Part shown: in pieces, positions 1 to 64,000 of the stretch
How the letters are laid out: every line of letters starts with the position of its first letter
Numbering within the stretch: position 1 is the first letter of the stretch
Origin: Acinetobacter baumannii
GTDB taxonomy: Bacteria > Pseudomonadota > Gammaproteobacteria > Pseudomonadales > Moraxellaceae
NCBI RefSeq assembly: GCF_016508585.1
Contig: NZ_JADVOP010000003.1
Location: forward strand, 1 to 64,000
Reading direction: 5' to 3'
Length of the DNA stretch: 64,000 nucleotides
Position numbers and translations under genes: made by a program
The notes under the pieces: generated by a model
Databases searched by the model: none
Told to the model about the DNA's origin: nothing
What the model saw: only the letters and a program-made list of their open reading frames with translations

Positions 1-193
1 CTTATTGTCTTATATCAAATTTATTTTACAAAGAGATAGATCTTAATACATAAAAAGACATTCTTTGTTTTTTGAAGTGGACATGAACAGTTCAGAAATA
101 ACAGCAGGTTAAATCCCTGTGCCGATTGAATCAGCACCTGACGTGTTTTTATTCAGACAATTAAGGCATTATATTTTTTATCATATGGCAATC

Positions 194-219
194 AAAAAGC
201 GCCTATATCCGCACTTTTT
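194..219 (-). terminator. Probable terminator of recJ
   Basis: On the minus strand a nine-pair stem AAAAAGTGC/GCGCTTTTT (one G-U pair) follows the recJ stop within 10 bases and its 3' arm ends in five T. The T tract is part of the stem, so it is a modest intrinsic terminator. The first 193 bases of the window hold no gene I can support. Confidence 0.45.
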
Positions 220-228
220 CATTCGAAA

Positions 229-1932
229 TTACTGTTCCAGATGCAACATTCTCAATTGCAAACTTATGTTGCCATTAAATTGATTTTTATCCAATTCATA
301 GACGATACGAACGCGATCCTGCATAGGATCAAAATTAAATTTATCACGGACATTAAACCCGATTGCATCTACAGCTTGCCCATCGGCCAAAGCCAAACGT
401 AATTTTAAGTGAGCATCTTTCAGCCAGCGGTAATCAATCACCTTAAACTGCCCTTCGAACACAGGAGCAGGAAACTTTTGCCCCCAGGGTCCTAATTGTT
501 CGAGGGCATCAACTGTTTGCAGTTGAAAGGCTTGAGCAGGTAATTCGCCATCTGTCCATAGCACTGCTTGAAACAGAGATTCATCCGATTGAGCAACCAG
601 CTCAATAAAACGCTGTTTAAATGCGTCAAAATGCTGCTTTTGAATGGTTAAACCTGCCGCGGCTGCATGACCACCAAAATGGCTAATTAAATCAGGATGC
701 TGTTCTGCCACTTTTTCAATCACATCTCGAATATGGATGCCCTCAATCGAGCGAGCAGACCCTTTGATATGAATGCCATCTTTATCGGCAGCAAATACAA
801 TACTCGGACGATGAAACTGCTCTTTTAAACGACCTGCAACAATACCAATCACGCCTTGATGCCAATGTTCTTCAAACATCACCAATGCAGCAGGTAAATT
901 GTCTTGGTCCAGTTCCAGTTGCTCTAGCTCGGTCAGCGCTTCTTGTTTGATTTGCGATTCAACCTGACGGCGTTCTAAATTTAAATCATTCAACTGTCGT
1001 GCGAATACATAGGCCGTTTGCATATCTGTTGCCAATAGACATTCAATCCCAATATCCATGGTTTCCATACGTCCTGCGGCATTGATCCGTGGACCCAGAA
1101 CAAAGCCCAAGTCAGATGCTTTTAACTCAGCTGGATCACGCCCTGCGATATCCAATAATGCACTGATTCCGGCACGACATTGGTTTTGCTGGATTCGCTT
1201 GACACCGGCATCCACCAAAATACGGTTGTTATAGTCCAGACTCGCCACATCTGCATAAGTACCCAGAGCAACCAAATCTAGATACTGCTGCATTTTCGCG
1301 GTCGATTTGGCGAGTTTGGCACGATGACTGCTTAAATTCGCCAACAGATAGAATGCGACACCCACACCCGCCAATGCCTTGCTTGGAAATTCACATCCCA
1401 GCTGATTCGGATTCACCACAGCTTCAGCTTGCGGTGTTTCCTTCGTGGTCAAATGGTGGTCGGTAATGATGACCTGCATACCCAGTAAATGCGCTTGATC
1501 AACCCCTGCATGACTGGAAATGCCATTATCAACAGTGATCAATAAATCAGGTTGAAATTTTTCAAAAGCTAAATCGGCAATTTTAGGCGTTAAACCATAA
1601 CCATACTTAAACCGATCAGGGACTAGATATTGAACATTTGCCCCCATTTCATTTAATGCCAATATCATGAGTGCGGTACTGGTCGCACCATCGGCATCAT
1701 AATCCCCCACAATGACGATTTTCTTGTATTCATCTATGGCGTGGTCAATGATCTGAATCGCCTGCTCCAAACCTTTCATTTTGGGCGCAAGTAAATATTT
1801 CAGCTTTAAATCAAGTTCCTGTTCCGATTGCACTCCACGTCTTGCTAAAAGTTCAGCAATAAACGGGGATACGCCCTGAAAATGCTCAGGGCGTGTCAGA
1901 AGGGGTCGTTGTTTAATCTGTATTTTTTGCAT
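229..1932 (-). CDS. recJ: Single-stranded-DNA-specific exonuclease RecJ
   Basis: RecJ degrades single-stranded DNA 5' to 3' in recombination and mismatch repair. The 567-residue length fits the family. The DHH phosphoesterase signatures are visible: DYDADG near residue 77, VDNG near 134 and DHH near 158, which supply the metal-binding aspartates and histidines. The DHHA1 half carries the GGHAAAAG motif near residue 420. The ATG directly abuts the stop codon of pdxH (TAA then ATG, no spacer), so the two genes are probably cotranscribed and translationally coupled. Identification is secure from the motifs and length. Confidence 0.96.
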   Translation of the reverse strand: MQKIQIKQRPLLTRPEHFQGVSPFIAELLARRGVQSEQELDLKLKYLLAPKMKGLEQAIQIIDHAIDEYKKIVIVGDYDADGATSTALMILALNEMGANVQYLVPDRFKYGYGLTPKIADLAFEKFQPDLLITVDNGISSHAGVDQAHLLGMQVIITDHHLTTKETPQAEAVVNPNQLGCEFPSKALAGVGVAFYLLANLSSHRAKLAKSTAKMQQYLDLVALGTYADVASLDYNNRILVDAGVKRIQQNQCRAGISALLDIAGRDPAELKASDLGFVLGPRINAAGRMETMDIGIECLLATDMQTAYVFARQLNDLNLERRQVESQIKQEALTELEQLELDQDNLPAALVMFEEHWHQGVIGIVAGRLKEQFHRPSIVFAADKDGIHIKGSARSIEGIHIRDVIEKVAEQHPDLISHFGGHAAAAGLTIQKQHFDAFKQRFIELVAQSDESLFQAVLWTDGELPAQAFQLQTVDALEQLGPWGQKFPAPVFEGQFKVIDYRWLKDAHLKLRLALADGQAVDAIGFNVRDKFNFDPMQDRVRIVYELDKNQFNGNISLQLRMLHLEQ

Positions 1933-2589
1933 TTAAGGCATCAAACGTTGTAATTTCCAAAATCCATCAGCTTTTTCATAAGTTAAACGATCGTGTAAAC
2001 GGTTTGGACGACCCTGCCAAAACTCATAATAGTCGGGTTGCAGACGATAGCCTCCCCAAAATTCGGGTTTTGGCAGTTGGTCTTTTTCCGCGACCTGATC
2101 ATACAGTGCTTGAAAGCGTTGTTGGAGCTGTTCACGGTTCTCAATGACACCACTTTGGGGTGTACTGATATGTGCGGCTATTTGGCTATCACGGGGGCGC
2201 TTATGATAATAGTCGATAGATTCTTGCTCAGATATTTTCTCAACTTGACCACTGACACGAACTTGACGCTCCAGCTCAGGCCAGTAGAAGAGAAGTTCTG
2301 CATAAGGATTTTCAGCTAAATCCAAACCTTTTTGACTGTCATAGTTGGTATAAAAGTCATAACCAGCTTCTGTTGCACCACGCAATAACACTGTTCTCAC
2401 ATGCGGACGACCTTGTGCATTTGCAGTCGCCAAGGACATTGCATAAGGCTCATGAAGTTTGGCTTCTAAAGCCAAATTAAACCAATTGAGAAACTGTTCA
2501 TGTGGATGAGCATCCACCTGCTCCTCATGTAGTTCACCTTTTTGATAGGTTAAACGAAGCTCGCTTAAATCTTTAATCACATCACTCAT
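1933..2589 (-). CDS. pdxH: Pyridoxine/pyridoxamine 5'-phosphate oxidase PdxH
   Basis: PdxH is the FMN-dependent oxidase that makes pyridoxal 5'-phosphate from pyridoxine or pyridoxamine phosphate, the last step of PLP synthesis and salvage. At 218 residues it has the usual length. Family signatures seen are RTVLLRG near residue 64 (FMN contact), KRPRDSQIAA near 130, and the C-terminal segment GRPNRLHDRLTY, where the arginine and histidine contact substrate. It lies immediately upstream of recJ. A 33-base gap separates it from glmM, so glmM, pdxH and recJ may form one transcript. Confidence 0.96.
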   Translation of the reverse strand: MSDVIKDLSELRLTYQKGELHEEQVDAHPHEQFLNWFNLALEAKLHEPYAMSLATANAQGRPHVRTVLLRGATEAGYDFYTNYDSQKGLDLAENPYAELLFYWPELERQVRVSGQVEKISEQESIDYYHKRPRDSQIAAHISTPQSGVIENREQLQQRFQALYDQVAEKDQLPKPEFWGGYRLQPDYYEFWQGRPNRLHDRLTYEKADGFWKLQRLMP

Positions 2590-2622
2590 GAACCCAAACC
2601 TTCTACAGATTAGAGACTATTT

Positions 2623-3954
2623 TTAGGCAGCATTCTTGCGTACAGCATCTGCCAAATGATTTGCTAAATCAGTTACTTCTTGCAAATCATCACCTTCTAC
2701 CATAACACGGATAATCGGTTCAGTCCCAGATTTACGAATTAAAATTCGACCACGCCCTTTGAGTAATGTTTCTGCTTTATCAAATTCTGCGACCAAGGCG
2801 GGTACTGCAAATGGGTCAAACATTTGCTCAAGACGAACATTCACCAACACATTGGGCAACGCTTTAAAGTCGGCAACCAGCTCATCTAAAGCTTTATTTT
2901 GCTCAACCAACACCGTCAATACTTGCAATGCAGCGATGATGGCATCCCCTGTAGTGCTTTTGTCTAAAGTCAAAATATGACCTGATGGCTCACCACCGAT
3001 GACCCAGTTGTTTTCTTCCAGATTTTGTAAAACATAGCGGTCACCCACTTTTGCACGTACAAAAGGAACTTTTGCCTTTTCCAATGCCAACTCTAAAGCC
3101 ATATTGCTCATCACTGTACCCACAACACCTGCTGGTTTCTGTGAGGACTGTGTGGCCAAGATATAAAGAATATGGTCACCATCAACTAGCTTTCCATGAC
3201 GATCAACCAATACAACACGGTCAGCATCGCCATCAAAAGCAATTCCTAAATCCGCTTGATGTTCAACAACGGCTTTTTGCAAGTTTTCAGGATGCGTTGA
3301 TCCGCAATCTTTATTGATATTTAAACCATCAGGATCATTGTAGAGTGCGATGACTTTGGCACCCAACTCACGAAATACCGCAGGACCCACGCTGTAAGCC
3401 GCGCCATTGGCACAGTCAACAACAATTTTTAAATGGCGTAAATTAAAATGATAAGGAAAAGTCGATTTACAAAATTCGATATAACGTCCATTGGCATCTT
3501 TGACCCGCACACTTTTGCCCAAATTCGCCGTATCATCGATGACAATATCATTCTCCAATTCACGATTAATCGCTTCCTGAATGGTATCCGGTAATTTCTT
3601 ACCTTCATCGGAGAAAAACTTAATGCCATTATCAAAATAAGGATTGTGCGATGCCGAAATCACGATACCTAAGTTGGCATGCAAAGCACGGGTTAGATGT
3701 GCAATCGCTGGGGTAGGCAATGGTCCAAGCAAGTGCACATACACACCTGCTGCATTTAATCCTGCCTGTAATGCTGCTTCAAGAATATAACCGGATAAAC
3801 GTGTATCTTTACCTAAAACCACAATAGGTTTTGTTTTTGGGCTAATTTGCTTTAATACTTTGCCCGCGGCAAACCCCAGTTTAAGTGCAAATTCAGGGGT
3901 AATTGGGAGTTCACCAAATTTTCCACGAATCCCGTCAGTACCGAAATAACTCAT
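2623..3954 (-). CDS. glmM: Phosphoglucosamine mutase GlmM
   Basis: GlmM converts glucosamine-6-phosphate to glucosamine-1-phosphate, feeding UDP-GlcNAc for peptidoglycan and lipopolysaccharide. The protein begins with the family N-terminus YFGTDGIRG. It has the phosphoserine loop ISASHNP with Ser102, the metal loop DGDADR near residue 240, the sugar-binding GGEPSGH near 325 and the phosphate-binding [12 protein letters not shown] near 410. Length 443 matches GlmM (about 445). It is the first gene of the glmM-pdxH-recJ run, and the 117 bases upstream hold the guaB terminator and its likely promoter. Confidence 0.97.
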
Positions 3955-4020
3955 TTTTTACCCACTTATTATGCGTTGTATAACCATCAATTTTTCACGT
4001 TTATACTTTACACCAAAATA

Positions 4021-4050
4021 AAAAAGCCGTCATAAACTGACGGCTTTTTT
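4021..4050 (-). terminator. Rho-independent terminator of guaB
   Basis: A perfect 7-bp stem GCCGTCA/TGACGGC with a 5-base loop is flanked by A-rich and T-rich tracts. It sits 22 bases past the guaB stop on the minus strand. Confidence 0.9.
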
Positions 4051-4071
4051 CAATCAAAATATTACAAAAGA

Positions 4072-5896
<1,825 letters not shown>

Positions 5897-6262
5897 TTAA
5901 CACACCTGATCAAAATCTTCATCATTACTCGGTGTCATGACATCAATATCAATCAAGGGAATTAAATTATGCGCCTGCCTTGCTTTGGCACATTGTGCAT
6001 CTCCAGCCTGCACTTCTTTGCAAGATGAACTGCGTTGTTCATACATGGTACAACTGACCTGCTGCCCAACCACTCCATCCAATGCAATACAGCGGGGTTG
6101 TTTTTGATTGGTCCCTTGCATACAGGAATATACTGCAGTTAACGGTTCTACATAATCAGCAGGCATTGCTTCTCCCTCTGCCCAATAAAATGAGACTCGG
6201 AAAAAGGCGCAACACGCCCCGCAGCTTAAGCACGCATCCTGTGCTGAGATTTGTGACAACAT
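5897..6262 (-). CDS. YkgJ-family cysteine cluster protein
   Basis: This is a 121-residue protein with the CLSCGACC motif near residues 12-19 and further cysteines near 47, 57, 71, 80, 90 and 121. The family (CxxCxxCC proteins, YkgJ/Fliw-like) is thought to bind zinc or an iron-sulfur cluster, but its biochemical role is not established. The start at ATG 6262 places the motif close to the N-terminus, as in relatives. The C-terminal tail is acidic and ends in a cysteine. It stands alone, and the neighbours give no clear functional hint. Confidence 0.85.
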   Translation of the reverse strand: MLSQISAQDACLSCGACCAFFRVSFYWAEGEAMPADYVEPLTAVYSCMQGTNQKQPRCIALDGVVGQQVSCTMYEQRSSSCKEVQAGDAQCAKARQAHNLIPLIDIDVMTPSNDEDFDQVC

Positions 6263-6352
6263 TTTTTTAAGATTCTCGTTATCAGTTTAAGATTTTGGCA
6301 AGAAAATCCTAAAAAAAGTCGTATCCAAACACAATAGATTTTTTGAGTTTTT

Positions 6353-7150
6353 TTATTGAGGACAGGTAAACACGGTTTCATCCATCAAATCAACGCCACA
6401 CTGTAAATTCTCAATCCAGTCTAAAAACTGACTGATCATTTCTTTTCCTATAAAAGGCTTGCCGTGCTGGGGTACGATCATTTCAATATCCATTTGACGC
6501 ACCATTTTCACCCATAAACGAATGACCCGATTGGTACACATGTAACGTTGATGGAAACCCCGCATACTTGGAATATGGCTATTAAAATCATCAATCGGTG
6601 TAGAAGCATCATCAACGATAGATGCACCCATATCTCCCGAGAATAAAATTTTAGAGATGGGATCGTAAAACTGGAAATTCCCTACTGAATGCAAAAAATG
6701 CGCAGGGACTACAATAATTCGAGTTTCACCTAGAGGAATCGATCCACCTTGGTCAGGTAGCTCAATCAAACGTTCTAACCAGCCCCCTTTCATACGATCA
6801 CTCATAAAAGCGGAATTTAAGTGGGGTAAAAAGCGTGCCCATAATTTTGAAGCCACCACTTTGGCATCGGTATATACCAACCAACGTGGCATCGAGGTGA
6901 TAATGTCTGGATCTTGATGAGATGCCATCACATAGTCTAGGTTTTGCAGGCGTGTGTACTTATTTAACTCCATGGTTAAAGGTACATAGGTCAAATCACC
7001 ACCTGGATCCAAAACTGCTGCACGTTCGTTGTTGAGAATCAAAAATTGATTGGCTTGTACACCCTCACCTTTTACCAAACTGGTAAAACTGATACATTTA
7101 TGTGTGCCATTATCAAACAAAACTTGCGATGTGGTGCGATCTAAAGCCAT
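6353..7150 (-). CDS. ODP-type metallo-beta-lactamase-fold protein
   Basis: The 265-residue protein resembles the oxygen-binding di-iron (ODP) branch of the metallo-beta-lactamase fold, the catalytic half of flavodiiron proteins, without a flavodoxin domain. Visible metal-site elements are MASHQDPDI near residue 75 (in place of HxExDH), VPAHFLHSVGNF near 148, LFSGDMGAS near 168 and VPQHGKPF near 227. Such proteins may reduce oxygen or NO, or act as sensors; the substrate here cannot be told. It lies 90 bases upstream of the YkgJ-type gene in the same direction. Confidence 0.75.
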   Translation of the reverse strand: MALDRTTSQVLFDNGTHKCISFTSLVKGEGVQANQFLILNNERAAVLDPGGDLTYVPLTMELNKYTRLQNLDYVMASHQDPDIITSMPRWLVYTDAKVVASKLWARFLPHLNSAFMSDRMKGGWLERLIELPDQGGSIPLGETRIIVVPAHFLHSVGNFQFYDPISKILFSGDMGASIVDDASTPIDDFNSHIPSMRGFHQRYMCTNRVIRLWVKMVRQMDIEMIVPQHGKPFIGKEMISQFLDWIENLQCGVDLMDETVFTCPQ

Positions 7151-7282
7151 ACCCAGAACCCCAAAACCTTTTTTAAAATAAATCTTTATTTATCCCATAC
7201 AACATATAAGGTTTTCTTCAAAGTTACAATAAATATACAACCTAAGTTTTATGATTATTTGTGTGATTATTCTCAAAATAAT

Positions 7283-7311
7283 AAAAAACCCAACACTGGG
7301 TTGAGTTTTTT
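7283..7311 (-). terminator. Terminator of the GDT1-family exporter gene
   Basis: The perfect 6-bp stem AACCCA/TGGGTT with a 4-base loop is followed on the minus strand by a T-rich tract. It sits about 55 bases beyond the stop codon at 7367. Confidence 0.75.
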
Positions 7312-7366
7312 ATCTTGAAAAAGCACTCATTCAATCACAGCTTAAAACTGCATTGAAAAAATCGCC

Positions 7367-7945
7367 TTAAAAAAAGTAATGTTGAACCAATGCCGCAACC
7401 CCAATAATAAAGAATATCGCTGCACCAATTTTATGGATTAAAGAAATTGGTAATCTATCCGCCAACTTATTGCCAATAAATACAGCAGGTGCATTGACCA
7501 ACATAATGCCCAGTGTGGTTCCTAGAGTAACCCATCCTATACTGTCAAAACGTGCAGCAAGTGCCACAGTCGCAATCTGAGTCTTGTCACCGATTTCAGC
7601 CAGAAAAAACAGCACGAATGTTGCGCCAAAGACTCCATATTTCTGCCATTTATTGATGCTTTCAGACTCATCATCCAGTTCATCAGGAATCAGCATCCAG
7701 CCTGCCATCGCGATAAACCCGAGTGAAACAATCCACAACAGAACAGTTGGACTGAGTACCGTGGTAATCCATTGTCCCAGCACGGCAGAAACGCCATGAT
7801 TGACCAATGTCGCAAGCAGAATCGCGAATAAAATCGGAATAGGTTTACGGAAACGTGCAGCAAGAAGTAATGCGAGTAGTTGCGTTTTATCGCCCATTTC
7901 GGATAAAGCAACAACCACCAAAGAGATGAGGAAGGCATTTAACAT
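7367..7945 (-). CDS. GDT1/TMEM165 (UPF0016) family cation exporter, probably manganese
   Basis: This integral membrane protein has two copies of the family signature: E-M-G-D-K-T-Q near residue 17 and E-I-G-D-K-T-Q near 119, each on a hydrophobic segment, with about six membrane helices in all. Bacterial relatives (MneA/MntX type) export manganese. I take the start at ATG 7945, giving 192 residues. A TTG at 7999 would add 18 residues, but these lie inside the leader hairpin. The yybP-ykoY riboswitch directly upstream strongly supports induction by manganese. Confidence 0.88.
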   Translation of the reverse strand: MLNAFLISLVVVALSEMGDKTQLLALLLAARFRKPIPILFAILLATLVNHGVSAVLGQWITTVLSPTVLLWIVSLGFIAMAGWMLIPDELDDESESINKWQKYGVFGATFVLFFLAEIGDKTQIATVALAARFDSIGWVTLGTTLGIMLVNAPAVFIGNKLADRLPISLIHKIGAAIFFIIGVAALVQHYFF

Positions 7946-7959
7946 GTCAAAGTCTCTGG

Positions 7960-8186
7960 CTAGCAATATTACCGATGACTTACCCCTCCTGCTAGCCAAT
8001 ATGAATAGTCACCTATCCAACGCGGAGTGATAAATCAAAGGTCTTGCCAACAAAAGATAGCTGAGTACACGCCTTCAGCTAAATTGGTTCTTTGCTATGA
8101 TGACCATACTCTGTTGAGTAATTATGTTGATCATCACCCGTTTATTATCTTTTGGATAAAAAACAGCGGCTACTCCCCAATGAAGT
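7960..8186 (-). promoter_or_regulatory. yybP-ykoY manganese riboswitch leader
   Basis: Reading the minus strand, the leader begins within a few bases of the predicted transcription start with ATTGGGGAGTAGCC (8182-8169), the hallmark conserved loop of the yybP-ykoY riboswitch class. A long hairpin follows around 8080-8125. The leader ends in an 8-bp inverted repeat GGCTAGCA/TGCTAGCC (about 7958-7997) whose loop shows AGGAGGGG, just before the exporter start. The class senses Mn2+ and commonly controls UPF0016 or MntP exporters. The 5' boundary is well set by the motif and promoter; the 3' boundary is approximate. Confidence 0.85.
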
Positions 8187-8192
8187 ACAACT

Positions 8193-8222
8193 ATTCTACA
8201 ATGCTTTGTAGACGCATTTCAA
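8193..8222 (-). promoter_or_regulatory. Sigma70 promoter of the manganese riboswitch transcript
   Basis: On the minus strand TTGAAA (8222-8217) and TAGAAT (8198-8193) are separated by 18 bases. The start would fall near 8186, directly in front of the riboswitch core. Confidence 0.65.
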
Positions 8223-8283
8223 TTTTTAAAAATTAAATATTTTAAACGACAGACAAATATTAAAAAAAATTACAGATTGAGGA

Positions 8284-8313
8284 ATAAAAAAACCCCGCAT
8301 AAAGCGAGGTTTT
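8284..8313 (-). terminator. Terminator of aceEF
   Basis: The stem AACCTCGC/GCGGGGTT with loop TTTAT is followed by a run of T on the minus strand, 15 bases after the aceF stop. Confidence 0.9.
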
Positions 8314-8327
8314 CCAGGACTTTAAAC

Positions 8328-10292
8328 TTAAAGCAGGATATTACGAATGTCAGACAACAGCTTGGTCAATTTATTGGTAAATCGAGCTGCATCCGCACCA
8401 TTAATCACACGGTGATCATAAGACAATGACAGTGGCAACATCAATTTTGGATCAAAGCCTGAACCATTCCAAACAGGTTGCATGGTTGCAGGAGAAATAC
8501 CCAGAATTGCAACTTGTGGCCAGTTCACCAACGGTGTAAACGCCGTACCACCAATTGAGCCTAAACTGGTAATGGTAAAGTTCGCACCCTGTAAGTCTTT
8601 TGGAGAGAGTTTCTTATCCCGTGCTTTTTTACTGAGTTCACCCAATTCAATCGCAATTTGCTTAATTGATTTTTGGTCAGGATTACGTAACACAGGAACC
8701 GTTAAACCATCTGGTGTTGCTACTGCAATTCCCATATGAATTTCTTTACGCAATACCACTGACTTTTGATCGTCAGCAAGATGACCTGCAAAATAAGGTT
8801 CCTCTTTCAACAAGAACGCCACGGCTTTTGCAATAAAGGCAAGAATCGTTAAGCTAATACCGTCTTGCTTAAACTTACCTTTGAGTTCACCACGCCAAGC
8901 TTCCAGCTCAGTAATATCCGCCAAATCAAACTGTGTCACTTGTGGAATAAAATTGTTCAATGACAACTGTGGTACAGAAACCTGCTGTAAACGTGTCATT
9001 GGTGCGATTTCACTGCCACCAAAGGCACTGAAGTCAGGTAACGCAGGCAAGCCTGAAGCAACCTGGGCAACTGCAGCTTGCGGTGCTGCCTGTGGTGCAG
9101 TCAGTTTTGCTTTAACAAAAGCAAAAACATCGTCCTTCATCACACGGGCATGTGGACCTGAAGCTTGAACTTGAGAAAGTACAACACCCAGTTCACGCGC
9201 AAGTTTACGTACTGCTGGACCTGCATAGACTTTGGCATTTTCAGCTTGCTGTGCTTTTGATAATTTCTCACCTGAGTCTAAAGCAACCGTTGCTTCTTTT
9301 GCAGATGCAGTAACTGGCGCTTGAGCTGCGACTGGCGCAGGCTCGGATGCCGGCTTCGCTTGAGGTGCTGGAGTCACTTGACCTTCCGCTTCAATCGTCA
9401 CCAATGCTGTACCCTGAGTCACAGACTGATTCAACTCCACATGAATGGCGCTGACCACACCTGCAACTGTACTTGGAACTTCTACAGATGCTTTATCAGA
9501 TTCTGCAACACACAGACTCTGGTCTTTTTCAACACGGTCACCCACATTGACCAAGATTTCAGAAATAGTGGCTTTGTCTACGCCCAAATCTGGCACAGTG
9601 ACCTCAACCTTGCCAGATTGAGTCGCTGCAGGCGGCTCTTGCTCTTGCGCTTGTACAGGTACTGTTTGCTGAGGTGTTGCTTCAACGGACGGTGCTGTTG
9701 AAGATGCTGAACCGCCTACAGTTTTCACTGTGACCAACACCACACCCTCTTTAACACTGTCACCTTCTTTCACGACAACACTTTCAACTGTACCTGCAAC
9801 TGTACTTGGAACTTCGACTGTTGCTTTATCTGACTCGACAACAACGATGCTGTCATCCACAGCAATTTCATCGCCTGCTTTTACCAGCACTTCGCCAACC
9901 AAAGCTTTTTCCACACCAATATCTGGAACTTTCACTTCAACTGTTTGCGATGTTGTATTTGTAGATGCCGCAGGCGTCGCAGACTCAGTTTTAACTTCTG
10001 CAGCAGCTTGGGCTTTTGCAGGCTCTTGAGCGGGTGCTACAGCTGCTTCTGTCGCTGTTGCAGCCGCAGATTCAACTTCAATCAATACTGCACCTTCTGA
10101 AACTTCATCACCTTCAGCAACCGCAATACGCTTCACCACACCTGCTGAAGTGCTAGGCACTTCAACAGAGGCTTTATCAGATTCCAACAAAACAATACTG
10201 TCATCCACGGCAATGGTATCGCCGACCTTGACGAGGATTTCGGCAACAGTTGCCTTATCTACACCAATATCAGGAGTTGTAATTTGCATCAT
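8328..10292 (-). CDS. aceF: Pyruvate dehydrogenase E2, dihydrolipoamide acetyltransferase AceF
   Basis: AceF is the core of the pyruvate dehydrogenase complex and transfers acetyl groups to CoA. Three lipoyl domains are plain, each with an ESDKA lipoylation site: Lys40, Lys156 and Lys267. They are joined by Ala/Pro/Glu-rich linkers. The peripheral subunit-binding domain lies near residues 355-395 (AGPAVRKLARELG). The catalytic domain fills the last 230 residues, with the active-site motif DHRVINGADAARF. The start overlaps the aceE stop (TAATG). A second ATG three bases on gives the same protein minus one Met, and GAGGAG upstream serves either. Length 654 fits the three-lipoyl gammaproteobacterial form. 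Confidence 0.97.
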   Translation of the reverse strand: MMQITTPDIGVDKATVAEILVKVGDTIAVDDSIVLLESDKASVEVPSTSAGVVKRIAVAEGDEVSEGAVLIEVESAAATATEAAVAPAQEPAKAQAAAEVKTESATPAASTNTTSQTVEVKVPDIGVEKALVGEVLVKAGDEIAVDDSIVVVESDKATVEVPSTVAGTVESVVVKEGDSVKEGVVLVTVKTVGGSASSTAPSVEATPQQTVPVQAQEQEPPAATQSGKVEVTVPDLGVDKATISEILVNVGDRVEKDQSLCVAESDKASVEVPSTVAGVVSAIHVELNQSVTQGTALVTIEAEGQVTPAPQAKPASEPAPVAAQAPVTASAKEATVALDSGEKLSKAQQAENAKVYAGPAVRKLARELGVVLSQVQASGPHARVMKDDVFAFVKAKLTAPQAAPQAAVAQVASGLPALPDFSAFGGSEIAPMTRLQQVSVPQLSLNNFIPQVTQFDLADITELEAWRGELKGKFKQDGISLTILAFIAKAVAFLLKEEPYFAGHLADDQKSVVLRKEIHMGIAVATPDGLTVPVLRNPDQKSIKQIAIELGELSKKARDKKLSPKDLQGANFTITSLGSIGGTAFTPLVNWPQVAILGISPATMQPVWNGSGFDPKLMLPLSLSYDHRVINGADAARFTNKLTKLLSDIRNILL

Positions 10293-13000
10293 TATTTCTC
10301 CTCAGTAGATTCAGTATAAGCTGCAACTTCCTGCACAGATGGATGCGCCTGAGGTAACCATGCAACTGGACGGTCAACATCAAGTTCGAATGAAGAAATC
10401 GCATCTTTCACTAAACGTGCGTCCACTTCACCTTCATCAGCCAGTTTTTTCAATGTTGCCACCACAATGTGAGCCGCATCTACACCGAAATAGCTACGCA
10501 AGTTACCACGCGTATCCGAACGACCGTAACCATCTGTACCTAAAGTGACATATGGACGGCTATCCGGGAGGTAAGCACGGATCTGCTCGCTATAGGCACG
10601 CATATGATCTGTTGCTGAAACCACGATACCATCCGTATCGCGCAACTGTTGAGATACCCAAGATTCTTGACCGTCTTCGAGTGGATGCAAGCGATTGTAT
10701 TCTTCAACAGCCATACCATCACGAGCCAATTCATTGAAGCTGGTGACACTCCATACATTGGAATGAATTTGGTACTCATCACGTAAAATCTGTGCTGCTT
10801 TGATCACTTCACGTAGAATTACACCTGAACCCAATAACTGCACTGTTGCTTTTTCATCTTGCTTGAATAAATACATACCGCGCTTGATGCCTTCTTCAGC
10901 ACCTTCAGGCAATGCAGGTTGGTCGTAGTTTTCATTCATCAGCGTCAGGTAATAGAACACGCGCTCTTGATTGACATACATGCGCTGTAAACCATCATGC
11001 ACAATCACTGCCAATTCATAACCGAAACAAGGATCATAAGCCACACAGTTTGGAATGGTTGCCGCCAAGATATGTGAATGACCATCTTGGTGCTGTAAAC
11101 CTTCACCATTCAATGTCGTACGACCTGCTGTTGCACCACACAAGAAACCTTGTGCTTGAGAATCACCTGCAGCCCATGCGATATCACCGATACGTTGGAA
11201 ACCAAACATAGAGTAATACATATACATTGGAATCATTGGCAAGTTATTGGTTGAATAACTTGTACCCAATGCTGACCAAGCACTCATCGCACCTGCTTCA
11301 TTGATTCCTTCCTGTAACATGTGACCATCTTTGGCTTCACGATAGTTCATGAGCTGTTCTTGGTCTTCAGGCGTATAGTTTTGTCCATGTGCAGCATAGA
11401 TACCTAACTGACGGAACATTCCTTCCAAACCGAAAGTACGCGCTTCATCAGGTACAATTGGAACAACACGGTCTTTGATGGCTTTTTCTTTTAACAATGC
11501 TGCAATCAAACGCACCATCACCATCGTTGTAGACTGTTCTTTACCGCCACTGCCTTTTAACACGCCATCAAATACTGAAAGTTCAGGAATTGCCAAAGCT
11601 TCACTTTCTTTACGGCGTGCCGGTAAATAACCACCTAAAGCTTCACGGCGTGCTTTCATATATTTCAATTCAGGTGAGTTTTCACCAGGACGATAGAATG
11701 GCAATTCTTCAAGCTGCTCATCATTGAATGGCAAATTGAAGCGATCACGCACATATTTTAATGAATCAAGCTGCATTTTCTTGATTTGATGCGTTTTGTT
11801 GACTGCTTCGATTTCATCAGACAAACCGTAACCTTTCACAGTTTTCGCCAAGATGACCGTAGGTTGACCATTGCTGGTCATAGCTGCCGCATAAGCTGCA
11901 TAAACTTTATAAGGATCATGGCCACCACGATTTAGATTATCAATATCCTCATCGCTCAAACCTTTCACCAATTCCGCCGCTTCTGGATATCTGCCAAAGA
12001 ATTTTTCGCGAGTATATGCACCGCCTTTGACTTGGTAGCGTTGATATTCGCCATCCAGAGTTTCATCCATCAGTGCTTTCAAAGCACCAGAAGTATCCTT
12101 ATCAAGCAGTGGGTCCCAATGGCGTCCCCAAACCACTTTAATCACACGCCAACCGGCACCACGGAATAATGATTCAAGCTCTTGGATAATTTTACCATTA
12201 CCACGAACAGGACCATCCAAACGCTGTAAGTTACAGTTGACCACCCAGATTAGGTTATCGAGCTTTTCACGCCCTGCAAGCGAGATCGCACCCAAACTTT
12301 CTGGCTCATCCATCTCACCATCGCCAAGATAAGCCCAAACCTTACGGTTTTCCTCTTTGATCAAACCACGATTCATTAAATATTTTTGAATGTGCGCTTG
12401 ATAAATGGACATGATCGGACCAAGACCCATCGAAACTGTTGGGAATTGCCAGTAATCAGGCATCAAGTAAGGATGAGGATAGCTTGAAAGCCCCTGACCG
12501 CCCACTTCACGACGGAAGTTACTCAATTGATCTTCAGTTAAACGACCTTCCAGGAATGAACGTGCATAAATCCCAGGCGCACAGTGTCCTTGGTAATAAA
12601 TCATATCGCCGCCAAAGCTATCACTATTGGCACGGAAGAAATGGTTAAAACCAACATCATATAAAGTTGCAGATGAAGCGAAACTTGCCAAGTGACCACC
12701 TAAGTCATCACCTGTTTTATTGGCACGCAGTACCATTGCCAATGCATTCCAACGGATCAATGCACGAATGCGGCGTTCCATATCTTGGTCGCCCGGCATT
12801 GCTGGAGATTCTTCTACAGGAATGGTATTTAAATAAGGAGTATTTAGACGCTGAATGGGAACATGCTTTGAAATGGCTTGCTGATATAATTTTTCTAATA
12901 AAAACGCAGCACGTTCAGTCCCCATATGCTGGAGCACTGAATCAAAGGCATCTTGCCATTCTTGTGTTTCCTGAGCGTCGCTATCACCGTAATACGCCAT
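10292..13000 (-). CDS. aceE: Pyruvate dehydrogenase E1 component AceE (homodimeric type)
   Basis: AceE decarboxylates pyruvate with thiamine diphosphate and passes the acetyl group to the lipoyl arm of AceF. At 902 residues it is the homodimeric proteobacterial E1. The ThDP motif is seen as LGDGEMDEPES near residue 226 and continues to NLIWVVNCNLQRLDGPVRGN. Other family segments are SFGGDMIYYQGH and TAGRTTLNGEGLQHQDGHSH. It is first in the aceE-aceF operon, and the third subunit gene (lpd) is not adjacent in this window. I see no pdhR-like regulator nearby. Confidence 0.98.
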   Translation of the reverse strand: MAYYGDSDAQETQEWQDAFDSVLQHMGTERAAFLLEKLYQQAISKHVPIQRLNTPYLNTIPVEESPAMPGDQDMERRIRALIRWNALAMVLRANKTGDDLGGHLASFASSATLYDVGFNHFFRANSDSFGGDMIYYQGHCAPGIYARSFLEGRLTEDQLSNFRREVGGQGLSSYPHPYLMPDYWQFPTVSMGLGPIMSIYQAHIQKYLMNRGLIKEENRKVWAYLGDGEMDEPESLGAISLAGREKLDNLIWVVNCNLQRLDGPVRGNGKIIQELESLFRGAGWRVIKVVWGRHWDPLLDKDTSGALKALMDETLDGEYQRYQVKGGAYTREKFFGRYPEAAELVKGLSDEDIDNLNRGGHDPYKVYAAYAAAMTSNGQPTVILAKTVKGYGLSDEIEAVNKTHQIKKMQLDSLKYVRDRFNLPFNDEQLEELPFYRPGENSPELKYMKARREALGGYLPARRKESEALAIPELSVFDGVLKGSGGKEQSTTMVMVRLIAALLKEKAIKDRVVPIVPDEARTFGLEGMFRQLGIYAAHGQNYTPEDQEQLMNYREAKDGHMLQEGINEAGAMSAWSALGTSYSTNNLPMIPMYMYYSMFGFQRIGDIAWAAGDSQAQGFLCGATAGRTTLNGEGLQHQDGHSHILAATIPNCVAYDPCFGYELAVIVHDGLQRMYVNQERVFYYLTLMNENYDQPALPEGAEEGIKRGMYLFKQDEKATVQLLGSGVILREVIKAAQILRDEYQIHSNVWSVTSFNELARDGMAVEEYNRLHPLEDGQESWVSQQLRDTDGIVVSATDHMRAYSEQIRAYLPDSRPYVTLGTDGYGRSDTRGNLRSYFGVDAAHIVVATLKKLADEGEVDARLVKDAISSFELDVDRPVAWLPQAHPSVQEVAAYTESTEEK

Positions 13001-13142
13001 TTTCCACTTACTCCTTGAATAGTTTTCTATATATTATATGTATCATGTTTTAGCCCTGTTAAGTTATCGTTACAGACGAATGCAGATTGTAGGTATTATT
13101 TAGGAACTAAATAGTTGTTGACTAAATGACACTTAAAATAAC

Positions 13143-13171
13143 AAAAAACCGCCAATAATGGCGGTTTTTTA
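13143..13171 (-). terminator. Bidirectional-looking terminator after the M23 peptidase gene
   Basis: The stem ACCGCCA/TGGCGGT with a 4-base loop is flanked by A and T tracts on either side. It lies about 110 bases past the M23 gene stop and upstream of aceE. Confidence 0.8.
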
Positions 13172-13281
13172 TACAATATAAATTCAATTTAATGCTAGTC
13201 TGAATACAGGATTTAATTCAACGCGACACTGAATATCATCCTCGTATACAACACAGCCACTCAATGAATTGGGTAATTGTT

Positions 13282-13959
13282 TTATGGCAACATTGCTAGG
13301 TAAGAAGAAGGATTCTTGCGTTGACCATCTTTTACAACTTCATAATGTAAATGAGGACCTGTACAACGACCTGTACAGCCTACATTTGCAATATGCTCGC
13401 CTGCCTTGACCTGATCACCTACACGAGCAATCAGACGAGACGCATGTGCATAACGAGTGATATAGCCATTACCGTGATTGATTTCAACATATTGACCATA
13501 GCCTGTACCCCAACCTGATTTGGTTACAATACCGGGGCCTGTGGCATAGATTGGTGTACCGCTTGGTGCAGAAAGGTCTAAACCTGAATGATGTTCAGCA
13601 CGACCACCCATGGTACGACCACCAAAGTCAGAACTTACACGCTTCATGTCTGGAAGTGGATGAGTCACCAACCATGAATATGGAGAACCTGCTGAATAAC
13701 GAGAAGTGGAATTTGAGCTAGAACCGTATTTTTGAGCAATGCTTGCGTTGTTTAGCTCAATAGGAGCATCTGAACTGCGTAGCGTGACATTCATTTTTGC
13801 CGAAGCAGGAAGGTCTAAATCATCTGGATTGTAAGAACCTTGAGAAAGTGTCTTGGATAATTTTTCTAAACGATCTGGAGTTTGAATCAAGTCTGCGAAT
13901 GTCGCAGTAGCAGCTGAAGCAGCTAGAGTAAAAGCTAATAAAATACGTCGCGTATGCAT
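13282..13959 (-). CDS. M23 family (LytM-type) metallopeptidase, exported
   Basis: This is a 225-residue protein with a signal peptide at residues 1-22 (hydrophobic core, AATATFA). A low-complexity Ser-rich linker near 80-92 precedes a LytM domain from about residue 110. Zinc ligands are seen in HHSGLDLSAP, and the HxH in GPHLHYEV, with the middle histidine in ITRYAHAS. Members cleave peptidoglycan cross-links or activate amidases. Unlike the common GSTGRSTGPHLH sequence, this copy reads GCTGRCTGPHLH, giving two cysteines next to the active site that could form a disulfide in the periplasm. The substrate is not known. Confidence 0.9.
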   Translation of the reverse strand: MHTRRILLAFTLAASAATATFADLIQTPDRLEKLSKTLSQGSYNPDDLDLPASAKMNVTLRSSDAPIELNNASIAQKYGSSSNSTSRYSAGSPYSWLVTHPLPDMKRVSSDFGGRTMGGRAEHHSGLDLSAPSGTPIYATGPGIVTKSGWGTGYGQYVEINHGNGYITRYAHASRLIARVGDQVKAGEHIANVGCTGRCTGPHLHYEVVKDGQRKNPSSYLAMLP

Positions 13960-14064
13960 AAAAACCTCTTTAACTGTTTTTGGTCAAGTTTCTTGTGTGA
14001 TCTCATCCTTGATATCTGCTGAAACAAGCGCTTAAGATAGGACATAAACATGTAGGAACAATGT

Positions 14065-14514
14065 ATGTCTGAACCCAAAAACGTCTTTCAACCAACAAGA
14101 CAACACTTAAAAACAGGAAACTTATCGTTTCTTACAAAGCAAGTTGCTGAATGGCAAAAACTTACTAAATTAATTCAACCGCTACTTCCTCAACCTGAGA
14201 ATTGGCGGGTTGTCTGTTATCAATACGGTATTTTGACGATCACCGGTGAAAATCAAGCCATGATTAGTCAACTCGGTTATCTTCAAAAACAGTATATTTC
14301 TCAATTATCACAAATCAATGAACTACGTGATTTACAAAAACTACAAGTCCGATTACATATTGAAAATAACAATACTGAAACGTCCTTACAACCCCATAAA
14401 ACGGTAAGCTCGATGCAACCTGCAACATCCGAAATGTTACAAAATGCCGCTAGTTTCGTGAACGACCCTAAGCTTAGCCAAGCTCTACTACGTTTGGCAA
14501 GCAATAAAAAGTAA
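14065..14514 (+). CDS. dciA: DciA-like DUF721 protein, putative replicative helicase loader
   Basis: The 149-residue protein has a DUF721-type N-terminal domain of about 90 residues (start ending near LRDLQKLQVRL) and a loose polar tail. DciA proteins load or stimulate DnaB helicase in bacteria that lack DnaC, and the gene commonly sits beside lpxC/secM. That same neighbourhood is seen here, with lpxC convergent 98 bases away. An AGGA lies 9 bases before ATG 14065. The domain match is from overall pattern and context, so the loader function is inferred. Confidence 0.75.
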   Translation: MSEPKNVFQPTRQHLKTGNLSFLTKQVAEWQKLTKLIQPLLPQPENWRVVCYQYGILTITGENQAMISQLGYLQKQYISQLSQINELRDLQKLQVRLHIENNNTETSLQPHKTVSSMQPATSEMLQNAASFVNDPKLSQALLRLASNKK

Positions 14515-14612
14515 ACAGAATAGATAAAATTAAGATTTGAAACTGTTTAAAATATGACTTAATTCACACTTATTAATGTTATACTATAACACAATCTAGA
14601 GAACACAATGAC

Positions 14613-15515
14613 TTATGTCACATTGACGAAATGAATTGGACACAATTTCTCGTCATCAAATGTTACAATTTCATAGCTGCTTGGATCACTTTTCACATTG
14701 CGTAAAAGCTGATTATTCAAAGCATGACCAGATTTATAACCATCAAATTTGGCAATAATTTGATGTCCGAGCAAATATAAATCGCCAACAGCATCTAGAA
14801 TTTTATGACGTACAAACTCGTCAGCAAAACGCAATCCTTCCTCATTGACGACGCCAGTATCATCCAAACCCACAGCGTTATCCAAACTTGCACCCAATGC
14901 TAGATTATTGGCTTTTAAATAATCTAAATCTTTCATAAAGCCAAAGGTACGAGCACCACTGACTTCATATACAAATGTTTCAGTTGAAAAATCAATGGTT
15001 GCTGATTGATATTCTTTAGCAAAGGCTGGATGATCAAAGTCAATGGTAAAGTTTATTTGGAAACCATCATGGGGAGAAAAAATTGCACGCTTATCATCAA
15101 TCAACGCTTCAACAGGTTTGAGAATACGAATAAATTTCTTCGGTGCATCCTGTTCAACCAACTCACCTTGCATGAGTAAGTAAATAAATGGACCGGCACT
15201 TCCATCCATAATCGGAATCTCAGACGCCGAGACTTCGATAATCAGGTTATCTATCCCTAAACCTGCAATCGCACTGGTGACATGTTCAATCGTGCCGATT
15301 TTGGTTTCTTTACTGACCAAGTTTGAACACATGAATGCTTCTTGGATCAGTTGGGCATCTGCCGGGATATCAACAGGCGGATTTAAATCGATGCGTCGAA
15401 ATACAATACCCCCGTCCGCCACATGAGGCAAAAAGTTAATCATGACTTTTTGTCCACTATGTAGTCCGATGCCACTCGCTTTAACGACTCGCTTCAGGGT
15501 ACGTTGTTTCAACAT
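14613..15515 (-). CDS. lpxC: UDP-3-O-acyl-N-acetylglucosamine deacetylase LpxC
   Basis: LpxC catalyses the committed step of lipid A synthesis. The open frame can be extended upstream to 15614, but the conserved N-terminus [11 protein letters not shown] begins at ATG 15515. The extension would overlap the ftsZ terminator, so 15515 is the start (300 residues). Zinc ligands are in TIEHVTSA (near residue 79) and in [16 protein letters not shown] (near 238). It is the last gene of the division cluster but is separated from ftsZ by a terminator, so it is probably expressed from its own promoter. Confidence 0.97.
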
Positions 15516-15576
15516 GCTAATTCGGTCTTCATTCTCAAATCCGCTATACGTTAGCACATTTAGCCATTGATAAAAA

Positions 15577-15609
15577 ACAAAAAAGGTAATGAATCTCACT
15601 ACCTTTTTC
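15577..15609 (-). terminator. Terminator between ftsZ and lpxC
   Basis: The stem AAAAAGGTA/TACCTTTTT is followed by TTG-rich sequence on the minus strand, directly after ftsZ and before lpxC. Confidence 0.75.
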
Positions 15610-15640
15610 GACAATATTAAATCTTTTTAATATTTTTCAA

Positions 15641-16834
15641 TCATTTACGCTGTTGATTTTTCAAATAATCTTGAATGCTCATTGGCGTAGAACGACCACT
15701 TGAACTTGGTGCCGTCACAGGTACGCCTTCTTCCTGACGCTGTTTATTGATTGCCGGAATATCATCTTCATCCACAGCTTGGGAATGGGTTTGTTGTAAA
15801 TGTGTCTGTGCTGCACTATTTACATGCGTTCTACGTCTCGCTTCAGTCGCGTCACTTGCGTTACGTGTCAGACCTGTTGCTATCACAGTCACACGGATTT
15901 CATCACGTGCATCTGGATCAAATACGGTACCAAAGAACACTTCACCTTCTTCAAGGTCAACAATTTGGTTAACTACATCTGTGATCACTTCTGTTTCACG
16001 TAAAGTCACATCCGCACCGCCAGTAATGTTGATCAACACACCTTTAGCGTTCATGATATTTACATTATCCAGCAACGGACTACGAATCGCCAAACGCGCA
16101 GCTTCTTCAGCACGATCTGGACCACTACTTTTACCTTCACCCATCATGGCATAACCACGGGTACTCATTGCAGTTTTCAAGTCAGCAAAGTCAAGGTTAA
16201 TATGACCCGGGCGCACCACTAAATCAAAAATACTACGAACAGCATTCAACAATACGTCATCGGCTTTACGGTAAGCATCCTGCATAGAGATGTCACCATA
16301 AACGCTGAGAAGGCGTTGATTTGGAATAATAATTAAAGAATCAACATGCTGTTCTAATGCTTCGATCCCTTTTTCAGCTGAACGCTGACGGCGACGGCCT
16401 TCGAAATTGAATGGCGTAGTCACAACACCTACAGTTAAAATTCCCATTTCCTGAGCAATTTCAGCAACAACGGGCGCAGCACCTGTCCCTGTCCCCCCCC
16501 CCATACCGGCAGTGACAAACACCATATCCGCACCTTCAAGATGCTGACGAATTTGTTCGCGGCTTTCTTCAGCAGCAATTTGACCTACATCCGGGTTCGC
16601 TCCTGCACCTAAACCACGTGTACTTTGCTCACCAAGTTGCATTTTAAAAGGCGCATTCATACGATCCAGAGCTTGTTTATCTGTATTTGCACAGACAAAT
16701 TTCACGCCCTTAATGTCAGATTGCACCATGTGTTGTACAGCATTACCACCGCCGCCACCAACACCAAACACAGTAAAACGGGCTTGACCGTTGTTATCGG
16801 TTTGTCCATCGTCTAAAAATTCAAATGAGGCCAT
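15641..16834 (-). CDS. ftsZ: Cell division GTPase FtsZ
   Basis: FtsZ is the tubulin homologue that forms the division ring. The 397-residue protein has the nucleotide-binding [10 protein letters not shown] at residues 24-33 and the tubulin signature GGGTGTG at 112-118. The T7 loop [11 protein letters not shown] is near 183. A variable linker leads to the conserved C-terminal peptide [11 protein letters not shown], which binds FtsA and ZipA. Residues 111-114 are encoded by ten consecutive G bases. It is the distal gene of the murG-to-ftsZ run, with a 163-base gap before it that probably holds an extra promoter. Confidence 0.98.
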
Positions 16835-16997
16835 GACCTTTAGATTTCCTAATATAATGTGGCAGTCACTTAAGCCCGTATACTGCCTTGATCTTCAATA
16901 ATAAAAATTGTTTTTAGGATGCTGTTCATTACAGAGCTTGTCAAGTATTGGCTAGAACACTTACAACTTCCTAACAATATTCCCAAAAAAAATACAC

Positions 16998-18260
16998 CTA
17001 AAAAATACCTTTTAATTTGTTATTCAAGGCATTCCAACCATTCACAATTCGGTCAAAGAATGGTCTTCCCCCTTGAACTTCAGGCTCCTCAATTGCCTCT
17101 TGCATGTCACTTTGACTAAATAAAAGTAAACCTGCCGCTGTAGCATACATTGAACGACGCAGTGAAGGTAAGTTCTGATCGTCGGTGACCACTTGTAAAG
17201 GTGGATTGCCTAGATGTGCAGAAACGCCCAACATACGACGCGCCAAAGTCACCATCCCTTCAATTTGACAAACATCACCTGTCAGTACAACACCATGATA
17301 CAGGCTTTGCAGGGCGCCTCGCTGTTCCAATTCGTAGCGCACTTTGGTTAAAATATCTTCATAACGTGCAATAATGATTTCAGCAAGTTCTATGCGACTG
17401 ATGGTTTGCGGACCATCGATTGCCTCAAACTGAATCATATGATCAGGTTTGACTTGATGGATATCGACACAACCGTGAAGCAACTTGATCCGTTCGGCTT
17501 CTTCAGTTGTGGTTTGCAACACTGTCGCAATATCACGTGTTACATTTTCGCCACCACATTGAATGGTGCTGGCTAAAGCCAAATGACCTTCTATATAAAC
17601 AGCGATATTGGTGGTACCTGCGCCAATATCGAGTAGGCAAACACCATATTCTTTTTCATCTTTCAGCAAACTGCCTTCAGCAGTTGCCAAACATGAAACC
17701 ACCATTTTCTCAACAGAAATATTGGCGCCTTTCATGGCGCGATCCAAGTTCTGCATAGTACTGATCGGCATCATCATTAATTGATAATGCGCAGTCATAC
17801 TATTGGCAGATAAGTTAATCGGATTCTGCACCCATTCACTGGAATCATCCAACTCAAACCCTAAAGGTACAGCACTCGCCAAATAATGATCGGCTGCCAT
17901 ATGACTGGCTTTTGCCAACTCTAGGGCACGCACCACTTCAGTTGTGGTGATGGTACGTTCGGCATTTGAAATCGGGGTACGTCCAATTGCATAATGGCTT
18001 TGTAATTCAGTACTTGGAATCGACACCCATGCTGAATGTATACGACATTCAGCCATATCTTCAGCTTCTTGAACGGCCTGTTTAATTGCATTTGTGACTT
18101 TATCAAGGCTCACAATTTTGCCTTTATTCATTCCTTTATTACGTGCGCTTGCCATGCCAATGACCTGAATATTATCAGGGGCATGTACTTTACCAATCAG
18201 TACTGAAACTTTATGTGTCCCAATGTCAATTGCAACAACTGAGGGAACAGCTTCATTCAT
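16998..18260 (-). CDS. ftsA: Cell division protein FtsA
   Basis: FtsA is an actin-fold ATPase that tethers FtsZ to the membrane. ATP-binding motifs are IDIGTHKVSVLIG near the N-terminus and LLDIGAGTTNIAVY near residue 205. The C-terminal amphipathic membrane-targeting helix (FDRIVNGWNALNNKLKGIF) is present. I choose ATG 18260 over the GTG one codon upstream (420 residues). It lies 63 bases after ftsQ and precedes ftsZ in the usual order. Confidence 0.97.
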   Translation of the reverse strand: MNEAVPSVVAIDIGTHKVSVLIGKVHAPDNIQVIGMASARNKGMNKGKIVSLDKVTNAIKQAVQEAEDMAECRIHSAWVSIPSTELQSHYAIGRTPISNAERTITTTEVVRALELAKASHMAADHYLASAVPLGFELDDSSEWVQNPINLSANSMTAHYQLMMMPISTMQNLDRAMKGANISVEKMVVSCLATAEGSLLKDEKEYGVCLLDIGAGTTNIAVYIEGHLALASTIQCGGENVTRDIATVLQTTTEEAERIKLLHGCVDIHQVKPDHMIQFEAIDGPQTISRIELAEIIIARYEDILTKVRYELEQRGALQSLYHGVVLTGDVCQIEGMVTLARRMLGVSAHLGNPPLQVVTDDQNLPSLRRSMYATAAGLLLFSQSDMQEAIEEPEVQGGRPFFDRIVNGWNALNNKLKGIF

Positions 18261-18323
18261 CACTTTGCTACCATTATCTTCATTGTTTATGTTTGGCTCT
18301 ACGCCTCTTTTTCAAGCCACATA

Positions 18324-19178
18324 TTATGGCTGTGCAACGATCCCACCTGCAACGCCTATGTCATTACTGGTTACAACAAACTGACCGTTGGTAATTTTGG
18401 GTGGAACTGAATTTTTCCACTGAATTGCCAAACCATTTCGGTAACGCAGATCAATTGCAGAAATATTCGACCATACGGGTTTTAAATCTGTTTGTGCCAA
18501 GTGACTAAGACGTTGTAGCTTACTCATGGTTTGATCCTGATCAACAATCACACGCAGACCTGAATCAAACTGCATAAACCAAGTCATACGTTCAGTGAGA
18601 TAAAGCTCTTTTAAACGTAAATTGACTGGGTGAAATAATTGGTTAATTTCATTATAGCGACGCATCATGACTTTGGATTGGCTGAGTGGTCCATGAAGCA
18701 ACGGCAAATTGGAATGATTGGTCACCACTGCTTCACTGTAGACATCTCCAGCATCACTGAGTAATCGCCCTGTTCCCCAACGTGCGATTGCATGACGCGG
18801 CATAACGCGCACTCGAATACCATTTGGCCATGCGCGTGAAACCACTACACGGTCTACCCACGATACTTCCAGTGCTTTATCTCGAATTTGCTCCAAATCC
18901 GAGGTGAAATAATTATCTTTCACAACAGGTTTCAAGTGTTGTGTAATCGCCTGCGATTCAACCGAAGAGTCAGTTCCCACCACTTCAAGTGTTGCAACTC
19001 GCGCATCGGTGATCACTTTATAGAGACCATAGATTCCTGCAAATAATACAGCTATAGCAACAACCATAAGCAACCAGCTACCCACGTTCAGCAGTTTATC
19101 CTGACGTGTCGGTGGCTTATCGTGTATTGATGTAATCGCCGCTCGTTTGCGACGCATCGAAGCAGGAAGTTGAGCCAT
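18324..19178 (-). CDS. ftsQ: Cell division protein FtsQ
   Basis: FtsQ is a bitopic divisome protein that bridges FtsL/FtsB with the cytoplasmic ring. It has a basic cytoplasmic tail (residues 1-30), one membrane segment (about 32-54, LLNVGSWLLMVVAIAVLFAG), a POTRA domain (about 60-130, VATLEVVG to RVMPRHAIARWG) and the FtsQ beta domain. It starts 3 bases after the ddl stop. Length 284 is normal. Confidence 0.94.
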   Translation of the reverse strand: MAQLPASMRRKRAAITSIHDKPPTRQDKLLNVGSWLLMVVAIAVLFAGIYGLYKVITDARVATLEVVGTDSSVESQAITQHLKPVVKDNYFTSDLEQIRDKALEVSWVDRVVVSRAWPNGIRVRVMPRHAIARWGTGRLLSDAGDVYSEAVVTNHSNLPLLHGPLSQSKVMMRRYNEINQLFHPVNLRLKELYLTERMTWFMQFDSGLRVIVDQDQTMSKLQRLSHLAQTDLKPVWSNISAIDLRYRNGLAIQWKNSVPPKITNGQFVVTSNDIGVAGGIVAQP

Positions 19179-19181
19179 AAA

Positions 19182-20111
19182 TTAGTGAGCTTGTTCCGTG
19201 AGTGTTTGCGCTAAAATCGCAATACACAATTCATCAAAACTATAACCAACTGCTTTTGCAGCTTTAGGCACAAGAGAGTGACTGGTCATACCTGGAACAG
19301 TATTCACTTCTAATAGCCAAAAATTACCCTGCTCATCCAGCATCGCATCAATACGTCCCCATCCGCTAGCACCTACAGCTTGGAAAGCACGCAAACATAG
19401 CGCTTGAAGATTCTTTTCTTCAGCTTCACTTAAACCGCATGGAATACCATATTCCACATCATTACGGTTGTATTTTGCTTCGTAATCATAGAATGCTACA
19501 TCTGCTGGAGGTTGCAAACGAATCACGGGTAATGGCAAACCATTCAGGAATGAAATGGTATATTCACGCCCTGTAATCCATTTTTCCGCCATCACCACAG
19601 CATCATGTACCGTCGCTTTTTCAATTGCAGCAATCAGGTCTTGTGCTTTTTCAACCTTGCTCATTCCTACGCTTGAACCTTCGTGAACAGGCTTGATGAT
19701 TAACGGTAAGCCCAGGCTCTCGATCACTTCATTGAGATCAGAGTCTTTTGAAATAATACGATAAGGTGCGGTTGGCAGGTCTGAACCTTGCCAAATTTGT
19801 TTGGTTTTGACTTTATCCATACCAATCGCGGAACCTTGTACGCCTGTCCCTGTATAAGGAACATTCATCCATTCCAAGGCACCTTGGATTTGACCATCCT
19901 CACCCCCGCGACCATGCAGTACAATAAATGCACGATCATAGCCCACAAGTTCCGTCACACTACGCTCTTGCGGATCGAAAGCCTCAGCATTCACACCTGA
20001 ACGTAATAATGCTTCTAAAACAGCTTTACCACTATCTAATGACACCTCACGCTCAGCAGATTTACCACCAAGCAATACCGCTACTTTGCCGAATTTAGAA
20101 GCATTTGACAC
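19182..20111 (-). CDS. ddl: D-alanine--D-alanine ligase
   Basis: The enzyme joins two D-alanines with ATP for the peptidoglycan stem peptide. ATP-grasp features are HGRGGEDG near residue 64, the PVHEGSSVGMSKV loop near 142 and the C-terminal EVNTVPGMTSHSL with the magnesium and substrate ligands. Length 309 fits the DdlB type found in division clusters. Translation appears to start at a GTG (20111). It lies between murC and ftsQ. Confidence 0.97.
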   Translation of the reverse strand: MSNASKFGKVAVLLGGKSAEREVSLDSGKAVLEALLRSGVNAEAFDPQERSVTELVGYDRAFIVLHGRGGEDGQIQGALEWMNVPYTGTGVQGSAIGMDKVKTKQIWQGSDLPTAPYRIISKDSDLNEVIESLGLPLIIKPVHEGSSVGMSKVEKAQDLIAAIEKATVHDAVVMAEKWITGREYTISFLNGLPLPVIRLQPPADVAFYDYEAKYNRNDVEYGIPCGLSEAEEKNLQALCLRAFQAVGASGWGRIDAMLDEQGNFWLLEVNTVPGMTSHSLVPKAAKAVGYSFDELCIAILAQTLTEQAH

Positions 20112-20194
20112 GTTTAAATCCTTAAACTTATAAGTTAGTCAATTTCAATTTTTAAGACTGTATTCAAATCCAAATTTAAACACAGCCAAATCAA

Positions 20195-21643
20195 TTATTT
20201 TAAATACAGTTGGTTTTGAGCCAATTCTACAGAAATTGCTCCCACGTTACCTGCACCTTGTGTTAATAACAAGTCATTCGCTTGTAACACTTTTTGTATC
20301 ACGTTCTGCAGATTACCTTCTACAGGGTCAATTAAGATCGGTTCAACTTCACCACGCAGACGGATACTACGTGCCAAAGCGCGACTATCTGCCCCAACAA
20401 TTGGCTTCTCCCCGGCAGGATATACTTCTAATAGTAACAATTGGTCGACTTGTGACAACACATCGACAAAATCATCAAAACAATCACGGGTACGACTAAA
20501 ACGATGCGGTTGGAACATCATGACTAAACGACGATCTGGATGGCTCGCTCGAGCGGCTTTAATCGTTGCTTCAACTTCTTTGGGATGATGACCATAATCA
20601 TCGACCAGTTTCACGGTACCTTTATCAAGCGGATATTCACCTTGAACTTGAAAACGGCGTCCTACACCGCTGAAGCTTTCCAAAGCACGTGCAATCGCAG
20701 CATCAGATACACCTTCATCAGTTGCAATACCAATCGCAGCCAATGCATTGAGAATATTATGCAAACCTGGAAGGTTGATTGTTAAACGCAAAGGTTCACG
20801 ACCTTTACGCAATACGGTGAAACTTGACTGCATACCCGTTTGGTCAATGTCAATCGCACGAATATCATTATCTTCATTGAAACCATAGGTCACGACAGGA
20901 CGACCGATCCGCGGCATGATTTCACGAATGTTGGCATCATCACCGCATATCACAGCCAAACCATAGAACGGCATTTTTTGTAAGAACTTGACAAAAGTAT
21001 CTTTCAATACATCAAAACTACCGCCATAGGTGTCCATATGGTCTGCATCGATATTGGTGACAATCGCTGCCATTGGCTCTAAATGCAGGAACGAAGCATC
21101 TGATTCATCGGCTTCAGCAACGATAAAACGACTCGCTCCCAATGCAGCATTTACGCCTGTGCGATTTAACAAGCCGCCAATCACATAAGTTGGGTCCATA
21201 TTTTCTTCTGCCAACATACATGTGACCAAACTGGTGGTGGTGGTTTTACCATGTGTCCCCGCAACAGCGATCCCATGGCGATAACGCATTAACTCACCCA
21301 GCATTTCAGCACGACGCACCACAGGGATACGATTTTCAATTGCGGCTTTGACTTCTAGGTTTTCTGGATCAATTGCTGTGGAAACCACCAGTACATTTGC
21401 GCCTTTGATATTGTCTTCTGCATGCCCGATAAAAACTTTAATCCCGTTCTGTTCAAGCTGTACTGTCGTTTTTGATGCTTTAATATCAGAACCAGAAACC
21501 TTATAACCTTGGTTTTTTAATACTTCTGCAATACCGCACATGCCTGCGCCACCGATACCCACAAAATGGATATGCTTAATACGGCGCATTTCTGGAATTT
21601 TAATCAGGTTCTTTGCTTTATCAGCTGGGCTTGTTGGTGACAT
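20195..21643 (-). CDS. murC: UDP-N-acetylmuramate--L-alanine ligase MurC
   Basis: MurC adds L-alanine to UDP-MurNAc. The N-terminal nucleotide fold reads [14 protein letters not shown], the P-loop is [12 protein letters not shown], and the C-terminal domain has [15 protein letters not shown] choose ATG 21643 over a TTG two codons upstream, giving 482 residues. The gene starts 13 bases after murG stops, within one transcript. No murB lies between murC and ddl, unlike some Gram-negative clusters. Confidence 0.97.
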
Positions 21644-21656
21644 AATCAACTCTAAC

Positions 21657-22754
21657 TTACAAATCTTGAATTAAATCAACCACACGTTGTGTCGCATCTG
21701 GTTGAGCTTGTTGACGGGCTTTAACTGCCATTTCCATCAATAACTGACGGTTCATCAACGGCGTGAGTAAATCTTTTAAGGAATCTGGTGTCATGGTACT
21801 TTGTGGACAAATTTTCGCAGCACCCGTTTTTTCCAAAAACTTGGCATTGGCAGTTTGGTGATCATCCACAGCACTTGGCAATGGAACAAATATCGCAGCC
21901 ACACCTGCCGTTGCTACCTCAGTCACCGTTAGCGCTCCTGCACGGCAGATGATTAAATCTGCACTGCTATAAGCCTGTGCCATATCCTCGATAAATTGCT
22001 GAACTTCAACCTGCATATTGTCAGGGGCATTAGCATATAAGGCTTGGGTCGTGTCCTGCTTATTTTGACCACACTGATGAAATACGTTTAATGGCACATT
22101 GAGCTGCTTCAATGCTTCCGGCACACATTCATTCAATGCTTGTGCACCCAGAGAACCACCTACAATTAAAATATGTAATGGTTCATGGGCATTTTCTCGT
22201 TCTTTATAACGAAAAGATGGATTGTAAATTCCGGTAATCTCTGCACGTACAGGATTTCCTGTCGTCACAATTTTCTCACTTGGAGGGAATGTATTTGGGA
22301 AAGCTTCACATACCGTTGTGGCAATACGTGAAAGTTGGGTGTTGGTAAACCCTGCAACTGCATTCTGTTCATGGATCAGAATTGGAATCCCCAATAAGCG
22401 TGCCGCCAAACCACCTGGTCCTGCAACATAGCCACCAAAACCAGCCACAGCATCAACTTTGAGCTGTTTCATATATCGCATTGCGCTTAAGGTTGCTTTT
22501 AAAATTTTAAACGGAGCAGCCAGTTTACGAACAATTCCGTTGCCACGCACTCCTTGAATGTCAATTTGATAAATTGGAATATCATGTTGTTTTAAAAGTC
22601 GATTTTCCATACCTGCTGGTGTTGCCAACCAAGACACTTGACTGCCTTGTTGTTGCAATTCTTTTGCAACTGCCAGGGCAGGAAATACATGTCCGCCTGT
22701 ACCCGCCGCCATCATCATGACGTGTTTCGGTGTGCTTTGCTGAGGTTTGGTCAC
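21657..22754 (-). CDS. murG: UDP-GlcNAc--lipid II glycosyltransferase MurG
   Basis: MurG is the membrane-associated GT28 enzyme that makes lipid II from lipid I. It shows the [13 protein letters not shown] acceptor-side loop near residue 17, [10 protein letters not shown] near 195 and [13 protein letters not shown] near 265, which contacts the UDP-GlcNAc donor. The start is GTG 22754; the next Met lies at the edge of the essential GTGGH loop, so the GTG is needed. It is the first gene of the murG-murC-ddl-ftsQ-ftsA-ftsZ run seen here. Confidence 0.97.
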
Positions 22755-22980
22755 GGTCTAATTCTTCAATGCAAAAAATAAATGTTTAACGAATATTTTA
22801 AACAACCAATTGTAATCACAATCCGCTATGGGGAAAAGTTTATTTACTTTTTTTCACCAAGCCTTTCATTGTTTTTTTCTACTGTTTTGAAAGTTTAAAC
22901 TACTTTTGTCATTAATCTGCTAAAAAAAGTCGAATTCAATGTTATTTTTTTTATTTTTGCATGATTTATCCTGTCCACGC

Positions 22981-23014
22981 AAAAAAATAGAGTCTGTCAC
23001 GACTCTATTTTTTA
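22981..23014 (-). terminator. Terminator of gshB, in the murG-gshB spacer
   Basis: The perfect stem AAAAATAGAGTC/GACTCTATTTTT with loop TGTCAC on the plus strand lies about 60 bases after the gshB stop on the minus strand. The rest of the 321-base spacer (22755-23075) is AT-rich. It should hold the murG promoter, but I see no distinct element in it. Confidence 0.88.
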
Positions 23015-23075
23015 GCAGCATTTAAAAATCAATCAATCATCTCAATATAAGATGTCATGGCACTGAATATGGTGT

Positions 23076-24020
23076 TTAAGCAGATTTTCCCGTCTCCAGT
23101 ACATCAAACAGGTCATCTGCAATTGAGGTACCAAATTGAGTATCAATCTCACGGATACAGGTTGGGCTGGTCACATTGATCTCAGTCACATAATTACCAA
23201 TCACATCTAAGCCAACAAAGACCAAACCTTTTGCTTTTAAAAATGGACCAACTTTCGCAGCAATGGCTTTGTCATTTTCTGTTAATGGACGCGCCTCACC
23301 TAAACCACCCGCAGCTAAATTGCCGCGCACTTCACCATTTTGTGGAATACGCGCCAAACAATACGGCACTGGCTCACCATTAATCATTAAAATGCGCTTA
23401 TCACCTTCTACAATTTCAGGAATATAGCGTTGCGCCATAATCGGTTGTGTACCATTTTCCGTTAAAATTTCGATGGTTGAACCAATGTTTACCCCATCTT
23501 GATATAAGCGAAAAATCCCCATTCCCCCCATACCGTCTAAAGGCTTAACAATCACATCACCATGTTCTTTTAAGAATTCGCGAATCAGACTTTGTTGTGA
23601 GGTGACTAAAGTGGGTACTTGCAAATCAGGGAATTGTGTTGCAAAAAGTTTTTCATTGCAGTCACGTAAACTTTGCGGTTTGTTAATAATCCACGCACCT
23701 TCCCGTTCTGCCTGCTCTAAAATATACGTGGTATATACAAAGTTCATATCAAAAGGAGGGTCTTTACGCATCAATACCACATCATAGGCAGCAATTGATT
23801 CTTTGGTCTTTTCACCCAGCTCATAATAATGATTGTAGTCTTCAAAAACTTGAAGAGGTGAAATCAAACCAAATGCTTTGCCTTGATCAATATATAAATC
23901 TTGTTGCAATGCATAACCCAATTCATGTCCACGACGTGCCGCAGCCCATAGCATCGCCATAGTTGAGTCTTTCTTGAGGTTTACACTTTCGATGGGATCC
24001 ATCACAACAAGTACACGCAT
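23076..24020 (-). CDS. gshB: Glutathione synthase GshB
   Basis: GshB joins glycine to gamma-glutamylcysteine with ATP. It opens with the family N-terminus RVLVVMDPIESVNLKKDST. ATP-grasp segments are VKPLDGMGGMGIFRL near residue 158 and the C-terminal VTEINVTSPTCIREI. Length 314 is standard. Its partner gshA is also in this window, 26 kb away, so the pathway is not an operon here. Confidence 0.97.
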   Translation of the reverse strand: MRVLVVMDPIESVNLKKDSTMAMLWAAARRGHELGYALQQDLYIDQGKAFGLISPLQVFEDYNHYYELGEKTKESIAAYDVVLMRKDPPFDMNFVYTTYILEQAEREGAWIINKPQSLRDCNEKLFATQFPDLQVPTLVTSQQSLIREFLKEHGDVIVKPLDGMGGMGIFRLYQDGVNIGSTIEILTENGTQPIMAQRYIPEIVEGDKRILMINGEPVPYCLARIPQNGEVRGNLAAGGLGEARPLTENDKAIAAKVGPFLKAKGLVFVGLDVIGNYVTEINVTSPTCIREIDTQFGTSIADDLFDVLETGKSA

Positions 24021-24121
24021 TTTGATACTCTGATAAAATTTTGTATTGCATGCAGTATAGCGGAGATTATGCCGTTCTTTTCCGAAATTTCGCTAAACTA
24101 TTGGCAATAATTGTGAATAAG

Positions 24122-24331
24122 ATGATCAAAATGTTGCAAACCATCATTGGTTTTGAAATAGATGAAGAATATCATTATGTTGCTTTACTTTGTTGTGGTC
24201 ACCGCCAACACATGCGCCATCTTCCACCTTGGCAAAATCGCCCTTGGGTGATGACTGCGCAGGGTCGTAAGAAAAAAATTGCAACACCTATCGATTGCAA
24301 ACAGTGTGATTCCCCCCAAAATAGTTTATAA
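24122..24331 (+). CDS. DUF3565 domain protein
   Basis: This small protein of about 69 residues belongs to the DUF3565 family: TIIGFEIDEEYHYVALLCCGHRQHMRHLPP is followed by a basic stretch and a C-terminal CKQC. The CCGHxQHxRH block and the CxxC suggest a metal site, but no function is known to me. The frame opens further upstream (24041), but the family N-terminus fits ATG 24122. It is divergent from gshB, sharing a spacer of about 100 bases. Confidence 0.8.
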   Translation: MIKMLQTIIGFEIDEEYHYVALLCCGHRQHMRHLPPWQNRPWVMTAQGRKKKIATPIDCKQCDSPQNSL

Positions 24332-24365
24332 ATTTATGCATGCGCCAAATAAAAAGAGCTACCCG

Positions 24366-25073
24366 ATGTCAAACAATTCTGAATTAGAAATAAAAACTTA
24401 CTATAACAAACTCGCTCAAAACTATGACAACAATCGCTTTAACAACAGTTATGGACAATATTTAGACCAACAGGAACGAGATTTTCTCAATCAGGCACTT
24501 AAAAACATATCCCCTGAACGGTGTATGGATTTAGGTTGTGGTACAGGTCGTCTACTGGAATATGCCGACTATGGCGTGGACTTTAGCTCTGAAATGCTGA
24601 AAGTTGCCAAAACCAAGTATCCCAACAAGGTACTGCTTGAAGGTCGATTAACGGACATACCCATCGCCAACCATAGCCTAGATGCTATCTATAGCTTTCA
24701 TGTGATCATGCATCAAGATCATGCAACCACCATCCAGTTTCTAAATGAGGCACATCAAAAATTAAAATCAAAGGGTAAACTTATTTTCGACTTTCCTTCC
24801 GCCAAGCGTAGACAAGCGGTCAAGCACCAACAGAGCAACTGGCATGCAGCCCATCAAATGACCTTGTCGGAAATTGAAAAAATTGCAGGCACTCAGTGGA
24901 AAATCATTGCCTGTCAGGGTTTTTTATTCTTCCCCATTCATCGTATTCCCATACGTTTCCGCCCGCTCTTCAAAACCTTGGATAATCTACTTTGCCGTTC
25001 ATTTTTAAAAAAATATGCTTCTTACTTGGCTGTTGTTTTAGAAAAACAATCCTCTCTTTCATCCGACCACTAG
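24366..25073 (+). CDS. Class I SAM-dependent methyltransferase
   Basis: The protein has 235 residues from ATG 24366. The upstream frame to 24279 overlaps the DUF3565 gene and looks unlike a protein start. SAM-binding motif I is MDLGCGTGRLLEYA near residue 52, with FSSEMLKVAK after it and the post-motif SLDAIYSFHVIMHQDH near 102. The C-terminal quarter is basic and hydrophobic. The substrate is unknown. It precedes the vanW-type gene by 11 bases, so the two may be cotranscribed. Confidence 0.85.
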   Translation: MSNNSELEIKTYYNKLAQNYDNNRFNNSYGQYLDQQERDFLNQALKNISPERCMDLGCGTGRLLEYADYGVDFSSEMLKVAKTKYPNKVLLEGRLTDIPIANHSLDAIYSFHVIMHQDHATTIQFLNEAHQKLKSKGKLIFDFPSAKRRQAVKHQQSNWHAAHQMTLSEIEKIAGTQWKIIACQGFLFFPIHRIPIRFRPLFKTLDNLLCRSFLKKYASYLAVVLEKQSSLSSDH

Positions 25074-25084
25074 CGTAACTTTAC

Positions 25085-25801
25085 ATGAAAAAATATTTAC
25101 CCAAATCATGGAAATTACGTTACCAGCAGTTGCGAAGGTATAGCCGAGAACATCTATTTTCCTCAGCAGATTTTGCGTTGACACAGCAAAATTTATGGTC
25201 ATCGAAACATCAAGTTTCAACATTGCAAGAAATCAAATTGAATGCTTATTTCGCAAATAAAATCCATAATATTGATCTTGCCATTCAAAGCTTAAATGGC
25301 GTAATCATTCAGCCACAACAGATTTTTTCATTTTGGCATTTGGTGAAAGCCCCTACCTTAAAAAATGGCTATAAAGCAGGGCGTAATTTAGTGAATGGGG
25401 TGATTTCAGAAGATCTAGGCGGTGGAATTTGCCAAATATCATCTTCACTCTATATCACGGCATTAAAAGCTGGTTTGGGAATTGTTGAACGACATTCCCA
25501 TTCCATAGATATTTATCAGGATCATGAACGCTTTACACCTTTAGGTAGTGATGCCACTGTGGTATATGGATATAAGGATTTGCAGTTTCAGAACAACCTC
25601 AACCTTGCTCTTCAGATCCAGATTTCAAGACAGCACAATCAGTTGATCACACATTTGGTGAGTTTAGACGCTATTCAAGAATATACATTAAATTTCACCA
25701 TCGAAGAGTTTCAAACCCACCGTATTGCCCATACTTTTCAAAATCAAAAACATATTGCTCAAAGTATTTATTTACTCAATTTACATAAAGGTGAAAGATA
25801 A
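25085..25801 (+). CDS. VanW family protein
   Basis: The 238-residue protein matches the VanW family, named after a gene in vancomycin-resistance clusters but widespread and of unknown function. Conserved features are VIIQPQQIFSFWHLV, GYKAGRNLVNG and GGGICQISSSLY around residues 77-125, then ERHSHS near 140. No signal peptide is evident and the N-terminus is basic. It follows a methyltransferase gene. Nothing here suggests a resistance cluster. Confidence 0.88.
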   Translation: MKKYLPKSWKLRYQQLRRYSREHLFSSADFALTQQNLWSSKHQVSTLQEIKLNAYFANKIHNIDLAIQSLNGVIIQPQQIFSFWHLVKAPTLKNGYKAGRNLVNGVISEDLGGGICQISSSLYITALKAGLGIVERHSHSIDIYQDHERFTPLGSDATVVYGYKDLQFQNNLNLALQIQISRQHNQLITHLVSLDAIQEYTLNFTIEEFQTHRIAHTFQNQKHIAQSIYLLNLHKGER

Positions 25802-25817
25802 GCTGTTTATATCTGGC

Positions 25818-25871
25818 TCATGCCATCACTTTCGGTGTATAAAATTTTGCATGAGGGTTGTCATCTGCCAT
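25818..25871 (-). CDS. Candidate 17-residue small protein
   Basis: ATG 25871 begins a 17-codon frame (MADDNPHAKFYTPKVMA, then TGA). A perfect Shine-Dalgarno GAGGAG (25883-25878) lies six bases upstream, unusually strong for this neighbourhood. It is in the otherwise empty spacer between two convergent genes. It could be a real small protein, a leader peptide, or the preserved 5' end of a lost gene. There is no homology evidence, so confidence is low. Confidence 0.35.
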   Translation of the reverse strand: MADDNPHAKFYTPKVMA

Positions 25872-26070
25872 GTTTTACTCCTCATGTCGAAACAAAACAT
25901 ATACCTAGCGCGGGTCGCAGGTTAATTTTGAAATTGAATGACGGCTGAGAGACACCACCAAGATCATTTTTTCAAAAAGTTGATCGTATTGATTGGTATC
26001 CGTTTGATTCAAATCCAAGGGTGTTATACAGGACTGTCAGCAACAGCCCCTATGCTTCTTTTCATCTTGG

Positions 26071-26610
26071 TTATTTCGAACTTTTTTCTTTAAATTGTTG
26101 TTGGTTATTTTCAATCAAATATTGATATGCAGTTTTTGGATTGCGTGGTAAGTCTAATTTTACGCGACAGGAAAATTCATCATCCCTTTCAAAAACAATA
26201 ATTTCAGCATTTATTTCAATTGGACGACCAATTTCAAAATCTGTTTGATCCAGACTCGCTCCAAATAATTCAGCATACTTTGTTTCTAAATAGCCAATCG
26301 TGAAATCTTGCACCATCACTTTGATCGTATAATGCTGTCTCGGGTACTCTGGTTCACGCTGAATGGATGATTTTCTGATATAACTGTCATTTGACGGTCT
26401 TAACATCAGTTGATTGATCAATTTTTTTTGCGCTTGCGCATTGATATTTAGAACCAGTTCAAACTGCTCTAAACCTTTCCACTGAAAAGGATATTGTCGA
26501 AAATACATATCCCTTTCAAATTGGTATCGTTGCCAGCGTCGTTGATCGATCTGTTTGGCTAAAATAATGCCCAGTACCGCCACAACAACGAGTATCACAA
26601 GAATTAACAT
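26071..26610 (-). CDS. Membrane-anchored protein of unknown function
   Basis: The 179-residue protein has an N-terminal membrane anchor (residues 1-19, very hydrophobic, ILVILVVVAVLGIILA) followed by a basic turn and a soluble domain with alternating hydrophobic strands. I recognise no domain. The orientation suggests either a cytoplasmic anchor or an uncleaved signal. It lies downstream of pyrE on the same strand, beyond the pyrE terminator, so it may have its own promoter. Confidence 0.7.
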   Translation of the reverse strand: MLILVILVVVAVLGIILAKQIDQRRWQRYQFERDMYFRQYPFQWKGLEQFELVLNINAQAQKKLINQLMLRPSNDSYIRKSSIQREPEYPRQHYTIKVMVQDFTIGYLETKYAELFGASLDQTDFEIGRPIEINAEIIVFERDDEFSCRVKLDLPRNPKTAYQYLIENNQQQFKEKSSK

Positions 26611-26644
26611 TGAATATGGTACCTAATCCTTCATTGACCATAAA

Positions 26645-26671
26645 AATAAGGAGCTGATGCTCCTTATCTTA
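26645..26671 (-). terminator. Terminator of pyrE
   Basis: The perfect stem ATAAGGAGC/GCTCCTTAT with a 4-base loop is followed by TTATTTTTA on the minus strand, 15 bases past the pyrE stop. Confidence 0.85.
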
Positions 26672-26685
26672 TCTAATTTTTCAGC

Positions 26686-27336
26686 TTATATGCCATATTT
26701 CACACGGTAAGCTTCCATTTTTGCTAAAGCATCTTTGTCGCCTTTCGCATCCAGATAATCCATCAGGTCTTTCATGGTAATTAAAGCATGAACTGGAATC
26801 TCAAGTTCTTTCTGAACTTCCTGAATCGCAGACAACTGACCCTGACCTTTTTCTTGGCGATCAAGTGCAACCAATACACCCGCAATTGTTGCACCTGCAT
26901 TTTTAAGAATCGTGACAACTTCTCGAATGGCAGTACCAGCTGTAATGACATCATCGATAATCCACACTTTTTTGCCTTCAACTGACGCACCAACCAATAC
27001 TCCACCTTCACCATGATCTTTTGCTTCTTTGCGATTGAATCCCCAAGGCACACTCTGGTTGTGAACTTGAGACAGTGCTACAGCAGTCGCAGCAACGAAA
27101 GGAATTCCCTTGTACGCAGGTCCAAAAATCACTTCGACGTTGTTACATTGTGTTAATTTATCTGCATAACCTTGAGCAAGAAGCGATAATGCTTCACCAT
27201 CGTTGAGTAAACCTGCATTAAAAAAATAAGGGCTCACACGACCTGATTTTAAAGTAAACTCACCAAATTTAAGCACACCACGTGATAATGCGAGTTCGAT
27301 AAAAGCTTGTGGGTTAAACTGAGCTGGCGTTGACAT
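26686..27336 (-). CDS. pyrE: Orotate phosphoribosyltransferase PyrE
   Basis: PyrE makes orotidine 5'-phosphate from orotate and PRPP in pyrimidine synthesis. The PRPP-binding motif [17 protein letters not shown] is near residue 122, and [17 protein letters not shown] is the family N-terminal segment. I choose ATG 27336 (216 residues), with GGAG about 8 bases upstream, over a TTG four codons earlier. The divergent crc starts only 40 bases away, so the promoters overlap. pyrE-crc divergence is conserved in pseudomonads. Confidence 0.97.
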
Positions 27337-27376
27337 GAGGTGCTCCAAAATTCATACATTGAGGTTATGACTGCGC

Positions 27377-28195
27377 ATGATACCAAAGAGTAGCTATCCA
27401 AGTGATCAAAAAATTTTAAGAGTTGTCTCAATTAACGTAAATGGCTTACGTTCATCCGTCACCAAAGGCTTACTCGAATGGATGGAAAAGTCAGATGCCG
27501 ACGTGATCTGTATCCAAGAAAGCCGTATCACACATGAGCAATGGACAGACAAGTTTAAACCAGAAGGTTGGTTTACCCATCTTTTCCCTGCGCAAAAATC
27601 AGGTTATGCAGGTACAGCGATCTATAGTCGATTGCCTTTTAAATCGATCAGCGATGGTCTTGGCTTTGAACTTGCAGACAGTCAAGGGCGCTTTATTCAA
27701 GCGGAATTTGATCTTGGCTTAGATAAACCGGTACAAATTTGCTCATTGTATCTGCCTTCTGGCTCATCTGGTGATGAGGCTCAGGCACGTAAAGATCATT
27801 TCTTAGAAGAATATGCAAAAATTTTAAAAAAATGGCGGGATGAAGACAGATCAATCATTGTCTGTGGTGATTACAATATTGTACATAAACGTATCGACAT
27901 TAAAAACTGGTCGGGTAATCAAAAATCGTCCGGTTGCTTACCTCATGAGCGTGCTTGGCTTGACCATATTTATGATGATTTAGGTTATGTCGATACCTTC
28001 CGTGAGGTCCGCAAAGAAGCTGAACTATATTCATGGTGGTCCAATCGTGGACAAGCGCGAGCAAAAAATGTGGGGTGGCGGATCGATTACCATGCCTGCT
28101 CGCCTGACTGGAAAGACCGTACCGTCAACGCCTGGGTCTATAAAGACGAATGGTATAGCGACCATGCTCCCGTGGTGATTGACTACAAAATTTAA
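27377..28195 (+). CDS. crc: Crc-like catabolite repression protein, exonuclease III family
   Basis: The 272-residue protein belongs to the endonuclease/exonuclease/phosphatase fold. Its place beside pyrE and its length match Crc, the carbon catabolite repression factor that acts with Hfq in Pseudomonas and is known in A. baylyi. The catalytic residues of exonuclease III are all visible: Asn in VSINVNGLR, Glu in CIQESR, Tyr in CSLYLPSG, Asp and Asn in GDYNIVH, and His in SDHAPVVIDY. In P. aeruginosa Crc several of these are substituted. A true nuclease role (xthA-like) is therefore also possible. Confidence 0.85.
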   Translation: MIPKSSYPSDQKILRVVSINVNGLRSSVTKGLLEWMEKSDADVICIQESRITHEQWTDKFKPEGWFTHLFPAQKSGYAGTAIYSRLPFKSISDGLGFELADSQGRFIQAEFDLGLDKPVQICSLYLPSGSSGDEAQARKDHFLEEYAKILKKWRDEDRSIIVCGDYNIVHKRIDIKNWSGNQKSSGCLPHERAWLDHIYDDLGYVDTFREVRKEAELYSWWSNRGQARAKNVGWRIDYHACSPDWKDRTVNAWVYKDEWYSDHAPVVIDYKI

Positions 28196-28233
28196 GTCAT
28201 TTTGAGTGGATTTTAATCAAAATTCACTTAATT

Positions 28234-28251
28234 AGTGTACATTTGTACACT
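28234..28251. promoter_or_regulatory. 18-bp perfect palindrome, candidate operator or activator site
   Basis: AGTGTACATTTGTACACT is a perfect 18-base inverted repeat about 87 bases upstream of the inferred start of the small RNA. Its length and TGT...ACA ends resemble GacA/UvrY-type upstream elements, but the sequence is not the Pseudomonas consensus (TGTAAG-N6-CTTACA). It is also just after the crc stop. Confidence 0.5.
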
Positions 28252-28329
28252 GAATATGTGGTAAAAACCTACAAAATTTGTCGTGTTATCGTATATTTTC
28301 TTCACCTCAATAAGCGCATTATAGCTTCC

Positions 28330-28488
28330 ACGGCACAGGGACATTGTCAGGATGACAGCAAAGGGATAGGACGCCGTAGGACGAAAAGAAATAAATATGT
28401 TGAGTATTTATTTTGCAAGGATGTGACATTGGACGTTGTAATGAGACCCGCATAATCAGGATGATTAGATGCGGGTTTTCTCTTTTTT
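28330..28488 (+). ncRNA. Candidate CsrA/RsmA-sequestering small RNA (RsmX/Y/Z or CsrB type)
   Basis: No convincing coding frame lies here. Eight GGA triplets occur in about 150 bases: 28339, 28350, 28364, 28369, 28379, 28419, 28431 and 28459. Two are presented as AGGAT loops on perfect stems: TGTC-AGGAT-GACA (28345-28357) and AATC-AGGAT-GATT (28454-28466). The second caps a terminator stem CCCGCAT/ATGCGGG followed by a T-rich tract (28476-28488). GGA in hairpin loops is the defining feature of CsrA/RsmA-titrating RNAs. A -10-like CATTAT at 28317 with no good -35 suggests activator dependence. The 5' end is approximate. Confidence 0.6.
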
Positions 28489-28695
28489 ATTTTTGCTTTT
28501 CTATTGCTTGGTTATTTTAAAATCTTTTATCTCAGTCGATCTCATGTCAACTTATTCAAAAGATTAATCTCACAATATTAATTTTTTATGACAGAACACC
28601 CTTGTTTCAAATTATTTTATCTATTTTATACCGTTTAGATCGACAATTTTGATACTCTTTCAGTTAAATGATGCGATTGTAAATTAGGTTGAGAC

Positions 28696-29052
28696 ATGTT
28701 GAAAATTTATGGCATTAAAAATTGCAACTCAATGAAAAAGGCGTTTGATCTGCTTACAGCACTCGGATTGAACTATGAGTTTCATGACTATAAGAAACAG
28801 GGTATCGACAAAGATACAGTGCAGTTATGGCTGGATCACTTAGGAAAAGATGTCGTTCTCAATAAAAAGGGGACAACATGGAAAAAACTCAGTGAACAGG
28901 AACAACAGCTTGCCTTATCCAGTGATGAAAACTTAATTGACGCACTCACTACTCATACCAGTTTGATTAAACGCCCTGTGATTGATCAGAATGGTCAATA
29001 TGTGGTGGGTTATGATGAAGATCAAATCAAAGCCTTAAAAACCGATGCATGA
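28696..29052 (+). CDS. ArsC/Spx-family reductase, YffB type
   Basis: The 118-residue protein has the thioredoxin-like ArsC/Spx fold with the N-terminal KIYGIKNCNSMKKAFDLL, where a single catalytic-type cysteine is followed by Ser (CNS), as in YffB. LNKKGTTWKKL near residue 54 and the C-terminal IKRPVIDQNGQYVVGYDEDQI are family features. Members may use glutathione; the substrate of YffB is unsettled. It is not Spx of Firmicutes, which interacts with RNA polymerase alpha. It is a single-gene unit with its own terminator. Confidence 0.85.
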   Translation: MLKIYGIKNCNSMKKAFDLLTALGLNYEFHDYKKQGIDKDTVQLWLDHLGKDVVLNKKGTTWKKLSEQEQQLALSSDENLIDALTTHTSLIKRPVIDQNGQYVVGYDEDQIKALKTDA

Positions 29053-29072
29053 CCGCTCTACGGAACAAACGA

Positions 29073-29107
29073 CAAAAAAAGCCTGATCGAGTGAACAGGC
29101 TTTTTAT
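29073..29107. terminator. Bidirectional terminator between convergent genes
   Basis: The stem GCCTG/CAGGC has A tracts before it and T tracts after it on the plus strand and sits between convergent stop codons. It probably serves the ArsC-like gene mainly. Confidence 0.7.
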
Positions 29108-29125
29108 TTGGCTCAAGCATTCGTC

Positions 29126-29557
29126 TTAGTTTGCACGTACCCATGTTTGGTTACGACCTAAAGCCGAGATACCCATATATCCGCGCAACTTTAATTGATT
29201 TCCAGCAAGCTCGCCTTTCAGTTTATACGTTTTACCATTTTTAGGATCAAGAATCGTACCATTGTCATAAGCCTTACCACCGACATTTTGTAGACCATGA
29301 ACGATGGTCACACCTTTCAATGATTTGTTGTGATAAGGTCCTTCACATTTGCTACAAGAGTTTTCTTCACCTGGTGTTAAAATGCTTTGAATCGTTGCCG
29401 TCAATGTTCCATTTTTTTGTTCAGTGAATTTCACAATTGCTTTTGGTTGCTTCGTTGTATCATCAATTGTTTTCCAAACTGTTCCATTGAGTGGATCTGC
29501 AGCGTTTGCAAGAACTGTTGCCGATAATACGCCTAATGCGAGTACAATTTTTTTCAT
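29126..29557 (-). CDS. DUF2147 exported protein
   Basis: The 143-residue protein has a signal peptide ending near ANA (residues 1-19) and the DUF2147 pattern: GTVWKTIDDTTKQPKAIVKF, the cysteine pair CSKC near residue 64, GVTIVHGL, then YDNGTILDPKNGKTY. Members are periplasmic beta-sheet proteins of unknown function, often in Moraxellaceae and Bacteroidetes. Confidence 0.88.
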   Translation of the reverse strand: MKKIVLALGVLSATVLANAADPLNGTVWKTIDDTTKQPKAIVKFTEQKNGTLTATIQSILTPGEENSCSKCEGPYHNKSLKGVTIVHGLQNVGGKAYDNGTILDPKNGKTYKLKGELAGNQLKLRGYMGISALGRNQTWVRAN

Positions 29558-29710
29558 TGTTTTGTTTTCCCTAGTCTAATTGACAATCTATAGTATCAAA
29601 AACTTGCGTCAATTAAGCAATTCTTCTATGTGACTATATAGTGTACCCTTGTAACAAATGTTGGTAAATCAACAAAAATAAACTCGAAAATTTAACAATA
29701 TGGAATAAAC

Positions 29711-30625
29711 GTGAAGATGAACTCAGCCCTGAAACAATATCTTACAGAATCTATTCTTAAATCCAGCTTCAAATTTCCAAGTCGATTTAATCTTCCTCCT
29801 GCTACAGCGCGTTTTGCCATAGAACAACTTGCACGCGTTTTCCCGCAGCGTAAAGATGTACAAATACGCCCTTTGCGGATTGCAGGAATTCGAGCAGAAG
29901 AGATCAAGCCTCAGGCACAATCAACGCAAATGATTCTACATATTCATGGTGGTGCTTTTTTTGTAGGATCGCTGAAAACACATCGTGCTTTTCTTTCTGA
30001 AATTGCAGCACGAACACAAATGCAAGTGTTACATCTTGATTATCCACTTGCACCTGAAAATAAGTTTCCTGAAGCGGGTGACGCCATTTACGATGTCTAT
30101 CAACAACTTTTGGATCAAGGCATTCAACCAAAAGACATCATCATTTCAGGTGATTCTTGTGGTGCAAATTTGGCTCTGGCATTGACGTTAAGAATTAAAG
30201 CAGAAAATAAGCAGCAACTTCCAAGCGCATTAATCCTGATGTCTCCATTTCTAGACTTGACCCTCACAGGAGAGTCTTTACGTTATAACCAAAAACATGA
30301 TGCGCTGCTCTCTATAGAAGCACTTGAGTCTGGCATTGATTTTTATGTCCCCAAAAATTTAGATCGCTCGTTGCCTGCACTCTCCCCAATTTTTGGAGAT
30401 TTTGAAGACCTTCCTCCCACACTTGTACAAATTGGTTCCAAAGAAATTTTGCTTTCAGATGCACAACGTTTTGAAGAAAAAGCCAAAGCTGCAAATGTTC
30501 AGGTTAACTACAAGCTCTACACAGGCATGTGGCACAATTTTCAGATGTTCAGCCCATGGTTTGAAGAAGCAAAACGATCTTTAGCCGATCTCGCAGAATT
30601 TGCACATAAAATTGATCAGGATTAG
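29711..30625 (+). CDS. Alpha/beta hydrolase of the hormone-sensitive lipase type
   Basis: This 304-residue esterase-like protein has the oxyanion motif HGGAFFVGS near residue 79, the nucleophile elbow GDSCGAN near 147 and a likely catalytic histidine in MWHNFQMF near 275. These define the bacterial HSL family acting on short acyl esters. The start is taken as GTG 29711 with GGA six bases upstream; ATG two codons on (29717) is also possible. The substrate cannot be told. Confidence 0.9.
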   Translation: MKMNSALKQYLTESILKSSFKFPSRFNLPPATARFAIEQLARVFPQRKDVQIRPLRIAGIRAEEIKPQAQSTQMILHIHGGAFFVGSLKTHRAFLSEIAARTQMQVLHLDYPLAPENKFPEAGDAIYDVYQQLLDQGIQPKDIIISGDSCGANLALALTLRIKAENKQQLPSALILMSPFLDLTLTGESLRYNQKHDALLSIEALESGIDFYVPKNLDRSLPALSPIFGDFEDLPPTLVQIGSKEILLSDAQRFEEKAKAANVQVNYKLYTGMWHNFQMFSPWFEEAKRSLADLAEFAHKIDQD

Positions 30626-30649
30626 TCCTTAAAACCCTGCCTAAACAAC

Positions 30650-30697
30650 AAAAACAACAGTGAATCAACTCAATTCACTGTTGTTGTTTCATTTTTA
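30650..30697 (+). terminator. Terminator of the alpha/beta hydrolase gene
   Basis: A 13-bp perfect stem AACAACAGTGAAT/ATTCACTGTTGTT with a short loop is followed by TTTCATTTTT. Confidence 0.85.
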
Positions 30698-30967
30698 TCA
30701 ATCACAAAAATAAGTCTTGCACACACAGCTGAAATAAGATTTTTGCGATAGATCATCTTTTATCTAAATGCTTATTTTTTAATTCTCGTTTAAAGAGAAT
30801 ACGACTATTTTTATATTGTTAACTTTTACTGCAAAATTAGTCACCCTTTTATAAATTATGTTTATATTCATCAATTATTTACAGCAACTTAAATTTGAGT
30901 TTGACTGAATAAATTGATACATTCTCAGAATCACAAAATAAAAATCCAAGTACGGATGGATTAGACA
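30698..30967. other. Intergenic spacer before the degenerate GGDEF gene
   Basis: This 270-base AT-rich stretch has no frame with a ribosome site. It presumably holds the promoter of the GGDEF gene. I see no clear -35/-10 pair or repeat. Confidence 0.4.
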
Positions 30968-31570
30968 ATGCGTAATAAAATTTATTCTGAAAGACGGCGT
31001 AAAATTCACTCATTATTCAATCAAGTGTTGAAACATTCTTTTATTGCTAAACTTATCCATAAAAATCCTGCCAATCATGAGTTAGAAATTGATCCACAGA
31101 CGGGTATATATAACCAATTTGCAATTAACAGCTATTTAAAAGAACTGCATCCTCAAAATGATACTCATTATGGGATTATTTTGTTGAGCGTCGATAATCT
31201 GAATACGGTTAAAACGCAATATAGTTTAAAGACTGCAAATAAAGTATTGGCAGCTATTGCTGTGGAATTATCACAAAATATTCGCGAAACAGATTTGATC
31301 GGTCGCTATAGTGAGTCCGAATTTATTCTAATTTTAAGTGATGTCAACCAAGCCCAGGCTCAGCAAATTGCATTGCGTTTAACGGATTTGATCAACAACC
31401 ACGAGTTTAAAATTAACAACAAAACTTTGTCACTTCAAAGCAGTTCTGGCGTTTCTGTTTCGAAACAGGACAGTATGAGCAATACGGTCTTACAACAGGC
31501 TGATGAAGCACTGTACATAGCAAAATCCAATCGTCATCAATTTTATTCAAGTACAGGAGTTCGATCTTAA
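30968..31570 (+). CDS. Degenerate GGDEF domain protein with intact I-site
   Basis: The 200-residue cytoplasmic protein is almost only a GGDEF domain (about residues 40-195). The active-site signature is SESEF instead of GG[DE]EF (context GRYSESEFILILSD), so cyclase activity is very unlikely. The inhibitory-site motif RxxD is kept as RETD five residues before it, the right spacing to bind c-di-GMP. The N-terminal 40 residues are basic. A gene for an apparently active diguanylate cyclase lies 180 bases downstream. The likely role is a c-di-GMP receptor or partner of that enzyme, which is inference. Confidence 0.85.
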   Translation: MRNKIYSERRRKIHSLFNQVLKHSFIAKLIHKNPANHELEIDPQTGIYNQFAINSYLKELHPQNDTHYGIILLSVDNLNTVKTQYSLKTANKVLAAIAVELSQNIRETDLIGRYSESEFILILSDVNQAQAQQIALRLTDLINNHEFKINNKTLSLQSSSGVSVSKQDSMSNTVLQQADEALYIAKSNRHQFYSSTGVRS

Positions 31571-31750
31571 TAAGATATAAGATGTTTTTAAATCATTGAA
31601 ACGCCGGTTTTAATGTTGGTTTTTTTATAAAAGTTTTTAACAAATCATGTATAAGAATGTTTTGTTAACATAGATTATAGTCATTATAATTTAGAAAATA
31701 TCATTAATATACAATTATGACTGACTGACAAAATAGAGGAATAAATATGG

Positions 31751-32938
31751 ATGGCAGAATCAAATTTAGGCATTAACCTTTTTTTAAAAAAACTGAAAAC
31801 ACAATTTGATTCAAACATCATCATGAATTGGACCAGTTTACATAAATGTATTTTGATCCTTTTTCTCACGATCGCTTTACAATTTTCTTGGATTGCATGG
31901 AAAGTCTTTATTGTATTGAATCCAGAAATTTGGCAATGGGTGAATATCTCACTGATCCACTCACAACTGATTCTCAATACCGCCTCAACCATATTACTTT
32001 TTTTCCTGATCGCATTTTGCTATTTTTTTCAAGATAAGAAATGGGCAAATACTTATTTACCCCATATTGTTATCAACATTTTTATTGTTTTAATGCTGGC
32101 AGATGGCTTTTTAGTGGGTATCTATAGCCCAGCCACGGTATTTGCATTCGTATGTATTTCAGGTTTGGGGCTGATTTTATTTAATCGAAAAATTATTTAT
32201 ATCCAGCTTGTAACCGCCTTGGTGATTTATATTTCAATGATGTTCTTGACCTATTGGCACATCATTCCTTATGCACCAATCTTCAGTACACGCATCTTAG
32301 AGAATAATCGCCATGACAATCTGTTTTGGGTAGGTTCCATGCTGTATTTTATTGTTCCTATTTTAATTGTAGGTTTAGTTTTATGTGAAATTTTACTTTC
32401 ACAATGGCGACATAGGGAGTCTTTAATCAAAAAACTCAGTGAAACAGATCCATTGACCAATTTATATAATCGCCGCTTTTTCAATGAAAAACTTGATGCG
32501 ATCCAAAAAGCACAAACCCATTATGTAATTATCTTAATTGATATCGACCATTTTAAAGAAATCAATGATTTATATGGTCATCACTTTGGTGATGAAGCAT
32601 TATGCCAAGTCGCTCAGCTATTAGTTTCACATATTCGTCTATCCGATATTGTCGCACGCTATGGCGGAGAAGAATTTATTATTGCCTTACCAGAAACCTC
32701 TTTAAGTGTTGCTCAAGCAATCGCTGAACGTTGCCGCTTGGCCATACAAAATCAAGTCCTTGAATCGCTTGATCATCATTATGTACAACTCACTGCAAGT
32801 TTTGGCATCGCCACTTCTGTTGACGATGACAATGTGAGTAAAGTCATTCACCTCGCAGATAAAGCACTCTATCAGGCAAAACAATCAGGGCGTAATCAAG
32901 TGCGCTTGTATCACACACCGATCAACGAAATCGCTTAA
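31751..32938 (+). CDS. Membrane-bound diguanylate cyclase (GGDEF)
   Basis: The 395-residue protein has about six membrane helices in residues 30-220 and a C-terminal GGDEF domain (about 232-390). The active-site GGEEF is intact (RYGGEEFIIALPE), as are the metal and substrate residues in IDIDHFKEINDLYGHHFGDEAL. The I-site RxxD (RLSD) lies five residues upstream. It should make c-di-GMP and be feedback-inhibited. The membrane part is an unnamed sensor region; I recognise no MASE type with confidence. Confidence 0.93.
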   Translation: MAESNLGINLFLKKLKTQFDSNIIMNWTSLHKCILILFLTIALQFSWIAWKVFIVLNPEIWQWVNISLIHSQLILNTASTILLFFLIAFCYFFQDKKWANTYLPHIVINIFIVLMLADGFLVGIYSPATVFAFVCISGLGLILFNRKIIYIQLVTALVIYISMMFLTYWHIIPYAPIFSTRILENNRHDNLFWVGSMLYFIVPILIVGLVLCEILLSQWRHRESLIKKLSETDPLTNLYNRRFFNEKLDAIQKAQTHYVIILIDIDHFKEINDLYGHHFGDEALCQVAQLLVSHIRLSDIVARYGGEEFIIALPETSLSVAQAIAERCRLAIQNQVLESLDHHYVQLTASFGIATSVDDDNVSKVIHLADKALYQAKQSGRNQVRLYHTPINEIA

Positions 32939-32956
32939 TGTTGGTGTTCAGGCAGA

Positions 32957-33628
32957 TCATGTTCGATATTGTTCTTCACATGCTACAAATCGAAACTCAG
33001 CTTTAGCTTCTGCAACCCATTGTTGTACAGCGTGCACCGTCAATAATTTTTGAATATAGCGCTGGCCGTTGTCTGGCACAGGAATGCCATAAGTCTTGAA
33101 ACGCATCACAACAGGTGCATAGAATGCATCAACAATACCAAAGTGTTCACCGCATAAAAAACCATCAAGCTGTGGGCGTTCAGACCATAAGTGTAAAATA
33201 CGATGTACATCTTGCTGTAACGAATGATCTTGCCAGAGTTTTAAACCCACCTCTTTTAAATCTGCATCAATATTCATGCCGCATGTACTGCGTAGTGCAG
33301 TAAAGCTACTGTGCATCTCCGCAGACATAGATCGAGCACGTGCACGCTGTTTGATCTCCTGTGGCCATAATTTTTTTTCGGGAAATTTCTCAGCAAGATA
33401 TTCACAGATCGCCAAAGAGTCCCAAATTAAAAAGCCATCATCCATCAGTGCAGGCACTTTTCCTGTAGGATTAATTTTTAAAATACTTTGTTTAAACTGA
33501 CTGTCCATAGCAAAGTGATCAAAAGGGATTAAGCGTTCCATGAAGGAAATGTTAAAATGTTGCATCACCAGCCAAGGTCGCATGGACCAAGTTGAATAGT
33601 TTTTATCACCAATAAAAAGTTCTAGCAT
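32957..33628 (-). CDS. Glutathione S-transferase family protein
   Basis: The 223-residue protein has an N-terminal thioredoxin-like domain with the cis-proline segment GKVPALMDDG near residue 56 and the glutathione-binding IWDSLAICEYLAEKFPEK near 68. A helical C-terminal domain holds CGEHFGIVDAFYAPVV. Near its start it reads KNYSTWSMRPWLVM. Cytosolic GSTs conjugate or reduce with glutathione, which fits a genome with both gshA and gshB here. The substrate is unknown. Confidence 0.9.
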   Translation of the reverse strand: MLELFIGDKNYSTWSMRPWLVMQHFNISFMERLIPFDHFAMDSQFKQSILKINPTGKVPALMDDGFLIWDSLAICEYLAEKFPEKKLWPQEIKQRARARSMSAEMHSSFTALRSTCGMNIDADLKEVGLKLWQDHSLQQDVHRILHLWSERPQLDGFLCGEHFGIVDAFYAPVVMRFKTYGIPVPDNGQRYIQKLLTVHAVQQWVAEAKAEFRFVACEEQYRT

Positions 33629-33710
33629 TTTTATCTTCCTCTATTTATATACGCTTCAATAAAAGCATAGCGAGGTTTTCGCCTGTCTAAAAGTATAAAA
33701 ACTCAGCAAC

Positions 33711-33740
33711 AAAAAAGGAGCAGTTTAACTGCTCCTTTTT
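33711..33740. terminator. Terminator with flanking A and T tracts
   Basis: The stem GGAGCAGT/ACTGCTCC with a 3-base loop is flanked by AAAAAA and TTTTT. It ends the outer-membrane protein gene on the minus strand. Confidence 0.85.
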
Positions 33741-33756
33741 CTCTGAACGGTATGAC

Positions 33757-34524
33757 TTAGAATAAATAAGAAATACCCAAACCTGCTTTATAGCTGCGAT
33801 CACGCCCATTTAAATCTACACCGATACTGCCATCAAGCTGAGTACGTTGATTCACAGCATAGATCAAACCTGAACCTAGACCATATTCATAGCTTTTGCT
33901 TTCAGTTTTCGAATAAACAAATTCTGAGAAACCTGAAAGATTGCCGGCAATTTTATAGCCTACTGTAGGAATTGCTGTGACTGACCAGTGCCCGTCTTGC
34001 ACTGCATAGTTCATGGTGATGCCCGTATTGACCAAATCGTTATAATGGTAATTTAAAGACGTTCCGATACTGTAAATATCGTCTTCTTCAGAAAAACCAT
34101 CATTCCCGGTTGCAATCAATGCTTTCGCCAAGATCGCCATAGACAACTTATCATCTTTTAAATCAATGGCTTTTTTAATTCCAATAGAAACATCACCCAA
34201 ACCTGAGTCATCATCTTTCATGCCTCTATACTTGGTTTGTGTCCAAGCCGGACCTTGCCAACCTAACTGCAACTCCATACTTGAGGTTAAACCTGTACGA
34301 AGTAGCATATCGCCATTGAGGGTCACAGTTTTTGCTTTTGCACCATCTACTCGAGTTTCAGTATAGGTTGCACTCGGTAAACCCTGCTCCCAGGCCAATT
34401 GACCTACGGGAGTAATTCCTGTTCCAAAACCTGATCCAGGACGATCAAAAGAAAATTCTGCTGCCATTGCGCTTATACTTAGACTCGAAGCAAGGGCTAG
34501 TGTGATTCTATTTAAAATTGCCAT
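33757..34524 (-). CDS. Outer-membrane beta-barrel protein of the phenol-degradation meta-pathway (MetA) type
   Basis: The protein has 255 residues from ATG 34524. It has a signal peptide ending near SAMA (about residues 1-20) and alternating beta-strand segments through to a C-terminal ISYLF, the aromatic-ended last strand typical of outer-membrane barrels. The pattern fits the loosely named MetA/transporter family (PF13557). A TTG four codons earlier is less likely. No substrate can be inferred. The name does not imply a phenol pathway here. Confidence 0.75.
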   Translation of the reverse strand: MAILNRITLALASSLSISAMAAEFSFDRPGSGFGTGITPVGQLAWEQGLPSATYTETRVDGAKAKTVTLNGDMLLRTGLTSSMELQLGWQGPAWTQTKYRGMKDDDSGLGDVSIGIKKAIDLKDDKLSMAILAKALIATGNDGFSEEDDIYSIGTSLNYHYNDLVNTGITMNYAVQDGHWSVTAIPTVGYKIAGNLSGFSEFVYSKTESKSYEYGLGSGLIYAVNQRTQLDGSIGVDLNGRDRSYKAGLGISYLF

Positions 34525-34539
34525 ATGAAGACTCAAAAT

Positions 34540-35082
34540 TTACGATAATTCTTTGGACATTTTCGCACCGCGACTACGTAGTAACTCTAAAGATTCTTTC
34601 TCTTCAGGTAAAGCCTGAGACCAATCTATTTGATCAAATTCACAATCAAAGAACAAATCACTGATCGATGACAAAATGGTTTTACCTTCATCATCTTTGG
34701 TATTTGGATCAACTTTATGATCTAACAGCTTTTGAATTACGGGCACACATGCGGCACTTGCTGCGTCCCATAAAGGACCATAGCACTCTTCTGCATCCCA
34801 TAAATAAAAATTTGCCTTGGCATGAATCAAAGCATCTAAAATATCTAAATGCGGTTGTAAATCTTGAGCTTTCTGTTCTGCACTTAAGGGTTGCCCTGCT
34901 TCATAAGCATCACAGACTTTTTCCCACCATTTAAATAATCCATCTGACCAGATAGATACTGCTGGTCCTTTTTCTGGCTCCATAAAGTTAGGGTCAAACC
35001 CATCTGCGAGCAAACGTTTAACTTGAGCAAGGTCTAAATCTTCTAAAGCCTGTATAAAGACTTGTTGTTGTGCTGATAACAT
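34540..35082 (-). CDS. Ankyrin-repeat protein
   Basis: The 180-residue protein has one clear ankyrin repeat near residues 13-33 (LDLAQVKRLLADGFDPNF) and another near 125-155 (VPVIQKLLDHKVDPNTKDDEGKTILS), with a divergent middle rich in Trp and Asp. Function is probably protein binding; the partner is unknown. It lies 16 bases upstream of the outer-membrane protein gene on the same strand, so they may be cotranscribed. Confidence 0.8.
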   Translation of the reverse strand: MLSAQQQVFIQALEDLDLAQVKRLLADGFDPNFMEPEKGPAVSIWSDGLFKWWEKVCDAYEAGQPLSAEQKAQDLQPHLDILDALIHAKANFYLWDAEECYGPLWDAASAACVPVIQKLLDHKVDPNTKDDEGKTILSSISDLFFDCEFDQIDWSQALPEEKESLELLRSRGAKMSKELS

Positions 35083-35230
35083 TTTGATCTCACTATTCTA
35101 TTCCTATCAATATTATGACGAATATTTTAAAAATAGTTTTGAAAAAATTTAATCCTTCATTTTTTTGGTTTAAATGGCATTTATTGTTAACTTATGACAA
35201 AGTGCATCGCTCTTTTTGTTTTTGTTTCAT

Positions 35231-35256
35231 AAAAAAAGGCCCGAAGGCCTTTTTTA
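35231..35256 (-). terminator. Terminator of the HPF-like gene
   Basis: The perfect stem AAAAAAGGCC/GGCCTTTTTT with loop CGAA sits directly after the stop codon. Confidence 0.9.
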
Positions 35257-35259
35257 TAC

Positions 35260-35613
35260 TCATGCTTCATCTGCATCTGCAAGTTCTAACTTACCACCAC
35301 GCGGATTTTCAGTTTTCTCCAAAACATGCTCTAAACTGCGTTTTACACGATCAATCGCACCATGTAATGAAAGATCTATATTTTTAGCGCGATGTTTTAC
35401 TACCACCGGTTTTAGACCTGCCGCTTTCACTTCGATCATACATTGAATATCATCATCCCCACCTTTGTCCCCATTTTCATCACTGATATGAACTGAAAAC
35501 TGGGTAATACGCTCGCTATGACGTTGGAATTCTTGATTTAGCTCGTCGCGTACGTAAGTAATTAAACGATCACTATTTCTAATATTTTTATCTGTACGGA
35601 TTTCAATATTCAT
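35260..35613 (-). CDS. HPF/RaiA-type ribosome-associated factor
   Basis: The protein has 117 residues from ATG 35613, whose AGAGG Shine-Dalgarno is nearby; the frame extends to 35667 but without such a site. MNIEIRTDKNIRNSDRLITYV and the SVHISDENGDKGGDDDIQCMIEV block fit the short HPF/RaiA fold, which binds the 30S subunit during stress. The acidic tail (LELADADEA) lacks the long C-terminal dimer domain. It stands alone, away from rpoN where hpf often lies, so this may be a second paralogue. Confidence 0.82.
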   Translation of the reverse strand: MNIEIRTDKNIRNSDRLITYVRDELNQEFQRHSERITQFSVHISDENGDKGGDDDIQCMIEVKAAGLKPVVVKHRAKNIDLSLHGAIDRVKRSLEHVLEKTENPRGGKLELADADEA

Positions 35614-36113
35614 AAAAAAACCTCTTTTTTCATCTAAAACAGTGCAAAACTTATATTTTTGGCTCATTCAAAGCCTACTGTTTAAAACAGCTTTTCACCT
35701 TCAATAAATTGGAACCTGAACTCCTCTATTGGAAAGATGAACACTTTTAATGATCTGCAGACAGGTGTTCTTATATCTTCAATATCAGGCCATATTGAAA
35801 AATATGCAAGCGGATTTTTAACTTTTTTATGAAAACAATATGAAAAATGACATCTTGTTACTTTACTTTATAATTTAATGATTTTTTTAATTTTTTTAGC
35901 ATCAATCCTGAGTAAATCAATCAACTTCATATCATGCTATGCAGATGGATCAAATCCAAAAGTTCATTTTTCAATTTATTTTTAGATTCACCTTTTCAGC
36001 ACACTTTCCTACTTGATGTTTACATATTTATTTACATTCCATCTATTTTTAGCTTTATTTTTATCGCGGAATCTGTATCCTTGAAGCGCTTTTCTTGGGG
36101 GGAAAGATTTTTC
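35614..36113. other. Gene-free, very AT-rich region between the HPF-like and OmpK-like genes
   Basis: About 500 bases hold no supported gene. An in-frame extension of the ompK-like gene to 35934 exists, but its 60 residues read as untranslated leader, and a signal peptide starts at 36114. The region presumably carries both promoters. Confidence 0.4.
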
Positions 36114-36836
36114 ATGAAACTTACACATCTCGCTGCGGTTTGTGCAATCGCTTCAACTGCAACTTTGGCTCAAGCTGCGCCAGTTTGGCAAGATTTCAGT
36201 ATTACTGGTCTGTATGGTGAAAACTATGAATTAACGCCAGATGAAAAACAATCTACAATCACTTTTGAGTATGCTGCAAAGCTAAAATACGGTGATTTTT
36301 TTGCATTTGCAGACCGTACTCACAGTGGTGGTCAATCAGACACTTATTTTGAGGTTTCACCACGTCTCAGTTTAGGTGCAGTTTCAGGAAAAAAACTTGA
36401 ACTTGGCCCAATCAAAGATGTATTGATCGCAACCACTTGGGAAGGGGGTAAAGATATGAACAATTACCTCTATGGCGTGGGTGTAGATTTAGCAATTCCA
36501 TATTTCCAATACGCACAGTTAAACTTCTATCGTGCCAATAATGAAATCCAAGAAGATGACTACCAATTGACATTTACTTATGGAATTCCATTTAAAATTG
36601 CTTCTGAAGAGTTTCTCGTAGATGGTTTCCTAGATTGGTCAACTGCAGAGAAAGATCAAGTTGCTCACTCAAGTGAATTGAATTGGACCACACAATGGAA
36701 ATGGAATGCTGGTAAGCACATCTCTCCAGATACTCGCCTGTACCTTGGTGTGGAACATTCTGTATGGCACAATAAATATGGTGTCCCTGGCAAAGATGAA
36801 AATAATGTCAGTGCACTTGTGAAATATCACTTTTAA
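36114..36836 (+). CDS. OmpK/Tsx-family outer membrane protein
   Basis: The protein has 240 residues from ATG 36114, which has GGGGGG about 10 bases upstream. It has a signal peptide cut near AQA-A (about residue 20) and a beta-barrel domain of the Tsx/OmpK family (nucleoside-specific channel), with FADRTHSGGQSDTYFEVSPRLS near 60-85 and the C-terminal strand ALVKYHF ending in Phe. Transport of nucleosides is the family expectation, not shown here. Confidence 0.85.
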   Translation: MKLTHLAAVCAIASTATLAQAAPVWQDFSITGLYGENYELTPDEKQSTITFEYAAKLKYGDFFAFADRTHSGGQSDTYFEVSPRLSLGAVSGKKLELGPIKDVLIATTWEGGKDMNNYLYGVGVDLAIPYFQYAQLNFYRANNEIQEDDYQLTFTYGIPFKIASEEFLVDGFLDWSTAEKDQVAHSSELNWTTQWKWNAGKHISPDTRLYLGVEHSVWHNKYGVPGKDENNVSALVKYHF

Positions 36837-36856
36837 TTGATTGTTTATATATTGAT

Positions 36857-36887
36857 GAAAAAGCAGGGTTTCAACCTTGCTTTTTTA
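36857..36887 (+). terminator. Terminator of the OmpK-like gene
   Basis: The stem GCAGGGT/ACCTTGC (one G-U pair) follows A tracts and is followed by TTTTTT. Confidence 0.75.
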
Positions 36888-36947
36888 TTGCCCTTAAAAA
36901 TAAATCTTTTTAAAATAAACAGACAAATTTTCTTTTGATCGAGATCC

Positions 36948-37472
36948 ATGAATTTCCAGATCCGTCCTGCTAAAATCTCAGACCTGCCTGAGATCATGCA
37001 TATTTATAATCAAGAAATTAAAACAGGTTTAGCCACTTGGAACAGTCAATTAAAAACCTTAGATGATTATCAACAATGGTTTTTAGAATTAGAACAAAAT
37101 CAATTCCCGATTTTTGTGGTAGAAGAAATCTCTACACACGCGATTGCAGGATATGCAGATTATTCGAGTTTCAGAGCAATTAATGGCTATAAGCAAACTG
37201 TAGAGCATTCTGTTTATATTGATCCAACTTATGCACGACAGGGGCTAGGTAAACGTCTCATGCTCAAACTCGTTGAACATGCCCAACAGCAAGGCGTACA
37301 TGTGATGGTAGCCGCAATCGATCACGAAAATGCAGCATCAATCTATCTACATCAACAACTGGGATTTACCCAAACTGGATATATGCCTCAGGTTGGTCAG
37401 AAATTTGGCATGTGGCGTGATTTGGTATGGATGCAACTCAATTTTGACAACTCACCGAATGAGTTAAATTAA
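36948..37472 (+). CDS. GNAT acetyltransferase, phosphinothricin/methionine-sulfone type
   Basis: The 174-residue protein matches the Pat/MddA/YncA group: QIRPAKISDLPEIMHIYNQ at the start, then SSFRAINGYKQTVEHSVYI, and the acetyl-CoA loop ARQGLGKRLM near residue 98. The end is GFTQTGYMPQVGQKFGMWRDLVWMQ. Members acetylate methionine sulfoximine or sulfone and phosphinothricin-like amino acids. Whether this one protects against such analogues cannot be read from sequence. Confidence 0.88.
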   Translation: MNFQIRPAKISDLPEIMHIYNQEIKTGLATWNSQLKTLDDYQQWFLELEQNQFPIFVVEEISTHAIAGYADYSSFRAINGYKQTVEHSVYIDPTYARQGLGKRLMLKLVEHAQQQGVHVMVAAIDHENAASIYLHQQLGFTQTGYMPQVGQKFGMWRDLVWMQLNFDNSPNELN

Positions 37473-37706
37473 AAAAATTAAGTTTCTATCAAATTGAATA
37501 TCTCTTTTCAGCAAATCTGCTGAATTAAGAGTGCTCCCCCAATATTTGAATTGAGTCTATTGAGTATCCCTAACTTTTCTAAGATTAAATAGCCACCCGA
37601 TCAGAATTGAAGATGAGTTATACACAATAAATCGCAAAGTTTATTTTTGGCTTTTCCAAAATCTGTTGTATAACAATGAATAATATTGCCTAATTTCCGA
37701 GCATCT

Positions 37707-38447
37707 ATGAATAAAATTGTAATCAGCCTACTGGCACCATTGGCTCTGACCCTTCATACATCAAGCTATGCTGATGATTACAATGAACCAAATGTAAAAC
37801 AGGGCTGTGCCAAACTCAGTCAATATCGTAAATTGGGACAAAAATTTTACGACCAGAAAAACTATAAAAAAGCGCTTGATCAGTTTCAAAAGCAAGCATC
37901 CTGGAGCGATTTTTGTCAGTCGGTTGGTCAAGAAGAGACGGGCATCCAAGTTTCAGACAATGACATCGACATTGCCAATAATAATGTGGGTTTAACGTAT
38001 AGCAAACTCAATAAACCATTATGGGCAAGAGCATGGTTTCAAATCAAACCCACAAAAACCAGTCAATTTAATTTAAAAAAGTTAGCAGTCCCTCAAGCAA
38101 ATAATGACTTTACCGGAGAATATGTCAGTTATGCAGGTTTTGGTGAGTGGAACCGGGTTAATGTTAAAAAGCGTGATCAAAAATATCACATTGAATTCAC
38201 TGGTTTATGGATGGGACCTCGAAGCCTAATTTATGGCCCTAATATTGGCGAGTTTGAAACAGAAATGCCTCTTCAAGCGAAGAAAGCAAGCTATCGTTAT
38301 AAAAATTGTCGAATTGCCATCAATTTTACTTATAGCCCGTCTTTAGGAAATTTTATTGAAGTAGAAGAATTAACTGAACAGACCGATTGTGGCTTTGGTA
38401 TGAATGTTTCATCAACGGGCTATTATCAGAAAGTTGAACCTCGATAA
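37707..38447 (+). CDS. Exported protein of unknown function
   Basis: The protein has 246 residues from ATG 37707. A signal peptide (about residues 1-22, ending near SYA) is followed by a short region with a tetratricopeptide-like pair of helices (YRKLGQKFYDQKNYKKALDQFQKQASW) and then a mostly beta C-terminal domain with cysteines at intervals. I do not recognise the family. It is transcribed alone between the GNAT gene and the convergent urt operon. Confidence 0.65.
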   Translation: MNKIVISLLAPLALTLHTSSYADDYNEPNVKQGCAKLSQYRKLGQKFYDQKNYKKALDQFQKQASWSDFCQSVGQEETGIQVSDNDIDIANNNVGLTYSKLNKPLWARAWFQIKPTKTSQFNLKKLAVPQANNDFTGEYVSYAGFGEWNRVNVKKRDQKYHIEFTGLWMGPRSLIYGPNIGEFETEMPLQAKKASYRYKNCRIAINFTYSPSLGNFIEVEELTEQTDCGFGMNVSSTGYYQKVEPR

Positions 38448-38509
38448 TATAGGGCTTAATCCCACCTCCCTTTGTTGAGGGAGGTGAACAAAAGATTTTC
38501 ACGATTTTG

Positions 38510-39208
38510 TTAAATTGCAACTAAATCACGAATCCCTTTTACAGGCATTTCTGCACCAATGCCTTGTGCAACCACCTGACCACGTGCCATAACGGTATAG
38601 TTATCTGCCAGCTCCTCGGCAAAATCGTAAAATTGCTCGACCAATACAATCGCCATTTCCCCACGATCTGCTAGTTTTCGAATCACCCGCCCAATATCTT
38701 TGATGATTGACGGTTGGATCCCTTCGGTCGGTTCATCTAAGATCAGTACTTTGGGTTCTGAGGCCAAAGCTCGTGCAATGGCTAATTGCTGTTGCTGTCC
38801 CCCTGATAAATCGCCTCCACGGCGATGTTTCATTTCATCGAGGACTGGAAAAACTTCATATAAATGCTCAGGAACTTTACGGGTTTTTGCGCCGGAAAAT
38901 TTTGCCATGCCGATCAAAATATTTTCCTCTACCGTCAATGTAGAAAAAATATCCCGCCCTTGCGGAACATAAGCCAACCCTGCTCTCACCCGCTGTTCAG
39001 GGCTCATTTTGGCAATATCTTGACCATCCAAGAGAATCTGACCAGACTTAATTGGCAAGATTCCCATCAAACATTTTAATAACGTGGTTTTTCCTACACC
39101 ATTTCTCCCCAAAACCACCGAACATTCACCGATTGGCGCATTGAGGCTAACATCACGGAGAATATGGCTTCCGCCATAAAATTGATTGATGTCTTTCACT
39201 TGCAACAT
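38510..39208 (-). CDS. urtE: Urea ABC transporter ATP-binding protein UrtE
   Basis: This is the 232-residue ATPase of the LivF/UrtE type. The P-loop GRNGVGKTTLLK is near residue 35, the signature LSGGQQQQLAIARAL near 132 and the Walker B VLILDEPTEGIQPS near 155. It is the last gene of urtABCDE, 12 bases after urtD. The five-gene order identifies the urea system rather than branched-chain amino acid transport. Confidence 0.94.
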   Translation of the reverse strand: MLQVKDINQFYGGSHILRDVSLNAPIGECSVVLGRNGVGKTTLLKCLMGILPIKSGQILLDGQDIAKMSPEQRVRAGLAYVPQGRDIFSTLTVEENILIGMAKFSGAKTRKVPEHLYEVFPVLDEMKHRRGGDLSGGQQQQLAIARALASEPKVLILDEPTEGIQPSIIKDIGRVIRKLADRGEMAIVLVEQFYDFAEELADNYTVMARGQVVAQGIGAEMPVKGIRDLVAI

Positions 39209-39220
39209 AATATGTCCCCC

Positions 39221-40057
39221 TTAGCGCCCTAAATACTTTTCAATCACATCTTCATTCGCCTGCACTTCTGCCAATGTGCCTTCAGCGAGTATTGCACCTT
39301 GCGCAAGTACGGTGACTTTTTCACTGATGGTATCGATAAAGCTCATATCATGCTCAACCACCAGTAAAGTATGATTCTTTTTTAATTCCAAACACAATTC
39401 AGCAGTACGTTCAGTTTCCGCATCGGTCATACCTGCAACAGGCTCATCCAACAGAATCAGTTTTGGACGCTGCATCAACAGCATCCCGATTTCAAGCCAC
39501 TGTTTTTGTCCATGTGACAATAAGCCGGCTGGCTTTTGGATAAACTCTTGCAGACGAATCTGCTGTAAAGATTCGTCTAATGCCAACTGAGCATCAGGGC
39601 TTAATTTACTGAAGAAACTTTTTTTCACCGTTTTATCTTTAGGTGCGGCAAGCAACAGATTTTCCATGACCGTAAAATTTTCAAATACAGTCGGTTTTTG
39701 AAACTTGCGACCAATCCCGGCTTCAGCAATTTGCTCGGTACTCATTTTGGCTAAATCATAGTTTTGACCAAAAAAAGCAGAGCCTTCTGTTGGACGGGTT
39801 TTGCCTGTGATGACATCCATCAGTGTGGTTTTTCCAGCGCCATTTGGACCAATGATGCAGCGTAATTCACCTTCTTCAATATAAAGAGACAAATCATTTA
39901 AGGCCCGAAAGGAATCAAACCATACGCTGACTTTTTCTAAGTACAGCGCAATACCATGGCTAAAATCGGCCCCCTCGGCTTTAGGTCGACCGTAGCCTTC
40001 ACCAATTTGACCACCATGCTGAGCATTTAAACCTAAGTCTGATAAGAGCGCTGACAT
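39221..40057 (-). CDS. urtD: Urea ABC transporter ATP-binding protein UrtD
   Basis: The 278-residue LivG-type ATPase has Walker A IGPNGAGKTTLMD near residue 69, the signature LSHGQKQWLEIGMLL near 184 and Walker B LILLDEPVAGM near 203. The N-terminal 30 residues are an extension typical of UrtD. The stop codon of urtC overlaps this start. Confidence 0.94.
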   Translation of the reverse strand: MSALLSDLGLNAQHGGQIGEGYGRPKAEGADFSHGIALYLEKVSVWFDSFRALNDLSLYIEEGELRCIIGPNGAGKTTLMDVITGKTRPTEGSAFFGQNYDLAKMSTEQIAEAGIGRKFQKPTVFENFTVMENLLLAAPKDKTVKKSFFSKLSPDAQLALDESLQQIRLQEFIQKPAGLLSHGQKQWLEIGMLLMQRPKLILLDEPVAGMTDAETERTAELCLELKKNHTLLVVEHDMSFIDTISEKVTVLAQGAILAEGTLAEVQANEDVIEKYLGR

Positions 40058-41127
40058 TAGTGATCTCCTTTTTTGAAACGTTCAAATAACCCAATCACAC
40101 CTTTCGGGAGGAAAATAGTCACAACAATAAATAGTGCCCCTAGAATCAATAACCATGCTTCGGGATAGGCCACGGTAAAATAAGTTTTCACTCCATTGAT
40201 TAAGCCTGCACCAAGAATTGGTCCAATTAACGTGCCTCGTCCACCTGCAGCAACCCAGACAGCCATTTCAATGGAGTTGACGGGGTTCATTTCGCTTGGA
40301 TTAATAATCCCTGCTTGTGGGACATACAGTGCACCTGCAATCCCAGCAATGACCGCTGAAATCACCCATGCAGACAGTTTGTACCACAGAGTGCGATAAC
40401 CTAGATATTGCAAACGGTTTTCACTGTCACGGATTGCTCCAAGTACTCGACCATAAGGTTTATTCATTAAACTGCGTAAACCGATAAAACTGAGTAACAA
40501 GACCAAGGCTGTCAGAAAACATAATGTGGCACGCATAGAGGCGGAGGTTATGTCCATGCCCAGAATAGTTTTAAAACCTGTAAAACCATTGTTGCCGCCA
40601 AACCCTGTCTCATTACGGAAAAACAACAAGGCTGCGGCAAAGGTCATGGCTTGGGTGATAATTGAAAAATACACCCCTTTGATTTTGGAGCGGAAAGCAA
40701 AAAATCCAAAAACAAATGCAATCACACCAGGTACTAGAATCACTAAAGCCAGCGCCCAAACAAAATGTTGGGTCCCTACCCAATACCAAGGCAATTCAGT
40801 CCAACTGAGGAATCGCATAAAGTCAGGAAGTTGATCACCTGCCGACTGACGCATCAAGTACATACCAAAAGCATAGCCCCCCAAGGCGAAGTAAAGCCCA
40901 TGCCCTAAACTCAGGATGCCTGCGTAGCCCCAGACCAAGTCTAAAGCCAGCGCAACCAAAGCCAAGCACATGATTTTGCCGATCAAAGTGACCCAATAAG
41001 CGGAAAGATGTAAACCTGAATCCTGTGGCAATACATGGAACCAGGGTAAAATTAACATTACCGCAAAACATATTGCGATCGCGGTTGCGCTATAGGGCTT
41101 ATCTGAAAGTAATGAGGTGATTTTCAT
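40057..41127 (-). CDS. urtC: Urea ABC transporter permease UrtC
   Basis: The 356-residue permease (LivM-like) has about ten membrane segments. I choose ATG 41127, four bases after the urtB stop and with a GGAG upstream, over a start inside urtB at 41160. Its stop overlaps the urtD start, so the operon is translationally coupled. Confidence 0.94.
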   Translation of the reverse strand: MKITSLLSDKPYSATAIAICFAVMLILPWFHVLPQDSGLHLSAYWVTLIGKIMCLALVALALDLVWGYAGILSLGHGLYFALGGYAFGMYLMRQSAGDQLPDFMRFLSWTELPWYWVGTQHFVWALALVILVPGVIAFVFGFFAFRSKIKGVYFSIITQAMTFAAALLFFRNETGFGGNNGFTGFKTILGMDITSASMRATLCFLTALVLLLSFIGLRSLMNKPYGRVLGAIRDSENRLQYLGYRTLWYKLSAWVISAVIAGIAGALYVPQAGIINPSEMNPVNSIEMAVWVAAGGRGTLIGPILGAGLINGVKTYFTVAYPEAWLLILGALFIVVTIFLPKGVIGLFERFKKGDH

Positions 41128-41131
41128 ATAT

Positions 41132-42781
41132 TTACTCCACAAAACGACCTTTGATGGCAAATAAACCTTGTGGACGTTTTTGAATAAACAAAATCACAAG
41201 CACCAAGAGAATAATTTTAGCCAGTACAGCACCCACGCCGATCTCGAGAATTGTTCCACTGACGCCAAGCCCCAATGCAGCTAAAACTGCCCCCCAAACT
41301 TGTCCAACACCACCAACCACAACAACAAGGAAAGCATCAATAATATAGTTTTGCCCCAAATCTGGACCTACATTACCGACTTGTGCCAAAGCACAGCCTG
41401 CAAGTCCTGCAAGCCCTGAACCCAGTCCAAATGCCATCATGTCAATACGTGCTGAACGAATCCCGACCGCACGAGCCATTTGGCGATTTTGTGTCACCGC
41501 ACGAACAAATAATCCAAATCGGGTTTTGTTAAGCAGATAAACCAGTAGCAGGAGTACGGCAACGGTAAATACAATGATTGCGATACGGTTGTAGGGCAGC
41601 ATCAAACTTGGCGTAATTGAGATCCCGCCTGAAAGCCATGAAATATTGGATACCTCAACATTCTGGGCACCAAAAACCATGCGCACCAACTGCATTAAAA
41701 TAAGGCTGACACCAAAAGTCGCCAGTAAGGTTTCCAATTGACGTCCATATAAGGGGCGGATGACGATTCGTTCGATCAGCATGCCAATCAAGGCACTGAC
41801 GAGAAATGCAGCAGGAATTGCCGCAATCAAGTACCAATCCAGATATGCTCCCAAATGTGTTTTAAACAAACTCTGCACCACATAGGTGGTATAAGCACCG
41901 ATCATGATCAGCTCACCATGTGCCATATTGATAACACCCAGTAAGCCGTAGGTAATTGCAAGTCCAAGTGCAGCAAGCAATAAAATACTCGCGGTGCTTA
42001 AACCTGAAAAAACATGTCCTGTCCATTCACTGGCTTGAATCCGGGTTTTAATACTGCTTTGCGCATTCACCAATGCCGACTTTAATTCTGGATTTAGATC
42101 CGGCTGTGTGAGTGCCTGTTCAACAATGGCTAAAACATCAGGACGGTTAGAATCCTGCAGGGTTTTAGCAGCTTGAATTTTGGTTAAAGTGTCAGGACTA
42201 TTAAAATCCATTCTGGCTTTTAATTGAGCTAAACGCGCTTTCACTTTATTGTTCTTTTCATCAAGATAAAGCTGATTGATCATTTTTATATCCAGCTCAT
42301 CTAAGTTATTTTCTAAAATATCAATCGCAGCAAGACGCTGTGAAATATCGGTAGACTGTAATTTGATTTTTGCTTGGGCAAAGCTTAATGCTTTGTGCAA
42401 AGTATTAACCAGCGTCACTTGATTTAAATCACCCGGCCAATCCGTTATTGCCTGCTCATCAGGATAACTGAATAATTTATCGCCCTCTTTCATCAGATAG
42501 GTCTTGCCTGAGCTATCGGTATAAAGCTCATCTTTTTCAACATAAGCAACCAATTGGTCAAGTTGTTCAATACTGGCCGGCCATTGATTGAGCATTGCAC
42601 GACGGCTGGCAAAATCCCCACGTACAAATTGCTGAATTGCATCATCATGAGATGTGGTTTTTTGTGTGGTTAAAGCAGCACCCGTTTGATCCGTATGTAA
42701 AGATTCAGCAGCAATCGTTTGCATCAGGAACAACTGGAAAATCATAAAAAAAAGTGTTGCAAAACTTAGTCTGATCGACAT
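41132..42781 (-). CDS. urtB: Urea ABC transporter permease UrtB with extended N-terminal region
   Basis: The first about 270 residues are a signal-bearing, alpha-helical, periplasmic-looking extension rich in short helical repeats, followed by a LivH-type permease (GLSTASILLLAALGLAITYGL onward). Such a long UrtB is usual in proteobacteria, where LivH itself is about 300 residues. I choose ATG 42781, with GGGGGAG six bases upstream, over a TTG two codons earlier. urtA ends 93 bases upstream. Confidence 0.93.
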   Translation of the reverse strand: MSIRLSFATLFFMIFQLFLMQTIAAESLHTDQTGAALTTQKTTSHDDAIQQFVRGDFASRRAMLNQWPASIEQLDQLVAYVEKDELYTDSSGKTYLMKEGDKLFSYPDEQAITDWPGDLNQVTLVNTLHKALSFAQAKIKLQSTDISQRLAAIDILENNLDELDIKMINQLYLDEKNNKVKARLAQLKARMDFNSPDTLTKIQAAKTLQDSNRPDVLAIVEQALTQPDLNPELKSALVNAQSSIKTRIQASEWTGHVFSGLSTASILLLAALGLAITYGLLGVINMAHGELIMIGAYTTYVVQSLFKTHLGAYLDWYLIAAIPAAFLVSALIGMLIERIVIRPLYGRQLETLLATFGVSLILMQLVRMVFGAQNVEVSNISWLSGGISITPSLMLPYNRIAIIVFTVAVLLLLVYLLNKTRFGLFVRAVTQNRQMARAVGIRSARIDMMAFGLGSGLAGLAGCALAQVGNVGPDLGQNYIIDAFLVVVVGGVGQVWGAVLAALGLGVSGTILEIGVGAVLAKIILLVLVILFIQKRPQGLFAIKGRFVE

Positions 42782-42873
42782 ACGCAACTCCCCCTATTCT
42801 TGTTGAAATACAATGACACTCGATCATGGGTTAAGCTTGCTGAACAACAGCAAGCTTTGGGGTCGTAAAATGC

Positions 42874-44163
42874 CTATTTAGGAATATAGGGGCTCCACGG
42901 TTCGGCTTTGATCGGTTGAGGGCTCTTGTACACCACATCAAACTGTCCATCGCCACGAATTTGCCCAATCATGACCGGCTTGTGTAAGTGATGATTGGTG
43001 GCATCCATACTTAAGGTATAACCAGAAGGTGCTTTGAACGTTTGACCGGCCATTGCATCACGCACTTTATCGACATCAGTTGTTCCAGCCTTTTCAACAG
43101 CTTGTTTCCACATATGGATACCGACATAAGTTGCTTCCATTGGATCATTGGTCACCAATTTATTCGCGTTTGGCAATTTATATTCCACTGCGTACTGCTT
43201 CATTTTATTGATAAATTCTGCATTTACAGGATTCTTCACAGACATGAAGTAGTTCCAAGATGCCAGATGTCCGACCAAAGGCTTGGTATCAATACCGCGT
43301 AATTCTTCTTCACCTACAGAGAAAGCCATCACTGGAATATCTGAAGCTTTGATGCCCTGATTGCCCAATTCACGATAAAACGGCACATTGGAATCACCAT
43401 TGATGGTTGAGATCACCGCTGTTTTCTTTCCTGCGGCAAATTTTTTAATATTTCCAACAATGGTTTGATAGTTGCTATGACCAAAAGGGGTGTACTCTTC
43501 CATAATGTCGGCATCAGCCACACCTTTTGACTTTAAGAATGCACGTAAGATTTTATTGGTGGTACGAGGATAGACATAGTCCGTCCCCAAAAGAACAAAA
43601 CGTTGCGCTTTACCCCCTTCATCACTCATCAAATATTCAACCGCAGGAATCGCTTGTTGATTGGGTGCAGCACCTGTATAGAAAATATTTTTAGACTGCT
43701 CCTGTCCTTCATACTGCACAGGATAAAATAACAAACCATTCAGTTCTTCAACGACTGGAAGTACCGACTTACGTGATACCGATGTCCAACATCCAAAAAT
43801 CACCGCAACCTTGTCTTGGGTAATCAACTGACGTGCTTTCTCTGCAAACAGGGGCCAATCCGATGCTGGATCAACCACCACAGGTTCAAGTTTTTTCCCC
43901 ATCACACCGCCGTTAGCATTAATTTCATTGATGGTCATCAATGCGGTGTCTTTAAGCGATGTTTCTGAGATCGCCATCGTTCCTGACAGCGAATGTAAAA
44001 TGCCGACTTTGATCGTGTCACCACTTGTAGCAGGTGCCTTGTTTTCTGCGGTTGTTGGTTTCGCGTCGGTTTTATCCGCAGGCTTTGAACAACCCGTCAA
44101 TACCATGCTCCCCATCATTGCAGCAACTAACAGTGTCTTTGAAAACATTTTTTGTTGGAACAT
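42874..44163 (-). CDS. urtA: Urea ABC transporter substrate-binding lipoprotein UrtA
   Basis: The protein has 429 residues from ATG 44163, preceded by GGAG. The lipobox MVLTGC near residues 20-25 marks a lipoprotein. The mature part is a type 1 periplasmic-binding fold close to urea/amide binders: IKVGILHSLSGTMAISE near 50 and GCWTSVSRKSVLPVVEE near 120. It is the first gene of urtABCDE. A urease is not in this window, so nitrogen use would need one elsewhere. Confidence 0.94.
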   Translation of the reverse strand: MFQQKMFSKTLLVAAMMGSMVLTGCSKPADKTDAKPTTAENKAPATSGDTIKVGILHSLSGTMAISETSLKDTALMTINEINANGGVMGKKLEPVVVDPASDWPLFAEKARQLITQDKVAVIFGCWTSVSRKSVLPVVEELNGLLFYPVQYEGQEQSKNIFYTGAAPNQQAIPAVEYLMSDEGGKAQRFVLLGTDYVYPRTTNKILRAFLKSKGVADADIMEEYTPFGHSNYQTIVGNIKKFAAGKKTAVISTINGDSNVPFYRELGNQGIKASDIPVMAFSVGEEELRGIDTKPLVGHLASWNYFMSVKNPVNAEFINKMKQYAVEYKLPNANKLVTNDPMEATYVGIHMWKQAVEKAGTTDVDKVRDAMAGQTFKAPSGYTLSMDATNHHLHKPVMIGQIRGDGQFDVVYKSPQPIKAEPWSPYIPK

Positions 44164-44230
44164 GATTTTTTTCTCCAAACCTTTTGGTGCATTTTTAAAT
44201 GCATGATTTTGTTCATACCTCACAGGCTGG

Positions 44231-44247
44231 ATTCAATTTTTATGCCA
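44231..44247 (-). promoter_or_regulatory. Sigma54-like promoter upstream of urtA
   Basis: On the minus strand TGGCA (44247-44243) and TTGAA (44236-44232) are at the spacing of the RpoN consensus (TGGCAC-N5-TTGC), with GG at -24 but GA rather than GC at -12. The start would be near 44219, 55 bases before ATG. The rest of the 464-base spacer (44164-44627) holds the parE terminator and no gene. Nitrogen control of urtABCDE by NtrC is expected in relatives, but I see no strong NtrC palindrome. Confidence 0.4.
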
Positions 44248-44564
44248 AGTCGAAAATTTCTTTTTTTTGAATGACTTTTTAGAAGCAATAACATGATGAA
44301 AATCAATGAAATTACAGGTGCTATTTTTTTTGCCAAAGGGGGTAGACCATTCTCTACCCATAGCCAACAGATAGACTAAACAACCAGATGTAGCGAATCT
44401 AAAAATGCCAGATTAAAAGCCATACTGATCAAATTAAGTGCGATTTTTTTACTTTAAAATGAGCAAATAGAGTGCAGATTGACTCTGGCAAGCCAGGATG
44501 AAAAATGGACCGTATCCTATACTTTGAAAAGCAGATAGATTGGGCAATCTGAATTAAAAACCAA

Positions 44565-44597
44565 TAAAAAATGAGGTCTGCAAGACCTCATTTTTTT
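44565..44597 (-). terminator. Terminator of parE
   Basis: The perfect stem ATGAGGTCT/AGACCTCAT with loop GCA is flanked by A and T tracts, about 30 bases past the parE stop. Confidence 0.9.
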
Positions 44598-44627
44598 ACC
44601 TAAAGTTTTCAGCAAGCCAAATGCTAT

Positions 44628-46508
44628 TTAAACGGTTAAATCTGCTAGGTTACCTTTTTGCTCTAACCAGTCTTTACGATCGCTGGCACGTTTCTTTGCC
44701 AATAATTTGTCCAATAAGCCTGCGGTATGATGTGCATCATCCAAATCAAGTTGAACCAAGCGCCGAGTATTTGGATCTAAAGTCGTTTCACGCAATTGGC
44801 TTGCGTTCATCTCTCCCAATCCTTTAAATCGGGTAATTTGTGGGTTCTTAGACTTTACTCTCTTTAAGATAGCTTCTAACTCATCATCATCCAACGCGTA
44901 ATAAACGTCTTTATTGTCATCTATTCGATACAAAGGCGGCATCGCTACATATAAATGCCCGGCATCCACCATTGCAGGGAAATGCTTCACAAACAAGGCA
45001 CACAATAAAGTTGCGATGTGTAAACCATCAGAGTCCGCATCGGCAAGAATACAAATTTTACCATAACGCAATTCTGAAAGATCATCACTTCCCGGATCAA
45101 CACCAATCGCTATCGCGATATTGTGTACTTCTTGAGAAGCCAAGACCTCATCAGAAGATACTTCCCAAGTATTTAAGATTTTTCCACGGATTGGCATAAT
45201 GGCTTGGAAATTTTTATCTCGCGCCTGTTTGGCAGAACCGCCTGCTGAATCCCCTTCCACGATAAAAAGTTCTGATTCTTCAAGTGTATGCCCTACACAA
45301 TCTGATAATTTTCCAGGTAATGTCGGACCTGCCACAATTTTTTTACGTTCAACTTTTTTCGCTGCTTTTAAACGGCGACCAGCTTTCGCAATCACGATTT
45401 CAGCCAGTTGCATTGCAACTTCAGCATTCTGATTGAGCCACAGCGCAAAAGCATCTTTAGCAATATTTAAAACAATATTGGATGCTTCACGGCTTGAAAG
45501 CCGTTCTTTGGTTTGACCGGAAAATTGCGGTTCTTGGAATTTAAGTGAGAGAATAAAATTCACGCCATCCCAAACATCTTCTGCTGACAATTTCATATTA
45601 CGTGGCAATAAGTTACGCAATTCACAGAATTCACGCATTGCATCAGTCACCCCTGAACGTAAACCGTTCACATGCGTACCGCCTTGTGCAGTTGGAATCA
45701 AGTTGACATAACTTTCCTGAATCTGTTCTCCGCCTTCGATATTCCAGCAAATTGCAAATTCTGCACTGGCACGCTCAGCCTCGCCTGTTGCAACAAAAGC
45801 AGGTTCAGGAATAATTTCACGGTCTTGCAATTCATCCATCAAATAGTCGACTAAACCATTTTCAAATTGCCATTCGATTTTCTCGTCATTGATCTGATCA
45901 ATATAATTAATCTGCAAACCCGCAGCCAAAACAGCTTTGGCTTTTAAATTATGCTTTAAAGCTTTAAGCGCAAATTTAGGCGAATCAAAATACTTGGCTT
46001 CAGGCCAAAAACGTACCGTTGTCCCTGTTGCACGCTTGGCAACCTTACCTTCCAGAACTTCTAGAGGCGCGACAGGTTCGCCACGTTCAAAAGCCATTTT
46101 ATAAAGATTGCCCTGACGTTGAACCTCAACCTCGACACGGTCAGACAAGGCATTTACAACAGAAATTCCGACCCCATGTAAACCGCCTGAAAACTGGTAA
46201 TTGTCTGTACTAAACTTACCACCTGCATGCAATTTGGTCAGAATAATTTCGATCCCGCTTTGACCATATTCAGGATGGATATCGACAGGCATACCACGAC
46301 CATTGTCTTCAACAGATAAAGAACCGTCTTTATATACCGTGACAGTTATTTTGTTGGCATGCCCTGCAAGTGCCTCATCGACAGCATTATCAATAACTTC
46401 TTGCGCCAAATGGTTTGGACGCGTGGTATCTGTATACATGCCTGGACGACGACGCACAGGGTCTAAGCCAGATAATACTTCAAGTGATTGGGCCGTATAT
46501 TGAGACAC
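44628..46508 (-). CDS. parE: DNA topoisomerase IV subunit B ParE
   Basis: The 626-residue ATPase subunit of topoisomerase IV decatenates replicated chromosomes. It shows the GHKL ATPase EVIDNAVDEALAG near residue 37 and GGLHGVGISVVNALS near 108. The TOPRIM region reads EGDSAGGSAKQ near 418, a core target region for quinolones in GyrB/ParE. The length is ParE-like (GyrB is about 800). The usual partner parC is not adjacent. yqiA lies just upstream, as in E. coli. Confidence 0.96.
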   Translation of the reverse strand: MSQYTAQSLEVLSGLDPVRRRPGMYTDTTRPNHLAQEVIDNAVDEALAGHANKITVTVYKDGSLSVEDNGRGMPVDIHPEYGQSGIEIILTKLHAGGKFSTDNYQFSGGLHGVGISVVNALSDRVEVEVQRQGNLYKMAFERGEPVAPLEVLEGKVAKRATGTTVRFWPEAKYFDSPKFALKALKHNLKAKAVLAAGLQINYIDQINDEKIEWQFENGLVDYLMDELQDREIIPEPAFVATGEAERASAEFAICWNIEGGEQIQESYVNLIPTAQGGTHVNGLRSGVTDAMREFCELRNLLPRNMKLSAEDVWDGVNFILSLKFQEPQFSGQTKERLSSREASNIVLNIAKDAFALWLNQNAEVAMQLAEIVIAKAGRRLKAAKKVERKKIVAGPTLPGKLSDCVGHTLEESELFIVEGDSAGGSAKQARDKNFQAIMPIRGKILNTWEVSSDEVLASQEVHNIAIAIGVDPGSDDLSELRYGKICILADADSDGLHIATLLCALFVKHFPAMVDAGHLYVAMPPLYRIDDNKDVYYALDDDELEAILKRVKSKNPQITRFKGLGEMNASQLRETTLDPNTRRLVQLDLDDAHHTAGLLDKLLAKKRASDRKDWLEQKGNLADLTV

Positions 46509-46524
46509 GTTTAAGTTTTTCCTT

Positions 46525-47109
46525 TTATTTTACGGAGTAAGATAAAAACTCCACAATCATGGGAATTTTATCTGCAAAATCTTCCATCGCATGATTACCA
46601 TGCATTTCTGTCATGATCAAGGATGTATGTGGCGCTGTACTATAATACCGTTCTGCCTCACGATAATCCAAAACTTCATCGCCTTGTTGCAATAACACCA
46701 TTATTTTGTCTGCATCTTGCACAAACGGTACAGCAGTTTCTTCCAAGTAGTCCAATTGGACATCATCCAGTGTCCATTGTTCAGTCACCTGGTAAGGCAT
46801 ATATTCCGTCCCAAAGAGCTGACGAAACAATTGCCATGGTCGCATAGCCGGATTAATTAAAACAGCAGGTACACCATATTTTGCGACCAGCTGTGTCGCA
46901 TAAAACCCGCCTAGACTGCTTCCCACCAACACCACATCTGAGTATTGCTCAATATAAGCCGATATTTGTGTTAAAACATCGTGTGGATGCTGATTTAAAT
47001 CAGGTAAATGCACACGATGCGATGAATGGTAGCGACAATAGTCGGCTAGCTGTTGCCCTTTTATGGACAAAGGGCTACTTTTAAAACCATGTAAATAAAT
47101 AATATTCAT
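46525..47109 (-). CDS. yqiA: YqiA/YcfP-family alpha/beta esterase
   Basis: The 194-residue protein begins with YLHGFKSSPLSIKGQQ and has the nucleophile elbow VGSSLGGFYATQLV near residue 61, with a C-terminal HGNHAMED near 170. This is the UPF0227 family of small esterases. Its gene is 16 bases upstream of parE, the same pair as yqiA-parE in enteric bacteria, so cotranscription is likely. The natural substrate is not known to me. Confidence 0.9.
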   Translation of the reverse strand: MNIIYLHGFKSSPLSIKGQQLADYCRYHSSHRVHLPDLNQHPHDVLTQISAYIEQYSDVVLVGSSLGGFYATQLVAKYGVPAVLINPAMRPWQLFRQLFGTEYMPYQVTEQWTLDDVQLDYLEETAVPFVQDADKIMVLLQQGDEVLDYREAERYYSTAPHTSLIMTEMHGNHAMEDFADKIPMIVEFLSYSVK

Positions 47110-47352
47110 TGAAAACGGATTGATTTTTCACCACGGATGTTTTAATTTTTAATGTGAACTAAATCACACAATTGTTTTAATTTGTATATGTGAGGATATT
47201 GTCCGACAAAAAATTAAAACTTTAATGCAATTATCGGTATTTTAAATAGTGTTCAGGATGAACAAGATAAGATGATTGCCTATGAATTTATACAGGGATC
47301 TAGAGCAAAAATAAAGTCTTTGTTCCAGATCAATATGGATGAGGAAATAACA

Positions 47353-48684
47353 ATGCCAAGCTTAACCCCTTTACACGAAACCTATTGTAAGTGGGACCGC
47401 TCGCCTCCAAGTCAGGCAGACGTACTAGAAGGCTTAGCGCAGTTAGTCAGTACGCCCCTCAGTGGTGTCGTTCAGGACTTCATCCAATCAATTCAACGTG
47501 AAATGTTACTGAGTATTTTCGGTTTAAGTAAGCAAAAAGCTAAACGTTTCCAGTCTCGTCCAATTGTCGATAAATTCTATAAATTCGGTTATAACGCTTT
47601 GCAAAATTACGGTAGCCATCTGTTGGCACCCGTACTCCGTAAAACCATTGAACGTTTCCCAAACCTACATGATAAACCGCTTAATGCGCATATGACCTTT
47701 TTAGTCAGTGCTTTAAATGGCGTACTCGGCGATTATCTTTTGGCGACCCATAATCCATTAGCACTTTCTCCTGTCCTCTACGACCATTATGGTGCATTAC
47801 AACAAGGCGACTTGGCAGGCCGTGTGGTGATCTTTTCACACGGTCTATGTATGAACTATCAGGACTGGAGTAATCGTGGTAATGGCGGTATCGGGGAAAA
47901 ATTACTGGCACAGCGTGATAACAACACCATGCTATATTTCCATTACAACACCGGTCGAAGAATTTCAGCCAATGGTCGCTCTTTAGCCAATCTGCTTGAA
48001 GACCTCATCAAACGTAATCCACGCATTACCAGTATTGATTTGATCGGACATAGTATGGGGGGGTTGGTGAGTCGAAGTGCCTTATTTTATGGCAAGCAAA
48101 ATATGCATCAATGGTTTCACATGGTTGAAAATCTGGTCTGTATCGGCTCTCCACATCATGGTGCGGTTTTAGAACGCTTTGGCTTTGCAATTCAAGAAAA
48201 GATAGGGCATTTTCCGATTGTCAAAATCATCAGTCATGTGGTGAATATTCGTAGCAATGGGATATTGGACTTACGCTATGGCAGTGTGCGTGATGATGAC
48301 TGGGAACATAATAATGCAAGGATCGGTCTGATGGATGACAACCGTAAACCTGCGCCACTCCCCTCACACATCAACACCTTTTTAATTGCTGGAACCCTAG
48401 AGTTTGAAAATCGTAAAAATCGAACCCTCAAAGTCATTGGTGATTATTTGGTCAGTGTAAAGAGTGCTCTAGGCGAACATCCTAATCCACGTTTTCAGCT
48501 CAAACTGCCAGAATCTCACAAAGCAGTATTCTACGGACTGAACCATTTTGATATTCAATATCATCCCTTGGTTTCAGAACAAATCGCCAAATGGTTCTAT
48601 CCGCATCATGATGAGTTGGCTGAAGAACAAATCCGGAAGTATCTGATCAAGCTGGAAAGCATGCAGGGCATTGTGGAAACCTGA
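47353..48684 (+). CDS. Lipase-like alpha/beta hydrolase
   Basis: The protein has 443 residues from ATG 47353, the Met preceded by GAGG; two earlier in-frame ATGs at 47272 and 47335 lack such a site. The nucleophile elbow reads IDLIGHSMGGLVSRSA near residue 236, and FSHGLCMNYQDWS near 170 is the oxyanion region. A likely catalytic histidine is near the C-terminal GLNHFDIQYHP. No signal peptide is seen, so it is probably cytoplasmic or peripheral. The substrate is unknown. Confidence 0.8.
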   Translation: MPSLTPLHETYCKWDRSPPSQADVLEGLAQLVSTPLSGVVQDFIQSIQREMLLSIFGLSKQKAKRFQSRPIVDKFYKFGYNALQNYGSHLLAPVLRKTIERFPNLHDKPLNAHMTFLVSALNGVLGDYLLATHNPLALSPVLYDHYGALQQGDLAGRVVIFSHGLCMNYQDWSNRGNGGIGEKLLAQRDNNTMLYFHYNTGRRISANGRSLANLLEDLIKRNPRITSIDLIGHSMGGLVSRSALFYGKQNMHQWFHMVENLVCIGSPHHGAVLERFGFAIQEKIGHFPIVKIISHVVNIRSNGILDLRYGSVRDDDWEHNNARIGLMDDNRKPAPLPSHINTFLIAGTLEFENRKNRTLKVIGDYLVSVKSALGEHPNPRFQLKLPESHKAVFYGLNHFDIQYHPLVSEQIAKWFYPHHDELAEEQIRKYLIKLESMQGIVET

Positions 48685-48704
48685 TTGTGCCTAAATCCAA
48701 GCAT

Positions 48705-48735
48705 AAAAAAAGCTGATGTTGAATCAGCTTTTTTT
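48705..48735. terminator. Bidirectional terminator between convergent genes
   Basis: The perfect stem AGCTGAT/ATCAGCT with A and T tracts on both sides lies between the hydrolase stop and the next, oppositely directed gene. Confidence 0.85.
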
Positions 48736-48738
48736 AGA

Positions 48739-49254
48739 TTATTTGATTTCGACTCGATAGGACTTATTTTGTTTAGGATCACGCATTTCACCATATTCAT
48801 CAAAATTTGATTTTTCTGTACATTGTGTATCAATGAATAATTTTTGATTTTTTGCAATCAAGCCTTGTGTTAACTCACAGGTCCAACCTTGATTATAAAA
48901 TTTCTGATCGACTTTTTTACCGTTTAAGTCAAATTGTGTCACTTCAATCAAAGACTGTGCCAGTGTTCTTGCAGGATGACTCTGAGATACGGACAGCACA
49001 TAGTATCGACCACGATGTAATTGGCAGTCTTCAACATGACTCGAAAAAAAATCAGGATTGGTCTTAAACACTTTAAAAGGCTGAGCACCGAACTTGATAT
49101 AGGAAACATCCGCAGGGATGGTGTCGTCAAATTCGGATTTAAATTCGCAGGATACCTCTTGACCAGCAAGTAGAGGAGCCTTGGCTAAAACAGGTACAGA
49201 AATACAAAACACAATTGCGCCAAGACAACTTAAATATATTTTATGATTGATCAT
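48739..49254 (-). CDS. Exported protein of unknown function
   Basis: The 171-residue protein has a signal peptide (residues 1-24, ending PVLA) and four cysteines in the mature part (CEF, CQL, CEL, CTE), which may form two disulfides. I do not recognise the fold. It is transcribed toward the hydrolase gene terminator. Confidence 0.65.
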   Translation of the reverse strand: MINHKIYLSCLGAIVFCISVPVLAKAPLLAGQEVSCEFKSEFDDTIPADVSYIKFGAQPFKVFKTNPDFFSSHVEDCQLHRGRYYVLSVSQSHPARTLAQSLIEVTQFDLNGKKVDQKFYNQGWTCELTQGLIAKNQKLFIDTQCTEKSNFDEYGEMRDPKQNKSYRVEIK

Positions 49255-49296
49255 TTTAATACGACAATATTGACTGTGTTTGTAATTGAATAAGAT

Positions 49297-49327
49297 AAAA
49301 AAGAGCTGGTCAATACCAACTCCTTTT
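49297..49327 (-). terminator. Terminator of dsbB
   Basis: The stem GAGTTGGT/ACCAGCTC with a 4-base loop and one G-U pair is followed by TTTTTTATC on the minus strand, just after the dsbB stop. Confidence 0.8.
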
Positions 49328-49332
49328 ACATT

Positions 49333-49827
49333 TCAGTACTTTCTAAATAACTGCCACAGGCTAATCAATGCCAATACACTAAAGAACAGCAGAGACCACA
49401 CAGGTAAAGACTGTCCTAAAAAGGTCCAATCCACCATTGCACATTCACCCGAACCTTTTAGCACATTTTCAAAAACAGCTTTTAAAGGCAAGGTATTCAC
49501 CCAATAGTCCAAACCAGGACCACAACTTGGCACTTGGTCCTTAGGCAGGTTTTGCAGCCACACATGGCGAGCCGCAACACCGACTGACCAAGAAATTGCA
49601 ACCAGACCCAAGAAACTATAAATGCGTTTAAATACATTATTTTTAGGATGATGTAAAAATGCGATCAAAGAGATCAGTCCAAGACCAATCAACCCAATAC
49701 GTTGAAATACGCAAAGTGGACATGGCTCAAGCCCCTGCACATGCTCTAAATAGAGTGCAAAAGACATCCCGACCACACTTGCTAAAAATAAAAGACCACT
49801 TACGAAGCGATAACTACGCCATTGCAT
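49333..49827 (-). CDS. dsbB: Disulfide bond formation protein DsbB
   Basis: DsbB reoxidises DsbA with quinone. The 164-residue membrane protein has four membrane helices. The first cysteine pair is CPLC near residue 36 in the first periplasmic loop. The second loop has the cysteines of VPSCGPGLDYW and GECAMVDWTF. It lies just downstream of gshA in the same direction. Confidence 0.95.
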   Translation of the reverse strand: MQWRSYRFVSGLLFLASVVGMSFALYLEHVQGLEPCPLCVFQRIGLIGLGLISLIAFLHHPKNNVFKRIYSFLGLVAISWSVGVAARHVWLQNLPKDQVPSCGPGLDYWVNTLPLKAVFENVLKGSGECAMVDWTFLGQSLPVWSLLFFSVLALISLWQLFRKY

Positions 49828-49855
49828 GGAACTTCCTCGTTATATCATCAATACC

Positions 49856-51433
49856 TTATCTAAATTTACTCAGATAATCTTCAAAACTTATACTTGTATC
49901 TTGTTCAAGTTGCTGTTGTTCTGTGAGAGAAGTTTGAGTAAGACCCTCAAAATACGCTAAAGTTTCAGGACTTAATACATGTTGTTCGTAACTTTCGATA
50001 TGCTGATTTGCCATGTGACCACCAAAACTCCATGTTCCCCCATATTCCATCGTATCGGCAATGACTTGTGCTGATAAAGTCTCATCAACATCATCAATCC
50101 TTTTCTGCATCACATCGAGTGCTTGACCATATAAATGTGTTGAATAGGTTTGGTTCAATAGCGCTGCAAGTGGCTGCATGGCATCGAGATGTTGCTGCAA
50201 CCATTCCAACAATGGATATTCTGTACCTGCCTCAATAATTTTGGCATTCGGCGCACGTCCGCGGTTGACCACTTCAGTTTGGTTTTGTTCAATCAAATCT
50301 TGTTCTTCATCCCATAAATCTGGGCTGTCTTGAAGCAAACAATACAAGGCAACCACTTCCAAGAAGCCTGCTGTATCTTCATTGATACCAATTGCACTAT
50401 ATGGATTGACATCTACAGCACGTAATTCAACATAACCAATGCCACGATTCGCCAAGGCCTGTGATGGCGTTTCACCCGCCTGTGGGACTTGTTTAGGACG
50501 AACCAGACTATAGTATTCATTTTCAATCTGTAATACATGATCATTGATTTGAATCGGTTCACCCGCAGCATTGTTTAGACCCAAACGGCTAAATTGTGCA
50601 TAAGGAGAATTCACTGCTTTTTGAAGTTCAGCCACATAACTGTCTAAATTGTTGTAGTGAATGCCGAGTTGCTTTTGTGCAGAATTTTGATAGCCAAAAC
50701 GCCCCATCCGCAAGGCAGTCGCATAAGGCAAGAACAAAGTTCCTTTGATTAATGGCAATAACTGGTGCTCACGCCCAGTCATAAAACACTTACATACCGA
50801 CGGGCTTGCACCGACCAGATACATCACCAACGGCGTTAAACGGATAAAGTTACGAATAAGTCCCAAATAACGATGACTGCGATAATCTTGCAGACTGAGT
50901 TCTTTTAATGCATCGTCTTGCTCATGCTGTTGCAATTGTTCAAATAGAATATCAGGAAAAGAAACATTGTAATGTACACCTGAAATCGTCTGCATCCGGC
51001 GACCATAGCGAATACCCAAACCATGGCGATAGAGTGTTTTAAATTGACCAATATTAGATGTGCCATATTGTGCCAAACGAATATTTTCTTCTTTTTCATC
51101 TAGCATACAAGGCATAGACAAAGTCCAAAGCTTTTCACCATTTTCTAAATGGCGGTTCACCACAGCATGTATATCGGTTAAAAAATTTAAAGCTTCGCTG
51201 ATGCTTGCTTTGGGAGGCGTAATAAACTCCATCAACGCTTCCGAATAATCTGTCGTGATATGCGGATGCGTCAAAGCAGAACCTAAAGAACGAGGATGAT
51301 CGGCCTGTGATAAAAAGCCATTATTCTGCATACGCAGGCTTTCACGTTCAATGCCACGCAACATCCCTTTGAATAAGGTAGAATCCACCCAATCTGGCAC
51401 AAGAAATTGGGAAATCGTTTTGGGTTGACTCAT
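49856..51433 (-). CDS. gshA: Glutamate--cysteine ligase GshA
   Basis: The first enzyme of glutathione synthesis joins cysteine to the gamma-carboxyl of glutamate. At 525 residues it is the proteobacterial GshA type (E. coli about 518). It opens with LRGIERESLRM, then has SEALMEFITPP near residue 63 and TISGVHYNVSF near 147, family blocks for glutamate and ATP binding. It is separated from dsbB by 28 bases, so gshA-dsbB may be an operon. Confidence 0.96.
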   Translation of the reverse strand: MSQPKTISQFLVPDWVDSTLFKGMLRGIERESLRMQNNGFLSQADHPRSLGSALTHPHITTDYSEALMEFITPPKASISEALNFLTDIHAVVNRHLENGEKLWTLSMPCMLDEKEENIRLAQYGTSNIGQFKTLYRHGLGIRYGRRMQTISGVHYNVSFPDILFEQLQQHEQDDALKELSLQDYRSHRYLGLIRNFIRLTPLVMYLVGASPSVCKCFMTGREHQLLPLIKGTLFLPYATALRMGRFGYQNSAQKQLGIHYNNLDSYVAELQKAVNSPYAQFSRLGLNNAAGEPIQINDHVLQIENEYYSLVRPKQVPQAGETPSQALANRGIGYVELRAVDVNPYSAIGINEDTAGFLEVVALYCLLQDSPDLWDEEQDLIEQNQTEVVNRGRAPNAKIIEAGTEYPLLEWLQQHLDAMQPLAALLNQTYSTHLYGQALDVMQKRIDDVDETLSAQVIADTMEYGGTWSFGGHMANQHIESYEQHVLSPETLAYFEGLTQTSLTEQQQLEQDTSISFEDYLSKFR

Positions 51434-51644
51434 ACTTACTCACTTATCTTAAAGAATTTTTTAAAATAAAATATTTCGATGCGCGCAGTATAACGTTATT
51501 TATCGATATACACGTATAACCATCGTTGTTTTAAATGAATTATTCACTTTATTTCGAAAAAAGTTTTTATCACAAAGTTCAACTACAAGACATCTGAAAT
51601 TTGTGTTTGTATAGAAAAATCACCAATAAAGAATTGTAAACATT

Positions 51645-52184
51645 ATGAATTATCAAGAAATTATCGATTTTTGGTTTAGTGCAGAAACTCAACCTTTTTG
51701 GTTCGCCAAAAGTGATGCATTTGATCAAATTTTACGTGAGCGCTTTGTACATACATTAGATCAAGCCAAACAGTGTGAATTGTGGACTTGGCGGGCAACA
51801 GCCGAAGGTCGTCTTGCTGAAATTATTGTTCTAGATCAATTTTCTCGTAATTTATATCGTGACCAAGCCAATGCATTTGCTCAGGATGCTCTTGCACTTG
51901 CATTGGCACAAGAAACGATTCAGCTTAAATTAGATCAAGCGTTGAAACCTGAACAACGTTCATTCTTGTATATGCCATTTATGCACAGTGAATCGAAAAT
52001 TATTCATGCTCAGGCTTTGCAGCTTTTTGAAGCGTTGGGCAATCCCATCAATCTGGACTTTGAGAAAAAGCATAAACTGATTATTGATCGTTTTGGGCGT
52101 TACCCACATCGTAATCAAATTTTGGGAAGAACCTCAACTGCTGAAGAAATTGAGTTTTTAAAGCAACCCAATAGCAGCTTTTAA
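51645..52184 (+). CDS. DUF924 family protein
   Basis: The 179-residue protein has the DUF924 pattern: EIIDFWFSAET and QPFWFAKSDAFDQILRERF at the start, IIVLDQFSRNLYRD near residue 64, then YMPFMHSESK. The fold is TPR-like helical; no function is known to me. It is a single-gene unit. The hairpin GGCTGATG/CATCAGCC at 52190-52218 follows it. Confidence 0.9.
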   Translation: MNYQEIIDFWFSAETQPFWFAKSDAFDQILRERFVHTLDQAKQCELWTWRATAEGRLAEIIVLDQFSRNLYRDQANAFAQDALALALAQETIQLKLDQALKPEQRSFLYMPFMHSESKIIHAQALQLFEALGNPINLDFEKKHKLIIDRFGRYPHRNQILGRTSTAEEIEFLKQPNSSF

Positions 52185-52215
52185 TCGGTCTGGCTGATGT
52201 AAAATTCATATTGCA

Positions 52216-52749
52216 TCAGCCACTAAAAACATAGCTTTGCTTAATGATTTTATTTTCAATCATTTCCGCCTGTAATGACTTTAATTGGCGTTCAGTTGTA
52301 TTAAAGCGAGGAAATAGAGGAATACCACTTCCCAATAAAACAGGCATGATAAAAACATCTAACCGATTGATAAGGTTTTGTTCTATTAATGTATTTTGTA
52401 ATTGAGTTCCTCCAACTACCCACACATTACCAGAATAATTTTGCTGAAGATGATCAATTAAAGTACTGACTCCATTTGTCCATACTGAAAGAGATGAATC
52501 GCATAATGTTAAATGGGGATTGGAACTTACAATAAAGCCTTTTTGATTAGGATATGGCCATTCTGTACCAAAAGAGCATATCACCTCATAAGTTTTACGT
52601 CCCATCAGAATAATATCAATCTCTTTGATAAAATCGTCATACCCGCAGTCAATACTTTGAAATGGGGTCAAAAACGCCACCGATCCATCAAGCGTTGCAA
52701 TATATCCATCTGCACTGGTGGCAATATAACCTCTAATCTGAATCGTCAT
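52216..52749 (-). CDS. Dihydrofolate reductase-family (RibD C-terminal) protein
   Basis: The 177-residue protein has the RibD_C/YyaP-like fold: GYIATSADGYIATLDGSV at the start, LMGRKTYEVICSFG near residue 49 and VWVVGGTQLQNTLIEQ near 109. It is not the housekeeping FolA. Members reduce pterin-like or other substrates; the substrate is unknown. Confidence 0.87.
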   Translation of the reverse strand: MTIQIRGYIATSADGYIATLDGSVAFLTPFQSIDCGYDDFIKEIDIILMGRKTYEVICSFGTEWPYPNQKGFIVSSNPHLTLCDSSLSVWTNGVSTLIDHLQQNYSGNVWVVGGTQLQNTLIEQNLINRLDVFIMPVLLGSGIPLFPRFNTTERQLKSLQAEMIENKIIKQSYVFSG

Positions 52750-52965
52750 TTAATTCTCTACACTTGATTTATATTTAATACTCAACGCTTGATAGGTGCG
52801 CCTAGGGCAATTTCGGAATTGAACTAATTTCAAATTATAGTCTTCTCTCCTATGGAGAATTAACAAAAATCTTCTTGAAATTCATTGTCAGTCCATCAAC
52901 TTAGAACACTATAGCACATAGAAATTTATTCACTTCCATCCCAAAAAATGGACAAGGAGCAACAG

Positions 52966-53532
52966 ATGAAAAAAACACTGATGGGTCTGACGATCGTCGC
53001 TGTGCTCACCATCACGGGTTGTGCCACGACGCCAAACAAACCACGCACCTTTGATCAACTTGGACAGTACACCACTGTGCCGCTCAATGACCATAGCTAT
53101 CGCATTAGTTTTCAAGGCAATAGCAATATGAGTTTTGGAACCGCAGAAGAAATTAATCTTGTTAAAGCTGCTCAAACCACCCTATTAAACGGTTTCACCT
53201 TCTTCAAAGTTCTAGACGACCCAAGTAATCGAAGCCAACAGCCTCCGCGCAAAACGGTGGTTTATCCATCCACAAACTACTATCCCTATGGTTGGGGCTA
53301 TCGACGCCATCCAATGTTCTGGAATGATCCATTTTACGATATGCCACAAGTCGTCAATATTGATCCCGTACAGATTTCCTATACCATCGAATGTTATAAA
53401 GATAAGAAATCTTCACCCAACGATGCCTTTGATGCTCGTCTGATTTTGCAATCTCTGGGACCAAAATATGGTGTTGGTCCGACAGGACAGGTACTACAAC
53501 CACAGCCTGATACGGTAACATCAAAGCAATAA
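52966..53532 (+). CDS. Lipoprotein of the CC0125/CC1285 type
   Basis: The protein has 188 residues from ATG 52966, with AAGGAG eight bases upstream. The lipobox is ITGC near residues 15-18. The segment SYRISFQGNSNMS to LLNGFTFFKVLDD resembles the CC0125/CC1285 lipoprotein family. The middle is rich in Tyr, Trp and Pro. It is followed 28 bases later by the DUF445 gene. No function is known. Confidence 0.75.
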   Translation: MKKTLMGLTIVAVLTITGCATTPNKPRTFDQLGQYTTVPLNDHSYRISFQGNSNMSFGTAEEINLVKAAQTTLLNGFTFFKVLDDPSNRSQQPPRKTVVYPSTNYYPYGWGYRRHPMFWNDPFYDMPQVVNIDPVQISYTIECYKDKKSSPNDAFDARLILQSLGPKYGVGPTGQVLQPQPDTVTSKQ

Positions 53533-53560
53533 AGATAAAGAAACTTGTTTAGGAAAGTGA

Positions 53561-54880
53561 ATGAGCGGAATTGAACACAGTGAAATCGCCAATAGTATTC
53601 CAAGCCTAGATCGAAGCAAACGCTTTGCCACAATCGCCTTGATTGTGGCGGTTGTGGCTTGGATTGCTTTAATCATTTCTGCCAAGTTGCTACCTGAATA
53701 TGCATGGTTTATCCATATCCTCATGTTGGGTGCAGAAGCAGGAGTTGTGGGGGGTCTAGCCGACTGGTATGCAATCACTGTCTTGTTCCGCAATCCCTTT
53801 GGGAAAATTCCTATTCCTAAATTTTTAAAAGATCATACTGAAATTATTCCGCGCAATAAGGCACGTATTGCGGAATCGATGGGTAAATTTGTTCAGGAAA
53901 ACTTCCTTTCTCCTCAAATCGTTGAGCGAAGTTTACAAAATACCGACCTGAGCTTAGCCGTAGGACAATGGTTGGCACATCCCAAAAACAATGGTCAAGT
54001 GGCCGATGTGATTCAACAAACGGTACCCAAAATTTTTGAATTTGTTGGACAGGAACAAATTGGACGCTTTATCCAAAATAACAGTGTGCAATGGGTACGC
54101 AATACCCGTATGAATCAACTTGCCAGTGAAATGCTTCGTGCGGTCTTAGACAACGATTTCCACCAAGATGTGTTGCAACGTGGACTCGACATTGCACATG
54201 AATGGATGATGACCCATCCTGAAAGAACACGAGAACTCACCCAGACCCTGTTTAAAGAACTGGGCGTTTCACGCCTTGCCAAGGGTGCAAGTTGGATCGG
54301 CATTGATGTGGAACAACGTACAATTGACTCAATTATTGAAAAAGTTGAGTCAATGCTGGCAGATGAAGACCATCCAATCCGTCAAAAAATAGAACAAGCA
54401 GCGCATCAACTTATGCTGCAATTGTCAGATAATAATAGCCATGCCAGCATACGTTTAAATGAAACTAAAAATGCACTTTTAGACAGTGAACCTGTTTTGA
54501 ATTTTATGACGGGTGCTGTGGTTATTTTATGTGATGCCATTAAATCTGACCTGCTAAAAGTCGATTCTGGTATAGCGATGAACCTGCGTGTTGCAATTCA
54601 ACAAGTGGGAGAAAACCTCATACAGAATCAATCTGTTCGTGAGTTACTCAATGACCGAATCAGCGGTATTGCTGTTAATTTAAGCGATCAATATAGTGAA
54701 AAAGTGATTACGTTTATTAGTCAACGAATTCATGAATGGGATTCCACGGAAATGATTGCCAAAATTGAAAATGAAGTGGGCGGTGACTTACATATGATTC
54801 GCGTAAATGGTGTGGTCGTAGGCGCGTTTATTGGTTTGAGTTTAGGTGTTATTCGGGCCGTGATTGATTTTGCGATCTAA
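53561..54880 (+). CDS. DUF445 membrane protein
   Basis: The 439-residue protein has an N-terminal hydrophobic pair (about residues 25-75) including GAEAGVVGGLADWYAITVLFRNP, then NPFGKIPIPKFLKDHTEIIPRNKARIAESMG, the DUF445 hallmark. A long helical middle follows, then a C-terminal membrane segment (VVGAFIGLSLGVIRAVIDF). The family is related to YjiN and is of unknown function. Confidence 0.9.
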   Translation: MSGIEHSEIANSIPSLDRSKRFATIALIVAVVAWIALIISAKLLPEYAWFIHILMLGAEAGVVGGLADWYAITVLFRNPFGKIPIPKFLKDHTEIIPRNKARIAESMGKFVQENFLSPQIVERSLQNTDLSLAVGQWLAHPKNNGQVADVIQQTVPKIFEFVGQEQIGRFIQNNSVQWVRNTRMNQLASEMLRAVLDNDFHQDVLQRGLDIAHEWMMTHPERTRELTQTLFKELGVSRLAKGASWIGIDVEQRTIDSIIEKVESMLADEDHPIRQKIEQAAHQLMLQLSDNNSHASIRLNETKNALLDSEPVLNFMTGAVVILCDAIKSDLLKVDSGIAMNLRVAIQQVGENLIQNQSVRELLNDRISGIAVNLSDQYSEKVITFISQRIHEWDSTEMIAKIENEVGGDLHMIRVNGVVVGAFIGLSLGVIRAVIDFAI

Positions 54881-54932
54881 TAGTGCAAATGAATACGATG
54901 AAATCAATTCACCCATCAGCATAAAATCAATC

Positions 54933-54963
54933 AAAAATGGGAGCTGAGCTCCCATTTTTTTTT
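54933..54963 (+). terminator. Terminator after the DUF445 gene
   Basis: The perfect stem ATGGGAGC/GCTCCCAT is followed by nine T. Confidence 0.88.
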
Positions 54964-55020
54964 ACTTAACCATTTCTCATGTTAAAGCATCACTTGCTCA
55001 AACCAAGCTTTGAAGACGGA

Positions 55021-55779
55021 TTAATCAATTGAATAATTAATCGTGACCACCACACGGGCAATTTTATTGATGGTGTTTTTGTCATATGCGCCACCATAAT
55101 CACTGTCATCGTCTGAGCCGCTTTCAGGCAAAATATAAAATGCACCTTGGCTTGCTGAACGCATTGCACCCACTTTTACACCACCCACTTTTGCAAATTC
55201 ATTGGCACGGCTGTAGGCATTTTTTGTGGCATTGGCAATCAATGACATCTTAATTTCTTCTAGATTGGACACCAGATACTGCGGTTTTTGTTCAATTGAA
55301 ATGCCTTTTTCATCCAATAGGTATGCATCTTTTGCAGCTTTTTCTATTTTTTGAATATCGCGGCTATTGATCACCAACGACTGCATTGCGACATAACCTC
55401 TGAATTCGCGAATTGTTTTTCCATCACCCTGATCCACATCTTGATAATAGGGTTGTGAACTTTTATTGCCTAATTTCATTTCTGTGGCTTTAAAACCATG
55501 TTCCACGAAGAATACCTGTAAAGCCTTTATTTCTTGATCAAGTAATTGGTAGGACGCTGTCACACTGTCGGTCGAACGATTGGTTTGAAGGTTGATTTCC
55601 CAACGGGCCGCATCTGCTTGAATGGGTTTTTCAGCCAATCCTTTCACAGTAATTGAATTTTTTTCACCGCCAAATTGCTTAAAAGCATATCCCAATACAC
55701 TTGCCGAAATGATAAAACCCAAACTCAGGATCAGTGCAAAAATCCATAAGGACTTATATGTAATTGATTTATTTTCCAT
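55021..55779 (-). CDS. SIMPL-domain protein, membrane-anchored
   Basis: The 252-residue protein has an N-terminal membrane anchor (about residues 10-32, LWIFALILSLGFIISASVLG), then SITVKGLAEKPIQADAARWEINL, the SIMPL (DUF541/YggE-like) start, and the C-terminal KIARVVVTINYSI. The periplasmic domain is likely. The family function is unclear; YggE is linked to oxidative stress. Confidence 0.85.
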   Translation of the reverse strand: MENKSITYKSLWIFALILSLGFIISASVLGYAFKQFGGEKNSITVKGLAEKPIQADAARWEINLQTNRSTDSVTASYQLLDQEIKALQVFFVEHGFKATEMKLGNKSSQPYYQDVDQGDGKTIREFRGYVAMQSLVINSRDIQKIEKAAKDAYLLDEKGISIEQKPQYLVSNLEEIKMSLIANATKNAYSRANEFAKVGGVKVGAMRSASQGAFYILPESGSDDDSDYGGAYDKNTINKIARVVVTINYSID

Positions 55780-55896
55780 TATTCTAATTTAACCTAAAAT
55801 ATTATAAAGAATTTATAATAATAAACTGATCATAAGTCAACCGTATATGATGCTGAACAGGAGACTAAGTAGATCGTCATCTTGTATTCTGGATAA

Positions 55897-56382
55897 ATGT
55901 ATTCCTATTTAAAATCAGAGAGAAAATCAGTGGATTTAATTAATATAAGAAAAGCCAATATTCATGATTTCAGTGTTTTATCCGAAATCTGGCTGGAAGC
56001 CTCATTTATCGCTCACCATTTTATTCCAGAAACATATTGGAAAGAAAATAAACTTAAAATGCAGAATATTTATCTGCCGATGTCCGAAGTTTATCTTGCA
56101 GAACATAATCTGCACACCTATGGATTTATTGCCTTGCTGGACACTCAAATCGCCGCAATTTTTGTCTCACCGCAGTATCAGGGAAAAGGTGTAGGTACAG
56201 CGCTGATCCAGTACGCTCAAGCCATACGGACTGAACTTGAATTAAATGTCTATCAGGAAAATCCAAAAAGCGTGCAATTTTATAAGACTTTAGGTTTTGA
56301 AATTATAAAAGCAGGCATTGATTTAGAAACCAATTCAAAAGACTTCTTGATGCGTTGGGAAAAATCATTTCATTCAAGATGA
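55897..56382 (+). CDS. GNAT-family acetyltransferase
   Basis: The protein has 161 residues if ATG 55897 is used; GTG 55930, with an AGAGAG upstream, would give a more usual N-terminus (VDLINIRKANIHDF). The acetyl-CoA loop VSPQYQGKGVGTALI and the C-terminal NVYQENPKSVQFYKTLGFEI are typical. The substrate is unknown. Confidence 0.82.
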   Translation: MYSYLKSERKSVDLINIRKANIHDFSVLSEIWLEASFIAHHFIPETYWKENKLKMQNIYLPMSEVYLAEHNLHTYGFIALLDTQIAAIFVSPQYQGKGVGTALIQYAQAIRTELELNVYQENPKSVQFYKTLGFEIIKAGIDLETNSKDFLMRWEKSFHSR

Positions 56383-56558
56383 ATCTGATCTTTATTCTAA
56401 AAATCAGATTCAGATTGGATTAAAAAATCTTAAACATCAATGGCTGTATATGATTAACGCCGTCATCATCAATATAAGCAATAACAAAAAAATTATGACT
56501 ATATTTTTCTTTAAGTTAATGGATTGGAACAGATTAAATTCTTTATTTAAATCATCAA

Positions 56559-56996
56559 CTATTTACATTCACCTTCTCGTTTATATTCATGAATAAACGT
56601 TGTATTGGAAGGCATTTGAGCTTCAACAATTAAATGATTTGCTGAAACACGTTGTACTCGATAATTGACTTTGAATCCACTGAAAGCGCCTGAACATTTT
56701 AAAGCCATACGCCCCTCATTCGGCTGATCACTGGTAATTTGAGTTTTGCATTCTTGAGGAATGCTTTCTCGCATCTCATCCGTTTGTTGTTTGATGAAAT
56801 CTTTAATCTGGATACAACCGCGTTCAGAATGATCTGCTGCTGTAGACTTATGCGGTCGCATGGTTGATTTCCAGTTCCAAATTCCATCTTGAAGATTTTG
56901 TGCTGCTTTGAGCTGATATATTGGAAAATCTGCAGCTATCGCAAGATTACATAAGATAAAAACCAAACAACCCATCAATAGCTTAACAAGATGCAT
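56559..56996 (-). CDS. DUF3617 exported protein
   Basis: The 145-residue protein has a signal peptide (residues 1-21, ending IAIA) and the DUF3617 pattern: DGIWNWKSTM near residue 36, then four cysteines in the mature chain. Members are small periplasmic or secreted proteins of unknown function. Confidence 0.78.
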   Translation of the reverse strand: MHLVKLLMGCLVFILCNLAIAADFPIYQLKAAQNLQDGIWNWKSTMRPHKSTAADHSERGCIQIKDFIKQQTDEMRESIPQECKTQITSDQPNEGRMALKCSGAFSGFKVNYRVQRVSANHLIVEAQMPSNTTFIHEYKREGECK

Positions 56997-57277
56997 GCAA
57001 CAACCCTCCTTTTATAAGTATATGTTTTCTATTTTAGTTCTCATTTTACAGAGACAAAATGTCATTATTATTGACGTAGATCCTGAGCATCAATGATCTT
57101 AAATCATTGTCTCCGAATCAACCGTTCAATTACTCAACATTGTACACATATTCATTCATCCCGTTCGGTATATGACTCATTTGTAAGGATTCCATTGTTT
57201 TAAGCTGTGAAATATTCAGATGTGATCAGAGTATTTGATCACCCAAGTCTTTCTTAATTGAACAAAATTATCAATCA

Positions 57278-57290
57278 TGAATTTTATTCA
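57278..57290. promoter_or_regulatory. MetR-like box upstream of mesX
   Basis: TGAATTTTATTCA matches the MetR consensus TGAA-N5-TTCA exactly. It lies about 64 bases upstream of the start implied by a TATAAA -10 at 57336, a usual activator position. It is in the 521-base spacer before mesX. The assignment is inference from consensus. Confidence 0.45.
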
Positions 57291-57430
57291 ACTTTTTATG
57301 AATTAATATCATTTTTATTCATGTAGTTTTTGGGGTATAAATTACACCATGCTCCTCGCTACAGACCGTATCAGCATCGATTTCCAATTTTTCATGCCGT
57401 TTAGATGAGAAAATATTGAAAAACGATACA

Positions 57431-57443
57431 TGAATAAGTTTCA
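57431..57443. promoter_or_regulatory. Second MetR-like box in the mesX leader
   Basis: TGAATAAGTTTCA is a second exact TGAA-N5-TTCA, 75 bases upstream of the mesX ATG, inside the leader if the upstream promoter is right. The rest of the spacer (56997-57517) holds no gene that I can support. Confidence 0.4.
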
Positions 57444-57517
57444 ACAATACTTTTGAGGCAGTCGAAAAGAGCATGAAATAAATTCAGGTTTTTATCTCAG
57501 AAATTAGGGTTATCACA

Positions 57518-58498
57518 ATGAGTAAAGAGTTTACATTTACGATTAAGCGCATTAGTTTCGATGAAAATTATCATCCTGCTGACAGTACGCGCATTACAAC
57601 CAACTTTGCGAATTTGGCAAGAGGTGAAAGTCGTCAAGACAACTTGCGCAATACTTTGAAGATGATCAACAATCGTTTCAATGCTTTGGCACATTGGGAT
57701 AACCCGAAAGCAGACCGTTACGCTGTCGAACTTGAAATTATTTCAGTGGATATTGATATTGAAGGTAATGGCCAAACATTCCCGACCATTGAAATCTTAA
57801 AAACCAATATTATCGATCACAAAAACAATCAACGTATTGAAGGTATTGTTGGAAACAATTTTTCCTCTTATGTAAGAGACTATGATTTTAGTGTACTTCT
57901 GTTAGAACATAATAAAGATAAAGCCGAATTTAGCCTTCCTGAAAACTATGGTGAGCTTCACGGCAACATTTTTAATTCATTCGTCAATTCGAATACTTAT
58001 AAAGATAATTTTAGTAAGGCACCCGTGATTTGTTTGAGTGTTTCCAGCAGTAAGACCTATCATCAAACTGCGAATCAACATCCTGTTTTAGGCGTTGAAT
58101 ACCAACAAGATGAATACTCTCTAACAGATGAATATTTTGCAAAAATGGGTTTGCAGGTTCGCTATTTTATGCCGCCAAACAGTGTTGCACCTTTAGCATT
58201 CTATTTCCGTGGTGATTTACTCAGTGATTATACCAACCTTGAGTTGATCAGTACCATCAGTACCATGGAAACCTTCCAAAAGATTTATCGCCCTGAAATT
58301 TACAATGCGAATGCTGTGGCTGGAAAATCTTATCGCCCAAGTTTAAAGCATCAGGATTATTCGCTGACGCGTATTGTGTATGACCGAGAAGAGCGTAGCC
58401 AGTTGGCCATTAAGCAAGGCAAATTTACTGAAGAACAATTTATCAAGCCATACAAAACCATCCTTGAGCAGTGGTCTTCAAATTACGTTGCTGTGTAA
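57518..58498 (+). CDS. mesX: MesX, DUF1852 partner of MesD
   Basis: The 326-residue DUF1852 protein opens with TFTIKRISFDENYHPADSTRITTNFANLARG. In A. baylyi the MesD methionine synthase was reported to need a DUF1852 protein (MesX) and oxygen. It is followed by mesD after 20 bases. No known catalytic motif is visible; it may supply the methyl group or process the methyl donor. The gene is preceded by MetR-like boxes. Confidence 0.88.
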   Translation: MSKEFTFTIKRISFDENYHPADSTRITTNFANLARGESRQDNLRNTLKMINNRFNALAHWDNPKADRYAVELEIISVDIDIEGNGQTFPTIEILKTNIIDHKNNQRIEGIVGNNFSSYVRDYDFSVLLLEHNKDKAEFSLPENYGELHGNIFNSFVNSNTYKDNFSKAPVICLSVSSSKTYHQTANQHPVLGVEYQQDEYSLTDEYFAKMGLQVRYFMPPNSVAPLAFYFRGDLLSDYTNLELISTISTMETFQKIYRPEIYNANAVAGKSYRPSLKHQDYSLTRIVYDREERSQLAIKQGKFTEEQFIKPYKTILEQWSSNYVAV

Positions 58499-58518
58499 CC
58501 CCAATAGAAAAGATATAG

Positions 58519-59550
58519 ATGATGAAAATTTTATTACCGACCTCAACTGCTGGCAGTTTACCAAAACCTTCTTGGCTTGCAGAGCCTGAAAAACTTTGGT
58601 CACCTTGGAAATTGCAAGATGAGCAATTAATTGAAGGTAAACAAGATGCTTTACGTTTATCTTTACAAGAGCAGCAACATGCAGGCATTGATATCGTCAG
58701 CGATGGTGAACAAACCCGTCAGCATTTCGTAACGACCTTTATTGAACACCTTAATGGGGTAGACTTCGAAAAGCGTGAAACTGTTCGTATCCGTAATCGT
58801 TATGATGCAAGCGTACCTACGGTTGTGGGTGAAGTGTCTCGTCAAAAACCGGTTTTCGTTGAAGATGCCAAGTTTTTACGTCAGCAGACTTCCCAACCGA
58901 TTAAATGGGCATTACCTGGTCCAATGACCATGATTGATACGCTTTATGATGCACATTATAAAAGCCGTGAAAAACTGGCTTGGGAATTTGCCAAGATTCT
59001 CAATGAAGAAGCCAAAGAGTTAGAAGCCGCAGGTGTAGATATTATTCAGTTTGATGAGCCTGCATTTAATGTATTCTTCGATGAAGTCAATGACTGGGGT
59101 GTTGCAACCTTAGAGCGAGCACTTGAAGGGCTTAAATGTGAAACAGCGGTGCACATTTGCTATGGTTATGGTATCAAAGCCAATACCGATTGGAAAAAGA
59201 CCTTAGGTTCAGAATGGCGTCAATATGAAGAGGCCTTGCCTAAACTTCAACAGTCTAAAATCGATATTGTCTCTTTAGAATGTCAAAACTCTCGCGTACC
59301 GATGGATTTGATTGAATTGATCCGTGGTAAAAAAGTGATGGTCGGTGCGATCGATGTTGCGACCAACAACATTGAAACACCCGAAGAAGTTGCAAATACA
59401 CTGCGTAAAGCACTGCAATTTGTCGATGCAGATAAGCTTTATCCATCAACCAACTGTGGAATGGCACCACTCTCTCGCCAAGTCGCAAGAGGTAAATTGA
59501 ATGCCCTAAGCGCAGGTGCAGAAATCGTTCGTAGAGAACTTAACCGCTAG
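58519..59550 (+). CDS. mesD: MesD-type methionine synthase (core MetE fold)
   Basis: The 343-residue protein is the C-terminal half of a MetE-like enzyme without the folate-binding N-terminal domain, as in the folate-independent MesD family. Zinc ligands are visible as AVHICYGYG (His and Cys), SLECQNSR and the C-terminal STNCGMAP. The substrate segment is IIQFDEPAFNVF near residue 177. It should transfer a methyl group to homocysteine. The methyl donor of MesD is not known. Confidence 0.9.
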   Translation: MMKILLPTSTAGSLPKPSWLAEPEKLWSPWKLQDEQLIEGKQDALRLSLQEQQHAGIDIVSDGEQTRQHFVTTFIEHLNGVDFEKRETVRIRNRYDASVPTVVGEVSRQKPVFVEDAKFLRQQTSQPIKWALPGPMTMIDTLYDAHYKSREKLAWEFAKILNEEAKELEAAGVDIIQFDEPAFNVFFDEVNDWGVATLERALEGLKCETAVHICYGYGIKANTDWKKTLGSEWRQYEEALPKLQQSKIDIVSLECQNSRVPMDLIELIRGKKVMVGAIDVATNNIETPEEVANTLRKALQFVDADKLYPSTNCGMAPLSRQVARGKLNALSAGAEIVRRELNR

Positions 59551-59577
59551 TTTTCAATCGTAACATTCGGTATAAAG

Positions 59578-59628
59578 GGGCATTATTTCAGTTTGTTTGG
59601 ATATATATTTCTGAGCAGACTGATGCCC
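59578..59628 (+). other. Stable hairpin between mesD and the flavin reductase gene
   Basis: GGGCAT (59578-59583) pairs with ATGCCC (59623-59628). After a 5-base bulge, CAGTTTG (59589-59595) pairs with CAGACTG (59616-59622) with one G-U pair. No T tract follows, so it is not an ordinary terminator. It could set the ratio of flavin reductase to mesD or be a processing site. Confidence 0.5.
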
Positions 59629-59750
59629 TGATCTTGATCCAGTGTATTATCCACCCTACGCATATCTGATCTCAATAGATAGTCGACAAGACGCAATAGC
59701 AAGGTATCGCTAAATCTAAAAGTGGTACGGTTCAATTTAGGAACAATGAA

Positions 59751-60242
59751 ATGATTGAAGCAACAAACTTTAGAGATGCAATGTCTTTGCTCACCAGTGC
59801 GGTCAGTGTGATCACCACTGCAGGCTTGTCGGGTCGTTATGGATTCACTGCTTCTGCTGTCTGTAGTGTGACCGATACACCGCCGACCTTACTGGTATGT
59901 ATGAACAAGGCATCTAGTTCTCATGTGCATTTTGTTGAAAATAAAATTTTAACTGTCAATGTACTCAGCGCACATCATCAGCATATTTCTAAAGCTTTTT
60001 CGTCTAAGTTAAGCCCAGAAGAAAGATTTAAACATGGTACTTGGACGGAGTTAGAAACAGGCGCACCAGTCTTAAAGGATGCTTTGGTGAATTTCGATTG
60101 TGAAATTGAGCAAATGCAAGAAGTTGGCACGCATACGATTTTGATTTGTCGTATTGTTGCGATTCAACAGAGCCAACATGATCAAAGCTTGGTTTATTTT
60201 AACCGTGCGTATCATCATGTGGGACAGACAGAAATTGCTTAG
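59751..60242 (+). CDS. Flavin reductase family protein, probable partner of MesD/MesX
   Basis: The 163-residue FMN-binding split-barrel protein has FRDAMSLLTSAVSVITTAGL near the start and RYGFTASAVCSVTDTPPTLLVCMNK, with the C-terminal YFNRAYHHVG. Such proteins supply reduced flavin to oxygenases. As the MesD route needs oxygen and DUF1852, the adjacent reductase plausibly feeds it reduced FMN. It starts 200 bases after mesD, with an AGGAACA just upstream. Confidence 0.85.
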   Translation: MIEATNFRDAMSLLTSAVSVITTAGLSGRYGFTASAVCSVTDTPPTLLVCMNKASSSHVHFVENKILTVNVLSAHHQHISKAFSSKLSPEERFKHGTWTELETGAPVLKDALVNFDCEIEQMQEVGTHTILICRIVAIQQSQHDQSLVYFNRAYHHVGQTEIA

Positions 60243-60285
60243 AGTGTTTGCTGCTTTATATTTGTTCTAACAAATTGCTGAAAAA

Positions 60286-60325
60286 CCATTTTTGTGCAAT
60301 GCAACTTAAAAATGGCTTTATTTAA
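60286..60325 (+). terminator. Possible terminator after the flavin reductase gene
   Basis: The perfect stem CCATTTTT/AAAAATGG with a 14-base loop is followed by CTTTATTTAA. Confidence 0.55.
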
Positions 60326-60412
60326 TATACAAATGATAGAAATTTTACATAAACTACTTATATACCTTTTTGGAAATTTTTTAAAAATTCTCACGTTAAA
60401 TTTCAACTTTGT

Positions 60413-61498
60413 TTATTTTTTTGATAAAAAATTGTAGGTTTCATCAAAAACTTTAAATAACTGAATCATTTCTTCATATTCTTTTTTAGTATAAAAATCT
60501 TGTTTGAAAAACTCTGCTATATTCCGTTTAAACATACTAAACGCTCCGTATGGATAAAGTAAATTTTCAAGGTGACTATTCACATTTTTAATTTTTTCAA
60601 ATTTTTCCTTTAAAAGTAAAATTTCTTGATTAATAGATCTTTCAAAATTTTCTAAATATTTATTATTCTCTCGAAGTTTATCAATTTCCGTAATTAATAA
60701 CGCTGTTTGCCTTGTAATTTCATTGGCTTTTGAGTGTGATTTATAGGAACAAAACAACAATATTGAAATACCAGTAATATCAATTAATGTCATTGTTCCT
60801 GCAGCCATTCCACCTCCTCCTGCTGCTATTGCTCCACCTCCAAACCAAGCAAGTGTAGCATTATATGCAGCTGCACCACTTAAAGTAGAGATCGCTGTAC
60901 CTGTTGATGCCGTTCCAAAAAGTGACACAAGTGTCCAACTACCTAAAGCAGCTAAACCTCCTATTGTAGAACCTTGAAGTAACACCATTCCTGTATTAAT
61001 TTCGATTTCTGTGATTGCTTTTAATTCCCCAATACTTTTATTCATAAATTCAACCAATTGCTTTTCTTTATAATTTAAGGCTGAATTTTTGGGTATATTG
61101 ACTAATTTTTGGCTTCTATCCAATTCCTGAATAGTAAGATATGTAAATTCACCTAATTCATTAAGTTTATAATTTATAATATTCTGTAAATCAATTAACT
61201 TATTAAAATTTGTTGCATACGAGTGATATTGAATTTCATAATTATATTTCGCAGTTTTAGCTCGACCATGACCAAAACCAGTTACTAAATCTAAAGCAAA
61301 AGTCCCTACTCCATAATTATCATTACTTTCTATTTGAAAGTTAATTTTTGGAGGTAACTTTATTTGCGTTCTTCTCGGTAGTTTAGTTGTTATAGATTTA
61401 TTCAACTGATTTGGAAAAACAACCAAAAAATCAACAATTATTATGAACAAAAAACAGCCAAAACCCATAATCATAAAATTATTTTCAATAGAGTCCAC
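60413..61498 (-). CDS. Orphan membrane protein with glycine-rich hydrophobic segments
   Basis: The 361-residue protein is read from GTG 61498 (ATG 61474 is an alternative). Residues about 9-27 form one membrane segment and about 40-165 a polar region. Residues 167-250 are hydrophobic with a Gly/Ala/Ser/Thr-rich stretch (STGTAISTLSGAAAYN, then AWFGGGAIAAGGGGMAAGT) that could form a membrane hairpin. Residues 255-340 are predicted coiled helix. I do not know its function. The gene is AT-rich against its neighbours and lies between metabolic genes, which suggests a late insertion. Glycine-rich hairpins occur in pore-forming and effector proteins. Confidence 0.65.
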   Translation of the reverse strand: MDSIENNFMIMGFGCFLFIIIVDFLVVFPNQLNKSITTKLPRRTQIKLPPKINFQIESNDNYGVGTFALDLVTGFGHGRAKTAKYNYEIQYHSYATNFNKLIDLQNIINYKLNELGEFTYLTIQELDRSQKLVNIPKNSALNYKEKQLVEFMNKSIGELKAITEIEINTGMVLLQGSTIGGLAALGSWTLVSLFGTASTGTAISTLSGAAAYNATLAWFGGGAIAAGGGGMAAGTMTLIDITGISILLFCSYKSHSKANEITRQTALLITEIDKLRENNKYLENFERSINQEILLLKEKFEKIKNVNSHLENLLYPYGAFSMFKRNIAEFFKQDFYTKKEYEEMIQLFKVFDETYNFLSKK

Positions 61499-61825
61499 TT
61501 TAAATCCATTTAATTAAGTAGTTATTAATTCATTATAATATATCTCAAACAAGATAAAAAAATATAATTTTCTATTCATTTAAAAATAATGATATTTATG
61601 TCAAATATAGACCTACCCGCTACTTAAAAACCTTATCTGATTAATATCATAACGAACTCCTCGATATATTATGTATTAAAAATACCACCATTTTAAGATC
61701 CACATTACTTAAATAAAGTTTCTTTAAATTCCCTATCCTCCCACCACAAACCACAACAGCCTATTTTGCTGTTAAAAATCACCTGCTACACTCAGCTCTA
61801 CAAACCTCTTTAAAACAGTCTGGTC
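61499..61825. other. Very AT-rich spacer between divergent genes
   Basis: The 327-base spacer holds the divergent promoters of the orphan gene and the aminotransferase. AACAGC-N7-GCTGTT at 61755-61773 is an inverted repeat followed by AAAAAT. It may be an operator or an RNA hairpin in the aminotransferase leader. No gene is seen. Confidence 0.4.
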
Positions 61826-62986
61826 ATGATCGAAATCCACTCCAAACTTCCTGCTCAAGGCGTCACCATTTTCAGTATCATGACCGCAATGGCACAACGA
61901 CTCAATGCGCTGAACTTATCACAAGGCTTTCCAGACTTTGATGCGCCACCTGCTCTGCTACAAGCGCTGAGCCAAGCCACATTGGATGGTTTTAACCAAT
62001 ACGCAGCGGGTGATGGCTTACTACAGCTTAGACAACAACTGGCGCAGCTTTTTCTTAAACGAGATCAATTACAGCTCGATCCACTTACAGAAATCACCAT
62101 CACACCGGGCGCAACGATTGGGATTTTCAGTGCCATACAAGCCATCATCCACCAAGACGATGAAGTGATTATCTTTGATCCGAGCTATGACAGTTATGCA
62201 CCTAGCGTGCAGTTGGTCGGAGGCAAAGCGGTTCATATTCCACTCAACGCACCTGAGTTTTCTGTAGATTGGGATCAAGTCAAATCTGCAATCACAGATA
62301 AAACCCGAATGGTCATCGTAAATACCCCTCACAATCCCACAGGGGCAATTTGGTCTAAACAAGACTGGCTGAATTTAATTGAACTGATTCAAGATAAAAA
62401 TATCATCGTGCTTTCAGATGAAGTTTATGAACACCTGATTTTTGACGGCGAAAAACATTATTCAGCGTTGTCGTTTCCTGCGCTTAGAGATCGTAGTTTT
62501 GTCGTGGGCTCTTTTGGAAAAACCTTTCATGTCACAGGTTGGAAAACAGGTTATTGCATTGCCTCACCTGAGCTGATGAAAGTGTTCCGTCAAATTTATC
62601 AGTTTGCCAACTTTTGTGGTGTCACACCTGTACAAATGGCACTTGCCAACTTTATGCAACAGCACCCTGAACATATCGATGGCTTAGCGAGTTTTTATCA
62701 ACAAAAGCGTGATCTGTTTAATTCAGGCATTCAAGATTCAAAATTTAGCTTTATTCCATCCAAAGGAACCTTTTTCCAAAATGTTGACTACAGCCAAATT
62801 CGTCCAGATTTAAATGATATCGAGATGTGCAAGTTCCTTGCAGAACAACACAGAATTGTGGCAATTCCAGTCTCTGTTTTTTATCGGAAAGCACCTGAAA
62901 ATTTACGTTTAATCCGTTTTTGTTTTGCCAAAAAAGATCAAACTTTAGTTCAGGCCTGTGAAATTTTAAATCGAATTCAAGCCTAA
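61826..62986 (+). CDS. PLP-dependent aminotransferase, methionine aminotransferase type
   Basis: The 386-residue class I/II aminotransferase closely resembles YbdL, which acts on methionine and its keto acid: SKLPAQGVTIFSIM, then ALNLSQGFPDFDAPPALLQAL, NTPHNPTGAIW near residue 164 and the PLP lysine in VGSFGKTFHVTGWKTGYC near 230. The product would be 4-methylthio-2-oxobutyrate. With mesXD 2 kb away it may link to methionine salvage, which is inference. Other kynurenine-type transaminases share these motifs. Confidence 0.85.
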   Translation: MIEIHSKLPAQGVTIFSIMTAMAQRLNALNLSQGFPDFDAPPALLQALSQATLDGFNQYAAGDGLLQLRQQLAQLFLKRDQLQLDPLTEITITPGATIGIFSAIQAIIHQDDEVIIFDPSYDSYAPSVQLVGGKAVHIPLNAPEFSVDWDQVKSAITDKTRMVIVNTPHNPTGAIWSKQDWLNLIELIQDKNIIVLSDEVYEHLIFDGEKHYSALSFPALRDRSFVVGSFGKTFHVTGWKTGYCIASPELMKVFRQIYQFANFCGVTPVQMALANFMQQHPEHIDGLASFYQQKRDLFNSGIQDSKFSFIPSKGTFFQNVDYSQIRPDLNDIEMCKFLAEQHRIVAIPVSVFYRKAPENLRLIRFCFAKKDQTLVQACEILNRIQA

Positions 62987-63010
62987 AAAATTTTCGATCT
63001 CGGTAAAATA

Positions 63011-63043
63011 AAGCTTGAGTTACTCAAATACTCAGGCTTTTTA
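63011..63043 (+). terminator. Terminator after the aminotransferase gene
   Basis: The stem AAGCTTGAGT/ACTCAGGCTT (one G-U pair) is followed by TTTATTG. Confidence 0.75.
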
Positions 63044-63104
63044 TTGAGTAGTTGTATATTATCAATAAGATAAAGACACTCGAAAATAGACAGTAGAACA
63101 AAAG

Positions 63105-64000
63105 ATGCCAGCTCGTCCCGACATGCTCCACCAACCCAAATTCTGGAAGGTTTTTTTAATCTTCTTGGGTCCATTGATCTTAACCAATATCTTGCAAAAT
63201 CTGTCTGGGACAATTAACACTATTTTTGTCGGGCAAATGCTGGGTGTTGAAGCGATTGCTGCCATTTCGGTATTTTTTCCGATCCTATTTTTATTGCTGG
63301 CTTTTGTGATTGGTCTTTCGACAGGTGCAACTGTTTTGGTGGGGCAAGCTTGGGGCGCCAAAGATATTGAAAAAGTGCGTACCATTGTTGGTGCATTGTT
63401 ATTTATGACGCTGATTGGCGGAACCATTATTGCCTTTTTAGGCGTGTTTTTTGCGAAGCAGATTTTATTGCTGTTGGGAATCGACCCGAAAATCATGCAC
63501 CTTGCACTACCTTATGTGCAATGGATGTTAATGAGTAGCCCATTTCTATTTATCTATATCACCTACACCTCCATTTTGCGTGGTGTCGGGGACAGCACCA
63601 CGCCACTTATGGCTTCAAGCCTTACCATTATTGTCGGTGTGATTGTCACACCTGTATTGATTGGAGGTTATTTTGGTATGCCAAAACTGGGAATTATTGC
63701 CCCGGCAATTGCCAGTGGTTTAGGGTTTATTGCGACCCTTGCTTTTCTGATTGTCTATTTAAATAAAAAAGACCATGCCTTAAAACCAGATGTGGCATTA
63801 ATCGAACATGTGCGCTTTCATCCGCAGTTTAGTCGAAGTATTTTACGTTTAGGCATACCGACAGGTATCCAAATGATCACCAACTCTGTTGCAGGTTTGG
63901 TGGTGATCGGACTGGTCAACCAACATGGTGCACATGCAACAGCAGCCTATGGTGCAGTCAATCAGGTTCTCAACTATATTCAATTTCCAGCCCTATCCAT
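63105..64000 (+). CDS. MATE family efflux transporter, 3' end cut by the window
   Basis: ATG 63105 opens a frame that runs off the window after 298 codons. It reads FLIFLGPLILTNILQNLSGTINTIFVGQMLGVEAIAA near the N-terminus, the MATE start, then STGATVLVGQAWGAKD and ILRGVGDSTTPLMASS, with about eight membrane helices visible. MATE pumps exchange drugs for Na+ or H+. The transport substrate cannot be told, and the protein is not AbeM by sequence. Two minus-strand frames over this region are shadows. Confidence 0.92.
   Translation, partial: MPARPDMLHQPKFWKVFLIFLGPLILTNILQNLSGTINTIFVGQMLGVEAIAAISVFFPILFLLLAFVIGLSTGATVLVGQAWGAKDIEKVRTIVGALLFMTLIGGTIIAFLGVFFAKQILLLLGIDPKIMHLALPYVQWMLMSSPFLFIYITYTSILRGVGDSTTPLMASSLTIIVGVIVTPVLIGGYFGMPKLGIIAPAIASGLGFIATLAFLIVYLNKKDHALKPDVALIEHVRFHPQFSRSILRLGIPTGIQMITNSVAGLVVIGLVNQHGAHATAAYGAVNQVLNYIQFPALS

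Follow-up and report, generated by a model that had tools for sequence, protein, structure and literature searches.

A crc-linked small RNA of Acinetobacter with conserved GGA triplets as a probable CsrA-titrating RNA

A gap of about 500 bases separates crc from an arsC/Spx-like gene in the window, the 64,000-nucleotide stretch of Acinetobacter baumannii DNA analyzed here, and a small RNA gene lies inside this gap. Judged from its sequence and from that of its relatives, this crc-linked RNA is very probably a genus-wide CsrA-titrating small RNA. This was also the core claim of the preliminary description, and it is well supported by the conservation of the GGA triplets, by covarying stems, by the GacA-type boxes upstream of the RNA in relatives, and by the presence of csrA and gacA. 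The genome carries one CsrA gene, encoding the canonical N-terminus and R44 to which the RNA-binding roles of CsrA are assigned, as well as a GacA orthologue that scores 269 bits (next best, 79) and narrowly misses the curated cut-off of 280. The kind of RNA is itself known; what is new is an unnamed member of that kind and a possible fatty-acid input into Csr. The features of the locus are collected in Table 1.

Table 1. Features of the crc-arsC locus, in window coordinates
Feature	Position	Strand	Remarks
crc, exonuclease III-like	27377-28195	+	TIGR00633; upstream neighbor
Palindrome AGTGTACA-TT-TGTACACT	28234-28251		Putative FabR/DesT-type operator; fixed spacing in 129/131 loci
GacA-type box place, window letters ATGTGGTAAAAACCTACA	28256-28273	+	Placed by comparison with relatives
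TGTCG	28279-28283	+	Conserved; often TGACG in relatives
-10-like element CATTAT	28317-28322	+	From column conservation
Small RNA, eight GGA	28329-28486	+	About 158 nt; core and R1/R2 matches at 28329-28478; 3' end from the terminator fold
Hairpin UGUC-AGGAU-GACA	28345-28357	+	GGA in loop; within outer stem 28330-28334/28373-28377
Middle hairpin, A/U-rich	28388-28414	+	No GGA; from fold and alignment; sequence and length vary
Two-GGA stretch with CAAGGAUG and UUGGACG	28415-28434	+	Weak predicted pairing; GGA at 28419 and 28431 each kept in 129/130
Intrinsic terminator, loop AGGAU, then interrupted T run	28443-28488	+	-18 kcal/mol, z = -4.6
arsC/Spx-like gene	28696-29052	+	PF03960; downstream neighbor

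GGA triplets and structure of the RNA

A count on the + strand gave the eight GGA triplets that had been reported for the RNA, spanning 28339 to 28461 and starting at 28339, 28350, 28364, 28369, 28379, 28419, 28431, and 28459. At least eight GGA within 161 nt were found at this one place only on the + strand of the 64 kb and at two places on the - strand. How many should be expected depends on the null. The earlier figure was about two; 1.3 are expected from intergenic composition, 4.2 from the RNA's own composition, and 5.1 from dinucleotide shuffles of the RNA, 277 of 5,000 of which reached eight or more. The bare number of GGA is therefore weak evidence, marginal against dinucleotide shuffles, and the case rests on conservation.

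Conservation was assessed by searching 149 genus genomes at the DNA level, which yielded the stretch in 140; 132 of these 140 loci were aligned, and 130 of the sequences were distinct. Every GGA was retained in 129 or 130 of the 130 distinct orthologues, so the lack of conservation of the GGA loops, which the preliminary description had named as evidence against its reading, was not observed. The mean identity was 0.999 in the 24 GGA columns and 0.805 in the other 126 columns, falling to 0.704 in the 75 non-GGA columns outside stems (the stems being placed approximately). None of 20,000 random sets of eight triplets was equally conserved.

Both AGGAT loops described earlier are present, TGTC-AGGAT-GACA at 28345-28357 and AATC-AGGAT-GATT at 28454-28466, the latter capping the terminator. 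Two of the eight GGA are thus in stable hairpin loops (the loop at 28349-28353 and the terminator loop), and the other six are not. None of 200 shuffles folded as well as the terminator. The z-scores of the folding energy were -1.0 for the first hairpin region (reached by 39 of 200 shuffles), -1.5 for the middle hairpin (15 of 200), and -2.1 for the whole RNA (7 of 200). By predicted energy alone, only the terminator stands out; the first AGGAU hairpin is backed by covariation, not by energy. A simple consensus scan detected neither a terminator nor, upstream of the RNA, a + strand promoter.

Changes on both sides were seen at three of the four inner pairs of the AGGAU hairpin and at one of the five outer-stem pairs, and in the terminator stem at two of the seven lower pairs and none of the three upper pairs. 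In the cross-genus alignment, the inner hairpin reads GUC-AGGAU-GAC in some sequences and GGCA-UGGAU-UGCC in others, with the loop GGA retained. Among 24 sequences across genera, 98.5% of the cells in the outer stem, the AGGAU hairpin, and the terminator were paired. The covariation score was 0.245 against a shuffled mean of 0.092, a value reached by none of 500 shuffles, and controls with the stems slid along the alignment gave at most 0.039. Six pairs changed on both sides, a count reached by 35 of 500 shuffles, and the number of pair types was reached by 334 of 500; shuffles attain these two counts because few pairs vary.

Very improbable is the alternative that this is an Hfq-type base-pairing small RNA whose GGA stretches are mRNA-pairing seeds and not CsrA sites. 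Although strongly conserved, unpaired GGA stretches would also suit pairing, GGA is itself Shine-Dalgarno-like and not complementary to a Shine-Dalgarno sequence; the flanks vary while the GGA are kept, two of the GGA are in hairpin loops, and relatives carry GacA-type boxes upstream. A. baumannii does have active Hfq RNA networks (PMC12802169), but the main text of that paper contains none of the words art2, ABUWs002, and sRNA2, although the RNA could appear there under another name. The notion of a small coding gene (a 70-aa TTG frame is listed as open at 28243-28455) or a passive crc 3' end instead of an RNA gene can practically be dismissed, since the lengths of the 132 aligned loci are spread evenly modulo 3 (46/44/42), as fits the earlier statement that no coding frame with a ribosome site is present, the stems covary, and conserved promoter-like elements stand between crc and the RNA.

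Distribution and known relatives

The covariance search across Acinetobacter proposed in the preliminary description was carried out with model R1, built on 64 genus sequences (alignment A1, thinned from 109 distinct sequences). R1 matched 167 of 175 Acinetobacter genomes at an E value of ≤1, with the weakest best match at 9.1e-7. Of 149 genomes sampled from the family, 55 matched R1 and 94 did not. Nine of the 55, which belong to three other genera, matched at an E value of <1e-14, some with two to four copies. The window's own genome gave a single match in the model search, and no second copy of the RNA was found in the 64-kb window or at 64001-156564 of the same contig. Of the 132 aligned Acinetobacter loci, 131 have crc no more than 600 bp upstream of the RNA, and all have the arsC-like gene downstream. 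In the best 80 of 101 Crc matches on named contigs, the relatives were Acinetobacter species, the nearest at 94 to 95% identity being A. rongchengensis, A. piscicola, and A. guillouiae; that search may have excluded the genome from which the window comes. Elsewhere in the window, the sole Rfam match at cut-off was a yybP-ykoY manganese riboswitch on the - strand at 8033-8190.

R1 was unmatched in 8 of the 175 genus genomes. Seven of these (G014, G031, G097, G131, G143, G144, and G176) have crc with no RNA downstream: the 420 bases downstream of crc hold at most four GGA on the + strand, and model R2 with its filters off gave no match there. The RNA is therefore not indispensable in the genus. 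Genomes that have lost it would control CsrA in some other way or use a different RNA. The eighth genome, G030 (65% complete), had no crc match and gave a weak R2 match of 24.5 bits with TGTAAGCAATATCATACA upstream. Genomes G032 and G076 carry divergent copies of the RNA away from crc.

In an order-wide search, R2 matched 4 of 194 genomes, the window's own included. One match, L259 from another family, resembles such an RNA: it scores 22.7 bits and has TGTAAGCCATGGCTTACA about 170 bases before a sub-threshold RsmZ match (29.1 bits; E value, 0.0023). L258 does not resemble such an RNA, and L260 was scanned against Rfam. The weak R2 matches L270 and L271 were unconvincing by eye, and unfiltered R2 found nothing above 13.9 bits at nine crc loci of divergent genomes.

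Several genomes show other arrangements. In related genera, two to four copies of the RNA occur (L236 to L239 in G194; L243 in G198). Every copy has a separate GacA-type box, which in one case is a near match. In genus g18 (L247 and L248), two adjoining model matches share a single upstream GacA-type box, as would fit an RNA of about twice the length. Besides the crc-linked copy, genome G118 carries another, different GGA-bearing RNA about 65 kb away (L273 1440-1660/L378 19234-19453; G118:C1:679293). This second RNA has CTTACA upstream and an AGGAU-looped terminator, and a stretch of 73% similarity precedes it by 2 kb.

The Rfam CsrB/RsmX/Y/Z models, which had also been proposed for the search, did not recover the RNA at cut-off; loose scans gave sub-threshold rsmX and RsmY matches only, and the best at the loose threshold was rsmX with 16.2 bits against a cut-off of 56. 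As no Rfam 15 model matched at its cut-off, the RNA is not filed under RsmX/Y/Z or CsrB/C. Rsm RNAs have many GGA in loops and linkers. The Pseudomonas RsmX, RsmY, and RsmZ RNAs (RF02144, RF00195, and RF00166; model lengths, 114, 121, and 133) are similar to the crc-linked RNA in length, in having a terminator, in the GacA-type box upstream (complete in the relatives of the Acinetobacter RNA), and in a host with CsrA and GacA. However, the crc-linked RNA differs from them in its linkage to crc, in the half GacA box of typical Acinetobacter loci, and in the adjoining FabR-type palindrome.

The preliminary description took such an RNA to be undescribed in Acinetobacter, which is only partly right. 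Predictions are in print: CsrA-regulating RNAs were predicted in strain ADP1, and two more were added, at ACIAD0018/0019 and ACIAD2750/2751 (PMC5568370). They share the genus and the proposed function with the crc-linked RNA. RsmX, RsmY, and RsmZ are listed for A. baumannii with citation of Kulkarni 2006 and another paper (PMC7366521, Table 1), and a CsrB-like RNA is mentioned with citation of Kulkarni 2006 (PMC12442408). The Kulkarni 2006 prediction is likely the crc-linked RNA. Among the literature matches listed, we recognized no experimentally shown CsrA-antagonist RNA in Acinetobacter.

By position, Art2 (ABUWs002) of A. baumannii AB5075 may also be the same RNA. It appears in a transcript listing at 154776-154945 on the minus strand, with a length of 170 nt (PMC5320573), compared with 146 to 150 nt for the modeled part of the crc-linked RNA. 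Strand and place agree with those in some one-contig genomes, where the RNA is on the minus strand at about 140 to 152 kb (G047, at 151004-151149, G061, G082, G135, and G171). In other one-contig genomes it is elsewhere (3.21 Mb in G007, 1.82 Mb in G008, and 3.81 Mb in G017). Because the position differs among genomes, this match by position is suggestive only.

Upstream elements

The 5' end of the RNA would lie near 28329, as placed from the -10 element and the edge of conservation. There is no good -35 element before the start, which would fit an activated promoter. The GacA box consensus is TGTAAG-N6-CTTACA (18 bp). In divergent relatives, 16 of 17 RNA places have TGTA-N10-TACA at -73 or -72 relative to the RNA start, and the seventeenth (L239) has a near match, TGTACGTTATTTCTTACG. 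The loci that hold these 17 places, L233 to L248, represent four genera other than Acinetobacter and a divergent member of Acinetobacter itself; the count, from 20 loci fetched, leaves out the weak L249 to L252 and the second adjoining matches in L247 and L248. No complete TGTA-N10-TACA box was found in the 132 typical Acinetobacter loci. In the window the right half, CCTACA at 28268-28273, is kept and the left half is degenerate. A right half of the form C[CTG][TAC]ACA, a pattern picked after viewing the sequences, stands near the box place in 122 of the 132 typical loci, and the columns of the left half do not exceed 0.35 bit.

The sequence just upstream of this box place had been described as a perfect 18-bp palindrome and linked to GacA. 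Neither part of that description held: only 16 of the 18 positions are self-complementary, and the palindrome fits a FabR/DesT-type operator, while the place of the GacA-type box is just downstream and half kept. The genus consensus of the palindrome is AGTGAACA-NN-TGTTCACT, at -95 or -96 from base 28330 in 129 of 131 loci (one of the 132 has no anchor). Its fixed place genus-wide indicates that it is not due to chance. With the most favorable of four offsets, 72 of 132 palindromes show full symmetry over the eight positions, and seven of these positions include cases in which both arms have changed alike.

The pattern AGTGWACANNTGTWCACT has two exact places in the window's own genome and five more at two mismatches, whereas its backwards control has three places at two or fewer mismatches. 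The second exact place is intergenic, with a TetR gene on one side and a ferredoxin reductase/desaturase operon on the other (L137); there, an exact site and a one-mismatch site stand 37 bp apart at 1464-1518, and similar sites occur in L193 to L197. The TetR protein beside this site matches FabR (NF008402) with an E value of 3e-41 at about 141 to 142 bits, below the cut-off of 151, and a second FabR-family gene in the genome is stronger, at 182 bits against the same cut-off. The E. coli FabR motif is AGCGTACACGTGTTCGCT (PMC4273635). Compared with this motif, the genus pattern has other letters at position 3 and the mirrored position only, and the window's own sequence deviates at 3 of 16 positions. 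From its likeness to the FabR motif and from the site beside fabR-like and desaturase genes, we read the palindrome as a putative FabR/DesT-type operator. It has the same 8+2+8 layout as FabR/DesT operators. However, its center is about 87 bp upstream of the inferred RNA start and does not overlap the promoter, as an operator would be expected to do; this distance is unusual for a repressor. From the center of the palindrome to that of the GacA-type box is 22 bp, or two helical turns.

When up to one mismatch was allowed, the pattern AGTGNACANNTGTNCACT had at least 158 places in 59 genomes of the genus, 0 to 7 per genome, compared with 24 for the backwards control. Among 20 hand-picked places away from the RNA, 9 were beside a hybrid kinase gene, 5 between the fabR-like and reductase genes, 5 near nadE, and 1 elsewhere; the proteins of L181 and L183 were scanned, and the other neighbors were judged by sequence. 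The hybrid kinase is MxtR-like, and seven of the nine kinase-side sites have an ErdR-like regulator gene near. The kinase-side FabR/DesT-type sites (L181, L182, L184, L187 to L191, and L200) stand between the kinase gene and a gene for a protein of 255 to 266 aa, which in L181 had no Pfam or NCBIfam match. On the nadE side (L183, L185, L186, and L198), the FabR/DesT-type sites are near tandem frames of about 35 codons, found by eye in a gap of about 1.1 kb, that look like small membrane proteins. The sites were also considered as markers of further GGA-rich RNAs, and no comparable GGA cluster was found in the five of nine kinase-side loci and four of five nadE-side loci covered.

It is unlikely that the palindrome is instead this lineage's GacA box with drifted half-sites. 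Its length of 18 bp would be right, its spacing from the start is fixed, Acinetobacter has a GacA orthologue, and the usual box lacks its left half in typical loci; however, the half-site TTCACT is unlike CTTACA, the place of the relatives' box is adjacent and retains CTTACA-like letters, and the palindrome, which is similar to the E. coli FabR motif, is found again between a fabR-like gene and desaturase genes. Still more doubtful is a relaxed CRP/Vfr site, GTGA-N8-TCAC. The inner AC/GT letters, which CRP is not known to need, are the best kept in both arms (131 and 128 of 132), and the window's arms read GTGTACA, with no GTGA, although genus g23 does hold TGTGA-N6-TCAC, a standard CRP spacing, at the same place (L233 to L235 and L240). 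CRP also affects CsrB and CsrC in Yersinia pseudotuberculosis (PMC3523269). The FabR/DesT-type operator remains our preferred reading of the palindrome.

Proposed mechanism and significance

Transcription would run from about 28329 to the terminator at about 28486. The RNA would display up to eight GGA, two in closed AGGAU loops and the rest between or beside stems. Several CsrA dimers would then be bound at pairs of GGA, and CsrA-repressed mRNAs would be freed. Comparison with relatives suggests that transcription is most likely GacA dependent through 28256-28273, a box that is complete in relatives and half kept here. In the least certain step, a regulator of the FabR/DesT family probably binds the palindrome and would tune expression to the acyl-chain state.

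As a tentative extension, possible rather than probable, an acyl-chain-sensing FabR/DesT-type regulator may have been inserted into Csr control. Its operator would have taken a fixed position at a distance of two helical turns from a GacA box whose left half was lost. The membrane fatty-acid state would then determine how much CsrA decoy is present and, through it, carbon use and stress tolerance under CsrA control.

On rich media, A. baumannii reportedly cannot do without csrA (PMC12802169), although a csrA deletion of strain ATCC 19606 is also described (PMC8567240). In A. baylyi, strain ADP1 has an insertion close to the end of csrA, whereas ADP1-ISx possesses the gene in full length (PMC11426457). 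As far as the papers cited here describe it, the connection between GacA and CsrA in the genus has so far been a prediction only. The crc-linked RNA provides one defined RNA and promoter place for testing this connection in nearly every species, perhaps in A. baumannii via Art2. If the FabR/DesT site is true, a fatty-acid input would be added to Csr.
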